A program made the position numbers and the translations under genes. The notes under the pieces are model-generated. The model did no database searches, was not told the origin of the DNA, and saw nothing but the letters and a program-made list of their open reading frames with translations. DNA of 64,000 nt, from NCBI GenBank assembly GCA_017471175.1, contig JAFUVS010000009.1, positions 62,001 through 126,000 on the forward strand, given 5' to 3'. Positions within the stretch are counted from its first letter, which is position 1; every line of letters begins with the position of its first letter. Of this stretch, positions 1-64,000 are shown piece by piece. This DNA is from Paludibacteraceae bacterium (GTDB taxonomy: Bacteria; Bacteroidota; Bacteroidia; Bacteroidales; Paludibacteraceae).

Positions 1-1677
1 GAAAAGGCTATGAAGTTCCGCGTAGATATGCACCTCAACAAGGGTGACGAGTGCGCTAACCCCATCGAGTTCGACTGGGCTAACGGTAACACCAACCCGC
101 AAGGTGCTTGCCTGTGGTACAACGTGGCTATGGTGGACGAAAACGGCAACGCTCGCGTTCCCGCTGACAAAGACTTGAAACTCACCATCATTAACCTCTC
201 CGACCAAAAAGTATCGGCTTCTGCTGACATCCGCTTCGAGTGCAAAGAACGTTCACTCGGTGACGGTCAATACACCTTCGAGGCGAATGAGACCAAAGAG
301 AAGATTATCGATGGTAAACTCATTGACCAAGTGAAACCGACTTCGCTCGTAGTTAATTTCTGCACGCCTAAGTCCTCTATGTTCATCAAGGCGGAAGTTA
401 TTGACAACGAGACTGATAGCGTCTGCTACGAAGATGTTAAACTCGTTCTTTGCGATGGTAGCGAATACGAAGATGTAGTTACCACTACCGTTATCAAACG
501 CACCATCGACTCCAAGAACCCCGAATCACTCGCTTGGAACGACACCGTTTCCGTTCGTATGGGTACCATCCTCGTTGACTCTATCTATCGCTTCACGGTT
601 ACGCCGATGATTGCAGCCGAACATCTCGACTACACCACCGTACCCGAAGAATCGCAGATCAAAGCCAACAACGGCGAGAAACTGGACTATACCGCTTTCG
701 AGGCTTACCTCGTGAAGTATTACAGCGACCTCGCTGCCGCTTACGATTCGATTGCCGCTTATGACACCATCGTTTGGGAAGCATTCAACACCAACCCCGA
801 TGTTAACGACTTCGAGAAGATTGAGGATGTAGCAGTTGCTCAAAACGTATTGGACTACGCTACCACCAAGAACATCATCCTCGCCTACACCGTTATTACC
901 GAGTGCGGCTCCGAAATCTACGACACCATCCAAGTGAACGTAGTCAAGGGCTGCGACGATGTATTCGACCTGACCACTCTGACCGACCTCTATTGGCCTA
1001 TCGCTTTCTGCGGTACTACCTATGATGTGGACGCTGTGAAGACGCAAATCCAAGCCGCTCTTGACGCTGCCGGTTCGACCGATGTCGTTACCATCCACTA
1101 CAACGGTGACACTGAATATAACAACGAGAAGATGGTTTCCGGTGATAACGTTACCTTCTATGCAAAGGTTACCAGCACCTGCGATGCTTCTACTTCCGTT
1201 ACTGCTCCGAAGACGATGACCGTTATCAACGCCGATGGTAAGGACAATCAGGTAACTACATTGCCGCTCGTCGATCCGTTCGCAGGCGATAAGATTGACA
1301 ATAAGATTCTCCTTATCGACGTGAACGCTATCAACGCAGGCAACTATGGTCTGACACTCCCGCAGTACTATGACACCGAGAATCTCGTTAAGTGGTACCG
1401 GATGGTGGGCACCGAAGCCGATCCTACAAAGGACGAACTCGTGCAAGAAGGCGGTTACTACCTCACTACCGACAATGAGAAGCTTGAAAGCGGTGCATAC
1501 TATGCTGTTATCGAAGTGGTTAACGCTGCAGCAGGTGAATGTGACGGTGAATGGCGTACTATCGTTTACGCGGTATCCAAACCCGCTACCGTAAGCAAAC
1601 GTATGATCAACGGTAAACTCTATATCGTTACAGAGGATAACGTAATCTACGATGCACAAGGTCAGAAAGTACAATAA
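1..1677 (+). CDS. Large secreted surface protein, 5' end cut off by window
   Basis: The reading frame is open to the first base (codons GAA AAG GCT precede the first ATG at 10), so this is very likely the C-terminal 558 residues of a larger protein. It is an acidic, Thr/Asp/Val-rich chain of beta-sandwich character with few cysteines (pairs near residues 15-35 and 330-345), and no catalytic motif that I recognise. It ends exactly in the tail NVIYDAQGQKVQ, preceded by MINGKLYIV, which recurs at the end of three other large secreted proteins here. The stop is followed 21 bases later by an outer-membrane barrel gene, preceded by a good ribosome site (GAGGAG). Inferred to be exported and surface exposed; function unknown. 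Confidence 0.75.
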   Translation, partial: EKAMKFRVDMHLNKGDECANPIEFDWANGNTNPQGACLWYNVAMVDENGNARVPADKDLKLTIINLSDQKVSASADIRFECKERSLGDGQYTFEANETKEKIIDGKLIDQVKPTSLVVNFCTPKSSMFIKAEVIDNETDSVCYEDVKLVLCDGSEYEDVVTTTVIKRTIDSKNPESLAWNDTVSVRMGTILVDSIYRFTVTPMIAAEHLDYTTVPEESQIKANNGEKLDYTAFEAYLVKYYSDLAAAYDSIAAYDTIVWEAFNTNPDVNDFEKIEDVAVAQNVLDYATTKNIILAYTVITECGSEIYDTIQVNVVKGCDDVFDLTTLTDLYWPIAFCGTTYDVDAVKTQIQAALDAAGSTDVVTIHYNGDTEYNNEKMVSGDNVTFYAKVTSTCDASTSVTAPKTMTVINADGKDNQVTTLPLVDPFAGDKIDNKILLIDVNAINAGNYGLTLPQYYDTENLVKWYRMVGTEADPTKDELVQEGGYYLTTDNEKLESGAYYAVIEVVNAAAGECDGEWRTIVYAVSKPATVSKRMINGKLYIVTEDNVIYDAQGQKVQ

Positions 1678-1698
1678 TAACAGAGGAGACCTAAAATT

Positions 1699-3171
1699 AT
1701 GAAAAAGACATTATTTATAATCGCATCTCTGCTTATGACCGCTTACTGCGTAGCAGACGATGTAGTAGTAGGTAATCACGCGAAACGCGACAAGAACCTG
1801 CAAGAACAAGCCGTTGATCCCGGCAAAGGATACACGTTCCAATCCGGAGATACTATCATCATCTCCAAAGATGTCAAACAATACCTTACGGGCGAAGAAC
1901 CCTCCGAATGGGTTTACTACGTTCGCCATATCGTGGGCCAAGTGGGAGGCAAACGCTTCCCGCAAGGCATCCTCGTGCAAGGTATTAACTCGTGGGTAGG
2001 TCCCGATGGACTCTTCCTCGTAGGTGCAACCAAGCAGACCCCGGAGTCAGTTAAAAAACAAGACAAAGACCGTACGAAAGTAGATCAACGTCGCGAAGAA
2101 CTCCGCCAAATGGATAAAGATCGCCGCAAAGCTATCGAGCAAGATGCGAAGCGCAACGATGCTACCGTTATTGACACGGATCGCACCCGCCCCGTTCGTC
2201 AGCCCGAAGAACAGAACCGTCCGGCTATCCGTGATGAGAAGCCCGTTCAACAACCGCAACAGGAAGTAACTCCTGCTGTGGTTGAAACAGAGCCTACTCA
2301 AGAAACACTCACGGTTGAAGAGGCGAAGCCCATCGAGAACGATATCACTATCAGCCGCGAAATTGATCGCTTCACGATCGGTCTGCGTGGCGGTGTGGCT
2401 TCTATGCTCCACAACACCATCGATGGTGCCAACGGCAAGTGGAAACCCGGCTTCGATGTTCTTCTCGACCTCCAGTATGCACACTACTGGCAGAAAGATG
2501 ACCAGCCCTCTTATGGTATCTTGACTGGTCTCTCCGCAGGTTATGTCCGCAGCGGCGTTACCTCCGAGGCTTCTTACACCATTCCTTCCAACGGTCAGCT
2601 CAGTTATGATATCAACGTGAAGGCTAAAGAGTACGATGGTGCTGTTCTGCTCGAAGTACCCTTGATGTTCTCGATGATCACCAACAATGGTTTCTTCTTC
2701 AACGTAGGTCCGCGCTTCCAACTCCCCGTCTTCAACCACTACAAAACAACGGTTGATAACGCTACCGAAAAGAACATTGTTGCCCTCTTCGAGAAAGAAG
2801 GCGTAAAGGTTGATGACCAAATCGTTACCGGTCGTGCCGATTCTGAAAAAGGAACAAATCAAACAATCAGCAAGTTCAACCTCCTCCTCGGTGCTGAACT
2901 CGGTTACGAATGGCGCTTGAAGAACAATAACTCCTTCGGTTTGGGCGTTTACGCTAACTATGGTCTCTTCTCGCTCTACAAGAACGATGCAGCAGGTCAA
3001 ATCCTTGACATCACCGCTCCTAATGGTACTTCCTTCGGTAAGGTGGACATCAACTCCATCACCAAAACCTACACCCAAGGTGACGGCTTCAAGTTCGGTG
3101 CCAAGAACGGTTTGGACTTCTTCGACTGCGGTATCAAACTGAACTACAGCTTCAACTTCGTTAAACAATAA
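1699..3171 (+). CDS. Outer-membrane beta-barrel protein with periplasmic charged linker
   Basis: 490 residues. A signal peptide (residues 1-19, MKKTLFIIASLLMTAYCVA) is followed by a small globular part to about residue 113, then a highly charged Lys/Arg/Asp/Glu/Gln stretch (about 115-215, likely coiled or disordered), then alternating aromatic/hydrophobic strands from about 225 to the C-terminal Phe-rich strand (YSFNF), as in 8-12 stranded Bacteroidota barrels. It lies 21 bases after the preceding large secreted protein and is followed by a strong terminator, so the two form a transcription unit. I infer a role in anchoring or exporting the preceding protein, by analogy with SprB/SprF-type pairs; this is not shown by the sequence alone. 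Confidence 0.72.
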   Translation: MKKTLFIIASLLMTAYCVADDVVVGNHAKRDKNLQEQAVDPGKGYTFQSGDTIIISKDVKQYLTGEEPSEWVYYVRHIVGQVGGKRFPQGILVQGINSWVGPDGLFLVGATKQTPESVKKQDKDRTKVDQRREELRQMDKDRRKAIEQDAKRNDATVIDTDRTRPVRQPEEQNRPAIRDEKPVQQPQQEVTPAVVETEPTQETLTVEEAKPIENDITISREIDRFTIGLRGGVASMLHNTIDGANGKWKPGFDVLLDLQYAHYWQKDDQPSYGILTGLSAGYVRSGVTSEASYTIPSNGQLSYDINVKAKEYDGAVLLEVPLMFSMITNNGFFFNVGPRFQLPVFNHYKTTVDNATEKNIVALFEKEGVKVDDQIVTGRADSEKGTNQTISKFNLLLGAELGYEWRLKNNNSFGLGVYANYGLFSLYKNDAAGQILDITAPNGTSFGKVDINSITKTYTQGDGFKFGAKNGLDFFDCGIKLNYSFNFVKQ

Positions 3172-3213
3172 ACCTTATCTTTTTAAGGATTTCGTTTCAT
3201 CGAAGACGAATAC

Positions 3214-3250
3214 AAGAAAAGTGCTTGACAACCTGTCAGGCACTTTTCTT
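3214..3250 (+). terminator. Strong hairpin terminator after the barrel gene
   Basis: Arms AAGAAAAGTGC and GCACTTTTCTT enclose a second stem TGACA/TGTCA with a three-base loop, 42 bases after the stop of the barrel gene. The A-rich left and T-rich right arm would work in either direction. Confidence 0.8.
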
Positions 3251-3315
3251 ATATCTGCCAACAGACAGACCAAACAAACAAATTGAAATCTCAAAACGCC
3301 AAACTAAAAAAAAAC

Positions 3316-3346
3316 TTGTGTATCCCGAAAAGTAGTAGTACTTTTG
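3316..3346 (+). promoter_or_regulatory. Bacteroidota-type promoter, TTG-N20-TACTTTTG
   Basis: TTG at 3316-3318, 20 bases, then TACTTTTG at 3339-3346. The open frame downstream could be extended to a TTG at 3344, but that codon lies inside the -7 box, so it cannot be the translation start. Confidence 0.7.
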
Positions 3347-3373
3347 CGCCGTTTTTTAAGAAAAGTACAGATA

Positions 3374-5113
3374 GTGAAACCTGTATCCTTCCTTTCTCGC
3401 TCAACTCGCGCACTCTGCCGGGTTAGGTTTTCTTCGCTACGGCTCTTTATTTTGGCTGTCGTGTTAGGCTGTGCTATCGGCTCTGCCAGTGCACAATCTA
3501 CTTGTGCAGAAGCCTTTAAGGTCGGCACGGGTGTCGAAGAACGTATCTACCGTACCGGCATCACGTGGTACACCGCCTTTACCTATGACCTTCCGATGCA
3601 CGTTGTTTATATCCCTGACCACCCCGAGTTGGCTCCTGATACTCTTTCTGCCGAGATTGATTTTAAGTGCGACGGACCCTTAGCACGTGACATTGCCGAT
3701 GCCATCGGCGAACCCGGCGATGACTCATATGTGGAACTGCCTATCATTCGTAATTTCAAGAAAACCAACATTGACGGCAAGATAGCCTACGTACTCGATA
3801 TAGAGGCTCGTTACCGCAATATGATGGCTGGCGGCGGCATCACCCGCAATGTACAGGCTTGGGTGATGATTGACGTTCCTTCCGCAGGCGATGTAACGAT
3901 TCAGCCTGACCTCAACTCCCGCGCTTGTTTGAATGAAACGGAAATAATCTCCCTCCCGCGCACGATTCCCGTGCAGGCAGATGACGAAGAAACAGTTTTT
4001 ATGCTCCCATTCAGCCTGTGGACAGAGGACAGCGTCCGCTTCATCTGGAACGGTATTCACGAACCCCTTGAAGTATGGGTCGCTAAGCAGGACTGCCATT
4101 TCCTGCCCGTTTCGACCGATGAGAACTTCCTTGGACACCGTACTATAAAGCCCGAAGATACGTGGAAACTGACTGTGGACTCCATCGACAACCTCATCGG
4201 CGAATGGACTAACGGCGGTATGTACTACGTCAAGTTCATATCCAAGGAAGCTGCCGAACTGAAAATCGAAATCGTTCCCGAAAAAGAAGTGGACGGTACT
4301 CGTCTCCGTTACGATGAAAAAGTCAAAGTCAAACGCGATGCAGCAGACCTCTTCTATTTCTCCACTAAGTGGGAAGCCACCCGCTTCACGACCCCATCTA
4401 AACATATCTGTACCGCCTATTTCGGCACAACACCCGAAATTGATATATCCAATCCCGCCACTTATTTCGATTCCGTTCGGATGGATATAGCCGCCGATGG
4501 CTCCCATTACCTTGAGTTCTCCAACACCGAAATGAAAGAATGGATTTGCTCGCACTCCACCGATGGTTACGTCTATATGCGCCTTCGTACCAATCGCTCT
4601 ACCTCACTGACCGCCTCGGCTTGGACGGATGCCAACGACTGCGCTATCGACAACTCGTGGCAACTGCGTTCCGGTCGTCCTATCCAATTCGATGCGAATA
4701 AGTACATCGAGAGTTATATCTACCGTATGCGCTACGCCGACTGGGAGGGGTACGACATCAACATCGAACGTACCGACAATACAGGCAAGACACTCGACCT
4801 CGGTATGTGGAAGAAATGCTCAACGAGCAAACCTACCAAAGCGCAGTGTATCAGCAAGTCCTTTAAGTCCACTTCCGGTGCTACCTCGTGGACTATCCCG
4901 CAAGCGGACGTGGACAAGTGGGGCAAGAGTTACCCCTCGGCTGACGGCGTGTTCTACTACTGGAACTTCAATTTCAATAAGGCAGCCTCCGCTGTCGTCT
5001 TCACCTCCGGCAGACCCGAAGAGGTCGAACCCGAAGAACCCGACTGCGAAGTTACCGTCACAGCAGGACCGCAAACACCCCTTACTGGCACCGTCCAAAT
5101 CACCGTTGAATAA
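3374..5113 (+). CDS. Secreted protein ending in a half beta-repeat
   Basis: Start placed at GTG 3374 because the longer frame runs into the promoter at 3339-3346; this gives a signal peptide ending GSASAQ near residue 39 of a 579-residue protein. The mature part is a Cys-containing beta-rich chain with no catalytic motif that I can name; a domain from about residue 300 repeats Trp/Tyr/Phe strands. The last 22 residues (CEVTVTAGP...GTVQITVE) look like the first two strands of a bacterial repeat (InlB-B/Flg_new_2 type) that then stops; the missing strands appear after the signal peptide of the next gene. There is no T9SS C-terminal domain. First of a three-gene secreted set with 5175 and 5743. 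Confidence 0.68.
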   Translation: MKPVSFLSRSTRALCRVRFSSLRLFILAVVLGCAIGSASAQSTCAEAFKVGTGVEERIYRTGITWYTAFTYDLPMHVVYIPDHPELAPDTLSAEIDFKCDGPLARDIADAIGEPGDDSYVELPIIRNFKKTNIDGKIAYVLDIEARYRNMMAGGGITRNVQAWVMIDVPSAGDVTIQPDLNSRACLNETEIISLPRTIPVQADDEETVFMLPFSLWTEDSVRFIWNGIHEPLEVWVAKQDCHFLPVSTDENFLGHRTIKPEDTWKLTVDSIDNLIGEWTNGGMYYVKFISKEAAELKIEIVPEKEVDGTRLRYDEKVKVKRDAADLFYFSTKWEATRFTTPSKHICTAYFGTTPEIDISNPATYFDSVRMDIAADGSHYLEFSNTEMKEWICSHSTDGYVYMRLRTNRSTSLTASAWTDANDCAIDNSWQLRSGRPIQFDANKYIESYIYRMRYADWEGYDINIERTDNTGKTLDLGMWKKCSTSKPTKAQCISKSFKSTSGATSWTIPQADVDKWGKSYPSADGVFYYWNFNFNKAASAVVFTSGRPEEVEPEEPDCEVTVTAGPQTPLTGTVQITVE

Positions 5114-5174
5114 TAATACTTCGATAACGCTGAATACCCTGATAATTCTGAATACTCCGAAACTCTAAAATACT

Positions 5175-5684
5175 ATGAAAAAATACATCTTTATAGTTGC
5201 CCTCTTTGCTTTGAGCCTGACCGTGAAGGCGCAGACTGAAGCCGTTGCACACTGCGGACAGATTGTTACTCTGACTGCTAAACCCGCCGAAGGATTCTAT
5301 TTTGTCCGCTGGTCCGACAACGTAACCGACAACCCCCGCGAGGTGGAAATCTCCTCTGAGACCACCGTCACTGATTTTGTCGCCATCTTCGAGGGAATGG
5401 AGTACACTATCACGGTCAAGGTCAAAGAAGACGGAACGGGTTCGGTCGATCAAACCTCATTCATCGGCAAGGCGGGCAGTCAAATCACGCTTGATGCCGT
5501 TGAGTCCGACCCCTGCTATCAGTTCGACCACTGGGAAGATGCCGATGGTAATAGCCTATCTACCGATAAAACCTTCGCTTATACCATAGCGAAAGAAACA
5601 ACCGTCTATGCCGTCTTCACCGATCGCGAGTTCAAAATCAAAGCCACTGCCGACCACGGTACCGTGGACATACAAGTGCAATAG
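5175..5684 (+). CDS. Small secreted repeat protein, begins and ends in half repeats
   Basis: 169 residues. Signal peptide 1-20 (ending LTVKAQ). The mature protein starts with HCGQIVTLTAKP...FVRWSDNVTDNPR, the second half of a bacterial beta-repeat, continues with one complete repeat (about residues 75-150, with FDHWEDADG), and ends with EFKIKATADHGTVDIQVQ, the first strands of a third repeat. It has no sorting domain and no enzymatic motif. It lies between two ORFs that supply the matching missing halves. The 61-base spacer before it contains two imperfect 18-bp copies (GATAA..CTGAATAC). Function inferred only as a surface or periplasmic binding or assembly module. Confidence 0.65.
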   Translation: MKKYIFIVALFALSLTVKAQTEAVAHCGQIVTLTAKPAEGFYFVRWSDNVTDNPREVEISSETTVTDFVAIFEGMEYTITVKVKEDGTGSVDQTSFIGKAGSQITLDAVESDPCYQFDHWEDADGNSLSTDKTFAYTIAKETTVYAVFTDREFKIKATADHGTVDIQVQ

Positions 5685-5742
5685 TTCAACCTCGCTCGCA
5701 GGCACCGACTTTATTTCGATAACCCTTAAATTTTTCTGAACC

Positions 5743-6534
5743 TTGCCCAAACGGCTTATCATATTATTCCTTTCAGTCCTCTCCGTCAGTTTGCTTCGTG
5801 CCGATGAATGGATGCAAGCGGGTCTGCACTGCGGACAGATTGTAGTACTCACCGCCACTCCCGAACCCGACTACCGATTCGACAGTTGGTCGGACGGCAA
5901 TACCGACAACCCGCGTCGTGTGGAAGTAACCAAGGCAATGGAACTGCAAGCCCTCTTCGTGTCGGCTTGCGAGGCGCAATACACCCTCCCCGTTGATTAC
6001 CTATTCTCGCAGATGTACGTTCTCAATCGCAACCGGCTCAAGGATATGGGCTATGCCCCTCTCGCATCCGAGGTGCGCTGGTACCGCGTGACAGGCGATA
6101 TAGATAACGTTGTCGGCGGCACGGGAGATGATGTGTTGGTAGCCACAGGCTATTACCTCTCTCGCGACGGACTGCCCGGCGGACAGTACTACGCCCAGTG
6201 CAATTTCCCCAATCCAGAATCCGAGACGTGCGACATTGTGTTGCGCAGTCCTGTCTATCGTATATCGCTCACCGGTCTGACCGATGCCGAAGGAGCAAGC
6301 CTGCACCTCGTTCCCACTGTCTCCGACAAGGGGCAGACACTCACCCTCATAGGTATGCCCGTTACCGAATCGGCTACCGTCTCCGTCTTCGATATGAGCG
6401 GACGACTCCTGTGGAGGTCGCAGTCGGACGCTACCGACACCATGACCTTCGCCGCACAAGCCGCTGCCGGCTGCTACCTCGTACACGTCAAGACCTCACG
6501 ACTGGATCAAACTCTGCTCTATATTGTTCGTTAA
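5743..6534 (+). CDS. T9SS-sorted protein starting with a half beta-repeat
   Basis: 263 residues from TTG 5743, the only start that keeps a signal peptide (LIILFLSVLSVSLLRA, cleaved near residue 20). After the signal comes LHCGQIVVLTATP...WSDGNTDNPRRVEV, the second half of a bacterial repeat and nearly the same as the start of the previous gene. Residues about 185-263 form a typical type A T9SS sorting domain: SVFDMSGRLLW, then AGCYLVHVKT and a basic end QTLLYIVR. It should therefore be exported across the outer membrane and attached. The following barrel gene begins 4 bases after the stop codon, implying translational coupling. Confidence 0.68.
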   Translation: MPKRLIILFLSVLSVSLLRADEWMQAGLHCGQIVVLTATPEPDYRFDSWSDGNTDNPRRVEVTKAMELQALFVSACEAQYTLPVDYLFSQMYVLNRNRLKDMGYAPLASEVRWYRVTGDIDNVVGGTGDDVLVATGYYLSRDGLPGGQYYAQCNFPNPESETCDIVLRSPVYRISLTGLTDAEGASLHLVPTVSDKGQTLTLIGMPVTESATVSVFDMSGRLLWRSQSDATDTMTFAAQAAAGCYLVHVKTSRLDQTLLYIVR

Positions 6535-6538
6535 TACC

Positions 6539-7447
6539 GTGAAAAAGACCCTGCTTACCATCCTTCTTATTCTTGCAGCTTTGCCCCTCTTGGCGCAAGG
6601 ACGCAGCGGTCTGCAGGTAGGCTTGCACGCAGGTACGAATATGCGCTTCGGCAAGGACATCGCTTTCCGCCCCGGAGCCGATGTGGCGCTCGATTTGCGC
6701 TACGTCTTCCTCGCCCCCCTCGGCTACACCTCGCGCGTGGGCTTTCAAGTAGGTGCCGGACTCGGCTATATGTCTTCCTATCAGCAGTCATCTATCACCT
6801 CCCAAACCGACCTTACTGCCTATTCCACAGCCTCTGATGGTACGCCCATGGCAGTCCCTATGCGTTATACCGTTTCTGCCGATGCTAACTATCAGGACAA
6901 GCAGTGGGAACTCACCGTTCCGCTCCTTCTCTCTTTCCGCTTCGGCGCATTTGCCCTTGACCTCGGGCCGCGCTTCGCAGTCGGTATCAGCCCCTCCTAT
7001 TCGCTTGCCTTGAAGAACGGCAATGTGGACGCTTACCTTGTGGACTACGATGTACACATAGCCAACGACCCTTCCGTCGGCACTATCCCCACCAGCGGTC
7101 TCTCCTTTGGCGGCAACTCGTCCGACACCTCGTTCGCACTCTACGGCGTGGCGGCTCTCGGTTACGAATGGCGATTAGGTCAGAAAGGTGTTTCTGTCTC
7201 ACGCTACAACTCACCCCACGCCCTTGAAGCCACCGAACGTTCCGTTACCATCCAACTCGTGGCTGAATACCCCCTCTGGCAAAACCAACAGGCAACAATG
7301 CCCATAGTCAGACTTTCCGCTACCGCTTTCCCTGCTCCCCAAATAGAGTTGCCCGCACTCGTCAAACCTCTTTTAATCGGTGTGCGCGTCGCTTACACCA
7401 TCTTCCCCGGGTCCGACAAACGTTACCGCTGCTACTGCTTCCGATAA
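6539..7447 (+). CDS. Outer-membrane beta-barrel protein
   Basis: Start chosen at GTG 6539, which immediately gives a signal peptide (MKKTLLTILLILAALPLLAQG). The mature protein is built of alternating strands with Gly-Tyr/Phe turns (GLHAGTNMRFG, VGAGLGYMSSY, LLSFRFGAFALDLGPRF) and resembles the barrel at 1699-3171 in order: GLxxG start, GPRFxxxxxP middle, GYEWRL near the end. It is 303 residues, without the charged linker. It follows a T9SS-sorted protein directly (5743-6534). Probably paired with it on the outer membrane; specific function not known. Confidence 0.72.
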   Translation: MKKTLLTILLILAALPLLAQGRSGLQVGLHAGTNMRFGKDIAFRPGADVALDLRYVFLAPLGYTSRVGFQVGAGLGYMSSYQQSSITSQTDLTAYSTASDGTPMAVPMRYTVSADANYQDKQWELTVPLLLSFRFGAFALDLGPRFAVGISPSYSLALKNGNVDAYLVDYDVHIANDPSVGTIPTSGLSFGGNSSDTSFALYGVAALGYEWRLGQKGVSVSRYNSPHALEATERSVTIQLVAEYPLWQNQQATMPIVRLSATAFPAPQIELPALVKPLLIGVRVAYTIFPGSDKRYRCYCFR

Positions 7448-7495
7448 AATAATACAAATAACCATATTGTTAACAACCCTAAATTTTTTGAAAAA

Positions 7496-8392
7496 ATGAA
7501 AAAGTTCTTCCTTTCGGCGCTCAGTTGCCTCCTTATCATCAGTGCGTTCACTTCTTGCGAAAAGAAAAACGGTACGAACGACAAGACCAAATCCTATTTC
7601 GCCATCAGTGTAACCGACATCGGTATCACCAACGCTACCATCAGCGTGAAGCCCACCGATACGACTATGACCTACCTCTTGGGCGTTATCCCTACCAAAG
7701 AATACAACGAGGACTCCATCACATCCCGCTACTCAAAGGCTTTCTTCGATGACATCATTGATTTCTATAGTGCTTATGGCTACGAGATGAACTATATTGA
7801 CCTCTTCTATATGGGCAATTACAACGCAACTCGTAACGATTTTACCGGCGAAACCGATTACACCATCTTTGCCTTGGGTATGGACACTGTTTCCTTCGAA
7901 ATGACGACACCCGTGGTAACAAGCACCTTCACCACCGGCAAGTGGGTGAAGAAAGGTGAACGCAACCTCGGTGCCAACGATGCTGTTTTCTATGATTATG
8001 TAACTGATGAAGGCTGGTGGCAGTTCATTTCGGCTATGCCCGATGGCAATACCGACAATTTCTATCTCCTTTCCGTTTCGCCCGTTATGGCCGAAACCGT
8101 TACGGGTAAGTACACGATGGACGATATGGATCCGGACTTTACCTATCTGCGTCATTATGCCGTCAATGGCACTGACACCGTAGAAACGGACATCACCTTC
8201 ATCGAAGGTACGTTCAACGTGAACGAAACCTCTACAGGTGCTACAATGGACGCTGTCACCAAAGGCAGCGACGGATATATCTATAACATCCAAATAGAGG
8301 GAATGCTTGAAGCGGAAGATGACGCAAACTATGCTCCCGCTCGCCGCAACGTGGCTGTACGCCGCCACCGCACCCTCGGCTTGAAAAAATGA
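7496..8392 (+). CDS. Lipoprotein of unknown function
   Basis: 298 residues. The N-terminus MKKFFLSALSCLLIISAFTSC has a signal-II form with Cys at about residue 21 followed by EKKN. Bacteroidota lipoboxes are loose, so a lipid anchor is likely. The rest is acidic and beta-rich with several T-rich strands (ISVTDIGITNATISVKPTD; FEMTTPVVTSTF), resembling fibronectin-like folds of Bacteroidales surface lipoproteins, and ends in a basic segment ARRNVAVRRHR. No catalytic motif. It lies 21 bases upstream of malQ on the same strand, so may be co-transcribed, but no sugar-binding signature is visible. Confidence 0.65.
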   Translation: MKKFFLSALSCLLIISAFTSCEKKNGTNDKTKSYFAISVTDIGITNATISVKPTDTTMTYLLGVIPTKEYNEDSITSRYSKAFFDDIIDFYSAYGYEMNYIDLFYMGNYNATRNDFTGETDYTIFALGMDTVSFEMTTPVVTSTFTTGKWVKKGERNLGANDAVFYDYVTDEGWWQFISAMPDGNTDNFYLLSVSPVMAETVTGKYTMDDMDPDFTYLRHYAVNGTDTVETDITFIEGTFNVNETSTGATMDAVTKGSDGYIYNIQIEGMLEAEDDANYAPARRNVAVRRHRTLGLKK

Positions 8393-8413
8393 CCCTAATT
8401 TTTTCACTTTATT

Positions 8414-11026
8414 ATGACCCTTACTTTTCAAATCAATTACCGTGCCGTCTTTGGACAACGCCTGTGCGTGGTCGAATCCGGCTCTAATACATTCGGCTGG
8501 ACCGAACAACGTCCGCTCTTCCTGAACTGCGAAGGGGAAGACTTCTGGACGGCTTCCGTAGTGGTAGAGCAGCCTAAGGGCGAAATGGATTACCACTATG
8601 CCATCTGTCTTGACAACGGCGGTTTTCTCTACGAAGTAGGCGCACCGCGCCATCTGGCTTGGCTCTCCACCGACAAGACCATCCTTCTTCGCGACTTCTG
8701 GCGTATGGCTACCGAAGAGGATTCGTTCCGCACCTTGGCATTCTCTTTCCGTCGTCCCGAAAGGCAAGCCGCAATGAAGCATATCGCGCCAAAGAAAGAC
8801 GGAGCGGTCATCGTCTTCTCTATCGACCTGCCGCAGATTTTGCCCACACAAGGCGTAGCCGTTCTCGGTAGCACCGCCGCCCTCGGCAACTGGGATAAAG
8901 CCAAGAAACTGTGTCTTTCCGACCACTCCTTCCCCGTCTGGCAGGGCGCACTCCACGTACCCGCTGACGAGGTAATTGAGTACAAATACTGTATCTACGA
9001 CCTCCAAACCGGCGAAGTCGTGGATATGGAGTGGGGGGAGAACCGCAAGATATGGGGTGTTCGCAAGGGCATCACCATTCGCCAGAGCGACCAACTCTTC
9101 CGCCGTACCCAACCCCGCCTCAAAGGCGCAGGCGTGGCTGTACCCGTATTCTCGCTCCGTACGGACGAAGGATTCGGCACGGGTGAGTTCCTTGACCTCA
9201 AGAAATTAGCAGACTGGGCAGCCCTCACAGGACAGAAAATGATTCAGACCCTGCCCATCAACGACACCACCATCACCCATACTTTCCTTGACTCTTATCC
9301 TTATAAGGCGGTCAGTGTCTTCGCTTTGCACCCCATCTACCTGCACATTCCCGCTATGGGCAAACTCACTGCTGCGGCGCAGAAGAAGTACGACCGTCAG
9401 AAAGAAGAGTTCAACGCTCTCACCATTGCTGACTATCCCAATGTCTATGCCGCGAAGATGGACTATTTCCTGCAACTCTATAAGAAGGACTATAAGAAAC
9501 TGGCAGCAACCGAAGCCTTCCGTCAGTTCTTCGCCAAGAACGAAGACTGGCTCGTACCCTATGCCGAGTTCATAGCCAAGCGCGACAAGCAGGACAAGGA
9601 ACTGTATTTCTATCTCCAGTATCACGCGGATAAGCAGTTGAGCGAAGCCGTGGCGTATGCCCACTTGGTAGGCGTAGCTATCAAGGGCGACATACCTATC
9701 GGCATCTCGCCCGAATCGGTGGACGCTGCCTCCCATCCTAATCTCTTCCACCTTGATGCCTCTGCCGGCGCACCGCCTGACGACTTCTCTATCAGCGGAC
9801 AGAACTGGGGCTTCCCCACCTACAACTGGGACGAGATGGCGAAAGACAACTACGCTTGGTGGCAACGCCGCTTCCGCAAGATGCAAGACTACTTCGATGC
9901 CTACCGTATCGACCATATACTCGGATTCTTCCGTATCTGGCAGATGCGCCGCACCGATGTATGGGGCTTGTGCGGACACTTCTCGCCCGCTATGCCCTAC
10001 TCGCTGCAAGACCTCTGGAATATGGGCGTAAAGTTGGACGAGGGACGTATGACCCTGCCCTATATCCGCTCCACGTTCTTGGGCGATGTCTTCGGCTACG
10101 ACACGGAGTATGCCAAGCAACATTTCCTCAATACCAACGACGGCTATGTCTATTGGTTCAAGGACGAATACGACACCCAAGTGAAGGTGCAGACCTATAT
10201 TGAAAGTCAGTTGGCTCTGCCGCAAGATAGACGCAATGACCGTCTTGCCGATGATACGCTCAACAACCTCCTGAACGGGCTGCTCTACCTCCACTGCGAA
10301 GTCCTCTTCGTGCGCGACCAGACCAATCCGGCTCTGCTCCATCCGCGTATCTCCATCTATCAGTCGCACGCCTTCAACGAGCTCTATGACGACCAGAAAC
10401 AAGTTATCATCAATATCTACAACGACTATTTCTACCGCCGTCACAATCAGTTCTGGCGCGACTCGGCGATGCGCAAACTGCCTACGCTCATCCATTCCAC
10501 CCAAATGCTCTGCTGCGGCGAAGACCTCGGTATGGTGCCCGAATGTGTACCTTCCGTGATGCACGAGTTGCATATCCTCAGCCTTGAGATCCAGCGTATG
10601 CCCAAAGACCCCAAGCAGACCTTTGCACACCCTGCCGATGCTCCTTACCTGAGCGTTTGCACTACGGGAACACACGATATGAACCCGCTGCGTGCTTGGT
10701 GGGAGGAAGACCGCAATGTCACACAGCGTTTCTACAACGAGCAGTTGGGTCGCTGGGGAGATGCTCCTGCGCAAATGACACCCGAGATAGCCGAAGCGGT
10801 CATCAACCAGCACATGTACAGTCCCGCTATGTGGGTCATTCTCCCCTTGCAGGATTGGATGGCTATTGACGAGCAGATACGCAAACCGGATGCACAGTCC
10901 GAACGCATTAACGTTCCCGCCAATCCGCGGCATTTCTGGAACTACCGTATGCACTTACGCGTTGAAGACCTCTTGAAGGCAGACGCTTTCAACGACAAAG
11001 TGCGGAGACTCACTTCGGTTCGCTGA
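8414..11026 (+). CDS. malQ: 4-alpha-glucanotransferase (amylomaltase), GH77 with two CBM20 domains
   Basis: 870 residues, no signal peptide, so cytoplasmic. Two starch-binding CBM20-like domains occupy about residues 1-110 and 130-245 (second with GSTAALGNWDKAKKL), then a GH77 catalytic barrel from about 270. Recognisable active-site blocks: YRIDHILGFFRIW (nucleophile Asp near 499), CCGEDLGMVPECV (acid/base Glu near 703) and TGTHDMNPLRAWW (third carboxylate near 756). The enzyme disproportionates maltodextrins in glycogen and starch use. The CBM20-CBM20-GH77 order is the large Bacteroidota/plant DPE2-like form. No other glycogen gene is adjacent. A strong terminator follows 22 bases after the stop. 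Confidence 0.95.
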   Translation: MTLTFQINYRAVFGQRLCVVESGSNTFGWTEQRPLFLNCEGEDFWTASVVVEQPKGEMDYHYAICLDNGGFLYEVGAPRHLAWLSTDKTILLRDFWRMATEEDSFRTLAFSFRRPERQAAMKHIAPKKDGAVIVFSIDLPQILPTQGVAVLGSTAALGNWDKAKKLCLSDHSFPVWQGALHVPADEVIEYKYCIYDLQTGEVVDMEWGENRKIWGVRKGITIRQSDQLFRRTQPRLKGAGVAVPVFSLRTDEGFGTGEFLDLKKLADWAALTGQKMIQTLPINDTTITHTFLDSYPYKAVSVFALHPIYLHIPAMGKLTAAAQKKYDRQKEEFNALTIADYPNVYAAKMDYFLQLYKKDYKKLAATEAFRQFFAKNEDWLVPYAEFIAKRDKQDKELYFYLQYHADKQLSEAVAYAHLVGVAIKGDIPIGISPESVDAASHPNLFHLDASAGAPPDDFSISGQNWGFPTYNWDEMAKDNYAWWQRRFRKMQDYFDAYRIDHILGFFRIWQMRRTDVWGLCGHFSPAMPYSLQDLWNMGVKLDEGRMTLPYIRSTFLGDVFGYDTEYAKQHFLNTNDGYVYWFKDEYDTQVKVQTYIESQLALPQDRRNDRLADDTLNNLLNGLLYLHCEVLFVRDQTNPALLHPRISIYQSHAFNELYDDQKQVIINIYNDYFYRRHNQFWRDSAMRKLPTLIHSTQMLCCGEDLGMVPECVPSVMHELHILSLEIQRMPKDPKQTFAHPADAPYLSVCTTGTHDMNPLRAWWEEDRNVTQRFYNEQLGRWGDAPAQMTPEIAEAVINQHMYSPAMWVILPLQDWMAIDEQIRKPDAQSERINVPANPRHFWNYRMHLRVEDLLKADAFNDKVRRLTSVR

Positions 11027-11047
11027 CCGTCTGGCAACGTTCTTTGA

Positions 11048-11093
11048 CACGAAACGGACAGGTACACACAAGTCGTACCGTGTCCGTTTCGTG
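11048..11093 (+). terminator. Long hairpin after malQ
   Basis: CACGAAACGGACAGGTAC (11048-11065) pairs with 11075-11093, with one bulged base and a 9-base loop. No long T run follows, but the position and the 18-bp stem fit a terminator. Confidence 0.65.
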
Positions 11094-11179
11094 CTATTTA
11101 GATTAACAGCAACGCTGATTAACACGCAGTCCTCAACGTCGCAGCTGACCAACAGACAGCGACAAGGCAGCAATCAGCT

Positions 11180-11233
11180 ACGATACATATACGATACATA
11201 CACGATACATATACGATACATACACGATACATA
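11180..11233. repeat. 11-bp tandem repeat, five copies, alternating (22-bp period)
   Basis: Units ACGATACATAT and ACGATACATAC alternate for 54 bases. The unit equals about one helical turn. It lies in the 306-base spacer between malQ and the 1437-residue surface protein, 100 bases before that gene's ATG. Apart from the hairpin at 11048 and this repeat I see nothing else in the spacer, and no convincing TAnnTTTG promoter. Confidence 0.85.
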
Positions 11234-11332
11234 AGACTACCCACACCGAAGGAACACCGTAACCTCACCGTACCCTCTGACTCTTTTTATGGCATACTGA
11301 AAACAATCTTATTTAATAACCGATACGGAAAA

Positions 11333-14300
11333 ATGACCACACGCTCATTACATAGGATAACCTGTCTGCTCTGTCTGTTGATAGGTTGCTTGCTGCCTGT
11401 CAGTGCGCAGCATTACCGCGTTGATTACGAAGGCGAAGGGACTCCCGCGGTCGAGATTCGCTATTACGCGGGCGACATATTGCGGGAAGACTACAACGAG
11501 CATGCCTCAGTCTCGTTTGCCGAATGTTTTGTCCTCATTTCAGACGAGGAGGACGACATTACAGGCATCACGTTCGCCTATGCAAAGGGAGAGGAATCGG
11601 TATATAAGCCGGTCCTGATTGGTTTAGACAGCGTAAGCGTGACCGGTTTTAGGGAACTGACGGCATGGACCAAGAACAACCGCAACAAATCCCATCCGGG
11701 GCATTTCCTTTACCCATACGTCAAGACGGGACTCGAAGTGGGAATCTATCGCGACACGCTTGTTATTCAGGGACAGTTGCGCGGAGCAACGCTTACCATC
11801 AGCCTATTCCTTGAGCAGCGAGTGGCACGTTTCCACGAAGTCTATATTGACAAGGGCGAGACATACACGTTTCAGGGGGAGCAACTTTCCGTTTCAGGTA
11901 GGTACATCCGGGAAACCGATGTGCTTGACCTTGTCGTTGTTGAGCCGTGCGAAGTGCATATTGAGGCATCCGAAACCTTCCTCCGCGAACCTGGCACGGT
12001 CCAACTCAACGCCGACCGAGCAGGCGACTACTACGAGTGGACAGGCTACGGACTGGATGACCCTGCCATCCGCAACCCGAAAGCCACCATTGACACGGAC
12101 GGCGAAAAAGAATACACGATGGAACTTACCGCTTTCACGGAAACAGGACCTAACCTCGCCCCGAACGGAAATTTTGAAGGAGGATACACAGGCTTTGAGA
12201 CGGACTATAGCGCCATTAGCAATCCCCTCTTCTTTATCTATTTCAAGGGGTACGAAAATATCTACATAAAGGGCGCTGGGCATTATTCGCTCGTGGTATA
12301 CCCTAACCAGGTCAACGGACCGTGGCCGATATGCAAGTACGATGGGTATATGATGGTCATCGACGGTCATTATATAGCCAACAACCGTGTCTATGCCTCG
12401 TATGTCAATGTCGAACCGCATACTTGGTATGCCTTTTCGGTTGATGTAGCCAGCGTATCGAACATAGTCACCAATCAGCCTAAACTGCAATTCTATATCA
12501 AAGACCAGACTCTCGGCGACAGCCATGTGCCGAATACCACTGCTTGCGACTGGAAGAAACTATATACAATTTGGTATTCCGGCGAGACGGCAGGTTCCAT
12601 ACCCATCATCCTGCGCAACACACAGACTGCCTCAGGGGGTAACGACTTCGCTATTGACAACCTCTCTTTCCGTAAACTCTGCCGTGCGCACGATGAACTG
12701 ACCATCAAAGCCAATTTCTCCGCTGCTCCCGACTGTCAAGTGCATATCGTGCCATCCCAAACCGAACTGTGTGGCACGGGCGATGTACAACTCACCACCG
12801 ACATCGAAGCCGACTACTACCTCTGGAACGGATACGGTATCAATGACCCCACTATCCGTGAACCCGTGGCTACCTTCGACCAAGAGGGCGACGACACTTA
12901 TGAGGTTACCATCCGGAGTTATACCGAGTACGGCGACAACCTCATCGCCAACGGCGACTTTGAGCAAGGCAATACAGGTTTCTATTCCGATTATAAATAC
13001 ATCGAACCTTATGAGAACCTTCCGCCGCTCGGTGAGCACATCAACCCCGGACAATACTCTGTCGTATCCTTCCCGCGGCAAGTCAACAGTCCGTGGGCAA
13101 GATGCACCTACGACGGACAGATGATGGTCGTTGACGGCGCATCATCCGGCAAGAACACCGATGTCTTCAGAACCGAAGTGGATGTCCAAACAGATACGTG
13201 GTACGCCTTCTCCTGCGAAGTGTCCTCAATCTCCAACTCTCCTACAATAGCGGACGTTGCCTCGCTCCAGTTCTATATCAACGGCGAAACGTTCACGCAG
13301 ATACACCATCCTGATACTGCCATCATACAGGGTAGTCACGGATATTACTACACCACCTGTCGCTGGAAGAAGATTTACCAATTATGGTATAGTGGCAGCA
13401 ATACTCATATCGCAATATCCCTCCAGAACTACAATCAGGCAAGCGGCAGTAACGACTTTGCCGTGGACAATCTCCGCTTTATGCCCCTTTGTGAAGCCAC
13501 CGATACCATCCATATTCGCCTCACCACAGCACCCGATTGTCAAGTGCATATCTTGCCCTCGCAAACCGAACTGTGTGGCACGGGCGATGTACAACTCACT
13601 ACCGACATCGAAGCCGACTACTACCTCTGGCGCGGATACGGACTTAACGACACCACCATCCGCAACCCCGTAGCCGCCCTTGACCAACGGGGCGACTACA
13701 CCTACGAAGTCACCGTCAAGAGTTACACCGAGTACGGCGACAACCTCATCATCAATGGCGATTTTGAGATGGGCGATGCCGGCTTCATCTCCGATTATAA
13801 GTATTCCCCCTACAATGAAGAGAATATGGGGCATGGTATATCCCCGGGCAGATACAGTATTGTTGACTACCCGATGCAGGTCAACTGGCCGTGGGCTGCT
13901 TGTACCTATGACGGAAAGATGATGGTGGTGGACGGCAAGAACGACAACAAAAACAACGATGTCTTCCGTACCGAGGTGGACGTGAAACCGGACACGTGGT
14001 ATGCCTTCTCCTGCGAAGTGGCCACCGTTTCGGATTCCTATAGTTTATGGGATGTGGCTTCCTTGCAATTCTATATCAATGGCATCGTGTTTAGTGAAAT
14101 CCACCACCCCGATACAGCACACGTCACCGGATATGGAGCTGGTTATCGTGTCTGCCGTTGGAAAAAAATATACCAGCTGTGGTATAGCGATGACAATTCC
14201 CATATCGTAATCTCCTTGCAAGACCATAACGGTGTGTCCAGCGGAAACGACTTTGCCGTGGATAACCTCCGCTTCCTGCCCGTCTGCGAAGCCACCGACA

Positions 14301-15646
14301 CCGTCCATATCCACGTCAATGCCGTAGCCGATGAACCCCAAGTGGAAACAGTTACAGCCTGCGGCAGTTACACGTGGCACGACAAGGTCTATACCGAATC
14401 GGGCAACTATACCTATGAAGCCAAGACCGATGCCGGTTGCGACATTAGTGAGGAACTTCATCTTACTGTCGGTTACCCGAAGCACGTGGCTCTGACCGAC
14501 ACAGCCTGCGACAGTTATACGTGGCACGGCACTACCTATACCGAATCAGGCGTATATGAGTATAAAACGCAAACCGTCCTCGGCTGCGACAGCGTAGAAA
14601 CACTCACATTGACCATCGCCGAGTCTTATCTCTTCCACGAAACGGCAACGGCTTGCGACAGTTATACGTGGCAGGGTGAAACCTATACCGCTTCGGGTGA
14701 GTACCAAAAAGACTATCAGTCGGTCTATGGCTGTGACAGCGTTTATACATTAAGCCTTACCGTCAATCATTCCGGCACGGGCGAAGAAGAGATGGTCGAG
14801 TACAAAGAGTATGAATGGAAGGGGCAGAACTACACCGCCTCCGGCGACTATGCGTTTGATACCATCACTACAACCGGTTGCGACAGTTTAGTGACGCTCC
14901 ATCTGACCATTGTGGATACACCCTTTGTGGCAAGTCTGTTGCCTGTTGCCGACCTCTGTGCCGACGACTACCACGTGGCATTGGAGTACGCTTTGACCAA
15001 CGTCATTCTCCCTCCGCAACACGTGGACGTTACTTTCACCAACGATAAGTTCAGCCCTGTCCAAACGGACGACATTATCGGCACGGTACTCATCCCGCTA
15101 CCCGACAGCATACGCCCCGACTACTACAACGGACTGCTACAAATACGTTACAAGTCCTACGTACAGGATATGCCTTTCTCTTTCCTTGTGCGCTATCCCT
15201 CTTCCGTCATCGGGCAGAAATGGAACAATGTCCTCGCTCTTAAGAACAACCGCTACAACGGCGGTTACCTCTGGGATGCCTACCGCTGGTATGTGGACAA
15301 TCGGGAAATGATAGGCGAAACACAATCCTTCATCTATTGCGGCGAAGGCAAGATACTGCAGATGGGACATCCCTATCACGCCTTGCTGCGAAGGGTAGGC
15401 GAGGACTATTTTATTCCCACCTGTCCCATGATCCCCGTGCCGCATGAGGATGTACAACCTATCCCCACTATCTATCAGTCGGGTCAGCGTGTATCCGTCC
15501 GCAAGGAAGGACAAGATGTGCCCGTTACTTTCTACGATGTGTTAGGCAATGTGATAACGAGCGGAACAGACATTACCGCACCCGAAGTGCCGGGCGTTTA
15601 TCTGATGGAAGTTGATGGTCAAATCCTTAAAACGGTTATCCGATGA
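11333..15646 (+). CDS. Giant T9SS-sorted surface protein with duplicated modules
   Basis: 1437 residues. Signal peptide about 1-26 (ending PVSAQ). Three modules of about 268 residues follow from near residue 205 (11945, 12731 and 13535 on the DNA). Each starts with a CxVHI..S.T...GTVQL/GDVQL PKD-like part (YYLWNGYG) and continues with NLIANGDFE...VVDG...WYAFSCEV...FAVDNLRF, a jelly-roll part like carbohydrate-binding or lectin folds. Then come four CDSYTW...GCDS repeats of about 60 residues (14345-14915), common in Bacteroidales adhesin-like proteins. The end (from about 1370) is a type A T9SS domain: VTFYDVLGNVI...PGVYLMEVDGQILKTVIR. Probably an adhesin or glycan-binding surface protein. Its TGA overlaps the ATG of the next barrel gene. 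Confidence 0.8.
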   Translation: MTTRSLHRITCLLCLLIGCLLPVSAQHYRVDYEGEGTPAVEIRYYAGDILREDYNEHASVSFAECFVLISDEEDDITGITFAYAKGEESVYKPVLIGLDSVSVTGFRELTAWTKNNRNKSHPGHFLYPYVKTGLEVGIYRDTLVIQGQLRGATLTISLFLEQRVARFHEVYIDKGETYTFQGEQLSVSGRYIRETDVLDLVVVEPCEVHIEASETFLREPGTVQLNADRAGDYYEWTGYGLDDPAIRNPKATIDTDGEKEYTMELTAFTETGPNLAPNGNFEGGYTGFETDYSAISNPLFFIYFKGYENIYIKGAGHYSLVVYPNQVNGPWPICKYDGYMMVIDGHYIANNRVYASYVNVEPHTWYAFSVDVASVSNIVTNQPKLQFYIKDQTLGDSHVPNTTACDWKKLYTIWYSGETAGSIPIILRNTQTASGGNDFAIDNLSFRKLCRAHDELTIKANFSAAPDCQVHIVPSQTELCGTGDVQLTTDIEADYYLWNGYGINDPTIREPVATFDQEGDDTYEVTIRSYTEYGDNLIANGDFEQGNTGFYSDYKYIEPYENLPPLGEHINPGQYSVVSFPRQVNSPWARCTYDGQMMVVDGASSGKNTDVFRTEVDVQTDTWYAFSCEVSSISNSPTIADVASLQFYINGETFTQIHHPDTAIIQGSHGYYYTTCRWKKIYQLWYSGSNTHIAISLQNYNQASGSNDFAVDNLRFMPLCEATDTIHIRLTTAPDCQVHILPSQTELCGTGDVQLTTDIEADYYLWRGYGLNDTTIRNPVAALDQRGDYTYEVTVKSYTEYGDNLIINGDFEMGDAGFISDYKYSPYNEENMGHGISPGRYSIVDYPMQVNWPWAACTYDGKMMVVDGKNDNKNNDVFRTEVDVKPDTWYAFSCEVATVSDSYSLWDVASLQFYINGIVFSEIHHPDTAHVTGYGAGYRVCRWKKIYQLWYSDDNSHIVISLQDHNGVSSGNDFAVDNLRFLPVCEATDTVHIHVNAVADEPQVETVTACGSYTWHDKVYTESGNYTYEAKTDAGCDISEELHLTVGYPKHVALTDTACDSYTWHGTTYTESGVYEYKTQTVLGCDSVETLTLTIAESYLFHETATACDSYTWQGETYTASGEYQKDYQSVYGCDSVYTLSLTVNHSGTGEEEMVEYKEYEWKGQNYTASGDYAFDTITTTGCDSLVTLHLTIVDTPFVASLLPVADLCADDYHVALEYALTNVILPPQHVDVTFTNDKFSPVQTDDIIGTVLIPLPDSIRPDYYNGLLQIRYKSYVQDMPFSFLVRYPSSVIGQKWNNVLALKNNRYNGGYLWDAYRWYVDNREMIGETQSFIYCGEGKILQMGHPYHALLRRVGEDYFIPTCPMIPVPHEDVQPIPTIYQSGQRVSVRKEGQDVPVTFYDVLGNVITSGTDITAPEVPGVYLMEVDGQILKTVIR
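12731..14310 (+). repeat. 804-bp in-gene duplication
   Basis: Two coding modules start at 12731 and 13535, exactly 804 bases (268 codons) apart. Their first 97 bases differ at only a handful of positions, while later parts differ more. A more diverged third copy starts near 11945. This fits tandem duplication followed by local gene conversion. Confidence 0.8.
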
Positions 15647-16512
15647 GCAGTTTCCTTTGTACCATATTGCTTGCCATCCATTCTTTCGCCCTGTGGTGCG
15701 ATATGGGATTTCATTGGGAGACCCTTCTCTCGCCCCGTCCTGAAGTCGAGCAAAAGATTTCCGCCCTCGGCGGCGCAGGTGCTACCCTCGGACTCGGCTA
15801 CCGCTATGAGGAGTCGGGTTTCTTGCTGCAACTCGGTCCCGAACTCGGCTATCGGTATAGTATTTTGAGACAGAGCGACTTCTCCGACCAACTCACGATG
15901 CGCGACACCGAGTGGGAGCAGATGAAGATGTACTTCGATTTCTCGTCTATTATGGAACACCATCGCCAGGTGCAGACTGACCTCGCTTTCTTGGTCGGAT
16001 ACGAAACCAAGCACCGGCTTTATTTCTTGGCTGGACCGCGATTGGGATATGTCTTCTACCAACCCTCGTCCGTCTCGTCCGTAGTCAGAACGCGCGGACG
16101 GTACGATGAGTTTATCGGTGTGGACGGCGATGGATTGTTCGAGAATATGCCCGACCATTTCTTCGATGTACAAAAAAGGTCGATAGCCGCTCGCTATCAA
16201 CCTGTTCCTAAATTCTCTGTTTCGCTCGAATTAGGCTATCGTTTCCCGCTCCAAGCCCGCGTCCGCCATACCCAACTCTCGCTCGCGGTGGCACTCTTTG
16301 CCGACTACGGGATGCTGTTTATCGGTGATAATGCAACGAACATCTCCGCCGTTACCTATCCTAACGACCCTGTTAAGCCGGAGTTCTACCCCTATGCCAA
16401 TCCCTTCCTTTATCGCGGCGTGGAAAACTCTACGGTGGATAATCTGATGGTCGGAATCAAGTTCACTTTCCTCCTCTCCTCGTCCCGTTCCTACCCCTGC
16501 TTCTGCCTGTAG
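15643..16512 (+). CDS. Outer-membrane beta-barrel protein coupled to the giant surface protein
   Basis: 289 residues, ATG overlapping the upstream TGA (ATGA), so the two proteins are probably made in a fixed ratio. The first 18 residues (MSSFLCTILLAIHSFALW) act as a short signal peptide. The rest is strand-turn-strand with repeated glycine/aromatic pairs: GAGATLGLGYRY, LQLGPELGYRYS, FLAGPRLGYVF, VSLELGYRFPL, VALFADYGMLF, ending in MVGIKFTFLL. It resembles the barrels at 1699 and 6539 in general design. It is the third case in the window of a secreted surface protein followed at once by a barrel. Likely an attachment or secretion partner; this is inference. Confidence 0.7.
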   Translation: MSSFLCTILLAIHSFALWCDMGFHWETLLSPRPEVEQKISALGGAGATLGLGYRYEESGFLLQLGPELGYRYSILRQSDFSDQLTMRDTEWEQMKMYFDFSSIMEHHRQVQTDLAFLVGYETKHRLYFLAGPRLGYVFYQPSSVSSVVRTRGRYDEFIGVDGDGLFENMPDHFFDVQKRSIAARYQPVPKFSVSLELGYRFPLQARVRHTQLSLAVALFADYGMLFIGDNATNISAVTYPNDPVKPEFYPYANPFLYRGVENSTVDNLMVGIKFTFLLSSSRSYPCFCL

Positions 16513-16549
16513 AGCCTGTGGAGTTTGGCAAATGTATTCAAGGATTCAT

Positions 16550-17281
16550 TTACGCTTCAGGATGCAGGAACGCGGGGTCAAGGTAGGACTGCTCAATTTG
16601 GTCAATGGCTTCGTGCGCATCACGGGGCAGGTTCTCTATCTTGGTGGCTAACAAATCCGTCAAGTTAATCATCAGTTCTGCCATATCGCTGATAGGAGGC
16701 GTGATGCGCAAGTGCTTGTCTTGGTGAACGGTGCAGAGATTGACTACACGCTGCCGAACGGACTCTACGCCGTGTTTGGCTAATTTCTCTGCCGATGGCG
16801 TGATGGCTTGCTGCAAGCGGTTGAAATTAACCTGCCAAAGCATTGTGCCGTGGACGATAGTACCCGTAGGCAACGCAAAGCAGGCATTCCCGCTCACTTT
16901 CTTGCCCTCTACAAGAATATCGTTATGCTCCGTCGTAACGGCAGGATAACCCATTTTGCGCAGCGAGTCAGACATAAAGTCCATATAATGGGCAAACACC
17001 TGTTCGCTGTGGGTAGAGGGCGATATATACGAAATCATCAGGTTGCCCTCATCCGCATAGACGCAACCGCCGCCGCTCTTGCGGCGGTACATCTCGATGC
17101 CGTTCGCCTCGCAGTAAGGGATATTCACTTCGTTCTCCATCACCTGATGGCGACCGAAAATGACGGTGGGTCTGACTATCCAAAGAAAAAGCGTTTCTTC
17201 CGTGCAGTGGGCTGCAACGTATTCTTCCATAGCCAGATACCATACAAGGCGTTTCCCGATAGGGGCTATCAATACTTTCAT
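16550..17281 (-). CDS. lplA: Lipoate-protein ligase A-type (BPL/LplA) protein
   Basis: 243 residues, last gene of the minus-strand operon. The catalytic core of the biotin/lipoate ligase fold is clear: RPTVIFGRHQ near residue 37, RRKSGGGCVYADEGNL (glycine loop with RR, about 66-81), and NDILVEGKKVSGNA, which supplies the lysine that binds lipoyl-AMP (about 124-137), followed by HGTML. It lacks the full C-terminal accessory domain of E. coli LplA (338 residues), as many short homologues do, so it could be a ligase needing a partner, or an octanoyl/lipoyl transferase. It would lipoylate E2 or GcvH proteins in the cytoplasm. Confidence 0.8.
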   Translation of the reverse strand: MKVLIAPIGKRLVWYLAMEEYVAAHCTEETLFLWIVRPTVIFGRHQVMENEVNIPYCEANGIEMYRRKSGGGCVYADEGNLMISYISPSTHSEQVFAHYMDFMSDSLRKMGYPAVTTEHNDILVEGKKVSGNACFALPTGTIVHGTMLWQVNFNRLQQAITPSAEKLAKHGVESVRQRVVNLCTVHQDKHLRITPPISDMAELMINLTDLLATKIENLPRDAHEAIDQIEQSYLDPAFLHPEA

Positions 17282-17304
17282 AGTGTCGTTTATTTAGTCT
17301 GTTT

Positions 17305-17817
17305 TTATTGTGCTGTGCGTGACAGGTTTTCAGTCGGGTAGGAGGCGGCACGTTCTTTCTGAAGGGTCTGTATCTCTTTCTTCTTGCGGAAGATGATGCG
17401 CAGCAGGAAGTAGTTGACCACGCCCGCTATCAGTATGGCTGACAGACCTGCCCATCGGTCGGTGTCAATAGCGCCCTCCCAATGGCGCAGGACGAGCAGC
17501 AAGAGGTTGAGCAGTCCCATCTGAATGAGGAAATTGACCACTCTGGACCCTGCAAATCCGCTTGCGTTCTTCCACGAGGGACGGCTGCGGAACGTATAGT
17601 AGGTTGTAAAGAAGTAGTTGATAGTCATCTCTATGACGAAGGCGACAACGAAAGCGAGGTTGGTCAGCCAGTTGTTCACGTCTCCCATCCCCTTGGCGAA
17701 CAGCCACAATAGCGCGTCATACAGCACGTACTGTATGACGGTACCTATTAGCCCGACGATGGTGAATCGTATGGCTGAGCGGGCTGTATCGTTCAATCGG
17801 GAGGTGAGAAGGTGCAT
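17305..17817 (-). CDS. GtrA family membrane protein
   Basis: A longer frame begins at 17847 but overlaps alaS; the ATG at 17817 lies 4 bases after the alaS stop and is preferred, giving 170 residues. Four hydrophobic segments are visible: about 14-36 (FTIVGLIGTVIQYVLYDAL), 47-70, 90-108 and 118-135. The motif RFTIVGLIGT near the N-terminus and a conserved ITINYFFTTYYTF-like block after helix 2 are typical of GtrA proteins, which help move lipid-linked sugars or polyprenyl phosphates across the inner membrane. The C-terminal 25 residues are charged. No glycosyltransferase neighbour is present, so the substrate is unknown. Confidence 0.85.
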   Translation of the reverse strand: MHLLTSRLNDTARSAIRFTIVGLIGTVIQYVLYDALLWLFAKGMGDVNNWLTNLAFVVAFVIEMTINYFFTTYYTFRSRPSWKNASGFAGSRVVNFLIQMGLLNLLLLVLRHWEGAIDTDRWAGLSAILIAGVVNYFLLRIIFRKKKEIQTLQKERAASYPTENLSRTAQ

Positions 17818-17821
17818 CGTG

Positions 17822-20458
17822 TTACTTCTTTTCTTCGAGGGTAGCAATCATCTCTTCCATAGCGGCTGTCAGTCCTTGCGGGTCGCGTCCGCCTGCGGTT
17901 GCCATCCACGGCTGACCGCCACCGCCGCCTTGTATATGGCGGGCTGCCGACTTAATCATCTGTCCGGCATTCAGTCCCGCTTCCACTAACGGTTGCGACA
18001 GGAAGACAGACAGCGTGGGCTTGCCTTCCCATAGCGTGGCTCCCACTACGGCAAAGCGCATATCCGTGAATTTGCCGCGAAGCATCGGAAAGACGTTGCG
18101 GATAAAAGCCGGGTCGCAGGTCTCTTTGAGGCGAACGAGTTTGATGCTGCCGAAGTCCTCGGCACTATTGATGAGCCGGTCTCGGAACTGCGCCATCTGT
18201 GCTGCCATATAGTCCTCTACCTGCTTCTTCAGCCCTGCGTTCTCGTCCATTGAGCGACGAATGGCCGCCATCAGGTCGGGCGTGTTGTTGAACAAGCTGC
18301 GAAGCGAAACGAGCAGGTCCTGTTGGTCGTAATAGACTTGGTCGGCAGCCGAAGCGGTAACGGCTTCAATGCGCCGGATACCTGCTGCTACCGATGTCTC
18401 CATCAGGATGCGTACCGAACCTATCTGCCCCAAACGAGCCACGTGGCAACCGCCGCATAGCTCGATGGACGGACCGTATTGGATGACGCGCACATCGTCG
18501 CCGTACTTCTCACCAAAGAGAGCCATCGCGCCCATCGCTTTGGCTTCGGCTATGGGGGTATGACGGCTTTCCTTCAAGGGGTAGTCTTGGCGGATGAGAC
18601 GATTGGCGAGTTGCTCCACTTGGCGCAACTCTTCTGCTGTAACTTTCTGGAAGTGGCTGAAGTCGAAGCGCAGGCTGTCAGGCGTTACCAGACTACCTTT
18701 CTGCTCCACGTGCGTGCCGATGACTTGGCGGAAAGCGTAGTGCAGGATATGTGTGGCAGAGTGGTTACATTCGATGGCGCGGCGGCGTTCGCTGTCGATG
18801 GCGGCGTGAACCGTACCCGCTATCTCTCCGGGCAGTTCGCTCACTATCTGTACGGGCAGACCGTTCTCGCGCTTCGTATCAATGACGCGCACCATCTTGC
18901 CGTCCGCAAAAGTCAGCGTACCCGTATCGCCTACCTGACCGCCCATCTCGGCGTAGAATGGCGTGCGGTCTAATACGATCTGGTAGAAGTCCTTGCCTTT
19001 CTGCGATACTTTGCGGTAGCGCAGCACCTTTGTGTCGGTTTCGTTCTCATCGTAGCCTATGAACTCCGTTTCGCCCTCTTCCAATACCACCCAGTCGCCC
19101 AAGTCCTGCTTGTTGGCAGAGCGTCCCATCTCTTTCTGGTGGGCTAATGCCTTGTTGTACTCCTCCTCGTTGGTGGTCATTTGGTGTTCGCGCAGAATCA
19201 GTTCGGTCAGGTCGAGCGGGAAGCCGTAGGTGTCTTTGAGCGTAAAGACATCGGTGCCGCTGATCTCGGTCTTGCCCGCTTTCTTGGCATCGGCTATGAG
19301 GCGGTCTAAAAGCGTGATTCCTTTGTCTAAAGTGCGCAGGAAAGCCTGCTCCTCGGCTTGTATGACGGGTGTGATCTGTTGTTCCTGTTGCTTGAGTTCG
19401 GGGTATGAGTTGCCCATATCCGCCACGAGTTGGGGTACTAACTTGTAGAGGAAAGCCTCTCTTTGTCCGAGGAATGTATAGCCGTAGCGGACGGCGCGGC
19501 GCAAGATGCGGCGGATGACGTAACCGGCTTTCTCGTTGCTTGGCAACTGCCCGTCGGTGATGGCGAAGCAGATAGTACGTATATGGTCGGCTATGACGCG
19601 CATTGCCACGTCTGTTTCCTTATCTTTCCCGTAGGTAGTGCCGGTCAGCGAGCCGATACGTTGCAGCATCGGTTGGAACACGTCCGTATCGTAGTTCGAC
19701 TGCTTGCCTTGCAGCGTGCGCACTAATCGCTCGAAGCCCATACCTGTGTCTATCACTTTCTTGGGCAGTTCAACGAGTGAGCCGTCCGCCTTGCGGTTGT
19801 ATTGCATAAAGACCAGATTCCATATCTCGATCACTTGCGGATGGTCTTTATTGACGAGGTCGCGTCCTTTGATGCCTGATTGGCGTTTCTCTTCTTCGCT
19901 GCGGCTGTCCACGTGCAATTCGGAGCAGGGACCGCACGGGCCCGTGTCGCCCATCTCCCAGAAGTTATCGTGCTTATTGCCGTTTAGGATATGGTCTTCG
20001 GGCAGGTGTTTCGCCCAAAAAGCAGCGGCTTCGTTGTCGCGCTCCAAGCCGTCTTCTTTTGAGCCTTCAAAGACGGTGGCGTACAGGTTATCGGGGTTAA
20101 TCTTGAGAACATCCACGATGTATTCCCATGCGTAGTCAATGGCTTCCTTTTTGAAGTAGTCGCCGAACGACCAGTTGCCGAGCATCTCGAACATCGTGTG
20201 GTGGTACGTGTCGTGTCCCACTTCTTCGAGGTCGTTGTGTTTGCCGCTTACGCGCAGACACTTCTGGCTGTCTGCCACGCGCGAATGGACTATCGGGTCG
20301 TTGCCTAATATGATACCTTTCCACGGGTTCATACCGGCATTGGTGAACATCAGGGTGGGGTCGTCTTTGAGGACCATCGGAGCGGAAGGTACGATGGTGT
20401 GTCCCTTGCTTTGCATAAAGTCAAGGAACGATTGACGGATTTCGTTTGCTGTCATCAT
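17822..20458 (-). CDS. alaS: Alanyl-tRNA synthetase
   Basis: 878 residues, the usual bacterial length. Class II catalytic domain at the N-terminus ([14 protein letters not shown], then [24 protein letters not shown], and [14 protein letters not shown]). The editing domain carries the HSATH pair near residue 563 and [13 protein letters not shown] near residue 667, the four zinc-binding side chains that remove mischarged Ser and Gly. The C-terminal DHHA1-type domain ends with [16 protein letters not shown]. It begins [14 protein letters not shown]; either Met may be used. It is third in the operon, 20 bases after pdxA. A complete and ordinary enzyme. Confidence 0.97.
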
Positions 20459-20478
20459 AGGGATTGTCTTTTCGGTGT

Positions 20479-21561
20479 TTAGGCTGTTGGGAGGGGGAAG
20501 TCCGGGCGTTTGTGATTAGAGGTTATTTCCACGATTTCCAACGGGTTCTTTCTCAGTTCTTTATTCTCTTCGCGGGTGCGCCATAGGTCGATAGCCATAT
20601 AGAGCGCGTGGCGGAATGAGGTGGGGTTGGCTTTGTTCTTGCCTGCGAGGTCGTAGGCGGTGCCGTGGTCGGGCGAGGTGCGGATGATGTTCAGTCCGGC
20701 GGTGAAGTTGACGCCGTTCATATCCAAGGACTTGAAGGGAATCAGCCCTTGGTCGTGGTACATCGCCAATACGGCATCGAAGTGTACGTATCTGCCTGCG
20801 CCGAAGAAACCGTCTGCCGAATAGGGTCCGAACACGCACAATCCTTCTTCCACGGCTTTCAGTACGGTGGGGCGGATGATTTCCTGCTCTTCCGTGCCGA
20901 TCAGTCCGTTGTCGCCCGCGTGCGGGTTGAGGGCTAACACGGCGATGCGCGGTTTCTCGATGGTAAAGTCATCTTTGAGGGTCTGTTCCAGGGTGTGCAG
21001 CTTGTTGAGGATGCGCTCTTCGGTAATCATTTCCGGCACTTTGCGAAGCGGTACATGGTTGCATACCAAGGCGATACGCATACAGTCGCTGACCATCATC
21101 ATCAGCGAGTCGTTGCCTTGGGCGAACTGCTTGGTCAGGTATTCGGTATGTCCCGAGAAGCGGAACTGTTCGGATTGGATGTTCTCCTTGTTGATAGGGG
21201 CGGTAACGAGTGCCTGCACTTTGCCTGCTTTGAGGTCTTGCGAGGCGCGTTCCAATGAGGCGAGACTGGCTTTGCCCGCTTCGGGGGTGCTCACGCCTAT
21301 CTGCAAGGGTGTGTCGTCGGGGTAGCACGTGATGAGGTTCACTTTCCCTTCGGCTGCTGAGGCGGCATCGGATATGATATTGAATTGCAGTTGCTTCACT
21401 TCATCGGTGAGCAGAGCCGCATGCTGTTTGGCTATCTTGGCATTGCCATAGATAATAGGTTTACAGATCTCTAATATATGGCTGTCTTCCAATCCTTTGA
21501 GCAGGATCTCGTAGCCGACGCCGTTGATGTCGCCGGCCGTAATGGCTACTATGGGTTTCAT
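20479..21561 (-). CDS. pdxA: 4-hydroxythreonine-4-phosphate dehydrogenase
   Basis: 360 residues. It oxidises 4-phosphohydroxy-L-threonine in the DXP-dependent pyridoxal phosphate pathway. Family blocks: [14 protein letters not shown] at the start (standard TxGDPxGIGPE, with Asp-Pro-Ala replaced by Asp-Ile-Asn), APINKENI, the metal-site His in [19 protein letters not shown] and the second metal-site His in [12 protein letters not shown]. The Ile-Asn variant in the first loop is seen here and may be common in the phylum. The start overlaps the nitroreductase stop by 4 bases (ATGA), so translation is probably coupled. Confidence 0.95.
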
Positions 21562-22076
21562 GCGGTAAAGTGGATTTTTTGGTAGGGTAGTTTTTGTAGG
21601 TCGTATTGTTGTCTTTCTTCGTCTTTATGCCCGATGGTAACGAGGCATAGTACGCGTAGGTTCTGCGGTATGCCGAAGGCTTGTCGCACGCGTTCTTCGG
21701 CGTTGTCCCGCTCGAGGATATGGCACCAGCAGGCACCTAATCCTTCGTCCGTAGCGGCGAGTTGGAGGTTCAAGGCGGCTATCGCGCCGTCGGCTTGCCA
21801 CGTGTCCGCTTTCTCGCTGTCCAACGCCACAGCCACCGCCACGGGGGCGGTATCTAACATCGTGGTACCCATCTGTCGGCAGTCTTTGAGGCTGCGTATG
21901 AGGGTGGTATCGGTAGTTACGTAAAACTCCCACGGGTTAAGACGTTTGCCCGAGGGTGACATCAGCGCGCATTGCAAGATGCGGTCTAATTGTGCTTTGC
22001 CGACCGGCTCAGCGGTATATTTGCGATACGACCGGCGCGCGCGGCATAATTCAAGAAAACTATTCATATCTTTCAA
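21558..22076 (-). CDS. Nitroreductase family protein
   Basis: 172 residues, first gene of the operon. The N-terminal ARRSYRKYTAEPV matches the FMN-binding RRS(I/V)R.(Y/F) block of small nitroreductases; ALMSPSGKRLNPWEFYVT is the second FMN block (APSA.N.QPW.F), and the C-terminal part has GACWCHIL and a VRQAFGIP element. It probably reduces a small electrophile or quinone with NAD(P)H and FMN as a homodimer. It is followed by pdxA with an ATGA overlap, but no functional link to vitamin B6 is apparent. Confidence 0.88.
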   Translation of the reverse strand: MKDMNSFLELCRARRSYRKYTAEPVGKAQLDRILQCALMSPSGKRLNPWEFYVTTDTTLIRSLKDCRQMGTTMLDTAPVAVAVALDSEKADTWQADGAIAALNLQLAATDEGLGACWCHILERDNAEERVRQAFGIPQNLRVLCLVTIGHKDEERQQYDLQKLPYQKIHFTA

Positions 22077-22098
22077 GATAAATATTGCAATCGGGCGG

Positions 22099-22129
22099 CA
22101 AAGGTACGGAAAATAAAGTAAAGCGCAAA
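22099..22129 (-). promoter_or_regulatory. Promoter of the nitroreductase-pdxA-alaS operon
   Basis: On the minus strand TTTG (22129-22126), 19 bases, then TACCTTTG (22106-22099), 22 bases before the nitroreductase ATG. The -33 element lies inside the left arm of the hairpin at 22112-22158. Confidence 0.75.
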
Positions 22130-22158
22130 ATGCTTTTCATTTTACGCTTTACTTTATT
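22112..22158 (-). terminator. 21-bp stem between the small lipoprotein gene and the operon
   Basis: 22112-22132 pairs with 22138-22158 with one G-T mismatch and a 5-base loop. It follows the stop of the minus-strand lipoprotein gene by 9 bases. Its A/T-rich outer arm gives a T run in the transcript direction. Confidence 0.8.
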
Positions 22159-22167
22159 CTGCTATAC

Positions 22168-22335
22168 TTAGTTAAATAGTTTGATGCATTGGTATCGAAG
22201 CAGTTTGCACTCGTTTTTGTTGCCACATTCGCAGTCTTCTTTACAGTTCGACCGGTTGTTGCAACCGACTAAAAAAAGGCACAATACAACGCTTGCAGTG
22301 TATTGTGCAATACGATTCAAAACAATGGATTTCAT
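22168..22335 (-). CDS. Small cysteine-rich lipoprotein
   Basis: 55 residues starting at the ATG at 22335; the longer frame to 22509 would cross the promoter of this gene and of adk. Residues 1-25 form a signal peptide with lipobox LFLVGC; the mature part NNRSNCKEDCECGNKNECK has four Cys in about 15 residues, then CIKLFN. Basic and polar. It may be a small periplasmic-facing or outer-membrane lipoprotein; I recognise no family. Monocistronic: own promoter and own terminator. It is divergent from adk. Confidence 0.6.
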   Translation of the reverse strand: MKSIVLNRIAQYTASVVLCLFLVGCNNRSNCKEDCECGNKNECKLLRYQCIKLFN

Positions 22336-22359
22336 ACGTGATAGATTTATTTGGAGCAG

Positions 22360-22390
22360 CAAAGGACGGAAAAAAATGTGATATACACAA
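22360..22390 (-). promoter_or_regulatory. Probable promoter of the small lipoprotein gene
   Basis: Minus strand TTG (22390-22388), 20 bases, GTCCTTTG (22367-22360). The TA of the -7 box is replaced by GT, so it may be weak. Confidence 0.4.
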
Positions 22391-22421
22391 CGTTTTTTAT
22401 GTTTTTTAGAAAAAGTTGCAC

Positions 22422-22429
22422 TATCTTTG
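22422..22429 (+). promoter_or_regulatory. Promoter -7 box TATCTTTG before adk
   Basis: TATCTTTGC lies 32 bases before the adk ATG. The upstream region is T-rich without a clear TTTG at the right spacing. The frame extending adk to a TTG at 22416 would start upstream of this box and is rejected. Confidence 0.6.
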
Positions 22430-22460
22430 CCGCCGAACTCATAAAAATAGTCAAACAAAT

Positions 22461-23069
22461 ATGTTAAATGTGATTTTATGCGGTGCCCCGGGAAGTGGGA
22501 AGGGGACACAATCTGAACTTTTAGTCAAGCACTATGGCTTGCAACATCTCTCCACGGGCGATATGCTTCGCGCCGAAATCAAGTCCGGCAGCGAGTTGGG
22601 CAAAGAGATAGACGAACTCATATCGGGCGGTAATCTGGTGCCCGACCATAAGATGGTGCATCTCATTGCGCACTACATCGATGCCTTGCCCAAAGATTGT
22701 AAGGGAGTTATATTCGATGGCTATCCCCGCACGGTCGAGCAGGCTGACGCGCTTACGCTCTTACTCCGCCGGCGCGGTATGGATTCTGTGATGTTAGAAC
22801 TGATGGTGGACGAGGACGAGGTCATCAAAAGGCTTCTTGAACGTGGTAAAACCAGTGGAAGAACCGACGACAATTTTGACACTATCAAGAAGCGCCTCCG
22901 TATCTATCAGGAGGTTACCAAACCCGTCAGCGCATATTATCTGCGCCATCACAATTATTTCCTTATCAACGGCAACTACTCGATGGAGCAGACCTTCGAG
23001 CAGATTGACACGATTTTGAAGTTGCGGAGTGCTGCCAAGCAGGCGACCGGGTCATCTCCGGTCAAATAA
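22461..23069 (+). CDS. adk: Adenylate kinase
   Basis: 202 residues from ATG 22461, the first codon after the promoter. P-loop GAPGSGKGT at residues 8-16, TGDMLRAE with the AMP-binding Thr/Arg, IFDGYPRTVEQADAL (AMP-binding FDGxPRT), and a short lid GKTSGRTDD in place of the zinc-binding or long lid, the short form usual in Bacteroidota. The Arg pair in KKRLRIYQEVTKP follows. It interconverts AMP, ADP and ATP. The basic C-terminal tail SAAKQATGSSPVK extends about ten residues beyond the usual end. Confidence 0.95.
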   Translation: MLNVILCGAPGSGKGTQSELLVKHYGLQHLSTGDMLRAEIKSGSELGKEIDELISGGNLVPDHKMVHLIAHYIDALPKDCKGVIFDGYPRTVEQADALTLLLRRRGMDSVMLELMVDEDEVIKRLLERGKTSGRTDDNFDTIKKRLRIYQEVTKPVSAYYLRHHNYFLINGNYSMEQTFEQIDTILKLRSAAKQATGSSPVK

Positions 23070-23137
23070 AACGGAACTTTCCAACCCGATAAAACAAAAT
23101 TCTCCAACTCTATAAATAAACCAAAAAAACAGGAACT

Positions 23138-24556
23138 ATGAAAAAACTTTTGTCTCTCGTAGCGGCTATGTTGCTTATAGGCAATGCTTTTGCCGCATCG
23201 TACAGTCTCGTTAAAGTAACTGCCGTGAAAGACGGCGGAATGTATGTATTTGAGCGTAACGGCTATGTACTGAACGCGGAAGTGGTTAAGAATGTGCTTC
23301 AAACGACCGATGATTACAAGACGACAGGCTTGACGGGCACGGAGTCGTATGTGTGGTCGCTTGACGGCGATAACGATGAAGGATTTGCTATTCGTAGCGA
23401 AGCCAAGTATGCCGAAAATCCGTCAGGCCATATCTATCTGAACAATCCCTCAAAAAAAACGGATATGTCTATATCGAATACCAGTACTTCGGCGTGGAAA
23501 TTCACTTTCGATGGTGACGTGGCTCTTATCTCCAATGCTTCCAATTCGGATCGTTTCATCGGAGAAACCTCTTCGGGTGCCAATACGTACAAGGCGTATG
23601 CTACTTCTAACTTAAACTCTTACGGACACGATTTCACCGTCTATGAACTGCAAGAGTCTGATGCTCCTGTTATCAATGCAGCACCCGCTATGGTTGATTT
23701 CGGATCCTATGCTGTAGGCAAAGACGTTGCGGCAAAAGAAGTGGCTGTAACGTTCAATAACCTCAAAGGCAAAGTAACCTACTCGGAACTCAAGGCTCCC
23801 TTTACCGTGACCGGTACGATTGACAAAACGGGAGATAAGCTGACTGTTACTGCAACGGCTTCTGCTATAGGTACTTACGAGCAGACATTCACCATCCAAT
23901 CAATTGATGACAAGGTAAGCGTGGATGTCAAGGTTGTGATGACAGTTATGGATCCGTCTGTGGGCTACGCCAAGATGATCGGCGATATGGTTGAAGGTGA
24001 CTATGTAATCACCTATGGTGAATACGCAATGAAAGCCTTCATTCAGGAGAACGCTAAGCAAGAGAAAGTGAACCGTTTTGATGTTGCTACGTTTACCGTT
24101 TCAGGAGATGTATTGGTTGATCCCGCAGCCGACATTATCTGGCACATTGCTTCCGCTGATGACCACTGGACGCTCTACAATGAGAGCACAGGCAAATACG
24201 CTGCCAGCACGGATGCCAAGAACAAAGGTACCTTGGTAGATGACGCTACGACCGACAACGCCAAGTGGAACATCACAGTTACCGAAGCCAATACCTACGA
24301 GTTTGAGAACGTAGCGCGTGCTGCTTCTTCCCAAGACTCTGGCAACAAGTGGCTGCGTAATAATAATACCTACGGTTTTGCCTGCTACGCAGAGAATACA
24401 GGCGGACCTCTCACGCTCTACCGCCTTGGCGCTATTCCTACTGCTGTTGACCAAGTAGAAGCAGAGGTGAAAGTCGTAAAAGTTGTCGAAGAAGGCCGCA
24501 TCGTTATCATTCGTGACGGCATCCGTTACAACGCGCAGGGCGTTCGTCTTCAATAA
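23138..24556 (+). CDS. Secreted protein with the short C-terminal tail
   Basis: 472 residues. Signal peptide 1-20 (ending IGNAFA). The N-terminal third (about 20-170) has W and aromatic positions typical of a beta-trefoil or lectin-like fold ([15 protein letters not shown]). Residues about 180-270 resemble an ASPM/HYDIN-like Ig strand set (VDFGSYAVG...[10 protein letters not shown]) and a second trefoil-like domain follows. The end is the recurring tail: [13 protein letters not shown] then [10 protein letters not shown]. No enzyme motif. It lies 68 bases after adk with no visible terminator between, so read-through is possible. Probably a surface binding protein. Confidence 0.7.
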
Positions 24557-24576
24557 TCCATAACCACTTTATCTGT

Positions 24577-24584
24577 TATCTTTG
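24577..24584 (+). promoter_or_regulatory. Promoter -7 box TATCTTTG before obgE
   Basis: TATCTTTG, 46 bases before the obgE ATG. The -33 element is not clear. It places the start of obgE downstream of the TTG at 24589. Confidence 0.55.
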
Positions 24585-24630
24585 CGTCTTGCGCTCGTCG
24601 CAGGCGCAAAGACAACTGCTTATTAAGCCC

Positions 24631-25827
24631 ATGGCGAACGGAAATTTCATAGACCAGGTTCGTTTGTACTGCCGTTCCGGTAAGGGTGGGGCGGGCTGTA
24701 TGCACCTTCACCGTGCCAAGTATGTCCCTAAAGGCGGTCCCGATGGCGGTGACGGCGGCAGGGGAGGACACATCATATTGCAAGGCAATCGCAATCTGTG
24801 GACCTTACTTCATCTTAAGTATCAGAAACATATCCTTGCTACGGACGGAGGACGGGGCGGTCAGTCCCGTTCCTTCGGCAAGGATGGTGAAGACAAGATT
24901 ATCGAAGTGCCTTGCGGTACGGTCGTTTATGACGGCGATACGGGCGAGTGGCTTGCCGAAATCAAGGAAGACAAGGAGCGGTTGGTTCTGCTCAAAGGCG
25001 GTCGCGGCGGATTAGGCAACTGGCATTTCCGCTCCGCTACCAATCAGACCCCGCGCTATGCCCAACCCGGCGAACCGGCTCGCGAACGTAATATCGTGCT
25101 GCAACTCAAAGTGTTGGCGGATGTCGGTTTGGTTGGCTTCCCCAATGCGGGTAAATCGACACTGCTGTCTGTGGTATCGGCAGCCAAACCCGAGATAGCA
25201 GACTATCCGTTTACTACGCTCACTCCGCAGTTGGGTATCGTCTCCGTGCGCGATAATCAGTCGTTCTGTATGGCGGACATACCGGGTATCATAGAGGGTG
25301 CGAGCGAAGGCAAGGGATTGGGACTGCGATTCCTGCGTCATATTGAGCGCAATGCCGTTCTGCTCTTTTTAGTGCCGATGACCACGGTTGTGCAGGCAGA
25401 AGCGGAACAGATAGAAGCAGATGCGTATGAAAGAATAGAAAAGGAGTATCGTATCTTGCTTTCTGAATTGGAGAAATACAATCCTGAACTACTGACCAAG
25501 GCGCGTCTGTTGGCGTTGAGCAAGAGCGATATACAGACCATTGACCCTATACCGCTGCAAAAAAGGTTGGGGATACCTGTTTTCTGTATCTCATCCGTAT
25601 CGGGTTTGGGTATCACGGAGTTGAAAGACGCGTTGTGGCAGGAGTTGCAGAAGGAGCAGAATCAGGTGATTGAGATTTCGCACGCGCCGATAGACGTGGT
25701 GCAACGCGAGGCAGACGATGCGGATTCCGAACAGGAAGCGGACGATGAACCGCAAACCATCTACCTCAACGAAGTGGAGGAGGAATGGGACTTGAGTAAG
25801 TACAAAGGCATCGGATGGGACAACTGA
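24631..25827 (+). CDS. obgE: Obg-family GTPase, ribosome assembly
   Basis: 398 residues from ATG 24631. The Obg fold with glycine-rich blocks ([22 protein letters not shown] cut short here; GGDGGRGGH) covers about 1-158, then the G domain: GFPNAGKST (G1), [12 protein letters not shown] (G2), [16 protein letters not shown] (G3). G4 is LSKSDI (usually NKxD, here SKSD, which keeps the Lys and Asp), and G5 is ISSVSGLG. It ends with an acidic tail rich in Asp/Glu (about 360-398). It acts in late 50S assembly and the stringent response. Own promoter; no partner gene downstream. Confidence 0.95.
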
Positions 25828-25861
25828 CCAACGAAAATAATAACAAAACACGACACATACT

Positions 25862-28800
25862 ATGAAAAAATCTATCTTATTCTTCGCAGCACTATGCTGC
25901 ATCCTGTCACTCCTCACAACACAAAAAGCACTCGCGAAAGAGGTAAAAGTGTGTTATAAGGGAGTGTACTATGCTTACTCTGATGTCGATAACCCTGATA
26001 AGACAGTGGAAGTTACTTCTCAATACTACGCCTCTACTGAGAATTTCGAGGATAATTATTCCGGCTTGTCAGGAGATGTTGTCATTCCATCCAAGATAGC
26101 AAAGATTTACACAGTTACAAGAATTCATAATTGGGCATTTGGGCATAAAAAGAACGGCGGAGTGTTTAACGTTACATTGCCGTCCACCATTGAGAAGATT
26201 GAATACAGTGCCTTTTGTTATGCTACCAAATTATACAGCATCCAACTGAACGAAGGATTAAAGGAGATGGGGGATGCTGTCTTCTCCCATTGCACTGCTT
26301 TGACAGAGGTGTATATACCCACTACCCTGAAAGAAATTCCTGATAGGACATTTGATTATTGTACTTCGTTGCCTGCCATTGCGCTTCCGGCGGGAATAGA
26401 ACACATCGGGAGCGAAGCTTTCGCAGGATGTACGGCGCTGCAGTCGGTTAAATCGCAGGGCGGCGCGAATAATGTCAAGACCATAGGAGACTACGCGTTC
26501 TATAAATGTTCCTCTTTGTACGATGTGCGCTTCTCCAATGGATTGACTTCTATCGGGAAATATGCGTTTTACGGCTGTACAAAATTGGAAAATCTCTCGT
26601 TGCCTGCCAAACTGGCTACTATCGGAGATTTCGCCTTCCTCAATTCGGGACTGAAAACGCTTACCGTCAATATGACCACGCCCATCAATATCAACGCCAA
26701 CGTGTTCACCGGAGTGGACCTGTCCCAATGCACCCTCTATGTACCCAAAGGATGCAAAGATGCATACAAGAATGCCCTCGTATGGAAAAAGTTCGGACAC
26801 ATACTCGAAATAGGGGAGACACTTACACCCGACCCGGAAGAAGAACCCGACCCGGAAGAAGAAACCGTTGAACCGATTACTACCGGCACAAGGAACATAG
26901 GTGACCTCTGGTACGACTTGCACGAAGACCTCACCGCGAAACTGCTCAGTCGCAACGACTACAAAGCACTCACCGGAGCAATCAAAGTACCTGCTACCGT
27001 CACGTACGGCAAATATACCTACACCGTGAACGAAATGGATGAAGGCGTGTTTTCTGAATGTTACGACATTACTTCTGTCACGTTGCCCAATACCATTTCC
27101 GAAATCCCGAGTAATACGTTTTACCATTGCACTGACTTGACCAACGTAACCATGCCGTCGGCACTCACGTCGATTGGTCAAAGCGCATTCAATGGATGTA
27201 CCGCTTTGAATTTCGTCTCATTGCCTGCATCCTTGACCGAAATAGGAGAATCTGCTTTCTGGGAGTGTGACGCATTGACTTCCGTCTATATTCCCGCTGG
27301 GATTAAAACAATTAAAGAGTACTGCTTCAAATCTTGCGACAAACTCGCTACGGTCACACTCCCCGATGGACTGACGGAGATTGAAGAAGGGGCGTTTGGC
27401 GATTGCCTGTCTCTAAAGACTATCACCCTGCCCGCTTCTCTTGTTGAACTGGAAGATTTTGCGTTTAGTGGAAATACGAACATGGTGTCTATACGCTCGC
27501 TGCGCGAAACACCGCCTACGGCTACTGCAAAAACCTTCATCAATATGCCCACTGCCACTTGTATCCTCTATGTGCCGGCAGGTTCAAAAAGCCTGTACGA
27601 ACACGCTACAGGGTGGAATTACTTTTACGACAACATACAGGAAAAAGGAGCGACAGAAACAATCAAATACGGACAACTCTTCTACAAACTCAGAGAAGAC
27701 TTTACGGCGTGGGTCACCTACGAAACAAACGGCGCAGACAACTACAAAGACCTCTCCGGAGAAATTACGGTCGAATACAAAGTCATTTATAAGGGAGCCG
27801 AATACACGGTTACGAATGTAGGTCCCTCTGCCTTTATAAAATGCAAGACCATTACCAAAGTCAACCTCCCCACATCTGTCACCGAAATCAACTCGAAGGC
27901 GTTCGAGGAATGTACCGCGCTCGAAGACGTGAATATACCTTATACCGTCACTTACATCCCGGCGGACGCTTTCGACAAATCCAAACTCTTTATCGACAAT
28001 ACCGACGAAGACGGTGCTGTCTATTACAACGGATGTTTGTTGGCTTTGACCAAACAACTGCCCGCTGCCGAATACAAAGTGAAGGAAGGTACCAGAATGA
28101 TTGCTACATGGGTATTTGAAAATCAGGACGACCTTACCGCTATTACTCTGCCCGATGGACTGCAAGTTCTGTGCAGTAGCGCGATTAGCCACATGGTTAA
28201 CATCAAAACGCTGACTCTCCCCGCTTCAATCAACTTCATAGGAGGCGGTTTCTGCAACGATTGCTTCAGCCTTACAGCCATCTACAACTATTCCAAATCG
28301 CCCTACGACCTCTCCGACGTATATTGCTTCGACAATATCAATACGGCTAAATGTACACTCTATGTACCCAAAGGCTCAAGAACAGCATACCAGAGTGCTG
28401 CGGAATGGAAAAACTTCCCCATCTACGAAATGAAAGGCGTTTATACTGTCACTTTCGAGGACTGGAACGGACAGGAACTTAAGACGGAAAAAGTCGAAGA
28501 AGGAAATTCAGCATCCGCACCCGCCACGCCCGAACGGGAAGGATATACGTTCACCGGATGGGATAAAGACCTTACCGACATTCAGTCTGACCTTACTGTG
28601 ACGGCACAATATACCGTCAATACATACACCGTACGCTTCATCGACCCCTTCGACGAAAGTATTATCAGCCAGCAGACGGTCGAATATGGTATGTCTGCGG
28701 TCGAACCCGATGCCTCTCAAAGGAAAGAGCACGAAGGATACTTCTTTGTTGATTGGGAAAGCGACTTTGATATCATTCTCAGTGACAAGGACGTCTATGC

Positions 28801-29569
28801 TTATTATGCTACCGTCAAATATACCGTCGCCTTCGACAAGGGTAACAGCATCGTGGATGCTTATTATGTCGCGCACGGAGAGACAGTGGACGAAGTGCCT
28901 GCTGCCGAACCCTTCGACTGCAAGACGTTCGTAGGATGGCGTTCGTCGCTTACCGGCAATCTTATGACAGAAACGGAGATTCTCTCGGAAACTGTTACGG
29001 AGGAGGTAACCTATACTGCTGACTACGAGCAGGACTATTACGCCATCACCCTCGTTTGCAGCCACGGAACGGTCACTTGCGACGAAGCGGTGGATCTCTC
29101 TCATGTAGCCTGCGGCACCACTATCCATTTCTCTTTCGTTCCCGAAGAAGGATATGAACTTGCAGGGTGGGACAACTACGACCCCGCAACAGGCTACCTT
29201 GTCGGGCACGACGACATCATAGAAGCCCTCACACAGCAGAAGGCGGCTGTTTATTTCACGGTTACTTACTTCGACTGGAATATGACCGTTCTCGGTACGG
29301 AGAAGGTGGAGGAAGGCAAGGATGCCAAAGGTCTTGAGTCCGACCCCGAGCGCGATGGCTACACCTTCACCGGTTGGAGCAGTCCCCTTACCAACATCAC
29401 CTCCGACCTCAACGTCCAAGCCCAATACGAAAAGAAAGAACCCACCGCCCTTGACGATACAGACCAAGAGAACCCCGCTGCCCGTACCACCAAGCAGTTC
29501 CGTAACGGCATCTTGTATATCAACCGTAACGGCATTCTTTACGATGCCGCCGGCAACCAAGTCCAATAA
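25862..29569 (+). CDS. BspA-like leucine-rich-repeat surface protein
   Basis: 1235 residues with a signal peptide (about 1-25). Two LRR_5 (BspA-like) blocks, about residues 60-310 and 350-600, made of 23-residue units of the form IGSEAFAGCTALQSV, each closed by a CTLYVPKG / CILYVPAG cap; a third block covers about 620-850. It continues with Flg_new/InlB-type beta-repeats (GYTFTGWDKDLTDI... and GYTFTGWSSPLTNI) to about 1200, then the tail FRNGILYINRNG and ILYDAAGNQVQ. A (DPEEE)2 linker separates blocks 1 and 2. BspA-like proteins bind fibronectin and other host proteins, so an adhesin is likely. A strong terminator follows. There is no known sorting domain other than the short tail. Confidence 0.85.
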   Translation: MKKSILFFAALCCILSLLTTQKALAKEVKVCYKGVYYAYSDVDNPDKTVEVTSQYYASTENFEDNYSGLSGDVVIPSKIAKIYTVTRIHNWAFGHKKNGGVFNVTLPSTIEKIEYSAFCYATKLYSIQLNEGLKEMGDAVFSHCTALTEVYIPTTLKEIPDRTFDYCTSLPAIALPAGIEHIGSEAFAGCTALQSVKSQGGANNVKTIGDYAFYKCSSLYDVRFSNGLTSIGKYAFYGCTKLENLSLPAKLATIGDFAFLNSGLKTLTVNMTTPININANVFTGVDLSQCTLYVPKGCKDAYKNALVWKKFGHILEIGETLTPDPEEEPDPEEETVEPITTGTRNIGDLWYDLHEDLTAKLLSRNDYKALTGAIKVPATVTYGKYTYTVNEMDEGVFSECYDITSVTLPNTISEIPSNTFYHCTDLTNVTMPSALTSIGQSAFNGCTALNFVSLPASLTEIGESAFWECDALTSVYIPAGIKTIKEYCFKSCDKLATVTLPDGLTEIEEGAFGDCLSLKTITLPASLVELEDFAFSGNTNMVSIRSLRETPPTATAKTFINMPTATCILYVPAGSKSLYEHATGWNYFYDNIQEKGATETIKYGQLFYKLREDFTAWVTYETNGADNYKDLSGEITVEYKVIYKGAEYTVTNVGPSAFIKCKTITKVNLPTSVTEINSKAFEECTALEDVNIPYTVTYIPADAFDKSKLFIDNTDEDGAVYYNGCLLALTKQLPAAEYKVKEGTRMIATWVFENQDDLTAITLPDGLQVLCSSAISHMVNIKTLTLPASINFIGGGFCNDCFSLTAIYNYSKSPYDLSDVYCFDNINTAKCTLYVPKGSRTAYQSAAEWKNFPIYEMKGVYTVTFEDWNGQELKTEKVEEGNSASAPATPEREGYTFTGWDKDLTDIQSDLTVTAQYTVNTYTVRFIDPFDESIISQQTVEYGMSAVEPDASQRKEHEGYFFVDWESDFDIILSDKDVYAYYATVKYTVAFDKGNSIVDAYYVAHGETVDEVPAAEPFDCKTFVGWRSSLTGNLMTETEILSETVTEEVTYTADYEQDYYAITLVCSHGTVTCDEAVDLSHVACGTTIHFSFVPEEGYELAGWDNYDPATGYLVGHDDIIEALTQQKAAVYFTVTYFDWNMTVLGTEKVEEGKDAKGLESDPERDGYTFTGWSSPLTNITSDLNVQAQYEKKEPTALDDTDQENPAARTTKQFRNGILYINRNGILYDAAGNQVQ

Positions 29570-29589
29570 CCTGAACACAAATACCAAAC

Positions 29590-29622
29590 ATCAAAAAACG
29601 TCCTTTCGGGACGTTTTTTGAT
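29590..29622. terminator. Bidirectional terminator between converging genes
   Basis: Perfect 14-bp stem ATCAAAAAACGTCC (29590-29603) with GGACGTTTTTTGAT (29609-29622) and a 5-base loop. A-rich left and T-rich right arms suit both the BspA-like gene (+) and the SPFH gene (-). Confidence 0.9.
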
Positions 29623-29657
29623 ATTGTTTTGTATATTGGAATAAATGTACAGTGTTC

Positions 29658-30605
29658 TTACTCGTGCTTGAACATATCTTTGATGGTGCCGAGTGAGCCG
29701 AGAACGCCTGTGGCTTCGTAGGGCAGATAAACGGTTTTGTTGTCCTTGCCGGAGGTCATTTCCTTGAGGCTATCGATGTACTTGATAGCGAGCAGGTAAT
29801 TGACGGGATTGGATTTCTGTCCTTTGACGGCTTCCGCCACTTGGTTGATGGCTTTGGCTTCCGCTTCAGCTTGGAGGATTTGCGCTTGTGCAGCACCTTC
29901 GGCACGGAGGATGCGCGCCTGTTTCTCGGCTTCGGCTGCATTGATCTCGGCTGATTTCTCACCCTCGGATTTCAAGATGGCGGACTGCTTTTCGCCTTCG
30001 GCGGTCAAGATGGCAGCGCGTTTGTCGCGTTCGGCGGTCATCTGTTTTTCCATTGCTTCCTGTATGTTAACGGGAGGCATAATGTCTTGCAACTCCACGC
30101 GATTGACCTTGACGCCCCATTTGTTGGTAGCATCGTCGAGGACGTTGCGCAGTTTGGAGTTGATGGTGTCGCGAGAGGTGAGCGTTTCGTCCAACTCGAG
30201 TTCGCCGACCACGTTACGCAAAGTGGTTTGGGTCAGTTTCTCGATAGCCAACGGCAGGTTGGTGATTTCATAGACGGACTTGACGGGGTCAACGATTTGG
30301 AAGTAAAGCAAGGCGTTGATTTCGGTCATTACGTTGTCCTTAGTGATAACGGTCTGGCGGTCGAAGTCAAAGACCTGTTCGCGCAGGTCGATGCGTGAGG
30401 ACATACCTACACCGCGTTGGCGCACCACGCGAGCGCGCTCTACGATAGGCAACATCACGTGAATACCGGCATTGAGCGTGCGTTGGTATTTACCCAAACG
30501 CTCTACGATAATCACTTCCGACTGGGAAACGATTTTGATACCGCTCAAAACGTAGAAAACGACTACGATAGCCAAGATGACGAGTACAATAGTTCCTGCA
30601 TCCAT
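29658..30605 (-). CDS. SPFH/stomatin-type membrane protein (QmcA-like)
   Basis: 315 residues from the ATG at 30605 (the longer frame has no membrane logic and runs into nfeD). One N-terminal helix (IVLVILAIVVVFYVLSG), then the SPFH domain (about 28-190: VERLGKYQRTLNAGIHVMLP), then a long Ala/Glu/Lys coiled coil (AEKQARILRAEGAAQAQILQ cut short), and LLAIKYIDSLKEM. It forms large ring assemblies at the inner membrane and is thought to stabilise membrane proteins or proteases. Paired in operon with the NfeD-type gene just upstream, as often in bacteria. Confidence 0.9.
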   Translation of the reverse strand: MDAGTIVLVILAIVVVFYVLSGIKIVSQSEVIIVERLGKYQRTLNAGIHVMLPIVERARVVRQRGVGMSSRIDLREQVFDFDRQTVITKDNVMTEINALLYFQIVDPVKSVYEITNLPLAIEKLTQTTLRNVVGELELDETLTSRDTINSKLRNVLDDATNKWGVKVNRVELQDIMPPVNIQEAMEKQMTAERDKRAAILTAEGEKQSAILKSEGEKSAEINAAEAEKQARILRAEGAAQAQILQAEAEAKAINQVAEAVKGQKSNPVNYLLAIKYIDSLKEMTSGKDNKTVYLPYEATGVLGSLGTIKDMFKHE

Positions 30606-30640
30606 AATGGTAAGAAGTTTTAGTTTTTTTATGAGGTTGA

Positions 30641-31081
30641 TTATTGTTGTGCGGGAGTGACGGTCAGGATAAGGCTGTCTTGAGCGGTAATCTTGACGGT
30701 TGTTCCTTCTGGAATGATGTTTGCGTCCTGTGATACGGCTTTCCAAACATCTCCGTCCACGGTAACGTGTCCTGTACCGGCTTGCAGGTCAATGGTTTCC
30801 GAGACACGAACGGTTCGTCCGATGAGTGCGTCCGTGTTGGTGCGCACTTCATCGTTCTTGCCGCGCAGGAGGAACTTGACGGCGAAGGGACGGATAAAAA
30901 TAAAGAAGATGATCGAAACGAGAATTGCCAAGAGTATCTGCCAGTTAAGCGACAGACCGCAAGCGGCGGCGACAGCACCCGTTGCGCAACCGAAGGCGAA
31001 AGAGAGTACTCCGAAACCTCCTGTAAAGAGCTCGATGATGACGAGAACAAAGGCGGCAATGAGCCAGATATACCAAGTCAT
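30641..31081 (-). CDS. NfeD family membrane protein
   Basis: 146 residues from ATG 31081. Two or three N-terminal helices (WYIWLIAAFVLVIIELFTGG; LSFAFGCATGAVAAACGL; WQILLAILVSIIFFIFI) and a soluble C-terminal OB-fold (about 85-146) with LIGRTVRVSETI and GHVTVDGDVW, the hallmark of NfeD proteins. NfeD proteins act with SPFH proteins in membrane microdomains; the SPFH gene is next, 35 bases after its stop on the same strand. Confidence 0.9.
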   Translation of the reverse strand: MTWYIWLIAAFVLVIIELFTGGFGVLSFAFGCATGAVAAACGLSLNWQILLAILVSIIFFIFIRPFAVKFLLRGKNDEVRTNTDALIGRTVRVSETIDLQAGTGHVTVDGDVWKAVSQDANIIPEGTTVKITAQDSLILTVTPAQQ

Positions 31082-31120
31082 AATAATAGAGATTAAAATG
31101 TTGATACGGGTTAGCAGGCG

Positions 31121-31152
31121 CAAAGTACGTGCTAATTTCTGATATACACAAA
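31121..31152 (-). promoter_or_regulatory. Probable promoter of the nfeD-SPFH operon
   Basis: Minus strand TTTG (31152-31149), about 20 bases, then TACTTTG (31127-31121), one base shorter than the TAnnTTTG consensus. Confidence 0.45.
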
Positions 31153-31354
31153 TTTTTCGTCAAATTTCGTTGTGTGCGTGTTTTATTCCCACATCGTAGC
31201 GTAATCGTTTACCTATGCCATATCAGATGGTTCGTCAGGTCGTGGTTCGGTCTGACTATTCTTTACTATGCTGAATAATGCGTTAATATCCCGCTTATCA
31301 CCCGGTAATCACCCGCTAATGTCCTGCTTTAGGTATTGCACAGGGGGCGGCAAA

Positions 31355-31442
31355 GATGCTGCGCAATGCAGGATAAGATGTTGCGCAATGCAGGATAAGA
31401 TGTTGCGCAATGCAGGATAAGATGCTGCGCAATGCAGGATAA
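31355..31442. repeat. 22-bp tandem repeat, four copies, with palindromic core
   Basis: Four contiguous 22-bp units, starting 31355, 31377, 31399 and 31421, each holding TGCGCAATGCAGGATAA. Two copies have the perfect palindrome TTGCGCAA and two have CTGCGCAA. It lies 45 bases upstream of the M16 promoter. The rest of the 470-base divergent spacer holds the two promoters and otherwise nothing that I recognise. Confidence 0.9.
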
Positions 31443-31487
31443 GATGTCTTGAAAGCAGGATTTTTATTCCTAAAAAAAAACAAAAGG

Positions 31488-31518
31488 TTGCGCAGGGCGA
31501 AAAAAAGCCTTATCTTTG
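31488..31518 (+). promoter_or_regulatory. Promoter of the M16 peptidase gene, TTG-N20-TATCTTTG
   Basis: TTG at 31488-31490, 20 bases, TATCTTTG at 31511-31518. The ATG follows 33 bases later. Confidence 0.75.
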
Positions 31519-31551
31519 CGGCGTTGAAAAAGAAAATAAACAATTGAAGAG

Positions 31552-34455
31552 ATGAAAAAGATTTTGTGTTTTGTGGTGGCATTGTTGTCGGTGACGATAA
31601 GTGCCAAGGCGTATGATTATGTTACGTTTGATAACGATCCGGCGCAGGCCCGGCGTTACACCCTCGCGAACGGTCTGACGGTTTATATGAGCCGGAACGC
31701 GGAGAAGCCTGAGATTCAGACGATGATAGCCGTTCGTGCAGGCGGTCAGAACGATCCGCTCAATTCGACCGGCTTGGCGCACTACTTAGAGCACTTGATG
31801 TTCAAGGGTACGCATACCTACGGAACGACCGATTACGAGAAAGAGAAACCTCTCTTGAAGCAGATAGACGACCTCTATGAACTATACGGACAGACGACCG
31901 ACGCGGAGAAGCGTGCTGCCATCTATCATCAGATAGACAGCGTGTCGTACCTGAACTCGAAGATAGCAGTCGCCAATGAGTTTGACAAGTTGATGTCGAT
32001 GATCGGTGCCACGGGCGTGAACGCCTATACGAGCGATGACAGGACGTGTTACCACGAGGTGATTCCCGCGGGCGAGTTGCGCCGCTGGGCTATCATCGAG
32101 TCCGACCGCTTCCAGAATATGGTTATTCGCGGATTCCACACCGAGTTAGAGGCTGTGTATGAGGAGTTTAATATGTACAGCACGATGGATAGGGACAAGG
32201 TGATGCTTGCCGTGAATAATATCCTGTATCCGAACGTGCCGTATCGTCAGCATTCTATTATCGGAACGCAGGAGCACTTGAAGAACCCTTCCATCAAGAA
32301 CATCCGCCGCTTCTATGACAACTACTACCGTCCTAATAATGTGGTTATCTGTCTGTCGGGTGACTTGGATTTTGAAAAGACGATTGCTATCATCGACCAG
32401 TATTTCGGTCAGTGGCAGCCCAATCCGACGATTGAGAACTACGAGACCCCTTATCAAGCCCCTCTGACGCAGCATCGCGACACGGTGGTGTATGGCAAGG
32501 AGTCGCCTGAGGTATGGATGGGATGGCGTATGCCGGACATCACGCACAAGGATATGGATGCGATAGAGGTGATGGAGAGCGTGCTGCAGAACGGCAAGTG
32601 CGGTCTGTTGGACGTGGATATTGACCAGCGTCAGCGTATGTTGAGCGTAGGTGCAGGCGCATTGGCAGGCAAGGACTTTACGACGTTCTTTATGATAGGC
32701 GCACCGAAGGAGGGACAGAGCCTCGAGGAGGTACGCAAGATGCTGTTGGAGGAAATAGAGAAACTGAAACGCGGTGAGTTCTCGGAGCGTATGCTGCAGG
32801 CAATCAATGCTAATGAACGCCGCAACGAGATGCAGAGTTTGCAATCGAACCGTTCGCGTGCTAATAAATTCCTGCACTCGTTCATCTATAAGATACCTTA
32901 TGAGGATGTGATTGGCGAATTAGATCGCAAAGCGGCTATCACGAAGGAAGACATTATGCGCGTTGCGAACCGCTATTTTACCGACAGTTATGCCTGCGTC
33001 TTCAAGCAGCAGGGCGAGGGCGTCAATCCGCCCAAGGTGGACAAACCCAAGATTACGCCTATCGATATGAACCGCGAAGCACAGTCGCAACGCGTGAAGG
33101 AGTTGTCGGCTATGTCGGCAGACCAACTGCAACCGCAGTACCTCCATTTCGACCGCGACTTGAGCCGCTCGACCTTGAATAACGGACAGGAATTGCTCTA
33201 CGTGCAAAACAAAGAGAATGAGCTGTTTGAACTGGATTTCTGCATCGAGAAGGGTACGCACCAAGACCCGTCGCTGTCATTGGCTACCGACCTGCTTTCT
33301 TATCTCGGGACGGCAACGATGACTACCGAAATGTTCAAATCGGACCTCTATCAGATAGCCGCCGAAGCCGGGGCGTACGCAAGTGCTAATGAGACACACT
33401 TCTATATCTACGGCTTGCAGGAGAACTTCCAAAAGACGCTGCAACTACTCGAAGAGTGGGTGCTGACCGCCAGACCGGAAGAGACAGTCTATCAAGAAGT
33501 GGTGGCAGACCGCATCAAAGCACATGAAGACAGCAAATTAGACCAACGCTCATGCTTCGGCAACCTGCGCTCCTACGGGACATACGGCAAGAAGAACTTC
33601 CGCCGTATGGTACTCACGCCCAAGCAGATGAAGAAACTGTCGGGCGAGAAAGTGCTGACGCGTCTGCGCGAACTGATTCCGGGAATGTGCCGCGTGACGT
33701 ACTATGGTCCGATGCGCGAAGGCGATCTCAAGCAAGTGCTTAATACCCAATCGAAATTAGTGGCACAAGGCAGTCGCGATGCGCAAATCCATTCCGAGCG
33801 CATTCAACCCGAAGTAGTAAAGAAAAGCGAAGTGTATATCGCTCCTTTTGATGCGAACACCACCTACTATGTAGGTTATGCCAACTGGGGTGAGGTCTAT
33901 ACGCCGAAGGATGAAGCTATTATCCGCCTGTACAACGAGTACTTCGACGGGTCGATGGGTTCGATTGTGTTCCAAGAGATGCGCGAGGCACGTGCGTTGT
34001 GCTACACCTCCGCCGCCTATTACAGTATGGCAGGACACAAGGGCGAGAATAACTCCTACATCACCTACATCATCACGCAGAACGACAAGCTGAAAGACTG
34101 TATGCTGACTTTCGACTCGATTTGCAACTTTATGCCGATGTCGCAAGCCGCCTTCGAGCAAGCCAAGTCGTCGCTGCTCAAGAGCATAGAGAAACGCCGT
34201 TATGTGCGCTCATCGCCTATCGGTTCGTACCTCGGTTTCCGCGACAAGGGATGGGATCACGACCTGTTTGAGGATATCTACCGCGAAGTGAAGAACCTTA
34301 CCCTCGAGGACGTGCAAGCCTTCCAGAAACAGCACGTTGCCAACCGCACGTATCGTTACTTCTTCCTTGGCAACGAGAAAGAGATGCCGATGGACTTCCT
34401 CAAGACACGCGGGTCGGTGCGCAGGCTGAAAATCAAGGATATATTCGTGTATTAA
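31552..34455 (+). CDS. M16 family zinc metallopeptidase (pitrilysin/insulinase type)
   Basis: 967 residues. Signal peptide 1-20 (ending ISAKA). Zinc motif HYLEH at residues 77-81 in GLAHYLEHLMFKGTHTYG, with the third ligand expected in ELEAVYEEFNMY (about 198-208); an insertion of about 45 residues lies between them. A full second, catalytically silent M16 half occupies about 550-960. Such two-module exported enzymes clear peptides in the periplasm. Start of a long + strand run: the next gene begins 49 bases after the stop, in a short repeat. The ATG lies 33 bases after a good promoter. Confidence 0.92.
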   Translation: MKKILCFVVALLSVTISAKAYDYVTFDNDPAQARRYTLANGLTVYMSRNAEKPEIQTMIAVRAGGQNDPLNSTGLAHYLEHLMFKGTHTYGTTDYEKEKPLLKQIDDLYELYGQTTDAEKRAAIYHQIDSVSYLNSKIAVANEFDKLMSMIGATGVNAYTSDDRTCYHEVIPAGELRRWAIIESDRFQNMVIRGFHTELEAVYEEFNMYSTMDRDKVMLAVNNILYPNVPYRQHSIIGTQEHLKNPSIKNIRRFYDNYYRPNNVVICLSGDLDFEKTIAIIDQYFGQWQPNPTIENYETPYQAPLTQHRDTVVYGKESPEVWMGWRMPDITHKDMDAIEVMESVLQNGKCGLLDVDIDQRQRMLSVGAGALAGKDFTTFFMIGAPKEGQSLEEVRKMLLEEIEKLKRGEFSERMLQAINANERRNEMQSLQSNRSRANKFLHSFIYKIPYEDVIGELDRKAAITKEDIMRVANRYFTDSYACVFKQQGEGVNPPKVDKPKITPIDMNREAQSQRVKELSAMSADQLQPQYLHFDRDLSRSTLNNGQELLYVQNKENELFELDFCIEKGTHQDPSLSLATDLLSYLGTATMTTEMFKSDLYQIAAEAGAYASANETHFYIYGLQENFQKTLQLLEEWVLTARPEETVYQEVVADRIKAHEDSKLDQRSCFGNLRSYGTYGKKNFRRMVLTPKQMKKLSGEKVLTRLRELIPGMCRVTYYGPMREGDLKQVLNTQSKLVAQGSRDAQIHSERIQPEVVKKSEVYIAPFDANTTYYVGYANWGEVYTPKDEAIIRLYNEYFDGSMGSIVFQEMREARALCYTSAAYYSMAGHKGENNSYITYIITQNDKLKDCMLTFDSICNFMPMSQAAFEQAKSSLLKSIEKRRYVRSSPIGSYLGFRDKGWDHDLFEDIYREVKNLTLEDVQAFQKQHVANRTYRYFFLGNEKEMPMDFLKTRGSVRRLKIKDIFVY

Positions 34456-34503
34456 GTTGATAGTTGAAAGAAGTTCTGTCGTTGAAAGTTGATAGTTGAG
34501 AGT
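34456..34503 (+). repeat. Short intergenic repeat of the GTTGATAGTTGA type
   Basis: GTTGATAGTTGA occurs twice and GTTGAAAG twice within 48 bases, between the M16 gene and hpt. From general knowledge this looks like the TCAACTATCAAC repeats that are scattered through many Bacteroidales genomes. Confidence 0.6.
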
Positions 34504-35022
34504 ATGGGATATAAAGTGAAATATACGGCTGCGCAGGTCAGCGAGGCGATGGACAAGGCGGTCGGTCGCCTGCAAACGGAAGGGGTACTGACGCAAGATG
34601 CTGTATTTATAGTGCTTATGAACGGCGGCACGTGGTTTGCATCCCACGTGTTCGACCGTTTGGGCGAACCGCAGAACGAAGTCTATTACGTCAAGCTGCA
34701 CTCCTACGAGGGAACCTGTAGCGGCGCTATCCACTGGGACTACCTGCCCGAGATGCACTTGGCAGGACGGGATGTAGTTGTGTTGGATGACATCTGCGAT
34801 ACGGGCAAGACAGATACGACTTTCTATCAGTATCTGCAGACGTGCAACCCGCGCTCCGTTTGCTTCTTTACGCTCCTTAAACGTACTACCACGCGGCTGC
34901 CTGAAGAGATAGTCCTTCACGCTTGTATAGCGGATGACTCGGCAGACTTCTTCGTGGGTTGCGGCTTGGACGACAACGGACGCGGCAGACTGCTTCCCTA
35001 TATAGGGGTGGTGGGTGCGTAA
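34504..35022 (+). CDS. hpt: Phosphoribosyltransferase, probably hypoxanthine-guanine type
   Basis: 172 residues from ATG 34504; the longer frame begins in the repeat. PRPP-binding loop VVVLDDICDTGKTDTT (about 95-110), substrate-loop LMNGGTWFASHVF near residue 35, flexible-loop residues YYVKLHSYEGTC, and a C-terminal aromatic/Asp region (FFVGCGLDDNG). These fit hypoxanthine(-guanine) phosphoribosyltransferase for purine salvage. The C-terminal DDNGRGRLLPYIG block is as in HPRT. Other type I PRTases are less likely. Confidence 0.85.
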   Translation: MGYKVKYTAAQVSEAMDKAVGRLQTEGVLTQDAVFIVLMNGGTWFASHVFDRLGEPQNEVYYVKLHSYEGTCSGAIHWDYLPEMHLAGRDVVVLDDICDTGKTDTTFYQYLQTCNPRSVCFFTLLKRTTTRLPEEIVLHACIADDSADFFVGCGLDDNGRGRLLPYIGVVGA

Positions 35023-35088
35023 ACCCTTGCTAATAAACCACGCAAGATTTTTTCCTAAAAAACATAACAAACAAAAAAAGATAATACT

Positions 35089-35403
35089 ATGGCACAAGCA
35101 ATTACAGATAGCAGTTTTGCTGCTTTCGTACAAGACAACACAGTAGCAATGATAGACTGTTGGGCAACGTGGTGCGGTCCATGCCGTATGCTCTCGCCCA
35201 TCGTGGACGAACTGGCTCAAGAGATGACGGGTAAAGTAGCCATCGGCAAACTCAACGTAGATGAGAACCCGCAGGTATGCGAACAGTTCGGCATTATGTC
35301 TATCCCGACCTTGCTTATTTTCAAGAACGGCGAGTTGGTGGACCGTATGGTGGGCGCTCATCCCAAGACCGCTATCCAAGACAAACTCAATGCGTTGATT
35401 TGA
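35089..35403 (+). CDS. trxA: Thioredoxin
   Basis: 104 residues, full length for thioredoxin. Active site WCGPC at residues 28-32, buried Asp in AMIDCWATW (Asp23), cis-Pro in MSIPTLLIF, and GAHPK near the end. No signal peptide, so cytoplasmic. It reduces disulfides with thioredoxin reductase, which is not in the window. It lies 29 bases upstream of the sigma-54-type regulator. Confidence 0.95.
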   Translation: MAQAITDSSFAAFVQDNTVAMIDCWATWCGPCRMLSPIVDELAQEMTGKVAIGKLNVDENPQVCEQFGIMSIPTLLIFKNGELVDRMVGAHPKTAIQDKLNALI

Positions 35404-35431
35404 TTTCCGTCCTTCTTTAGAAATTTATCCG

Positions 35432-36592
35432 ATGGCTCGTATTTTAGTCATAGACGACGAACGCGCTATCCGCAACACGCTCAAGGAGATTCTTGAGTTT
35501 GAGGGCTATACGGTGGACGTGGCAGCAGACGGCAAGGCAGGCGTAGAGGCTGCTCGCAAGCAACCCTACGACCTTGTCTATTGCGATGTGAAGATGCCCG
35601 GTATGGATGGCATAGAAGTGCTTGAACAGGTGCCGGATACCACGTTCATAATGATTTCCGGTCACGCCACTGTTGAGACTGCCGTAGAAGCATTGAAGAA
35701 AGGCGCGTTTGATTTTCTTGAAAAACCCATAGACCTTAACCGTCTGCTCGTTACGACCAAGAACGCCCTTGACCGCAGCCAACTGCAAACAGAGGTGAAA
35801 ACCAAGACGGAGGAGGTGCATAAACTGCGCCGCCAGCTCTCCCATCAAAACGAGATGATCGGCGAGAGCGATGCCATCCGCCGTGTGCGCGAGGTGATAG
35901 ACAAAGTGGCAGCCACCGACGCACGCGTACTCATTACGGGTGGTAACGGTACGGGCAAAGAGGTGGTGGCGCGAATGATTCACGCTCTCAGTCAGCGCAG
36001 CAAGCAGCCATTAGTGGAAGTGAACTGCGCCGCTATTCCTTCCGAATTGATTGAAAGCGAGTTGTTCGGTCATATGAAAGGCTCGTTTACCGGTGCAGTC
36101 AAAGATCGTGCCGGCAAATTTGAGCAAGCGGATGGCGGTACGCTCTTCCTTGATGAGATAGGCGATATGTCGTTGGCGGCACAAACGAAGGTATTGCGTG
36201 CTTTGCAGGAAAACGAGGTTACGCGTGTGGGTAGTGATAAGACGATTCGTGTCAACGTGCGCGTTCTTGCTGCTACCAACAAGAACCTCAAGGACGAAAT
36301 AGCCAAAGGCACGTTCCGCGAAGACCTGTTCCACCGGCTCAACGTGATTCCTATCCATGTCCCTGATTTGGACGAACGGAAAGATGACATACCGCTGTTG
36401 GTGGACTATTTCAACAAACAGATTTCGTCCGAACAGGGACGCGCTTGTAAGGCTTTTTCGGAGGAAGCACTCCTCGCCTTGCAGCAACATCACTGGCAAG
36501 GCAATGTGCGCGAACTACGCAATGTGGTGGAGCGGCTTATCATCCTTGCCGATAACCCTGTCACCGAGCAAGACATAAGAGCCTTCGCTTAA
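35432..36592 (+). CDS. Sigma-54-type response regulator lacking a DNA-binding domain
   Basis: 386 residues. Receiver domain about 1-120 with the phospho-acceptor Asp52 (LVYCDVKMPGMDG), the DDE acidic pocket at 8-10 and the Lys of LEKPIDL. AAA+ domain about 145-370 with Walker A ITGGNGTGKE, the sigma-54 contact loop as GSFTGA (usually GAFTGA), and Walker B GGTLFLDEIGDM. The protein ends just after the AAA+ lid (EQDIRAFA), where most NtrC-type regulators continue with about 60-90 residues of Fis-type HTH. It could act from solution or need a partner. No histidine kinase gene is nearby. Tight spacing with trxA and recF. Confidence 0.9.
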   Translation: MARILVIDDERAIRNTLKEILEFEGYTVDVAADGKAGVEAARKQPYDLVYCDVKMPGMDGIEVLEQVPDTTFIMISGHATVETAVEALKKGAFDFLEKPIDLNRLLVTTKNALDRSQLQTEVKTKTEEVHKLRRQLSHQNEMIGESDAIRRVREVIDKVAATDARVLITGGNGTGKEVVARMIHALSQRSKQPLVEVNCAAIPSELIESELFGHMKGSFTGAVKDRAGKFEQADGGTLFLDEIGDMSLAAQTKVLRALQENEVTRVGSDKTIRVNVRVLAATNKNLKDEIAKGTFREDLFHRLNVIPIHVPDLDERKDDIPLLVDYFNKQISSEQGRACKAFSEEALLALQQHHWQGNVRELRNVVERLIILADNPVTEQDIRAFA

Positions 36593-36614
36593 GAAACTGA
36601 ATAATCGAATCGCT

Positions 36615-37772
36615 ATGATTCTCAAGGAACTGCACCTACTTAATTATAAGAACATTGCGGATGCCCATTTGCATTTTGCGGACAGGCTTAACGGATTGGT
36701 GGGACTGAACGGACAAGGCAAGACGAATGTGTTAGATGCCATTTATCTGCTGTCGTTTACCAAGTCCGCTTTTTCCGTGCAGGATCGCGATTGTATCCGC
36801 CACGGTGAGCAGATGGCAATGGCGCAAGGGGTGTATGAGAAGGACGGCGAGCCGATGACCATCAGTTGCGGACTCAAGCAAGGCGGAAAAAAGCAGTTCC
36901 GGCGAGGCGACAAGAATTACCAGCGATTAAGCGACCATATAGGGCTATTGCCGTTGGTGCTTATCTCGCCGCAAGACATAGGAATCGTGTTGGACGGGTC
37001 GGAAGTAAGGCGTAAGTTTATGGACGGCACCATCTCGCAATACGACCATACCTATCTTCCTGCGCTCAACAGTTATAGCCAACTTCTTCAGCAGCGCAAC
37101 TCGTTACTCAAACAATTAGCCGATTCGGACCCTGCTACAGCAGCCGCTTCCTATGAGGAGATGTTGTCCGTCTATGAACAACAGATGCAGCCGCTTGCGC
37201 TACAGGTCTATGAGGCAAGACGGCAGTTTGTAAGCCGATTCGTGCCGTTCTTTTCCGATACGTACGCTATTCTCTCCGCCGGAAGTGAAGAGGTGCGTCT
37301 CGCGTACCAAAGCCAGTTGGCTGACCGTGTTCTCCCCGAAGCGTGGGAGCAGACGCGCGCCCGCGACCGTATATTAGGCTGGACTTCGGTCGGTTGCCAC
37401 AAGGACGACTTGCTCTTTACCATAGGCGGTTATGCCGTCAAGCAGGTCGCCTCACAAGGACAGATTAAGACCTGTCTGTTAGCCCTTCGTTTGGCGCAGG
37501 CACTCTTCCTTTCCGACCAAACCAAGCAGCCTCCGTTCCTCCTTTTAGACGATATTTTTGACCGCCTTGACAGCCGACGGGTCAAGCAGTTAGTAGAGAT
37601 GGTAACCGGTGAACACATCGTGCTGCCATCCGCCCAAGTTGAACTGACCAGACCCTTCTCGCAGATATTCCTCACCGATACCGACCGACATCATCTTCTT
37701 CATCGGGATGCCGCTTTCACGGCAATGAAAACATTTGTCGTTAGCGACGGACAAATCACCGAAGATAACTAA
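36615..37772 (+). CDS. recF: DNA replication and repair protein RecF
   Basis: 385 residues. Walker A GLNGQGKTN at residues 30-38, signature region QIKTCLLALRLAQAL (about 290) and Walker B PPFLLLDDIFDRLD (about 315). A standard RecF ABC-type ATPase that binds gaps and helps RecOR load RecA. A C-terminal extra segment (about 365-385, ending VVSDGQITEDN) overlaps the region upstream of the next gene. The start lies 22 bases after the regulator's stop; the following gene begins 13 bases after the stop. Confidence 0.95.
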   Translation: MILKELHLLNYKNIADAHLHFADRLNGLVGLNGQGKTNVLDAIYLLSFTKSAFSVQDRDCIRHGEQMAMAQGVYEKDGEPMTISCGLKQGGKKQFRRGDKNYQRLSDHIGLLPLVLISPQDIGIVLDGSEVRRKFMDGTISQYDHTYLPALNSYSQLLQQRNSLLKQLADSDPATAAASYEEMLSVYEQQMQPLALQVYEARRQFVSRFVPFFSDTYAILSAGSEEVRLAYQSQLADRVLPEAWEQTRARDRILGWTSVGCHKDDLLFTIGGYAVKQVASQGQIKTCLLALRLAQALFLSDQTKQPPFLLLDDIFDRLDSRRVKQLVEMVTGEHIVLPSAQVELTRPFSQIFLTDTDRHHLLHRDAAFTAMKTFVVSDGQITEDN

Positions 37773-37785
37773 TACCCAACATACT

Positions 37786-40686
37786 ATGAAACGTATCTAC
37801 TTATTGACATTGTGTGTCTTAACTCTCCTGACGGCTTGCAACAACAGCAAGCGTTCCAACTGGCAGATAACAGGCGACAAGATCCGCACTCCGTGGGCAG
37901 AACAAGTCTCTCCTGACAATGTACTGCCCGAGTACCCGCGTCCGCAACTGCGCCGTACCGAATGGCAGAATATGAACGGACTATGGCAGTACGCGCTGAC
38001 AGAGAAAGGGTTGCCTGAACCGACCGTATGGGATGGCGAGATTCTGGTGCCGTTTGCCATAGAGTCGGCTCTCTCGGGTGTGGGACGTGTGCCAACTGAC
38101 AAACAGGAATTATGGTATCGCCGTGAGTTTACCATTCCTCGCAGTTGGCGCAACAAACACGTACTCATCAATTTCGGAGCGGTCGATTGGCGTGCGGAAG
38201 TGTATGTGAACGGCGCATTGGCAGGTGTTCACGAAGGCGGTTACACACCTTTCTCGATAGATGCGACACCCTTCTTGAAAGGTTGCAAACAAGTGCTGAC
38301 CCTTCGCGTCTATGACTCTACCGACCACGGCTATCAACCTCGCGGCAAACAGGTTAGTCGTCCGCGCTCTATCTGGTACACGTCCGTTACAGGTATATGG
38401 CAAACCGTATGGATGGAACCCGTCAACGATAACCATATAACAGCTATCGTTCCCACAGCTGACATTGACCGCTCGCTCCTGAACGTAGTCGTGCAAACAT
38501 CAGCTGACAATCAAGATGTGGCTTACGTTACTCTAAGAGACGGCGAAAAAGAAGTGGCAAAAGGCTGCGGCGTGGCAGGGCAGAACATCGTTCTTCACGT
38601 TCCTAATACCAAGCTATGGTCACCCGACAGTCCGTTCCTCTATTCGCTGCAAGTTACGCTCAAACGTGGCGAAAAACAGATGGATAATGTCTTGTCGTAT
38701 GCAGCAATGCGCAAGATTTCGCGCGTCAAAGACCCGCAAGGACATTGGCGTATGCAACTCAATAACCGCACGCTTTTCCAATACGGACCGTTGGACCAAG
38801 GCTGGTGGCCGGACGGACTTTATACCGCACCTACGGATGAGGCTTTGCGCTTCGATATACAGAAAACCAAAGACCTCGGCTTCAATATGATTCGCAAGCA
38901 CGTTAAAGTCGAACCCGCCCGTTGGTATTACCATTGTGACCGTCTGGGTATGCTCGTTTGGCAGGATATGCCTTCCGGCGATATGGGCAATGAGTGGGAA
39001 CCCCGTCAGTTTATGGGCGGAACCGACCGCGACCGTACCGAAGAATCGGCTGCCAATTACTACCACGAATGGCAGGATATAATGGACTTTTGTATGCCCT
39101 TCCCGTCTGTCGTGATGTGGGTGCCGTTCAACGAGGCATGGGGACAGTTTGACACCGAAGATGTGGTAGCCTTCACGCAGCAATATGACCCATCGCGCTT
39201 GGTCAACCAGTCGTCAGGCGGCAATTTCCGCCACGTGGGGGACATCACCGACTTGCATAATTATCCGCAGCCGGATATGTATCTCTATGATTCAGAGCGC
39301 GTTAATGTACTTGGCGAATACGGCGGTATAGGTTGGCCAGTGGAAGACCACCTTTGGTGGAACCGCCGCAACTGGGGATACATCCGCTTTAACAGCAGCG
39401 AGGAAGTAACCGCCGAATATGTCCGCTACAGCGAAATGCTTAAAGACCTGGTTGCTAAAGGCTTCTCGGCAGCCGTCTATACACAAACCACCGATGTGGA
39501 AGGCGAAGTGAATGGTTTAATGACTTACGACAGAAAAGTAATGAAAATGAATGAACAACAAGTGCGCGCTGCCAACCAAGCCGTCATTGCGGCAGGCAGT
39601 CAGTCATCCTTAACCCGTTCTGGATTAGATCCGCAACGTTTCCAAAGCCTTCAACAAGGCAAAGCAACGCGGCTTTTTGTCTTGGAAAACAAGAACGGTA
39701 TGGAAGTATGTATCACCAATTTCGGCGGACGTATCGTCTCAATGCTCGTTCCCGATAACGACGGTAAGATGAGGGATGTGGTACTCGGCTTTGACAACAT
39801 AGACTACTATGTGAACATACCCTCCGACTTCGGTGCCACCATCGGCAGATATGCAAACCGTATCAATCACGGACATATTGCCATTGACGGACAGGATTAT
39901 CAACTCGCAACCAATAATTTCGGTCATACCCTACATGGCGGTCCCACCGGTTGGCAGTATCGTGTCTTTGATGCAGAACAGCCTGATGTGCGTACCCTCA
40001 AGCTCTCTATCGTTTCGGATAACGGCGACAACGGCTTCCCGGGACGCGTAGAAGCAGGGGTTATCTATACGCTCTCAGACGATAACTCGCTCCGTATGGA
40101 CTATTTCGGCACGACTGATGCGCCTACCGTCATCAATATGACTAACCATTCATACTTCAATCTTACGGGTAACGGAGCACAAACGGCTATGAACCATAAA
40201 CTATGGCTCAATGCCGAGCAAATGACACCTGTGGACAATACCTTTATGACTACCGGCGAAATACACGATATACCGACATCATCTCCTTTTGACTTCTATC
40301 ATACAGCCAAGACCATCGGTCAGGACATAGATGCCGACAACGAGCAACTGCGCAACGGGCACGGCTATGACCACAATTTTGTGCTGCGGCAGAATTTGCA
40401 GTCGCTCACGCACGCAGCTATTATGACATGCCCCGAATCGGGAATCGTCCTCAACGTTATGACCAACGAACCCGGACTGCAACTGTACACCGGCAATTTC
40501 TTGGACGGAACGGTTACGGGCAAGCGCGGCGAAGTATATGCTCATCGCAATGCCGTTTGTCTCGAAACGCAGAAATTCCCCGACTCGCCCAATAAACCCG
40601 ATTGGCAGTCGCCTATCCTTCGACCGGGAGAAAAATATCAGTCAACCACTGTCTTCCGCTTTTCCACCGCCGCGAGAACCGAGTAA
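37786..40686 (+). CDS. Glycoside hydrolase family 2 fused to aldose 1-epimerase, lipoprotein
   Basis: 966 residues from ATG 37786. N-terminal signal II with lipobox LLTAC. Residues about 35-330 are the GH2 sugar-binding and Ig domains ([19 protein letters not shown]). About 330-600 is the GH2 TIM barrel with acid/base Glu450 in WVPFNEAWG and the likely nucleophile Glu511 in [10 protein letters not shown]. From about 615 to the end is a galactose mutarotase domain: [33 protein letters not shown] and [15 protein letters not shown] hydrolase and mutarotase fused on one membrane-anchored chain should release and at once equilibrate a beta-linked sugar; the exact substrate (galactoside, glucuronide) is not evident. 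It lies in a run of housekeeping genes. Confidence 0.88.
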
Positions 40687-40697
40687 ATCAAATAGGT

Positions 40698-41378
40698 ATG
40701 CCCCTGCGAATTGACATCATCACCTGCTGCCCTGAATTACTTGAGAGTCCTCTTAACTTTTCCATCGTAGGCAGAGCCAAAAAGAAAGGTCTGGCAGAGA
40801 TTTACGTGCATAACCTGCGTGACTATACATTGGATAAGCATCGTAAAGTGGACGACTATGCCTTTGGTTTCGGTGCAGGTATGGTACTGCAGATTGAGCC
40901 TATTGACCGTTGTATAACTGCCTTGAAGCAGCAGCGCGACTACGATGAGGTTATCTTTACCGCCCCCGATGGCGAACGCTTCACCCAGCAAGCCGCTAAT
41001 AGTCTTTCGCTCTGTCAAAACCTCATTATCCTCTGCGGACACTACAAGGGCGTGGATCAGCGGGTGCGCGACCATCTCATTACGAAGGAATACTCCATTG
41101 GAGATTACGTCTTGACCGGTGGCGAGATGCCTGCTGCCATTATGACAGATGCCATCGTCCGTCTCCTACCGGGGGCTTTGGGCGATGTGGAGTCCGCTCT
41201 CAACGACTCTTTCCAAGACGGTCTGCTCGAAGCGGGTGTCTATACACGACCGGCGGATTATAACGGATGGAAAGTACCCGACATTCTGCTATCCGGACAC
41301 CAAGCCAAAGTGGAAGAGTACCTCCTCGAACAGAGCCTTGAACACACACGCCAACGCCGCCCTGACCTACTTAAATAG
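40698..41378 (+). CDS. trmD: tRNA (guanine37-N1)-methyltransferase
   Basis: 226 residues from ATG 40698, the start that gives the standard opening [15 protein letters not shown]; the longer frame would overlap the previous gene. Knot-binding elements [14 protein letters not shown] and [14 protein letters not shown] hold AdoMet, and the conserved [10 protein letters not shown]-like element appears as [15 protein letters not shown]. It methylates G37 next to the anticodon to prevent frameshifting. It follows the GH2 fusion by 11 bases and ends the run. Confidence 0.95.
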
Positions 41379-41417
41379 GATAGATTGGCTGTTGGAAAAA
41401 GAAAAATGACAGTTTTG

Positions 41418-41448
41418 TTGTATGGGTAGGAAGAATGTGCTACCTTTG
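41418..41448 (+). promoter_or_regulatory. Promoter of glyA, TTG-N20-TACCTTTG
   Basis: TTG 41418-41420, 20 bases, TACCTTTG 41441-41448. It leaves a leader of about 100 bases before the ATG at 41555; I see no clear riboswitch in it. Confidence 0.75.
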
Positions 41449-41554
41449 CGGCACTTTTTTGATGGATTGTATCGGATAAAGCACTTTTCGTGCCGATTGA
41501 CGATAGTATTCCGAAAAGAAGCAGAAAACGAATTACGTTAAATTATTTACTAAT

Positions 41555-42835
41555 ATGACAAGAGACACGGAAATCTTTGACCTCATCCGCCGCGAGCGGG
41601 AGCGTCAGACGCGTGGCATTGAGTTGATTGCCAGCGAAAACTATGTAAGCGACCAAGTAATGGAGGCTATGGGGTCGGTGATGACCAATAAATATGCGGA
41701 AGGTTACCCCGGCAAGCGCTACTACGGCGGCTGTGAGGTGGTGGATATTAGTGAGAACGTTGCCCGCGAACGGCTCAAGAAACTCTTTGGAGCTGAGTAT
41801 GTCAATGTACAGCCCCACTCCGGTGCGCAAGCTAATATGGCAGTCTTTATGGCTTGCCTCCGAGCCGGCGACACCTTTATGGGACTTAACCTCAGCCACG
41901 GCGGTCACCTCAGTCACGGTAGCCCTGTTAATTTCTCCGGTCTGATGTTCCACGCCATTGACTATAGTCTCAAAGAGGAAACAGGGCGCGTGGATTATGA
42001 CGAATTGGAAACGAAAGCACGCGCAGAACGTCCTAAACTGATTGTAGCGGGTGCCAGCGCATACAGCCGTGAATGGGATTATGCACGTATCCGCAAAGTG
42101 GCAGATGAAATAGGTGCTATCTTTATGGTAGATATGGCACACCCGGCAGGTCTGATTGCTGCAGGTCTGTTGGATAACCCGCTCAGATATGCGCATATCG
42201 TTACTTCCACTACCCATAAGACACTCCGTGGTCCGCGTGGTGGTGTTATTCTGATGGGTAAAGATTTCGCTAATCCGTGGGGCAAAACTACTCCTAAAGG
42301 TGAAGTGAAAATGATGTCCGCTCTCTTGGATAGTGCTGTCTTCCCAGGCGTACAAGGTGGTCCGTTGGAACACGTCATCGCCGCCAAAGCTGTCGCTTTC
42401 GGAGAGGCTCTTACCCCCGAATTCAAACTTTATCAGCAGCAAGTCAAAAAGAATGCAGCCGTTTTGGCGCAAGCCTTTATGGACAAAGGGTACAAGATTA
42501 TCTCCGGCGGTACCGACAACCACTCGATGCTCGTTGACCTTCGCACCAAGTATCCCGACTTGACCGGTAAGGTAGCAGAAAAAGCTCTCGTGGCAGCCGA
42601 CATTACCACCAACAAAAATATGGTTCCTTTCGACAGCCGTAGCGCATTCCAAACCAGTGGCTTGCGTTTTGGTACACCCGCTATCACCACGCGTGGTCTG
42701 AAAGAGGACAAAATGGGATGGATTGTCGAACTTATTGATACCGTTCTCCAAGATCCTGAAAGCGAACAGACTATCACAAAAGTTCGCGAAACGGTTAATG
42801 CTGAAATGGTTAAGTACCCGCTTTTCGCGTGGTAA
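41555..42835 (+). CDS. glyA: Serine hydroxymethyltransferase
   Basis: 426 residues, normal length. PLP lysine in [11 protein letters not shown] (Lys about residue 222), [11 protein letters not shown] near the N-terminus, [22 protein letters not shown] and HGSPVNFSG. It converts serine and tetrahydrofolate to glycine and methylene-THF and supplies one-carbon units. It has its own promoter. The C-terminal end (KYPLFAW) is typical of the family in Bacteroidota. Start of a long + strand run. Confidence 0.97.
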
Positions 42836-42878
42836 TCTGACTTTTGCAAGTTTAATTATGATATAGTTCTTATCAACT

Positions 42879-43637
42879 ATGAATGCAACAAAGTATATTA
42901 TTCGCGTTCTATTAGTAATTTCGATTGTCTATTTAGCTTATCTGTGTGTGTCGAGTGTTGTTGTTCCCATCCGCTTTGAGAACACACGCGAACAGCGCGA
43001 ACAGGCAGTAGTAGCCAATCTGATGCACTTACGTACCGCTGTGGCTGAATACAAGTTGGAGAAAGGTCGCTATACGGAAGACCTTGACTCACTAATCTTG
43101 TTCCTTAAGACCGCCCCAAAAAAAGAAGTACTGAAGGAAGGTTCGCTTACCGACAAACAGTTGGAAAACGGTATGACGGAGCATAAGGCTGCCAAACTGA
43201 TGGAAAAGGCATTGCTCAAAGCACGTGTGAACCTTAAGACCGATGTCGATAGCGTCCTCTACGCCTACGTCTGGGCTAATGACAAAGAAGTGATTGCTAA
43301 CGGTCTGCAAGGTTTTCGCCGTGATACCATCTATAAGAATATGATTGAAACGCTCTACAAAGGTCAGTTCACAGCCGACAATATTGAGCAAATCATCTAT
43401 ATCCCTTATAGCAATGGGCAACGTTTCGAACTGGAGGTGAACAATACCTATACAACCTCTCAAGGTATTGTTGTTCCGATTATGGCTGCTAAAGCGCATT
43501 TCAAAACGTATTTGAGTGACCTTAATCGTATGGAACTGATTAACCTCATTGACAAAGAGGAAAAACTGGAGCATTATCCCGGTTTGATGTTCGGCTCTGT
43601 GGATGCGCCTAACAACAACGCCGGTAACTGGGAATAA
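42879..43637 (+). CDS. Single-pass membrane protein, pilin-like N-terminus, unknown function
   Basis: 252 residues. One helix near the N-terminus (about 7-28, YIIRVLLVISIVYLAYLCV), then a helix with TREQREQAVVANLMHLRTAV and the block YKLEKGRYTEDLDSL, which resembles the N-terminal region of type II pseudopilins and DUF-type Bacteroidota proteins. The rest is mixed alpha/beta with no catalytic motif. It lies 43 bases after glyA and 16 bases before rsmD, so is likely part of the same transcript. No prepilin peptidase site is evident. Probably a conserved envelope protein of the phylum. Confidence 0.65.
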   Translation: MNATKYIIRVLLVISIVYLAYLCVSSVVVPIRFENTREQREQAVVANLMHLRTAVAEYKLEKGRYTEDLDSLILFLKTAPKKEVLKEGSLTDKQLENGMTEHKAAKLMEKALLKARVNLKTDVDSVLYAYVWANDKEVIANGLQGFRRDTIYKNMIETLYKGQFTADNIEQIIYIPYSNGQRFELEVNNTYTTSQGIVVPIMAAKAHFKTYLSDLNRMELINLIDKEEKLEHYPGLMFGSVDAPNNNAGNWE

Positions 43638-43653
43638 TAACCGTGAGATAACT

Positions 43654-44178
43654 ATGCGAATCATCTCCGGCAGGTTTAGGGGGCGCCGATTAGCGCCCCC
43701 TAAAAATATAACAGCGCGACCTACCACCGACTTCGCTAAAGAAAGTCTGTTCAACTTACTCAACAACCGAATGGATTTTGAGGGAGTGGATGTTCTTGAC
43801 CTTTTTGCCGGAACAGGAGGCATTGGTTTGGAGTTCGTTAGCCGTGGTGCGCGAAGCGTAACGGCTGTGGAGATGGCGCATACGCAACAGAACTTTATTA
43901 TCGCTACCTGCAAGCAGTTAGGCATAGATAACCTGCGCGTCATAAGAGGAGATGTATTCAAGTTCTTGTCTGCCTGCAAAATCAACTACGATTTTATTTA
44001 TGCCGACCCGCCCTATATGCTGGAAACTATCGACCAACTGCCCGACTTGGTCTTACCCTTTTTGCGACCGGACGGTTGGTTTGTACTTGAACACGGCAAA
44101 ACAACCGACCTGACGTGGCATACACGCCATAAAGAAACACGTGAATATGGAAGCGTATTCTTTTCGTTCTTCCAATGA
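43654..44178 (+). CDS. rsmD: 16S rRNA (guanine966-N2)-methyltransferase
   Basis: 174 residues from ATG 43654, the start that gives MRIISGRFRGRRL; the longer frame overlaps the previous gene. Motif I DLFAGTGGIGLEFVSRGA (AdoMet), and the N6/N2-methylase motif IV DPPY in FIYADPPYML. RPTTDFAKESLFNLL is the usual N-terminal block. It methylates G966 of 16S rRNA. Confidence 0.93.
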   Translation: MRIISGRFRGRRLAPPKNITARPTTDFAKESLFNLLNNRMDFEGVDVLDLFAGTGGIGLEFVSRGARSVTAVEMAHTQQNFIIATCKQLGIDNLRVIRGDVFKFLSACKINYDFIYADPPYMLETIDQLPDLVLPFLRPDGWFVLEHGKTTDLTWHTRHKETREYGSVFFSFFQ

Positions 44179-44252
44179 CTTAGTTCGTGGCTGAACGCTC
44201 ATTATAGGTAAAAGCACTTCGTAACACTAACTGATTTAACCCCAAATACTCT

Positions 44253-45659
44253 ATGAACAACAAGATGATGTCAATAGCGGCTGTATTACTCTTTTCGAGT
44301 TTGTTCTTACAGGCGCGTACCGTAACAGGTGTAGTTAAAGGAGAAAACAAACCGTTAGGCTCTGTTCTTGTAACGGACGGATTTTCGTTCGCGCAGACCG
44401 ATGCCAAAGGTAACTATTCCCTTGACGTGAACGATAAAGCGCGTTTCGTCTATATCGTTACCCCCAAAGGCTATGTAGCTGACTATTCCTCCGGCGTACC
44501 GCAGTTCTACCAACGTTTGGAAGATGGCAAGAATATCTATTCTTTTGCTCTACAGGCTATGAAGGGGGATAAGAACCGCTATGCTATGATTACGATGGCG
44601 GACCCCCAATTGGATGTGGATACCGACATTGACAAACTCTATGCCGAAGCACTCCCCGACATACGCGAAACGGCTGCCAAATACAAAGATGTGCAGGTGG
44701 CTGGAATCGTTTTGGGGGACATCACTTGGGATGTATATAGCCACAATGAGGTGTACAAAGATTTTGCCAAGAAAGCAGGCTTCCCCATCTATCCCGTCAT
44801 AGGCAACCACGACTTCGACAAGTACCTTGCGAAAAGTCCTGAAGCCAACTATGCGCATCTTTATGAACAAGACTTTGGACCTACTTATTATGCGTTCCAG
44901 TTGGGTGATGCCTATTATGTCGTACTAAACGATATGCTCTATACCGGCAACAAAGGGTATGTCTGCACCCTCAAGATAGAGGACCAGTGGAACTGGCTGA
45001 TGCAACTTCTGCGCTCGGCTATCAATATGGATAACCTCATTTATATAGCAATGCATGCTCCGATTAAACCATCGGAGGATAGTCCTTTGATTGGCAACGG
45101 GCAAGAACTGCTCAATGTTCTGCACGGCAAATTCCAGGCTGCCTTTATCACCGGACATCACCATCATAACACCAATAAAGATCTCGGAGGTGGCATTATG
45201 GAGCATAATATCGGTGCCCTTTGCGGCAACTGGTGGACTTCGCCTGTCAGCAGCGATGGTGCTCCACGTGGCTATCAAGTCTTTGAGGGTAACGGTCGTC
45301 GGCATTCTTGGTACTTTAAGGCTACCGGTTTTCCCGATACTTACCAAATGAAAGTGTATCCCGTTGGTAGAGTAATGGATCGTCCTAATGCTGTGGTAGC
45401 CAAAATTTGGAATGTGGACGATGGCTGGAAGGTTCGCTACTATGAAGACGGTGTACTCAAAGGCGATATGAGCCGTTTATATTCCTACGACCCTGATTAC
45501 TGCGAGTATGTCAATGGTGCGCGCGTTATTGACGACTATGTGCCGTTCAGAACCAAGAACTACTTCTCTGCCGTGCCATCGGAAAATGCCAAAGAACTCA
45601 CTGTTGAGGCAGAGGATCGATTTGGCAGAATCTATAAAGAGACAATCTCACTCAAGTAA
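44253..45659 (+). CDS. Exported calcineurin-like metallophosphoesterase
   Basis: 468 residues. Signal peptide 1-21 (LLFSSLFLQA). An N-terminal Ig/carboxypeptidase-regulatory-like domain (TVTGVVKGENKPLGSVLVTDG) precedes the metallophosphoesterase core, with metal sites in MADPQLDVDTD, GDITWDVYS, VIGNHDFDKY, IAMHAPI and TGHHHHN. A C-terminal beta domain (about 380-468) is as in Bacteroidota MetallophosN-Metallophos-MetallophosC proteins. Periplasmic; the substrate is unknown, perhaps phosphodiester or phospholipid. The stop TAA is followed at once by the murC ATG, so expression may be coupled. Confidence 0.9.
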   Translation: MNNKMMSIAAVLLFSSLFLQARTVTGVVKGENKPLGSVLVTDGFSFAQTDAKGNYSLDVNDKARFVYIVTPKGYVADYSSGVPQFYQRLEDGKNIYSFALQAMKGDKNRYAMITMADPQLDVDTDIDKLYAEALPDIRETAAKYKDVQVAGIVLGDITWDVYSHNEVYKDFAKKAGFPIYPVIGNHDFDKYLAKSPEANYAHLYEQDFGPTYYAFQLGDAYYVVLNDMLYTGNKGYVCTLKIEDQWNWLMQLLRSAINMDNLIYIAMHAPIKPSEDSPLIGNGQELLNVLHGKFQAAFITGHHHHNTNKDLGGGIMEHNIGALCGNWWTSPVSSDGAPRGYQVFEGNGRRHSWYFKATGFPDTYQMKVYPVGRVMDRPNAVVAKIWNVDDGWKVRYYEDGVLKGDMSRLYSYDPDYCEYVNGARVIDDYVPFRTKNYFSAVPSENAKELTVEAEDRFGRIYKETISLK

Positions 45660-47021
45660 ATGAACCCGACACCCTCCATACAGAATTTCTATTTCCTCGG
45701 CATAGGCGGAATAGGAATGAGTGCCTTGGCGCGCTACTTTGCTTCGCGCGGTTGCCACGTGGAGGGTTATGACCGTACGCCTTCGCCTCTGACGCGGCAA
45801 TTGGAAAAAGAAGGTATTCCGATTATTTATACCGATTCTCCGCACAAGGTGGCAGACCTTCCGTGGACTGTGGTATGGACACCAGCCGTACCGACTGATA
45901 CTGCCCTCTACTGCTATTTCCTGCGCAAAGGATTGCCTATCCTCAAGCGAGCCGAGATGCTGGGGAAAGTAACGCAAAGTCTGCGTGCCTTGTGTGTGGC
46001 AGGTACACATGGTAAGACCTCTACGGCTACCCTCTTGGCGCATATTCTGCAACCCAAAGGAACCAATGCTTTTTTAGGCGGCATCAGTATGAACGTGAAC
46101 TCGAATCTTCTTATCAACCCCGATTCTGATTTGGTCGTGGTGGAAGCGGACGAGTTCGATCGCTCTTTCCTGCACTTGTCACCCGCCATCACAGCCATTA
46201 CGGCCATTGATCCTGACCATCTTGACATTTATAGCACGCGTGAAGGATACCAAGAAGGCTTTGAACAGTATGCACGATTAGTTAAGGAGGCTATTGTCAT
46301 TAAGAAAGGCTACCACGTTGCCGGTAACGGGCAAGCGAAAATCTATACCTACGCTACCGACTCAGTTGCCGATTTTTATGCCGACAACGCCCGCGTTTCA
46401 GAAACAAGATTGTTCTTCGACTGGCATTCGCCGAGCGGCACGCTAAAAGATGTGGAATTAGGCGTACCTGTTTATTACGATGTTGAGAACGCCACGGCGG
46501 CGATGGCTATCGCTCATTTGACCGGAGCCGATGAGCAGATGTTGCGCGAAGGGGTAAGAACATACAAAGGAGTTTGGCGACGCTTTAACATCCTTGTCAA
46601 TACTCCTCATATTACCTATATCGATGATTATGCCCACCATCCGAAAGAGCTGCAGACTGCTATATCTTCGGCGCGACATCTCTTCCCAGATCGGCATCTG
46701 ATTGGTGTCTTCCAGCCACATCTCTTCACACGCACAAGGGACTTTATGGATGGTTTTGCTGCTGCTTTAAGTCAATTAGAAGAGGTGGTCTTACTGCCGA
46801 TTTATCCGGCACGCGAACTACCTATAGAAGGAGTTACGTCAGAAGTTTTGGCAAAGCAAATCAGTAGCCGTTATCCTGTCCGTGTCGTGCAGAAAACAGA
46901 TATAATACAATATGTCTGCCAACGGGTAAAAGTATGCGATGAAACTGTAGTGATGACACTTGGAGCTGGCGATATTGATAGATTAACAGGTGATTTGGCA
47001 AACAATCTAAAGCAGATTTGA
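45660..47021 (+). CDS. murC: UDP-N-acetylmuramate-L-alanine ligase
   Basis: 453 residues. N-terminal UDP-binding GIGGIGMSALARYF (about 14-27), ATP loop GTHGKTSTAT at residues 115-124, EADEFDRSFL, and DDYAHHPKEL in the C-terminal domain. It adds L-Ala to UDP-MurNAc in the cytoplasm. First of the murC-ftsQ-ftsA-ftsZ block. The stop of the phosphoesterase abuts its ATG. Complete. Confidence 0.97.
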   Translation: MNPTPSIQNFYFLGIGGIGMSALARYFASRGCHVEGYDRTPSPLTRQLEKEGIPIIYTDSPHKVADLPWTVVWTPAVPTDTALYCYFLRKGLPILKRAEMLGKVTQSLRALCVAGTHGKTSTATLLAHILQPKGTNAFLGGISMNVNSNLLINPDSDLVVVEADEFDRSFLHLSPAITAITAIDPDHLDIYSTREGYQEGFEQYARLVKEAIVIKKGYHVAGNGQAKIYTYATDSVADFYADNARVSETRLFFDWHSPSGTLKDVELGVPVYYDVENATAAMAIAHLTGADEQMLREGVRTYKGVWRRFNILVNTPHITYIDDYAHHPKELQTAISSARHLFPDRHLIGVFQPHLFTRTRDFMDGFAAALSQLEEVVLLPIYPARELPIEGVTSEVLAKQISSRYPVRVVQKTDIIQYVCQRVKVCDETVVMTLGAGDIDRLTGDLANNLKQI

Positions 47022-47025
47022 GGCG

Positions 47026-47742
47026 ATGAAAAAAGCATTACGTATAGGGGGGATCCTGTTGGCTATTGCCGCGGTAATAGCCGCCTTGATTTGGACCTCC
47101 GCTGATAAGAGCGATGGTATATGTCGTCGGGTTCATATTACCACTTCCGGCGAATTTCTAAGTATAAGTGACATACAAAACTATCTTCGACAGCAGCATT
47201 TATACCCTGTAGGAATGTCGATGAACAGCATCTCCACGCAATCTATAGAGGATGGTATGTCCAAGAATGATATGGTGCGAAGTGCGCAGTGTTTTAAGCG
47301 TGGAGACACCATTATTGATCTGTATGTGGAACAGCGGAAACCCGTCTTGCGCGTATTGTCTGATGGCGAAACTTATTTCGTAGATGCTGACAGAAAGCGT
47401 ATGCCGGTCCGACAAGGAATGAAATCCGATGTTATTTGGGTTCGCGGGCATATAGGCGAGCAGATGGCAAAAGAAGAGATAGCCGATTTTGTCGTATGGC
47501 TTAACGACAATTCTTTCTGGCAGCCGCGCATACGCAGTATAGAGATTCGCGAAGGCAAACAGGTCGTACTGCGTCAGGCAGAAGACGAACCGCTTATCCT
47601 ACTGGGCAGGATGACAGACTATGAGCAGAAATTATATAAAGTGCGTACCTTCACGGAAGAATTGAAAGCGCAGGGAGTGCCTATCCCTACATACAAGGAG
47701 TTGGATGCTCGTTTTGACGGGCAAATAGTCGGTCGCAAATAA
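47026..47742 (+). CDS. ftsQ: FtsQ/DivIB-type cell division protein
   Basis: 238 residues. One N-terminal helix (about 5-24) and a periplasmic POTRA-like domain: HITTSGEFLSISDIQNYLRQ, then SVEDG-type repeats (MSMNSISTQSIEDGMSKNDM), followed by a beta domain (PVLRVLSDGETYFVDADRKRMPV). Sequence identity to Proteobacterial FtsQ is low, as usual in this phylum; the assignment rests on topology and the position murC-x-ftsA-ftsZ, which is the FtsQ place. It bridges FtsB/FtsL and the divisome. The ATG is 4 bases after murC. Confidence 0.85.
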   Translation: MKKALRIGGILLAIAAVIAALIWTSADKSDGICRRVHITTSGEFLSISDIQNYLRQQHLYPVGMSMNSISTQSIEDGMSKNDMVRSAQCFKRGDTIIDLYVEQRKPVLRVLSDGETYFVDADRKRMPVRQGMKSDVIWVRGHIGEQMAKEEIADFVVWLNDNSFWQPRIRSIEIREGKQVVLRQAEDEPLILLGRMTDYEQKLYKVRTFTEELKAQGVPIPTYKELDARFDGQIVGRK

Positions 47743-47761
47743 TTCTAAATCAATTAAGGAA

Positions 47762-49060
47762 ATGCCTAAACAAACTATTACCCATTCTGTCAAAGACTTG
47801 CCGCTTGTAGCGGTCGAGTTAGGAAGCCACTCTGTTCGGGCAATGGCAGCCGAAAAAGTAGGTACCGACCTGCTTCGCATCTTGGCTTATGAGGAGAGTA
47901 ACCAATTTCCGTGCGTTAATCGCGGTATGGTGGAGCAGATGAACGATGCGGGCTTTATGATAAATGATGTGCTGCGGCTGTTGGCGAACCGACTTAAAGT
48001 GAATGCTATCCCCTCTGCATATACGCTTATCGGCGGACGCGGCATGACCATAGCTGCGGTCAAATCTAAGCGTGACCTCATTCGCAAGCGTGCCCTTAAC
48101 GAGCAGATTAAAAGCGAAATGAAACAAGAGTGTACCGATAAGATTGAACGCCGTAATCCCGATGTAGCAGTCTTTGATGTATTGCCCTCTTACTATGTGT
48201 TAGACGGAGTGGAGCAGGATACTGAGCCTACCGAGGAACAAAAAGCCTCAGTATGGGAAATTCATTACAATGCATTCGTCGGACATCGGGAAGCCAGAGA
48301 AAACCTGTTGAAGAGTTTCGAGAATGCCAAAACTACCATCGAAAGAACCTTTGTTCGCCCCGATGTTGTGCTCAGTGCCATTACGACTGGTCAGCCCGAC
48401 ATCCAAGAAAGAGGTTGTGCTGTTATAGATATGGGAGCCCAAACCACTACGCTGACTATCTATAAGGGCAACCAATTCCTCTTAAATCTTGTCGTGCCGT
48501 TGGGTGGTTGGCACATATCCCGTTTCATTGAGCAGCAAGGCATTCCCTTCAATTATGCCGAGCATATCAAGTGCAAATATGGGCAAGCCTCTCCGCGTTT
48601 TGTGGAGCATGACTCGGCTATGGTTCTGCCGAGTAATAGCCTCTCGCAAGCTACTATTCGAGTCAGTTTGACCTCTCTTGCAGAATTCATCGAAATGAAG
48701 CAAGGAGAAATTCTCCAACCTATTCTTAATGCTATTCGTCCTTTTGAAGAGCGTTTAGGGGGAGTATATCTTACCGGCGGTGCTTGTATGCTCTCCAGTC
48801 TTATTGATTGGTTACAAGAGCGTACTTCGTTGCCAGTACAGTTCGGAAGCCACGCTTATCTGCTTGACCGTCAGACAGATGACGAGTTCTGCAAACCTCG
48901 TTACTCTTCGCTCGTAGGAGCACTCATACATGGTGCGGACTGGCGAGATAGCCACACCAACCTTGTCGTGCCTGACAGACGATCTTTCACCAGTCGGGTA
49001 CTCAAAGCCACGCAACAGGAGATTATCTACATCTTCTCCGATGCCAAGAAAAACGATTGA
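47762..49060 (+). CDS. ftsA: Cell division protein FtsA
   Basis: 432 residues. Actin-like ATPase: phosphate loop 1 AVELGSHSVRAMAAEKVG, the SHS2-type insert around residues 80-165 (GGRGMTIAAVKSK), phosphate loop 2 VIDMGAQTTTLTIYKG, and the adenosine motif VYLTGGACMLSSL. The C-terminal end LKATQQEIIYIFSDAKKND could be an amphipathic membrane-binding tail. It tethers FtsZ to the membrane and is 20 bases after ftsQ and 30 bases before ftsZ. Confidence 0.95.
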   Translation: MPKQTITHSVKDLPLVAVELGSHSVRAMAAEKVGTDLLRILAYEESNQFPCVNRGMVEQMNDAGFMINDVLRLLANRLKVNAIPSAYTLIGGRGMTIAAVKSKRDLIRKRALNEQIKSEMKQECTDKIERRNPDVAVFDVLPSYYVLDGVEQDTEPTEEQKASVWEIHYNAFVGHREARENLLKSFENAKTTIERTFVRPDVVLSAITTGQPDIQERGCAVIDMGAQTTTLTIYKGNQFLLNLVVPLGGWHISRFIEQQGIPFNYAEHIKCKYGQASPRFVEHDSAMVLPSNSLSQATIRVSLTSLAEFIEMKQGEILQPILNAIRPFEERLGGVYLTGGACMLSSLIDWLQERTSLPVQFGSHAYLLDRQTDDEFCKPRYSSLVGALIHGADWRDSHTNLVVPDRRSFTSRVLKATQQEIIYIFSDAKKND

Positions 49061-49090
49061 GATAACTAATTATGTAAATATAAGACCACT

Positions 49091-50425
49091 ATGGAAGACG
49101 ATACCTTATTACCCATCCAACTCGAATTTGCACAAGACTCCATCATTAAGGTTATGGGAGTCGGTGGTGGTGGTGGCAATGCCATCAACTATATGTTCCG
49201 CCAAAACATTCCGGGTGTTACCTACCTTATCTGTAATACTGACCGTCAAGTCCTCAGTTCATCTCCTATCCCGGCCAAACTCCAATTAGGACCGGGATTA
49301 GGGGCAGGTGGAAGACCCGAACAGGCTAAACAGTATGCCGAAGAAAGCAAAGACCGCATCAAAGAAGCTCTTGACGATGGAACCAAAATGCTCTTCATTG
49401 CCGCAGGTATGGGAGGAGGTACCGGTACCGGCGCATCGCCAATCATTGCCGAAACAGCTAAGGAAATGGGGATTCTTACGGTTGGTATAGTTACTATCCC
49501 GTTTGCATTTGAAGGGCGAAAGAAAATAGAAAAAGCCATGCGTGGCGTAGCTGAACTGGCGGATCACATGGACGCTATTATCGTTATCAGCAACGAGAAA
49601 CTGACCAAACTCTATCCTGATATGAACATCAAGACCGCTTTTGCCAAAGCCGATGATGTCATTACCAATGCCGCCAAGTCTATAGCCGAAATAATCAATG
49701 TAGAAGGTTATATCAATACCGACTTCGCCGATGTGTATAATACGCTCAAAGACGGACGTGTGGCGATTATGAACGTAGGTCAGGCAGGAGGGGAAAACCG
49801 CTTGCCCAACGCCATTCGAAACGCACTCGAATCACCGCTCGTTAACTCCAACGATGTCCACGGTGCCAAACGTATATTGTTGCAACTCTACTGCTCACCC
49901 GAACATGATATACGTGCCTCCGAATTCGACCAACTACGTGAGTTTGTGGATCAGGTCGGCGATGATGTGGAAGTGCAATGGGGTGCCACCTACGATGACT
50001 CGTTAGGCGAAGAAGTGCGTATCACCCTTATCGCTACCGGTTACGAGATAAGCGACATTCCCACCACCGAACCCGATAAAGACAGGTCGCGCCCATCCAT
50101 ACCCGAGGCTATCGAAAAGAACTATCCCGACGAAGAAAAAGAAAGACAGAAAAAAGAAGAGGAGGAACGGAGAAAACAGGAAGAAGAACGCCAAGCTGAG
50201 GCTCTACGCCTTGCCGAAGAGCAGCGTAAAGCAGAAGAACAAAAAAGTATAGAGGAAGCTAATCGCGCCGCTCAATCTGCTGCCTCATCTTCGAGAATGC
50301 AGCAAGTAAACGATAATGAATTTGTTATCCGATTTGAAGATAACGAATCGGATAAAAAAGAAGAACCCCAACCCGAAGAGATCAAGAAAACCGACCTCTG
50401 GGGATGGATGAGAGGAAGAAGATAA
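49091..50425 (+). CDS. ftsZ: Cell division protein FtsZ
   Basis: 444 residues. GTPase core about 15-320 with GVGGGGGNAINYM and the tubulin signature GMGGGTGTGASPIIAE, then NTDRQVL. The core is followed by a 90-residue charged coiled linker (EEERRKQEEERQAEALRLAEE) and a short C-terminal conserved peptide, DLWGWMRGRR, that would bind FtsA. The linker is unusually rich in Glu/Lys/Arg, an extended helix rather than the usual disordered spacer. It forms the Z ring. Last of the dcw block here. Confidence 0.97.
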   Translation: MEDDTLLPIQLEFAQDSIIKVMGVGGGGGNAINYMFRQNIPGVTYLICNTDRQVLSSSPIPAKLQLGPGLGAGGRPEQAKQYAEESKDRIKEALDDGTKMLFIAAGMGGGTGTGASPIIAETAKEMGILTVGIVTIPFAFEGRKKIEKAMRGVAELADHMDAIIVISNEKLTKLYPDMNIKTAFAKADDVITNAAKSIAEIINVEGYINTDFADVYNTLKDGRVAIMNVGQAGGENRLPNAIRNALESPLVNSNDVHGAKRILLQLYCSPEHDIRASEFDQLREFVDQVGDDVEVQWGATYDDSLGEEVRITLIATGYEISDIPTTEPDKDRSRPSIPEAIEKNYPDEEKERQKKEEEERRKQEEERQAEALRLAEEQRKAEEQKSIEEANRAAQSAASSSRMQQVNDNEFVIRFEDNESDKKEEPQPEEIKKTDLWGWMRGRR

Positions 50426-50439
50426 TTACGGATTAGACT

Positions 50440-51321
50440 ATGGAACAGAAAGAAACAACACTATGGGACGCTTTACGCAGTTGCGTAAGGATGTTCAGTA
50501 AGTTGCTGCAATGGTGTAAGCAATTGGTAGTAAGAATGATACGCCTGACTTTCCAAAGATGGTGGTTGGTCGGAGGTATTACCATACTTTGCATAATAGG
50601 CGGAATATATTACTCCCGTCCGTCGAACAAAATGTATAAGGTACGTGCAATCGCCACACTGAACGGTCCGTCTGTCAGCGAGGTGAAGCAGTACTACGAG
50701 TCACTGCACAAGACTTTTGATGCCTTTAATGTGATTGATTGTCTCAATGACGGCACGGCTGACTATGTGGATTATAAGCGCAATAACTCCCTTACGGACA
50801 CGCTTCACGTGGTTATGAAAGACCAAATAGCCTTGCAGTTTGTCACGTGCAATCGCAATGCTATTCCTTCTTATGAAGACAGGATTGTGTACCTTCTCAA
50901 TTCCAACCCGCAGTTTATCAGTGAGTACAACAACTTCAAGGCGCATGCCGAGAGACAGTTTATTTTCGACCGCGAGCAGGTGAACAAACTGGATACAATG
51001 ACCTCTGCTTTCTATGCCAATGCCGCTGCCCCACAGATTCATTCCAATGCTTGGGAACTCGCGATGGGCAGAAAAGAGATCGTCCTTCCGTTGGAAGACA
51101 TTGAGGAGTTTATGGATAACAAAGCGCAGCGTGACAATCGTTACGCACTCGTTACGGCACCCGTTGTGCTGCAAGGACACTTCGTACCGACAAAAAAAGC
51201 CAAGAACGGCAGGCTTAAATGCACGTTTCTCGGCTGTATCATAGGCTGGCTGTTGGGCTGTCTTATTGCCGTTTTATTCGACGATAGACAACATATCCTA
51301 CGATGGCTAAAACAAGAATAA
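50440..51321 (+). CDS. Two-helix membrane protein, Wzz-like topology
   Basis: 293 residues. A first helix at about 48-66 (WWLVGGITILCIIGGIYYS) and a second near the C-terminus (about 263-283, LGCIIGWLLGCLIAVLF), with about 190 residues between in the periplasm, the layout of chain-length-determinant (Wzz) proteins. Conserved Pro near SRPSNKMYKV. No other polysaccharide gene is near, so the role is unproven. It begins 14 bases after ftsZ. Its last 59 bases overlap the end of the opposite-strand DedA gene. Confidence 0.65.
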   Translation: MEQKETTLWDALRSCVRMFSKLLQWCKQLVVRMIRLTFQRWWLVGGITILCIIGGIYYSRPSNKMYKVRAIATLNGPSVSEVKQYYESLHKTFDAFNVIDCLNDGTADYVDYKRNNSLTDTLHVVMKDQIALQFVTCNRNAIPSYEDRIVYLLNSNPQFISEYNNFKAHAERQFIFDREQVNKLDTMTSAFYANAAAPQIHSNAWELAMGRKEIVLPLEDIEEFMDNKAQRDNRYALVTAPVVLQGHFVPTKKAKNGRLKCTFLGCIIGWLLGCLIAVLFDDRQHILRWLKQE

Positions 51322-51907
51322 CAACGATTGCCACACTCAATTCGTGGCTGTATTGTTCAATCATTTCTTTCTGACCGTTGGCTACATAACCTAATAGAGC
51401 CAACACCGTATTCCAAATGAAGGCACCCATCGCCGTATAGAGCAGGAACTGCCCGAAATGCATGCGGCTCAAACCCGCAGGAATACTGATTAACTGGCGG
51501 ATTCCCGGTATCAATCGCCCGATGAACGTACTGATACGACCATGGTCGTTGAAGTACGTTTCAGCTTTTTGTATCTTTTCCCCGCTGAGCAATAATGCGT
51601 GCCCTAACCTGCTGTCGGCAAACTTATAGATCAGCGGACGACCTAACCATATACTCAATCCATAGTTAATCACGGCTCCTAATAAGGCTCCCAATGTGCC
51701 GAATAGTACAATCAGCAGCACATCGATAGGGTAGTTCCCCGTAGTTGCCAACGCGCTCGCAGGGTCTTCAGCCACGTAGGCTGCCGGCGGTATCACCACT
51801 TCGCTCGGGAAGGGTATGAACGACGATTCAATAGTCATCAACGCGGTAATCGACCAATAGTTCATATTAGCCGAGTACCACGCAATGGCTTGATTCAGTA
51901 TATTCAA
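51263..51907 (-). CDS. DedA family membrane protein
   Basis: 214 residues, about five to six helices. Family marks: ESSFIPFPSEVVIPPAAYV with the acidic residue and PPAAY, GALLGAVINYGLSIWLGR, and RLIPGIRQLISIPAGLSRM, the re-entrant Arg-Pro motif. DedA proteins (with TVP38 relatives) recycle undecaprenyl phosphate or move lipids and support proton motive force. Downstream of the transporter gene, 47 bases apart on the same strand; its 3' end overlaps a gene on the other strand. Confidence 0.92.
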   Translation of the reverse strand: MNILNQAIAWYSANMNYWSITALMTIESSFIPFPSEVVIPPAAYVAEDPASALATTGNYPIDVLLIVLFGTLGALLGAVINYGLSIWLGRPLIYKFADSRLGHALLLSGEKIQKAETYFNDHGRISTFIGRLIPGIRQLISIPAGLSRMHFGQFLLYTAMGAFIWNTVLALLGYVANGQKEMIEQYSHELSVAIVVILVLAIVGYVVYRRIKRQ

Positions 51908-51954
51908 CTTGAATAGGAATTAGTAGGTTTATAGTAGAATTTTGCGCCGACTTT

Positions 51955-53313
51955 TTACAGGAACAATACCTGCACAAGGATATATACCGGCAGCAGGATA
52001 ATCAGCGAGAAACGCAGCATATAGCCGAAGAAAGACGGCATCTTGATTTGGTTCTCTTCCGCAATCGCCTTCACCATAAAGTTCGGTCCGTTGCCGATAT
52101 AGGTCATTGACCCGAAGAACACGGCAGCCGTTGCAATCGCTTTCAGTATGATTTCCGGCACGCGTGCCACGTACGTAACGCCATTTACCACGCCATCTCC
52201 GTTCTCCAACAATCCGCTTGCCATCGCTTGTAGCGAGTCTGGCAGACCCGTTGCCATTGACCAGAACGCAACTGCCGTGGGGGTGTTATCCAAGAACGAA
52301 GAGAGTAGTCCCGTCGCATAGTAGAATTGCCACGTCTCGCCCAAGCCTAATGAACTTGCATTCTGTTCCAAGAATATCAGCGCAGGAGCCATTGTTGTGA
52401 AGATGCCGATGAACAACGCCGCCACCTCAAGAATGGGTGCCCACGTGAACTTATTGTCTTCATAACGCACTTTCTTATTGGTTGTTACGAGCGACAGTAT
52501 CATCAGTATTACCATCACAATCTCGCGCAGGTATTTCAAGTAGAGTGGGGCATCAGGCTCACCCATTGCAGGTATCGTACCGGCGTTAAGGAAAGCCACA
52601 GAGGCAACGATACCTATCAGCCACAAGAAGTTAATGCTACCCGTCAATTTCAGCGGTTCTTGCTCGCGAGCATCGGCAGATAGAGCCGTCCAGTGCTCTT
52701 TCTTGTAGTAGTAAGTGTCTGCTACAAAGTAGAGAATCAGTAATATAACGCCCGTGAACAGCCATTCTTTCCATAGCGTCAAGAACCACGTAAATTTCGC
52801 CCCGCGAAGGAATAACATAAACAATGGAGGATCGCCAAGAGGTGTCATCAGACCGCCGCAGTTCGCTACCAAAGCAATGAAAAACAGCACCGTATGAACG
52901 GTATATTTACGTTGTTGATTGGTCGTCAGAAGCGGGCGTATCAGCAGCATAGCCGCACCCGTTGTCCCCATTATCGATGCCAATACAAAACCGATGGCAA
53001 GAAACAGCGTATTCACCCACGGTTTGGCTTTGATGTCGCCGCTTAAATGGATGCCGCCCGTTATCACGAACAGCGCCAATAGCAGGATGATAAAAGGAAC
53101 GTAATCAAAGAATAAGGTGTGAATCAGTTCGTGCGACAACCCTTTCACTAACATATACACGGCCACAGGTATGCCTAACAAGCACGACACAATCAGTTTA
53201 TTGCGATTGCTTTCCCACCATTTTTCCGCCACCATCGGTGCAATCGCAATGGCTAATAGCATAATGGCGAACGGAATCATTGTCCATGCGGGCATTTGAA
53301 ATACTTCGTTCAT
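51955..53313 (-). CDS. NhaD/CitMHS-type membrane transporter (probable Na+/H+ antiporter)
   Basis: 452 residues, about 11-12 helices. Characteristic blocks: FVITGGIHLSGDIKAKPW, IMGTTGAAMLLIRPLL, LVANCGGLMTPLGDPPLFMLFLRG and SSFLDNTPTAVAFWSMA; the last two are the paired re-entrant loops of the ion-transporter (ArsB/NhaD) superfamily, here of the CitMHS_2 type usually called sodium:proton antiporter in Bacteroidota. It could instead carry a dicarboxylate. It has its own promoter and is followed by the DedA gene. Confidence 0.85.
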   Translation of the reverse strand: MNEVFQMPAWTMIPFAIMLLAIAIAPMVAEKWWESNRNKLIVSCLLGIPVAVYMLVKGLSHELIHTLFFDYVPFIILLLALFVITGGIHLSGDIKAKPWVNTLFLAIGFVLASIMGTTGAAMLLIRPLLTTNQQRKYTVHTVLFFIALVANCGGLMTPLGDPPLFMLFLRGAKFTWFLTLWKEWLFTGVILLILYFVADTYYYKKEHWTALSADAREQEPLKLTGSINFLWLIGIVASVAFLNAGTIPAMGEPDAPLYLKYLREIVMVILMILSLVTTNKKVRYEDNKFTWAPILEVAALFIGIFTTMAPALIFLEQNASSLGLGETWQFYYATGLLSSFLDNTPTAVAFWSMATGLPDSLQAMASGLLENGDGVVNGVTYVARVPEIILKAIATAAVFFGSMTYIGNGPNFMVKAIAEENQIKMPSFFGYMLRFSLIILLPVYILVQVLFL

Positions 53314-53354
53314 ATCGTTATAGGATTATTTTTTCTGTCTCCTCGAAAAACGCG

Positions 53355-53384
53355 CAAATGTACTGCAATATTCGCGCTTTTCAA
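53355..53384 (-). promoter_or_regulatory. Promoter of the transporter-DedA unit
   Basis: Minus strand TTG (53384-53382), 19 bases, TACATTTG (53362-53355), 42 bases before the ATG. Confidence 0.7.
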
Positions 53385-53421
53385 AAAATTTTTCTCTCAC
53401 CCATCTCTTAAAGTCGCGTGC

Positions 53422-54660
53422 TTACTCTGTCCGTGCTTCAAACAAGTACAACTTCTGCGGCTTGAATGTCAGTAGTTTAAGGTCTAATATCTCGCTCGCT
53501 TCGCTGATGTCTTTTACCGCACCGTCTTGGTAGAGTATATCAATCGAATCGGCTTTCTCCGAGTACGTGTTACTCGTCGAAATATGTTCTTGATAGAAGT
53601 AATGGACTTCCTCTTTGCGTATAGCTAAGGCTTTTGCCAATCGCTCTGACAGCGCATCTTTCTCTGCTTTTGTCAGGTGTTCTTTGCGTAGCGTTCCGTG
53701 GAACAGACGGCGGTTGACAAACATCTCGCACAGCAACGCCAATGTCCTGTCATCCTCGTCCATCCATGCCTTGATGGCGCTCACCACATCGCTGTCGTCC
53801 AATAGCGCGTATTGACGCAAAGCCTCGCTGCCTGCTGTCATATCCTCGGCACTGATATGGTTGTATAGGAAGTAGTGCAACGCCGGTGAGCAGAACAACT
53901 CCTTGCCTTGCGCTGCAAGTTCTTTTGCACGGAGTAAGATTTTGATTAACAGTTGTTCGGCGGCTACTGATGTCTTGTGCAGATACACCTGCCAGTACAT
54001 CAGTCGGCGTGCCACGAGGAACTTTTCCACCGAATAAATACCCTTCTGTTCCACCACAAGGTGGTCATTCACCACGTGCAGCATCTTCAGCAGCCGCTCG
54101 CTTGCCACCCGTCCTTCTTGCACGCCGCAGAAAAACGAGTCCCTGCACAGGTAGTCCATTCTGTCCACATCCAATTGCGATGAGAGTAGTTGGTGGAAAA
54201 AGTGTCTTGAGTATGCATTGCGGAATATATCTATCGCCAAGCCCAACGGATGCGGGTTCTCTTTCGTAGCCAAGTCCTTGTCTATCTGCTCCATCATCAT
54301 TAGGCTGATCTCCTCGTGCGTAATGCCGTGAACCAATGTGTGCTCCAATACGTGCGAGAACGGTCCGTGCCCCACATCGTGCAGCAGAATGGCTATCTGC
54401 GCCGCCTCATTCTCCTCACTTGATATAGGTACGCCTTTCTGTTGCAGCATACTCAACCCCTCTTGCATTAGGTGCATCGCTCCGATTGAGTGGGAGAAAC
54501 GGCTGTGTTGTGCCCCCGGATACACGTAGTAACTCAGCCCCAACTGACGTATCCTGCCCAATCGTTGCACAAACGGGTGTTGAAGCACGTCATACACTTT
54601 GTCGGTCGATAGCGTCACAAACCCGAATACAGGGTCGTTGATTATCTTGCGTTTGTTCAT
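53422..54660 (-). CDS. HD domain phosphohydrolase (dGTPase-like)
   Basis: 412 residues. HD core at about 45-150: SRFSHSIGAMHLM, ILLHDVGHGPFSHVLEHTL (the HD pair and a third His), and SSQLDVDRMDYLCRDS which supplies the fourth ligand Asp. These match the YdhJ-type HD superfamily of dNTP triphosphohydrolase-like proteins. Downstream about 350-412 is a less conserved domain. The start is 3 bases after the gltX stop, so it is the second gene of that operon. Substrate unknown. Confidence 0.88.
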   Translation of the reverse strand: MNKRKIINDPVFGFVTLSTDKVYDVLQHPFVQRLGRIRQLGLSYYVYPGAQHSRFSHSIGAMHLMQEGLSMLQQKGVPISSEENEAAQIAILLHDVGHGPFSHVLEHTLVHGITHEEISLMMMEQIDKDLATKENPHPLGLAIDIFRNAYSRHFFHQLLSSQLDVDRMDYLCRDSFFCGVQEGRVASERLLKMLHVVNDHLVVEQKGIYSVEKFLVARRLMYWQVYLHKTSVAAEQLLIKILLRAKELAAQGKELFCSPALHYFLYNHISAEDMTAGSEALRQYALLDDSDVVSAIKAWMDEDDRTLALLCEMFVNRRLFHGTLRKEHLTKAEKDALSERLAKALAIRKEEVHYFYQEHISTSNTYSEKADSIDILYQDGAVKDISEASEILDLKLLTFKPQKLYLFEARTE

Positions 54661-54663
54661 AAT

Positions 54664-56226
54664 CTATCGGGTCAGTAGCGTCAGCGATTGGTGCAAGCGG
54701 CGAAGCGTTTCTTCCTTGCCTAATACATCGGTTATGTTCCATATATGCGGACCGCGCGCAGCACCTACAAGGCAGATCCGAAACGCATTCATCACTATCC
54801 CCACGCCGTACTCTTTTTCGGCTATCCAACCCATCACCACCTTGTCCAGCGACCCGGCTGACCAGTCCTCCGTGCTTTCTAATACGACTGCTAATTCCTC
54901 CATCTGACGAGGACTGTCTGCTTTCCAGCGTTTCTGAACCGACTTCTCGTCAAACTCCTTCGGAGCGGCGAAAAAGAAATCCGCCTGTTCCCATAGTTCG
55001 CTCACGAAGTTCACCCTTTCTTTCATCAGTCCCACTATCGTAGGCAGTTGTTGCAGAGCGTGTTGTGCTGCGGCTGTCTCTAATAGACCTTTCTCTCCGA
55101 GTCTCTCCTCGACTATCGGACGGAACAGACCCGCCAACTCCTCGTCCGACTTGCCAATCAGGTATTGGTGGTTGAACCATTTGCCTTTCTCGTAGTCGAA
55201 TTTCGCACCCGACTTGCTCACTCTATCCAAAGAGAACTCCCGTATCAATTCCTCCATTGAGTATATCTCTTGGTCACCTGAACTGTGCCAGCCCAACAAT
55301 GCGAGGAAGTTTATCACCGCCTCCGGGAAATACCCGTCCTCGCGATAACCTCGGCTCACCGTCCCCTCTTTCTCGTTGTGGAACTCCAACGGGAACACCG
55401 GAAATCCCAATCTGTCTCCATCGCGTTTCGACAGTTTGCCGTTCCCGTCGGGTTTGAGCAGCAGCGGCAAGTGCGCGAACTGAGGCATTGTATCCTCCCA
55501 ACCGAACGCCCTGTACAGAAGCACGTGCAACGGAGCAGACGGCAACCACTCCTCCCCGCGTATCACGTGCGTAACCTCCATCAAGTGGTCATCCACAATA
55601 TTCGCCAAGTGGTACGTGGGCAGGTCGTCCGCTGACTTGTACAGCACCTTGTCGTCCAATATATCCGAACCGATGGTCACATCGCCGCGTATCAAGTCGT
55701 GTACCGTAACGTTTTCGCCTGGCTCTATCTTAAAGCGAACCACATACTTATCGCCTCTTTCTATGCGGGCGCGAACCTCCTCGGCAGGCAGCGTCAGCGA
55801 GTTGACCATCCCGCCACGTGTGTGAGCATCATATTGGAAGTTGCTCACTTCTTTGCGCTTCTGCTCTAACTCTTCGGGCGTATCAAATGCGTAGTAGGCA
55901 TGCCCGCTGTCAAGCAGTTGCTTCACATAGACGTGGTAAATCTCCCTGCGCTCGCTTTGACGGTACGGACCGTGCGGACCTTTGCCGTTAGGGGCTTCTT
56001 TGCAGATACCCTCGTCTATGCCGATACCTAACCAGTCCAAGGCTTCTATGATGTACGCTTCCGCACCCGGCACGAAACGCGTCGAATCTGTATCTTCTAT
56101 TCGTAACAGCATATCGCCCCCGTTCTGGCGGGCAAATAGGTAATTATAAAGGGCAGTCCTCACACCGCCTATATGCAACGCGCCCGTTGGTGACGGAGCA
56201 AAGCGCACACGTACTTTCCTTTCCAT
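54664..56226 (-). CDS. gltX: Glutamyl-tRNA synthetase
   Basis: 520 residues, of the Bacteroidota length. Class I HIGH equivalent [17 protein letters not shown] (HIGG in place of HIGH) near residue 15-25, MLLRIEDTD, and the KMSKS loop as KLSKRDGDR (about 265-273). Discriminating GluRS; no separate GlnRS in the window. Start ATG at 56226, 160 bases after the promoter-derived transcript start, so it has a long leader filled with a tandem repeat. Confidence 0.96.
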
Positions 56227-56270
56227 CGTATCTTCTTGTTTCTAATGATTTGTTCTCTATTCTTTTCTTA

Positions 56271-56366
56271 TACTCCCCACCGGCTCTCCCCATACTCCCC
56301 AACGTATCTTCCCCATACTCCCCACCGTATCTCCCCTTACTCCCCACCGACTCTCTCCATACTCCT
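56271..56366 (-). repeat. 22-bp tandem repeat in the gltX leader
   Basis: Four contiguous units, starting at 56271, 56293, 56316 and 56338 (22, 23, 22 and 22 bases) and a partial fifth, each beginning TACTCCCCA on the + strand. In the gltX transcript each reads as GGGGAGTA plus GGGGA, so the leader RNA carries at least seven G4 runs and could form a quadruplex. Confidence 0.85.
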
Positions 56367-56394
56367 CTGCTGTATCAGCACCTTTTTCAGCCCG

Positions 56395-56425
56395 CAAAGG
56401 TAGTACAAATCTCACAAATACCAAA
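56395..56425 (-). promoter_or_regulatory. Promoter of gltX, TTTG-N19-TACCTTTG
   Basis: Minus strand TTTG (56425-56422), 19 bases, TACCTTTG (56402-56395). Best-matching promoter in the window. Confidence 0.8.
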
Positions 56426-56478
56426 CACCCCCCAAAATCATTCTTTATTATACCCTGCAGTTTTATTCCTCGTATGCC

Positions 56479-56514
56479 TCGCGGTTTTGTCTATTGTCCC
56501 GCATATTATTCCGC
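56479..56514 (+). repeat. 36-bp dispersed direct repeat, copy A
   Basis: TCGCGGTTTTGT, a Y, then TATTGT and GCATATTAT..CCGC. It matches 58699-58734 at 32 of 36 positions in the same orientation, so the two copies flank the FeoB-like gene. In this copy the inner palindrome is damaged. Confidence 0.8.
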
Positions 56515-56580
56515 TCCTTAGCACCCGCATATAATTCCGCTCCTCTGCACCCCACATATAATTCCGCTCCTTTGTACCCC
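56500..56580 (+). repeat. 27-bp tandem repeat, three copies
   Basis: Units at 56500, 56527 and 56554, each with the core ATATAATTCCGCTCCT (first copy ATATTATTCC), followed by GCACCC or GTACCC. The first unit overlaps copy A of the 36-bp repeat. Confidence 0.85.
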
Positions 56581-56645
56581 GTGTCCTGTGTTCGCGATTT
56601 TATGAGCGAATCCTACCTCTCTCTCATCTCCCCTCTCCCCTCTCT

Positions 56646-56715
56646 CATCTTTCATCTCTCATCTCCCACCTCCCACCTCCCATCTCCCACCTCCCATCTC
56701 TCATCTTTCATCTTC
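56646..56715 (+). repeat. 7-bp repeat, ten units, in a 126-base G-free stretch
   Basis: Units CATCTTT, CATCTCT, CATCTCC and CACCTCC follow one another in perfect 7-base register. From 56611 to 56736 there is no G on the + strand. Confidence 0.85.
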
Positions 56716-56736
56716 TTTTCCCCCTTTCTAAACTAT

Positions 56737-56835
56737 GTGTTTATTAGGTAATTATTATGTTGTTATTAGGTGATTAGTATGTGATTAGTATGTTATTATT
56801 ATGTTATTATTAGATTATCAATAGGTTATTACCCT
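56737..56835 (+). repeat. 11-bp AT-rich repeat, nine units, before the FeoB-like gene
   Basis: Units such as GTGATTAGTAT (twice), GTTATTATTAT, GTTATTATTAG, GTAATTATTAT and GTGTTTATTAG run in strict 11-base register and end 57 bases upstream of the -7 box. The 697-base spacer 56227-56923 thus holds four different tandem repeats, copy A of the 36-bp repeat and two promoters. Confidence 0.8.
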
Positions 56836-56892
56836 ATGCAAACCGAATAAAAATACCCACATTAGGTGATACCCTGTCTGTAGAAATCGCAC

Positions 56893-56900
56893 TACTTTTG
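56893..56900 (+). promoter_or_regulatory. Promoter -7 box TACTTTTG before the FeoB-like gene
   Basis: TACTTTTG lies 23 bases before the ATG at 56924. No good TTTG is at -33. The frame opening with GTG at 56900 would start inside the box and is rejected. Confidence 0.6.
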
Positions 56901-56923
56901 TGCGTTTTTTTATACGAAGTGGA

Positions 56924-58639
56924 ATGATTCGCGAGATTGCTATTGTAGGCAGCACCCAAAGCGGTCTGTCATCTTTGATGCACGATTTGCAGAACGAGCA
57001 GAACAAACGACTCGCTCACATTGGTCATATCACCGATAATGAGAATAACCGGCAGACTGTCACTTTGCGCTTTGACGAGCACCTCTCCCACGAAGATATG
57101 GACCTTGAACACCACGATGCCGTCCTCCAGGTCGTGGATGCCACCCGTCTCGAAGACAGTCTGATGCTCACCCCCTCCCTCGTGGACGACCGCCATCCGC
57201 TCGTCATTGCCCTGACGCACTACGACCGCTTGACAAAAACAGGACACCATCTCAATATCCCCCGTATGCAGGAGTTGATAGGTGTACCCGTTCAGGTCGT
57301 TTCCGCTGATTCTGACAGAGACATCCCCGCCTTGTTGACTCTCTTAACCAAAGTCGCCTCCCAACCCCATTCCTTTGCGCACCCTGTCGTACACGGCTGG
57401 GAGCAGGAGAACAAAGAGGCTTACCGCGCCTACGTGCAGGGTGTCTTGGAGGAAGTCCTGACCCACCCAAAACAAGACCAATCTACTCGGGCGGAACGGA
57501 TAAACCGCTTTTTGACACGTCCTTTAACCGGCTTCCCCGTTTTGGCACTTATCCTCTGTTTCGTCTTCTGGGCGACCTTCGCCATCGGAACACCCATCCA
57601 GGATTGGCTCCAACTCGGTGTCGATGCGCTCCACGATTGGCTCAACCAAGTCATCTCGCCCGACTGGCTCCGCAGCCTCCTTGCCGACGGTATAGTACAA
57701 GGAGTCGGTTCGCTCCTCACAGCCCTGCCCAATATCATCATCCTTTTCTTCTTCCTTTCTGTGATGGAAGATACGGGCTATATGGCTCGCGTGGCGTACC
57801 TGATGGACGGCGTGATGCACGCGGTTGGGCTCCACGGACGCAGTTTCATCCCTATGCTCATGGGGTTCGACTGCAACGTCCCCGCTATTATGGCTGCGAA
57901 GGACATCCACTCGCCCCAAGAACGCGCACTCACGATGCTGATGATTCCTTTTATGAGTTGCTCCGCACGACTGCCGGTCTATATCCTTTTTATCTCTATT
58001 TTCTTTCCTGATAATAAGGCGTTAGTCTTAGGCTCCCTCTATTTGCTCGGGCTGCTCCTCAGTTTTCTCTTTGCGTTCATTATGCGGCGAACACGCTGGT
58101 TTAACCGCCCGTCCGATATAATTATCAATGAGTTGCCCGCTTTCCGTTTACCCACGGCTCGAAGTATCGGTCGCCATATATGGTACCGCGTCAGCGATTT
58201 CTTGCGCAAGATATCGACGGTCGTCCTCATCGCTTCTGTCGTCATTTGGGTCTTGCAGTATTTCCCCATGCGCGACCTCTCCCAGATTGAGTCCTCGTGG
58301 TTAGCCGCTATCGGTCGCGCCTTAGACCCCGTTATGAGCCCCCTCGGTTTCGATTGGAAACTCTCTGTCTGCCTCCTCACCGGTCTGCCTGCCAAGGAGG
58401 CAATTGCTGCTACGTTTGCCATTCTTTTTAACGGCGATTTGAGTCAAGCGGGTATCACCCCCGTTACGGCGTATGCTTTTCTGGTCTTTGTCTTGCTCTA
58501 TTTCCCCTGTGTGGCGACTATCACCACGCTCCGACGCGAAATCAACTGGAAGTGGTCCACTTTCACCGTCTTCAATTCCCTCGCCGTGGCATGGCTGATG
58601 GCGTTCATTGTCCACACCCTCGGCACCCTGCTCTTCTAA
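56924..58639 (+). CDS. feoB: FeoB-like ferrous iron transporter with degenerate G domain
   Basis: 571 residues from ATG 56924; typical FeoB is about 650-800. The membrane part is a good FeoB: a first Gate-like block (GIVQGVGSLLTALPNIIILF, FLSVMEDTGYMARVAYLMD), GFDCNVPAIMAAK, MSCSARLPVYI and the second gate TGLPAKEAIAATFAIL. The N-terminal G domain (about 1-135) is present in outline but lacks nucleotide-binding residues. G1 is GSTQSGLSS (residues 9-17, with Leu15 for the essential Lys), no DxxG stretch is visible, and G4 is THYD (98-101) for NxxD; only VVDATRLEDSL looks normal. No feoA is adjacent. It may move Fe2+ or another metal without GTP control. Confidence 0.85.
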   Translation: MIREIAIVGSTQSGLSSLMHDLQNEQNKRLAHIGHITDNENNRQTVTLRFDEHLSHEDMDLEHHDAVLQVVDATRLEDSLMLTPSLVDDRHPLVIALTHYDRLTKTGHHLNIPRMQELIGVPVQVVSADSDRDIPALLTLLTKVASQPHSFAHPVVHGWEQENKEAYRAYVQGVLEEVLTHPKQDQSTRAERINRFLTRPLTGFPVLALILCFVFWATFAIGTPIQDWLQLGVDALHDWLNQVISPDWLRSLLADGIVQGVGSLLTALPNIIILFFFLSVMEDTGYMARVAYLMDGVMHAVGLHGRSFIPMLMGFDCNVPAIMAAKDIHSPQERALTMLMIPFMSCSARLPVYILFISIFFPDNKALVLGSLYLLGLLLSFLFAFIMRRTRWFNRPSDIIINELPAFRLPTARSIGRHIWYRVSDFLRKISTVVLIASVVIWVLQYFPMRDLSQIESSWLAAIGRALDPVMSPLGFDWKLSVCLLTGLPAKEAIAATFAILFNGDLSQAGITPVTAYAFLVFVLLYFPCVATITTLRREINWKWSTFTVFNSLAVAWLMAFIVHTLGTLLF

Positions 58640-58694
58640 CCCTCGATTCCCTGCTCTTCTAACTCTCGATTCCCTATTCTTCTATACCTTTATT
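58626..58694 (+). repeat. 23-bp tandem repeat overlapping the feoB stop
   Basis: Three units of 23 bases at 58626, 58649 and 58672, with the core CTGCTCTTCTAACCCTCG in the first. The first unit contains the last codons and the TAA stop of the feoB-like gene; the other two are non-coding copies of the same sequence. Confidence 0.85.
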
Positions 58695-58698
58695 AGAA

Positions 58699-58734
58699 TC
58701 GCGGTTTTGTTTATTGTGCGGCATATTATGCCGC
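58699..58734 (+). repeat. 36-bp dispersed direct repeat, copy B
   Basis: Pairs with 56479-56514. It contains the perfect palindrome GCGGCATATTATGCCGC (58718-58734), which could be a hairpin or a protein site. Confidence 0.8.
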
Positions 58735-58800
58735 CTCTCCCTCATTTTCTTTCGCCTTTCCGTTTTTACTGTTAAAACACTGACTATCAATAAAAAAATG

Positions 58801-58835
58801 TTGTTACTAAAAAACGGTCGTTTTTTCGGTAATAT
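58801..58835. repeat. Left inverted element of a possible invertible promoter
   Basis: A quasi-palindrome TTACTAAAAAACG-GT-CGTTTTTTCGGTAA. Its reverse complement matches 59107-59136 with one mismatch and one inserted base over about 27 bases. It could also act as a terminator for the upstream gene. The 757-base spacer 58640-59396 contains this, the tandem repeat, copy B, a promoter and a leader; no gene was found in it. Confidence 0.7.
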
Positions 58836-59070
58836 TTTTAGGATGCTGTCGGCGATGGCTATTTCGATGCAAGGGAATGATATGCATTATGTTTAGTATC
58901 AAGCTATTAAAGCAGAACAGAGCAAAACTTAAGCGAGTTTAATCATGCCGTAAAAAGTTCGGACTGACAGCCGGTGGAGACATAAACACATTTAGCAGCA
59001 AATGTTCGTCTAATACTGACAAAATGCAATCAAAATGAAAAAAAATGCAAAAAAAAAGCGCAAAATCTTC

Positions 59071-59098
59071 TTGCTATGAAAATTTTGCACTATCTTTG
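59071..59098 (+). promoter_or_regulatory. Promoter TTG-N17-TATCTTTG of the 1070-residue surface protein
   Basis: TTG 59071-59073 and TATCTTTG 59091-59098. It lies just inside the right inverted element, directed to the right, with a leader of about 290 bases before the ATG at 59397. An 85-residue frame that spans the box (59045) is rejected. Confidence 0.7.
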
Positions 59099-59103
59099 CG
59101 CCG

Positions 59104-59137
59104 TTGTTACCGAAAAAACGACCCTTTTTTAGGTAAC
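59104..59137. repeat. Right inverted element of a possible invertible promoter
   Basis: TTGTTACCGAAAAAACG followed by ACCCTTTTTTAGGTAAC, itself a loose palindrome (GTTACC/GGTAAC arms). The transcript would start at about its first base, so the RNA could begin with this hairpin. The span between elements, 58836-59103, is 268 bases. Confidence 0.7.
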
Positions 59138-59396
59138 TCGCGATATGTTGGAATAGATGACAATCAATCGGTTAGGGTGGATTTTTGTGCTGTAGATTCG
59201 CTTTTTTTCCGTTCATTACTACGGCTTTGGGCGGAAAGACAAGCAAACCGTATCCGTCAATATGACAGCAACGATATCATCGTTGATATCACCCGCCTGT
59301 AGGGAAAGGAAGCAGTTATCGTTTATATATCATCGCCGATTGTATCGGTGATAAAAATAGTAAATTATTGTTTAACCCTATAAAAACCTCAAAATT
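59105..59396 (+). other. Long leader with two inner hairpins
   Basis: Between promoter and ATG. Inverted repeats CAACGAT-ATC-ATCGTTG (59269-59285) and TATCATCGCCGAT-TGT-ATCGGTGATA (59328-59353, one bulge). No known riboswitch fold is recognised. Confidence 0.4.
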
Positions 59397-62300
59397 ATGA
59401 AAAAGCTTTTCTCAATTTTCTTCGTGTTGGCTCTGATGTGGAGCGGAAATGTATGTGGAGCAACGTATAATCTTACCTTCAAGTGGAAAGACGGTGCCAC
59501 ATCATTAGGACATATGTCTAATTATAAATTTTTGGAATGGTATTATAACAGTCGTAACTATTATGAAGAAGCAAACAACTACGATGTTAAGCAATTAACA
59601 TTTAATCAAGGTTATGCAGCCAACGGAAATAATGTTAATCTGAATAACCCTGCTATTACGCTGTATCTTACGTGGAATTGCAATGTGTTTTATACAGATT
59701 TCGGCAGTAATTCATCCTCATTGGGAACTAAAAATTATGGATCAATAACATTACCTAATCCTGCAACTTATAATGTTACCACAAATTCTAGTAATTGTTA
59801 CTATCCGCAAGTGGTTGATTATGGTACTCTGACTGCATATACAGTTAATAATAGTTGGGCATGTGCCGGATTAACTTACAATGCGTTCCGCGATGAAGCA
59901 AAAACAACATGGTTTTGTCAACAAAATTCACTAAACTCTAAAGTTTGGTATAAATCTGTAAATAATGGTAGTTCCACTTTTACCGGTGGTTCAGTGACAA
60001 TGACCGAAGGAGTCCATGGTTATCCGACTATAACAGGAACACTTAACACAGCAGATGGAAATACCATTAATTTAACTATTGATGCTAAATATGTCTATAA
60101 TATTGTTGTAAACTCCAATAACAATACATTGGGTACAGCATCAACAAACAAAGTCTCTGTTACGGAAGGTGGTAGTGTTACATTGACTGCTAATGAGATA
60201 AGTGGAACATTTCAGGGATGGAGTTTAGATGGTGGTACTACCATCATTGCAGGAACGAATAATCAACTGATTTATAGTCCCACTCTTGGTGCTGATGCCG
60301 GTTCGGATGGACAAACATTTACTTATACAGCAGTATTTGTCCCCGCATCTACTCCTCAATACACCATCTCTACAGTTGTTTCTCCCGTAGCAGCAGGTAC
60401 AGTAGAAGGAGCGGGCGACTATTACGAAAATACGAATGCTACCCTTACAGCCACTTCTGCCAACGAACACCTCTATTTCTTTGACCACTGGCTGAAAGAC
60501 GGTAACAATTACGCAGGCGGAGCAACCATTACCCCGACCGTAACGGCTAATGCTACATATACTGCCGTATTCCGCAATGCCAATGCAGGTACAATTACCG
60601 GCGTGGCTGCCAACGGCACCATTTCCGGCACGGGTTATTATGCAGGTGGAACGCCAGTCGAATTGACCGTAACACCTAACGACGGCTATATATTCACCCA
60701 ATGGTCTGACGGCAATACCGACAATCCGCGCACCGTCTATGTGGATGGCGACGCAACCTATACCGCACAGTTCGAAGAAGGGGTTGAGATTGTCATAGCT
60801 GATGGAACATGCAATGATGAAAGCGGATATTTTAATTTCATAGGTTCCGCCAATGGCTATAGTGTCCGCATCGAAAGTGCTTCTGTTGCTCTGCGAACAG
60901 GAGATTTCTCGTATTCTCAATTGGAACAGACAAGTGATTATACGTATGTTAAATTAAATAACAATAATATTGAGCTTGATTATAGTCGTCAACGAGCCAA
61001 TGTTTCATTCTGGAGTCATACGCACCTCTTGTTAGAAGCTTGGGAGTATGATACGTCAGGGAAGGAATACCACATCTATATAAAAGCACCTCTCCCAAAT
61101 TCAAATGAAATTAATAGTGCCAATAGTGCGTATGATGTGCAGAGTTTCCCATCTGTAGATAATGTAACCGCTGCAGATGAAGACGGAAAAGCATGGATAT
61201 ATGCTAACAAAGGTGGTAATCCAGGAACAGGGTATTATGTATATAATACTTGGCTTGCGTTTATGCCGGATAATACAAAATATGGCAAGGTGCCAACCGG
61301 AATATATCCGATAAAAGGTACTGAAGAGGCGGAAACCGCAGTGGGAGGATACAATGTGCAAATCGATGGTAATGGCTATTTATCATCCATGGATGGTTGT
61401 GTAGCACAAAGACGAAATGGTTATGTGGAAAATATCTGGATTCCTGTAGATGGAACTATAGAAGTAGTCAATGTAGATGAACAGTATTGGGTAAATGTAC
61501 AAGGAAAAAGCAGTTATAAACAGAATGTATATTTTACCATTGGTACTGCCCCATTTAATGTAAATATTACAAGTGCCGGTAATGGCTCGGTAGATATTTT
61601 GCTTAATGCCACCAATTGGGGTACAACAGTACATTATGATGAGGGGACAAGCAAGTTTTTCTCAGGCAACTCTATTACACTTACTGCCACCCCCAACAGC
61701 GGCTACGAGTTCTGGCGTTGGTCGGATGAAGATGCTTCTGTAAAGACTTCTGCATACGGTGCTTCGCGTAATGTAACCGTTAGCGGCAATCTTACTCTGC
61801 AAGCCATTTTCCGTGTTGCAGGTCCCGCTACTATCACTTTGTGCGAGAACTGCGACAATGACCACTATGACGACTTCAAGACAGACTATGACGGCGAGAC
61901 GGTGAACGTAACCTACAACCGTCAGTTCACCTCAGGTCGCTGGTCCACAATGTGCCTGCCCTTCAGCCTTGACCTCGCTACAATGATTGCCAACAAGATG
62001 TATGGTCGGGTCTATGAGTTCAAATACGCTACGGGTAATGCGAACGTAGGCAGCGGCGTGAACCTCTACTTCTCCAACGCCAAGAGCATCGAAGCAGGTA
62101 ATTGCTATATCGTGAACGCCAACTCAGCCTTGGCAGAAAAGACCTCATTCGTGTTCAGCGGCGTTACGATTGACCTGTCGAAGGACAACGGCGCAGACTT
62201 GTCCTCGCCGGAAACTCCGGAAGCCTCAGTGGCAGCTTACAACGCCCTTCCTGGCGACAAGTCAGAGGGTACGATCGAACTGGTCGGCACGTTGCGTAAT

Positions 62301-62609
62301 GGTATTCTGATGGGTACGGCAACGGGCAACAAGTATATGGGTCTGAAAGAGAACAAAATCTACTATCCGAACACCGATACGGGCAGCACGATATGGGCGT
62401 ATCGCGGTATCTTCCGCAGCTCATCTGAACTGAACGTGGAGAAGATGCGCATCGTGGTGGACGGCGAAGATAGGGGAGAGATTCGCATCGACAACGGCGA
62501 ATTGATCATAGACAATGGTTCACCCGTGCGCAAATTCATCCGCAACGGCAACCTCTATATAGAGCGCGAAGGCGTGATCTACGATGCCCAAGGCAAAAGA
62601 GTAGAGTAG
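59397..62609 (+). CDS. Large secreted surface protein with beta-repeats and mosaic composition
   Basis: 1070 residues; signal peptide 1-21 (LFSIFFVLALMWSGNVCGA). N-terminal 300 residues are Asn/Tyr/Thr-rich with low GC. Bacterial (InlB-B/Flg_new_2) beta-repeats follow at about 320-465 with FTQWSDGNTDNPRTVYV, and another at about 720-800 (TATPNSGYEFWRWSDED). The C-terminal 270 residues are a beta-domain with RWSTMCLPFSLD and GNCYIVNANSAL that I have seen in similar Bacteroidales proteins, then the tail FIRNGNLYIEREG and VIYDAQGKRVE. GC content drops to near 30 percent in 59400-60340 and 60790-61660 and is near 50 percent elsewhere. Likely an adhesin. A terminator follows. Confidence 0.78.
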   Translation: MKKLFSIFFVLALMWSGNVCGATYNLTFKWKDGATSLGHMSNYKFLEWYYNSRNYYEEANNYDVKQLTFNQGYAANGNNVNLNNPAITLYLTWNCNVFYTDFGSNSSSLGTKNYGSITLPNPATYNVTTNSSNCYYPQVVDYGTLTAYTVNNSWACAGLTYNAFRDEAKTTWFCQQNSLNSKVWYKSVNNGSSTFTGGSVTMTEGVHGYPTITGTLNTADGNTINLTIDAKYVYNIVVNSNNNTLGTASTNKVSVTEGGSVTLTANEISGTFQGWSLDGGTTIIAGTNNQLIYSPTLGADAGSDGQTFTYTAVFVPASTPQYTISTVVSPVAAGTVEGAGDYYENTNATLTATSANEHLYFFDHWLKDGNNYAGGATITPTVTANATYTAVFRNANAGTITGVAANGTISGTGYYAGGTPVELTVTPNDGYIFTQWSDGNTDNPRTVYVDGDATYTAQFEEGVEIVIADGTCNDESGYFNFIGSANGYSVRIESASVALRTGDFSYSQLEQTSDYTYVKLNNNNIELDYSRQRANVSFWSHTHLLLEAWEYDTSGKEYHIYIKAPLPNSNEINSANSAYDVQSFPSVDNVTAADEDGKAWIYANKGGNPGTGYYVYNTWLAFMPDNTKYGKVPTGIYPIKGTEEAETAVGGYNVQIDGNGYLSSMDGCVAQRRNGYVENIWIPVDGTIEVVNVDEQYWVNVQGKSSYKQNVYFTIGTAPFNVNITSAGNGSVDILLNATNWGTTVHYDEGTSKFFSGNSITLTATPNSGYEFWRWSDEDASVKTSAYGASRNVTVSGNLTLQAIFRVAGPATITLCENCDNDHYDDFKTDYDGETVNVTYNRQFTSGRWSTMCLPFSLDLATMIANKMYGRVYEFKYATGNANVGSGVNLYFSNAKSIEAGNCYIVNANSALAEKTSFVFSGVTIDLSKDNGADLSSPETPEASVAAYNALPGDKSEGTIELVGTLRNGILMGTATGNKYMGLKENKIYYPNTDTGSTIWAYRGIFRSSSELNVEKMRIVVDGEDRGEIRIDNGELIIDNGSPVRKFIRNGNLYIEREGVIYDAQGKRVE

Positions 62610-62744
62610 AAGATTCTTCGAATAATCAGAGCATTCAGAGTATTCCGAAAACTCCGATTATGTTGAATAAACCCGCTCAAAGGACTTCGAGTTAGGGGGT
62701 TAGTAAAACGACTAAAAAGGGTCTCGAAGCCCTTTGAGACTTAC

Positions 62745-62777
62745 AGAGCGGTCGCCCGTCAAGCGACCGCTCTTTGC
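62745..62777 (+). terminator. Perfect 11-bp hairpin terminator
   Basis: AGAGCGGTCGC (62745-62755), 7-base loop, GCGACCGCTCT (62763-62773), followed by TTTG. A second smaller stem GTCTC...GAGAC lies just before at 62721-62740. Confidence 0.8.
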
Positions 62778-62817
62778 TATCTAAAATGTTACAATTATTC
62801 ACTTTTAGCACCTTTTA

Positions 62818-62849
62818 TTTGTGCATATAGTAGTAATCAACTACTTTTG
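62818..62849 (+). promoter_or_regulatory. Promoter TTTG-N20-TACTTTTG
   Basis: TTTG 62818-62821, 20 bases, TACTTTTG 62842-62849, 39 bases before ATG 62889. It serves the two overlapping ORFs 62889 and 62963. Confidence 0.75.
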
Positions 62850-62888
62850 CCGCGATTTTTATACGAATAGAAAATATAAGTAATACTT

Positions 62889-63014
62889 ATGTCTGTACAA
62901 GATAATAGTAAAAAGGCAATCCTTTATATAGCTGCACAGGCTAATAAACCGATTAACTACGAATGGGAGATACAGCACCACATTCAAATGCACGAGAGTT
63001 ACAATCGTTGTTAA
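62889..63014 (+). CDS. Short ORF, possible N-terminus of a frameshifted gene
   Basis: 41 residues from ATG 62889, the first ATG after the promoter: MSVQDNSKKAILYIAAQANK and then PINYEWEIQHH. The helix KKAILYIAAQ looks like a real protein start. It overlaps the next ORF by 52 bases in another frame (next ORF is -1 relative). A small indel may have split one gene, or this is a leader peptide. No slippery heptamer was found in the overlap. Confidence 0.45.
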   Translation: MSVQDNSKKAILYIAAQANKPINYEWEIQHHIQMHESYNRC

Positions 63015-63526
63015 AAGGTTTGTCTTGTTCAGAACAACAGGATGCCGCTCGCGAATGGGCACAAGCCAATAATCGAATTATTGATATGTTTGGCACTTTT
63101 TCGTATGAACGCCACTTGTTGGTATTCAAAAGCGGAAATGAATTTGATAATTGGATAGACCCTATTCTCAATGTTGTTTATAAAATGAACAACTTGATGC
63201 ACGTAGGTGGCAATATTTATGCATTATTAGAAAGAATAAATTGCTATAATGAATTATTCCCCGAAACATCGTTACGATTCATAGGCTTTCATTTGATGAG
63301 TTCATCAAATGTGTATCCGGTTTTTGCTCAGTCTTTTATTTCAAATGCGCGGTTTGCTACGATTGAGGAAATAAACACTTATATGCAAGCTATGGAATTT
63401 AGACCTATGAAAGATGACGGGTATTTTGAAAATAGCAATTTAATCCTATCAGATATAAAACCAAAAAATGTACTCTTTGCTGATAACACGATTTTTGTCA
63501 TTGATGCTGAAATAAAAAAGAAATAA
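62963..63526 (+). CDS. Kinase-like protein resembling polyvalent-protein kinases
   Basis: 187 residues from ATG 62963, which is not the first ATG after the promoter. Low GC like the surrounding 2 kb. The end contains SDIKPKNVLFADNTIFVIDAEI, which matches a protein-kinase catalytic loop (D-x-K-P-x-N) followed by a metal-binding V-I-D; an N-lobe Lys is not clear. Short kinase-like domains of this kind are known to me from phage-type polyvalent proteins and small Bacteroidota ORFs. The protein stops soon after the loop (KKK), so a substrate lobe is missing. It may be a fragment of a longer gene with the 41-residue ORF upstream. Confidence 0.4.
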   Translation: MGDTAPHSNARELQSLLKGLSCSEQQDAAREWAQANNRIIDMFGTFSYERHLLVFKSGNEFDNWIDPILNVVYKMNNLMHVGGNIYALLERINCYNELFPETSLRFIGFHLMSSSNVYPVFAQSFISNARFATIEEINTYMQAMEFRPMKDDGYFENSNLILSDIKPKNVLFADNTIFVIDAEIKKK

Positions 63527-63839
63527 CCATATAATTAACCCCGAAATAATAACCCCTTAAAAACCTATTTGCCTATGAGATAAGTATAGTCTGTAACCAA
63601 GAGACTACATAACATATAAAGCGTAACGCTTTATTATCGGACCCATTCAATCTACCACAATTTGAAAACATCATTCCGAGAATATAGCGAAACGCTCACA
63701 CTTGAGTGTGAGTATTTCTGTATATATTGGATGATGTGGGTGTGGTAGCCCGAATGAGCCAATAACAATAGTTATATTGTAAAACAGAAATCTCACACTT
63801 TTTTGTGTGTATGTGTTTAACTATTAAATTATTCAAATT
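63527..63839 (+). other. AT-rich spacer with two related hairpins
   Basis: Perfect stem CTCACACTTGAGTGTGAG (63695-63712), and about 97 bases later CACAC-TTTTTT-GTGTG (63794-63809); both start with CTCACACTT. No gene and no clear TAnnTTTG promoter seen, so the function (leader, attenuator, or just repeats) is open. Confidence 0.45.
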
Positions 63840-64000
63840 ATGAAAAAATCATTATTATTTTTAATCCTTCTTTTCACCCCATTTATGATCTATGCTGAAG
63901 GCTATACCCCACAAAATACAAGTTTGACATACACTTGGGATCAAAACTCTTCCATATCTGATGTCAGTACTAACGGTTCATATGTTTGTAAATCGTATAT
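63840..64000 (+). CDS. Start of a secreted protein, cut by the window end
   Basis: ATG at 63840 opens a frame running to the end of the window. Residues 1-18 are a good signal peptide (MKKSLLFLILLFTPFMIYA), followed by EGYTPQNTSLTYTWDQNSS. It resembles the other large secreted proteins in the window (Asn/Ser/Thr-rich start, low GC). Function not readable. Confidence 0.6.
   Translation, partial: MKKSLLFLILLFTPFMIYAEGYTPQNTSLTYTWDQNSSISDVSTNGSYVCKSY

Follow-up and report, generated by a model that had tools for sequence, protein, structure and literature searches.

In one group of uncultured gut bacteria, proteins that are secreted separately and end in half domains appear to make up a surface assembly, and the half-domain ends of successive proteins probably fit together like plug and socket. 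The window analysed, a 64,000-nucleotide stretch of a Paludibacteraceae contig, carries three adjacent genes (A, B and C) between whose products a beta-repeat domain is divided twice. The split is conserved, the two halves of each divided repeat lie on neighbouring genes, cysteines follow a fixed pattern, a sorting-like tail is found on the last member, and natural fusions of the halves exist. It is likely that A, B and C form one secreted assembly through interchain domain complementation, perhaps locked by a disulfide, with the sorting signal supplied in trans.

3374..5113, + strand: gene A, of 579 aa and giving no Pfam match, with a signal peptide, a C-terminal N-half (plug) and no T9SS tail found
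5045..5110, + strand: N-half (beta1-beta2) at the C-terminus of A, CEVTVTAGPQTPLTGTVQITVE, with Cys as first codon (5045-5047)
5175..5684, + strand: gene B, with a signal peptide, then a C-half (socket), one complete repeat and an N-half (plug)
5253..5393, + strand: C-half opening mature B, with the conserved Cys as first codon (5253-5255)
5403..5624, + strand: complete Flg_new_2 repeat of B, with the Cys of CYQF at 5514-5516
5625..5681, + strand: N-half at the C-terminus of B, REFKIKATADHGTVDIQVQ, with no strand predicted in cis
5743..6534, + strand: gene C, with a signal peptide, then a C-half (socket), the C body and a T9SS-like tail
5830..5961, + strand: C-half opening mature C, with the conserved Cys as first codon (5830-5832)
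6361..6531, + strand: T9SS sorting-tail-like C-terminus of C, a weak Pfam match below the curated cut-off, with matches among related members
6539..7447, + strand: gene D, an outer-membrane-barrel-like protein often found 3' of C; the ORF runs from a TTG at 6524

As translated, A ends in PDCEVTVTAGPQTPLTGTVQITVE, B consists of a signal peptide followed by a segment opening with AHCGQIVTLTAKPAEGFYFVRWSDNVTDNPR, one full repeat and the terminal REFKIKATADHGTVDIQVQ, and C starts with a signal peptide followed by GLHCGQIVVLTATPEPDYRFDSWSDGNTDNPRR. A TTG at 3344 is a possible upstream start of A. For D, a GTG at 6539 suits a signal peptide better than the TTG at 6524; a Pfam scan of D gave no match, and PF13568 was matched by one of two scanned relatives. 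By a loose classifier, a D-like ORF lies 3' of the C-type ORF in 33 of 54 cases, one more being cut by the locus end.

A repeat domain divided between neighbouring genes

The N-half corresponds to the first two strands of the Flg_new_2/InlB B-repeat and the C-half to the rest. Both B (59.7 bits) and C (26.4 bits) exceed the curated PF18998 cut-off of 23.6 bits, B in two stretches and C over just profile positions 21-69 of 73. Joining the end of A to the start of B raises the score slightly, from 28.2 to 30.3 bits (positions 10-55), and joining the end of B to the start of C likewise gives a small gain, from 29.1 to 33.6 bits (positions 4-67 of 73); in either case the match reaches further toward the profile start. 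Across adjacent-gene junctions, joining the neighbour ends produced a repeat of full length 83 times out of 88, compared with 1 of 88 when the C-halves were joined to ends of other genes, a test that is partly circular because the N-half segments were chosen with the same profile. The divided repeat is not complete within a single chain here, as C-halves lie at N-termini and N-halves at the C-termini of neighbours. The earlier note had read a single beta-repeat as cut twice at the same loop over three secreted ORFs in three different frames; the ORFs, Pfam matches and recurrence of the split bear this out, and the intact repeat protein that it used for comparison exists at G000:C12:122-124 kb as open frame 1077.

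In the AlphaFold model of B, strands are assigned in the complete repeat and the C-half, while the terminal N-half is strandless in cis. The isolated C-half has four strands with pLDDT above 90, which suggests that the plug is perhaps not needed for its folding; the strandless N-half also reaches pLDDT above 90, a value that is hard to interpret. For complementation, the strandless N-half speaks in favour and the four strands of the lone C-half against. Insertion of B's own plug into its own socket appears disfavoured, because the N-half is strandless in this model as judged by strand assignments. Foldseek matched the B model to the InlB B-repeat 2y5p with probability 0.93-0.98 and a TM-score by target of 0.66-0.69, at weak E-values of 0.2-0.5. 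Among the 50 of 346 fold matches listed, those of highest probability are InlB B-repeats, Gram-positive pilins match at lower probability, and neither FimA/Mfa nor usher pilins occur. PMC8900821 describes the InlB B repeat as a beta-grasp fold in which the beta2-beta3 helix is swapped for an extended loop. Judged by sequence, the cut here probably falls in the beta2-beta3 connection, after the beta1-beta2 hairpin.

Recurrence of the split within the genus

The same cut recurs within the genus of uncultured Paludibacteraceae at 88 junctions in 51 loci, and at least 48 of 178 genomes carry such a junction; comparison of homologous loci, which the earlier note had proposed to establish whether they encode one protein or three, returned divided genes as well as some one-gene relatives. 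Among 94 counted genes starting with a C-half, 90 have an upstream gene, and an N-half end (score >=8) was found in 85 of these 90 neighbours vs 82 of 717 other ORFs, in loci fetched mainly for encoding a C-type or adaptor protein. The figure of 82/717 overstates the background, since 24 of the 25 top-scoring controls listed are, by eye, missed N-half genes. With clustering at 70% similarity, 58 of 63 clusters consist entirely of passing members. A chance origin of the split pattern was rejected.

The count started from 99 candidate C-half starts, five of which (L031, L071, L077 and two reads of L089) were dropped beforehand because the first repeat was no true half or the frame was cut. The classifier overlooked C-half genes with a match starting ahead of profile position 15; these include 11 further N-half/C-half neighbours and the L031 adaptor, which fit the pattern, and the second gene of G014, which lies outside the 90 and contradicts it. 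No N-half precedes the first adaptor gene of G014, and the gene before its second C-half gene carries a T9SS tail. In addition, the upstream gene in G138 (L205) ends in a tail rather than an N-half, and three junctions in L195 and L196 score below 8. Searches of 393 genomes from 206 genera of the order, for the C family and for a signal peptide followed by a C-half, gave profile-start matches, among those listed, only in G000 and G063 of the same genus; at most 6 or 14 candidates per genome were scored under strict cut-offs, so distant versions may be missed.

The cysteine pair and the sorting-like tail

A cysteine opens the socket in 94 of 94 C-halves, compared with 22 of 210 other full repeats, and a cysteine occupies one site of the last full repeat before the plug in 39 of 39 cases vs 26 of 210. 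In intact tandem repeats the two sites covary (18 with both cysteines, 598 with neither, 4 mixed; Fisher 1.6e-30), as expected of a disulfide. All five minimal adaptors counted have one mature cysteine, and one A protein (L210) has no nearby cysteine. A looser measure, a last cysteine no more than 80 aa from the C-terminus, is reached by 87 of 88 proteins ending in an N-half but has a high background, at 356 of 635 other ORFs. DsbA, DsbB and VKOR were found in none of the 14 genomes searched, so a disulfide would need another oxidant or would have to form outside. Interprotein disulfides of the Bacteroidota envelope have been described in Flavobacterium johnsoniae for SprF-GldK and PorG-GldK in PMC12635249; those bonds tie outer-membrane proteins to a periplasmic track, whereas the bond predicted here would lock a domain shared between surface proteins.

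The C-terminus of C, where the earlier note had placed a T9SS tail, is tail-like, and its PF18962 match is weak, at 19.2 bits under a cut-off of 27; in alignment A7, made up of 24 C proteins and two fused tails, 11 of the 26 members match PF18962 at E<=0.01. No such tail was found in A or B. Of 56 C-half ORFs that are not followed by another counted ORF of this kind, 53 carry a T9SS-type tail (52 by pattern, one by eye), and the remaining three end in an N-half. The same long-tail pattern matched 2 of 88 proteins ending in an N-half, both within the N-half itself, vs 139 of 635 other ORFs; before it was widened, it matched 0 of the 88. Some last genes are small adaptors consisting merely of a C-half plus a tail. 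SprA_N is present in all 14 genomes tested, including the one carrying A, B and C.

Proposed assembly, alternatives and related systems

In the proposed assembly, an InlB B-type beta-grasp repeat would be permanently divided between neighbouring genes, the beta1-beta2 hairpin closing one protein as a plug and the remaining strands opening the next mature protein as a socket. After Sec export, A would insert its plug into the socket of B, and B in turn its own plug into that of C, rebuilding two complete repeats and joining the chains head to tail, and the socket cysteine would probably form an interchain disulfide with a cysteine in or shortly before the plug. Because the T9SS tail sits only on C, or in other species on a small adaptor of socket and tail, A and B would pass the outer membrane as passengers of C, and the assembly would probably be retained at the surface with the outer-membrane protein encoded next (D). 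Binding, disulfide, co-export and the role of D are what the complementation reading would add to the gene arrangement. That the halves complement each other and link the proteins, with the sorting signal on the last, had been the second suggestion of the earlier note, and conservation, joined-domain scores, natural fusions and covarying cysteines argue for it at the level of sequence.

Its first suggestion, that one gene had been broken, drew no support. A single ancestral gene whose fragments are decaying or acting independently would fit the one-gene relatives at L198, L199 and L200, yet this reading is very improbable: the cut is the same at 88 junctions in 51 loci, the cysteines are conserved, downstream C-half genes have their own signal peptides (93 of 94 by a crude test), and the gaps spread over three frames. 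The break point is constant, constraint has not been lost, and sequence comparison indicates that B is under purifying selection in both halves, with low dN/dS in tested pairs and, for its N-half, dN of 0 with dS of 1.4-2.2 in three of seven pairs. In the C-body tree, G006 with its fused C body is nested among split members, which places this fusion inside the split group; the label "fused" given there to L156 (G064) is wrong, as that locus appears split. In the one-gene relatives G140 and G193, a single reading frame runs from the joined repeat through the C body into a T9SS-like tail, the fused gene sits before a D-like ORF, and a Tyr occupies the socket Cys site; among the 50 matches listed, a fold search of the fused G140 tail returned long multi-domain beta proteins and no informative match. 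Programmed frameshifting or read-through that joins the halves into one polypeptide would suit the short gaps (median 30.5 nt), but the intervening signal peptides and the use of all three frames (32/30/26) leave it the least probable of the readings considered.

Two further alternatives are unlikely to a similar degree, though less so than a broken gene. Complementation might act mainly between copies of B, which would polymerise into a pilus-like fibre with A capping the tip and C at the base; B carries both halves, AlphaFold pairs no plug strands in cis, and there is neither a socket in A nor a plug in C. However, B-type proteins range from about 160-190 aa (33 aligned) to 306 (L024), 461 (L173) and 525 aa (L177), unlike a repeated pilin, and there is no sign of B in excess. 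Alternatively, the half repeats could be self-folding terminal adhesive or cap elements of unlinked proteins whose gene order is historical, as the confident strands of the lone C-half and the C-half starts of G014 without an upstream N-half would allow, but the strandless lone N-half, the nearly one-to-one adjacency and a cysteine pair that fits an inter-repeat bond speak against this.

The complementation reading may extend to a plug-and-socket secretion code, which we put forward tentatively as somewhat more doubtful than even: any passenger with an N-half could be captured by a socket protein, locked covalently by the cysteine pair and exported by the type IX sorting tail on another polypeptide, with a single export and anchoring module serving interchangeable heads. 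The passenger heads named for this code are BspA-type LRR, endonuclease I, Ig-like and others. If true, the exported chain would not itself have to encode its type IX export, and a separate half-domain adaptor could supply the sorting signal to folded partners. It would also be a split-domain coupling system of natural origin, comparable to engineered split adhesin domains, whose heads are many and whose adaptors are very small, and would account for a family of otherwise puzzling short secreted ORFs of gut Bacteroidales; the cysteine covariation would offer a ready genetic test. Among the open-licence papers listed by literature searches, judged by title and the start of the abstract, none described a repeat split between secreted proteins or a T9SS tail acting in trans.

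Among known systems, the InlB B-repeat (PF18998; PDB 2y5p) shares the sequence family and fold, but is a single-chain domain, whereas the domain here is shared by two secreted proteins and has a cysteine in its socket. Subunits of donor-strand pili hold tip, middle and anchor roles. In these pili, including the FimA/Mfa1 type V fimbriae of Bacteroidales (PMC4789730), the incomplete domain of one subunit is completed by strands of another, as would be the case here. Their domains have a pilin fold, whereas the present one belongs to PF18998, has the InlB B-repeat as its best fold match among those listed and, as a beta-grasp, would receive a C-terminal hairpin as donor; other cargo heads, the cysteine pair and the T9SS tail on the last member also set it apart. 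The small adaptors and C resemble T9SS type A substrates (CTD proteins) in ending in T9SS-like tails, the Pfam match being weak for C, and in occurring where SprA is encoded in 14 of 14 genomes, whereas A and B are tailless and their tail would come from another polypeptide.

Distribution of the split repeat

Three consecutive secreted ORFs (A, B and C) and the ORF that follows them (D) are organized as follows:

A: 3374-5113, (+) strand; no Pfam match; C-terminus is an N-half
B: 5175-5684, (+) strand; PF18998 in one complete and one partial stretch; C-half at the start, N-half at the end
C: 5743-6534, (+) strand; PF18998 profile positions 21-69 of 73 (C-half); weak type IX secretion tail (Pfam)
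D: from about 6539, (+) strand; outer-membrane-barrel-like, itself without Pfam match

PF18998 is Flg_new_2, a divergent InlB B-repeat; its first strands (beta1-beta2) constitute the N-half, or plug, and the rest the C-half, or socket. The last ~20 residues of A and of B match these first strands, while a C-half opens mature B and mature C, a few residues past the likely signal-peptide cleavage point. ORF calling on the window bore out the earlier observation that A, B and C occupy three different reading frames. Upstream, 10-3171 encodes one large protein (gene end 1677) with a C-type body, resembling the middle part of C, and a YDAQG tail, followed by an OMP (PF13568). Since this order of C-type body and then OMP is that of C and D, it suggests that A, B and C together are the counterpart of such a single-chain protein, the parallel including the OMP and D.

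B, used as query against 61 genomes, recovered relatives arranged in the same way, and 178 genomes of the genus (uncultured Paludibacteraceae) were searched with the C family and small adaptors, secreted proteins hardly larger than a C-half plus a type IX-like tail; loci were taken from the listed matches, so that counts are lower bounds. The count of C-half starts is at least 94 (five of 99 candidates were dropped), and 90 of these ORFs have an upstream same-strand ORF. An N-half ending (score >=8) was found in 85 of these 90 upstream ORFs versus 82 of 717 other ORFs in the loci studied, although 24 of the top 25 scorers among the 82 are, by eye, N-half genes overlooked by the classifier, which also passed over one gene that speaks against the pattern, the second with a C-half in genome G014. 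After clustering at 70% similarity, every member passes the N-half test in 58 of 63 clusters. All five of the named relatives that are full-length come from metagenome-assembled Bacteroidales, including three labelled Paludibacteraceae, with red deer and yak rumen among the sources. Although 133 repeat matches at E<=1 occur in the window's own genome, the classifier kept no further C-half start in 34 of its stretches round such matches. In G014, L025:8037-9987 contains a socket-plus-tail adaptor gene without a plug gene upstream, followed by the second C-half gene; this adaptor is possibly an orphan socket.

Two halves of one domain

The earlier note offered two readings, a single gene broken into pieces or half domains that complement each other. 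Comparison of homologous loci does not support breakage: the split recurs in at least 88 junctions (score >=5) in at least 51 loci of at least 48 genomes. That the halves form one repeat agrees with the joined ends, which span the full length of the profile at 83 of 88 junctions versus 1 of 88 controls joined with ends of other genes, a test that is partly circular because the N-half pieces were picked with the same profile. Joining raised the score in 88/88 (median 61.7 bits versus 50.1 for the C-half alone), compared with 54/88 controls (median 51.2 bits). A single-ORF form occurs in genomes G140 and G193, where complete repeats, a joined repeat, C body and tail are followed by a D-like ORF; the C-body tree gives these two no firm placement. 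The fused G006 protein is nested in the split group (support 99/93), which suggests re-fusion of split genes.

In the AlphaFold model of mature B (33-sequence alignment, pLDDT 95), the C-half and complete repeat have strands and the terminal N-half is strandless, with pLDDT there also >90. This predicted state argues against B closing on itself, and the confidently modelled C-half may be stable alone. The model of the fused G140 tail (pTM 0.49; repeat pLDDT 85-95) has strands at 2-8 and 12-15 in the N-half part. Foldseek paired the model of B with 2y5p, an InlB B-repeat, at high probability but E 0.2-0.5, with no match at E 0.001 or better. The InlB B repeat is described as a beta-grasp fold with an extended loop instead of a helix between beta2 and beta3 (PMC8900821); as the cut follows the beta1-beta2 hairpin by sequence, it probably lies within the beta2-beta3 connection. 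Seven B pairs gave whole-gene dN/dS of 0.05-0.21.

Substitutions in the last 20 codons of B
window/L161, window/L160, L160/L167: dN 0, dS 1.4-2.2
L021/L166: dN 0.022, dS 0.732
L187/L188: dN 0.116, dS 1.207
L022/L182: dN 0.045, dS 0.151, ratio 0.30
L190/L191: identical

Collectively, complementation of the half domains, which would link A, B and C, is well supported as an inference. L024, L030, L177, L178, L201 and L210 have two successive plug-ending heads ahead of one socket gene (the first head's start is missing in the locus sequence, L024 excepted); pairing with the next gene's protein is therefore not obligatory for a plug. Among 18 plug-carrying heads scanned with Pfam, six have endonuclease I and five a BspA-type LRR region above cut-off, one consists mainly of HYDIN-like Ig domains, and the remainder show repeats only, weak matches or nothing. 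The recurrent endonuclease I head (PF04231; L177, L178, L184, L186, L197, L201) suggests that the system carries a surface or secreted nuclease.

Cysteines at the junctions

A Cys at repeat position 23-25 opens 94/94 counted C-halves versus 22/210 other full repeats. Complete repeats that stand last before an N-half carry a Cys at position 35-37 in 39/39 cases, versus 26/210 others. In A proteins without such a preceding repeat, the Cys lies directly ahead of the N-half, in a VPC motif ~24 residues ahead of it, or in its second strand; among 88 N-half enders, only L210 lacks a nearby Cys. Mere nearness to the C-terminus means little, because a last Cys within 80 aa occurs in 87/88 N-half enders but also in 356/635 other ORFs. 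In intact neighbouring repeats across all loci collected, 18 pairs have both Cys sites, 598 neither and four are mixed (one, L311, looks like an alignment slip), with a Fisher p of 1.6e-30 that is optimistic because several pairs are homologous. Such covariation is the pattern of a putative disulfide linking adjacent repeats, which at split junctions would tie two chains together. Counting against this reading, DsbA, DsbB and VKOR matches were absent from 14 genomes of the genus, despite cysteine pairs that look disulfide-bonded in the secreted repeats. Each of the five minimal adaptors counted has a single Cys in its mature form.

At L069:6467-9534 (G000:C4, ~141.5-144.5 kb) and L174:1913-5871, ORFs end in similar half-repeat-like strands with Cys (FTVTVNQNCSITVQ and YTIHIYQDCTVTVE, respectively), and the next secreted ORF begins with a complete-looking, also Cys-bearing repeat; this may be a second junction type.

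A proposed shared sorting tail

The proposal that the last protein bears the type IX tail held beyond the weak Pfam match in C: among 56 C-half ORFs not upstream of another counted one, 53 have such a tail (52 by pattern, L027 by eye) and the other three finish in an N-half. The same pattern occurs in 2/88 N-half enders, both matches lying inside the N-half, versus 139/635 other ORFs. Adaptors in L030, L031, L201, L202 and L203 (114-124 aa) are almost wholly signal peptide, C-half and tail. The translocon marker SprA_N was found in 14/14 genomes. On the simplest reading of these sequences, the tail of the last protein would serve the entire A-B-C assembly, exporting the others in trans; in T9SS, CTD substrates are described as transported via PorV and SprA (PMC10994853).
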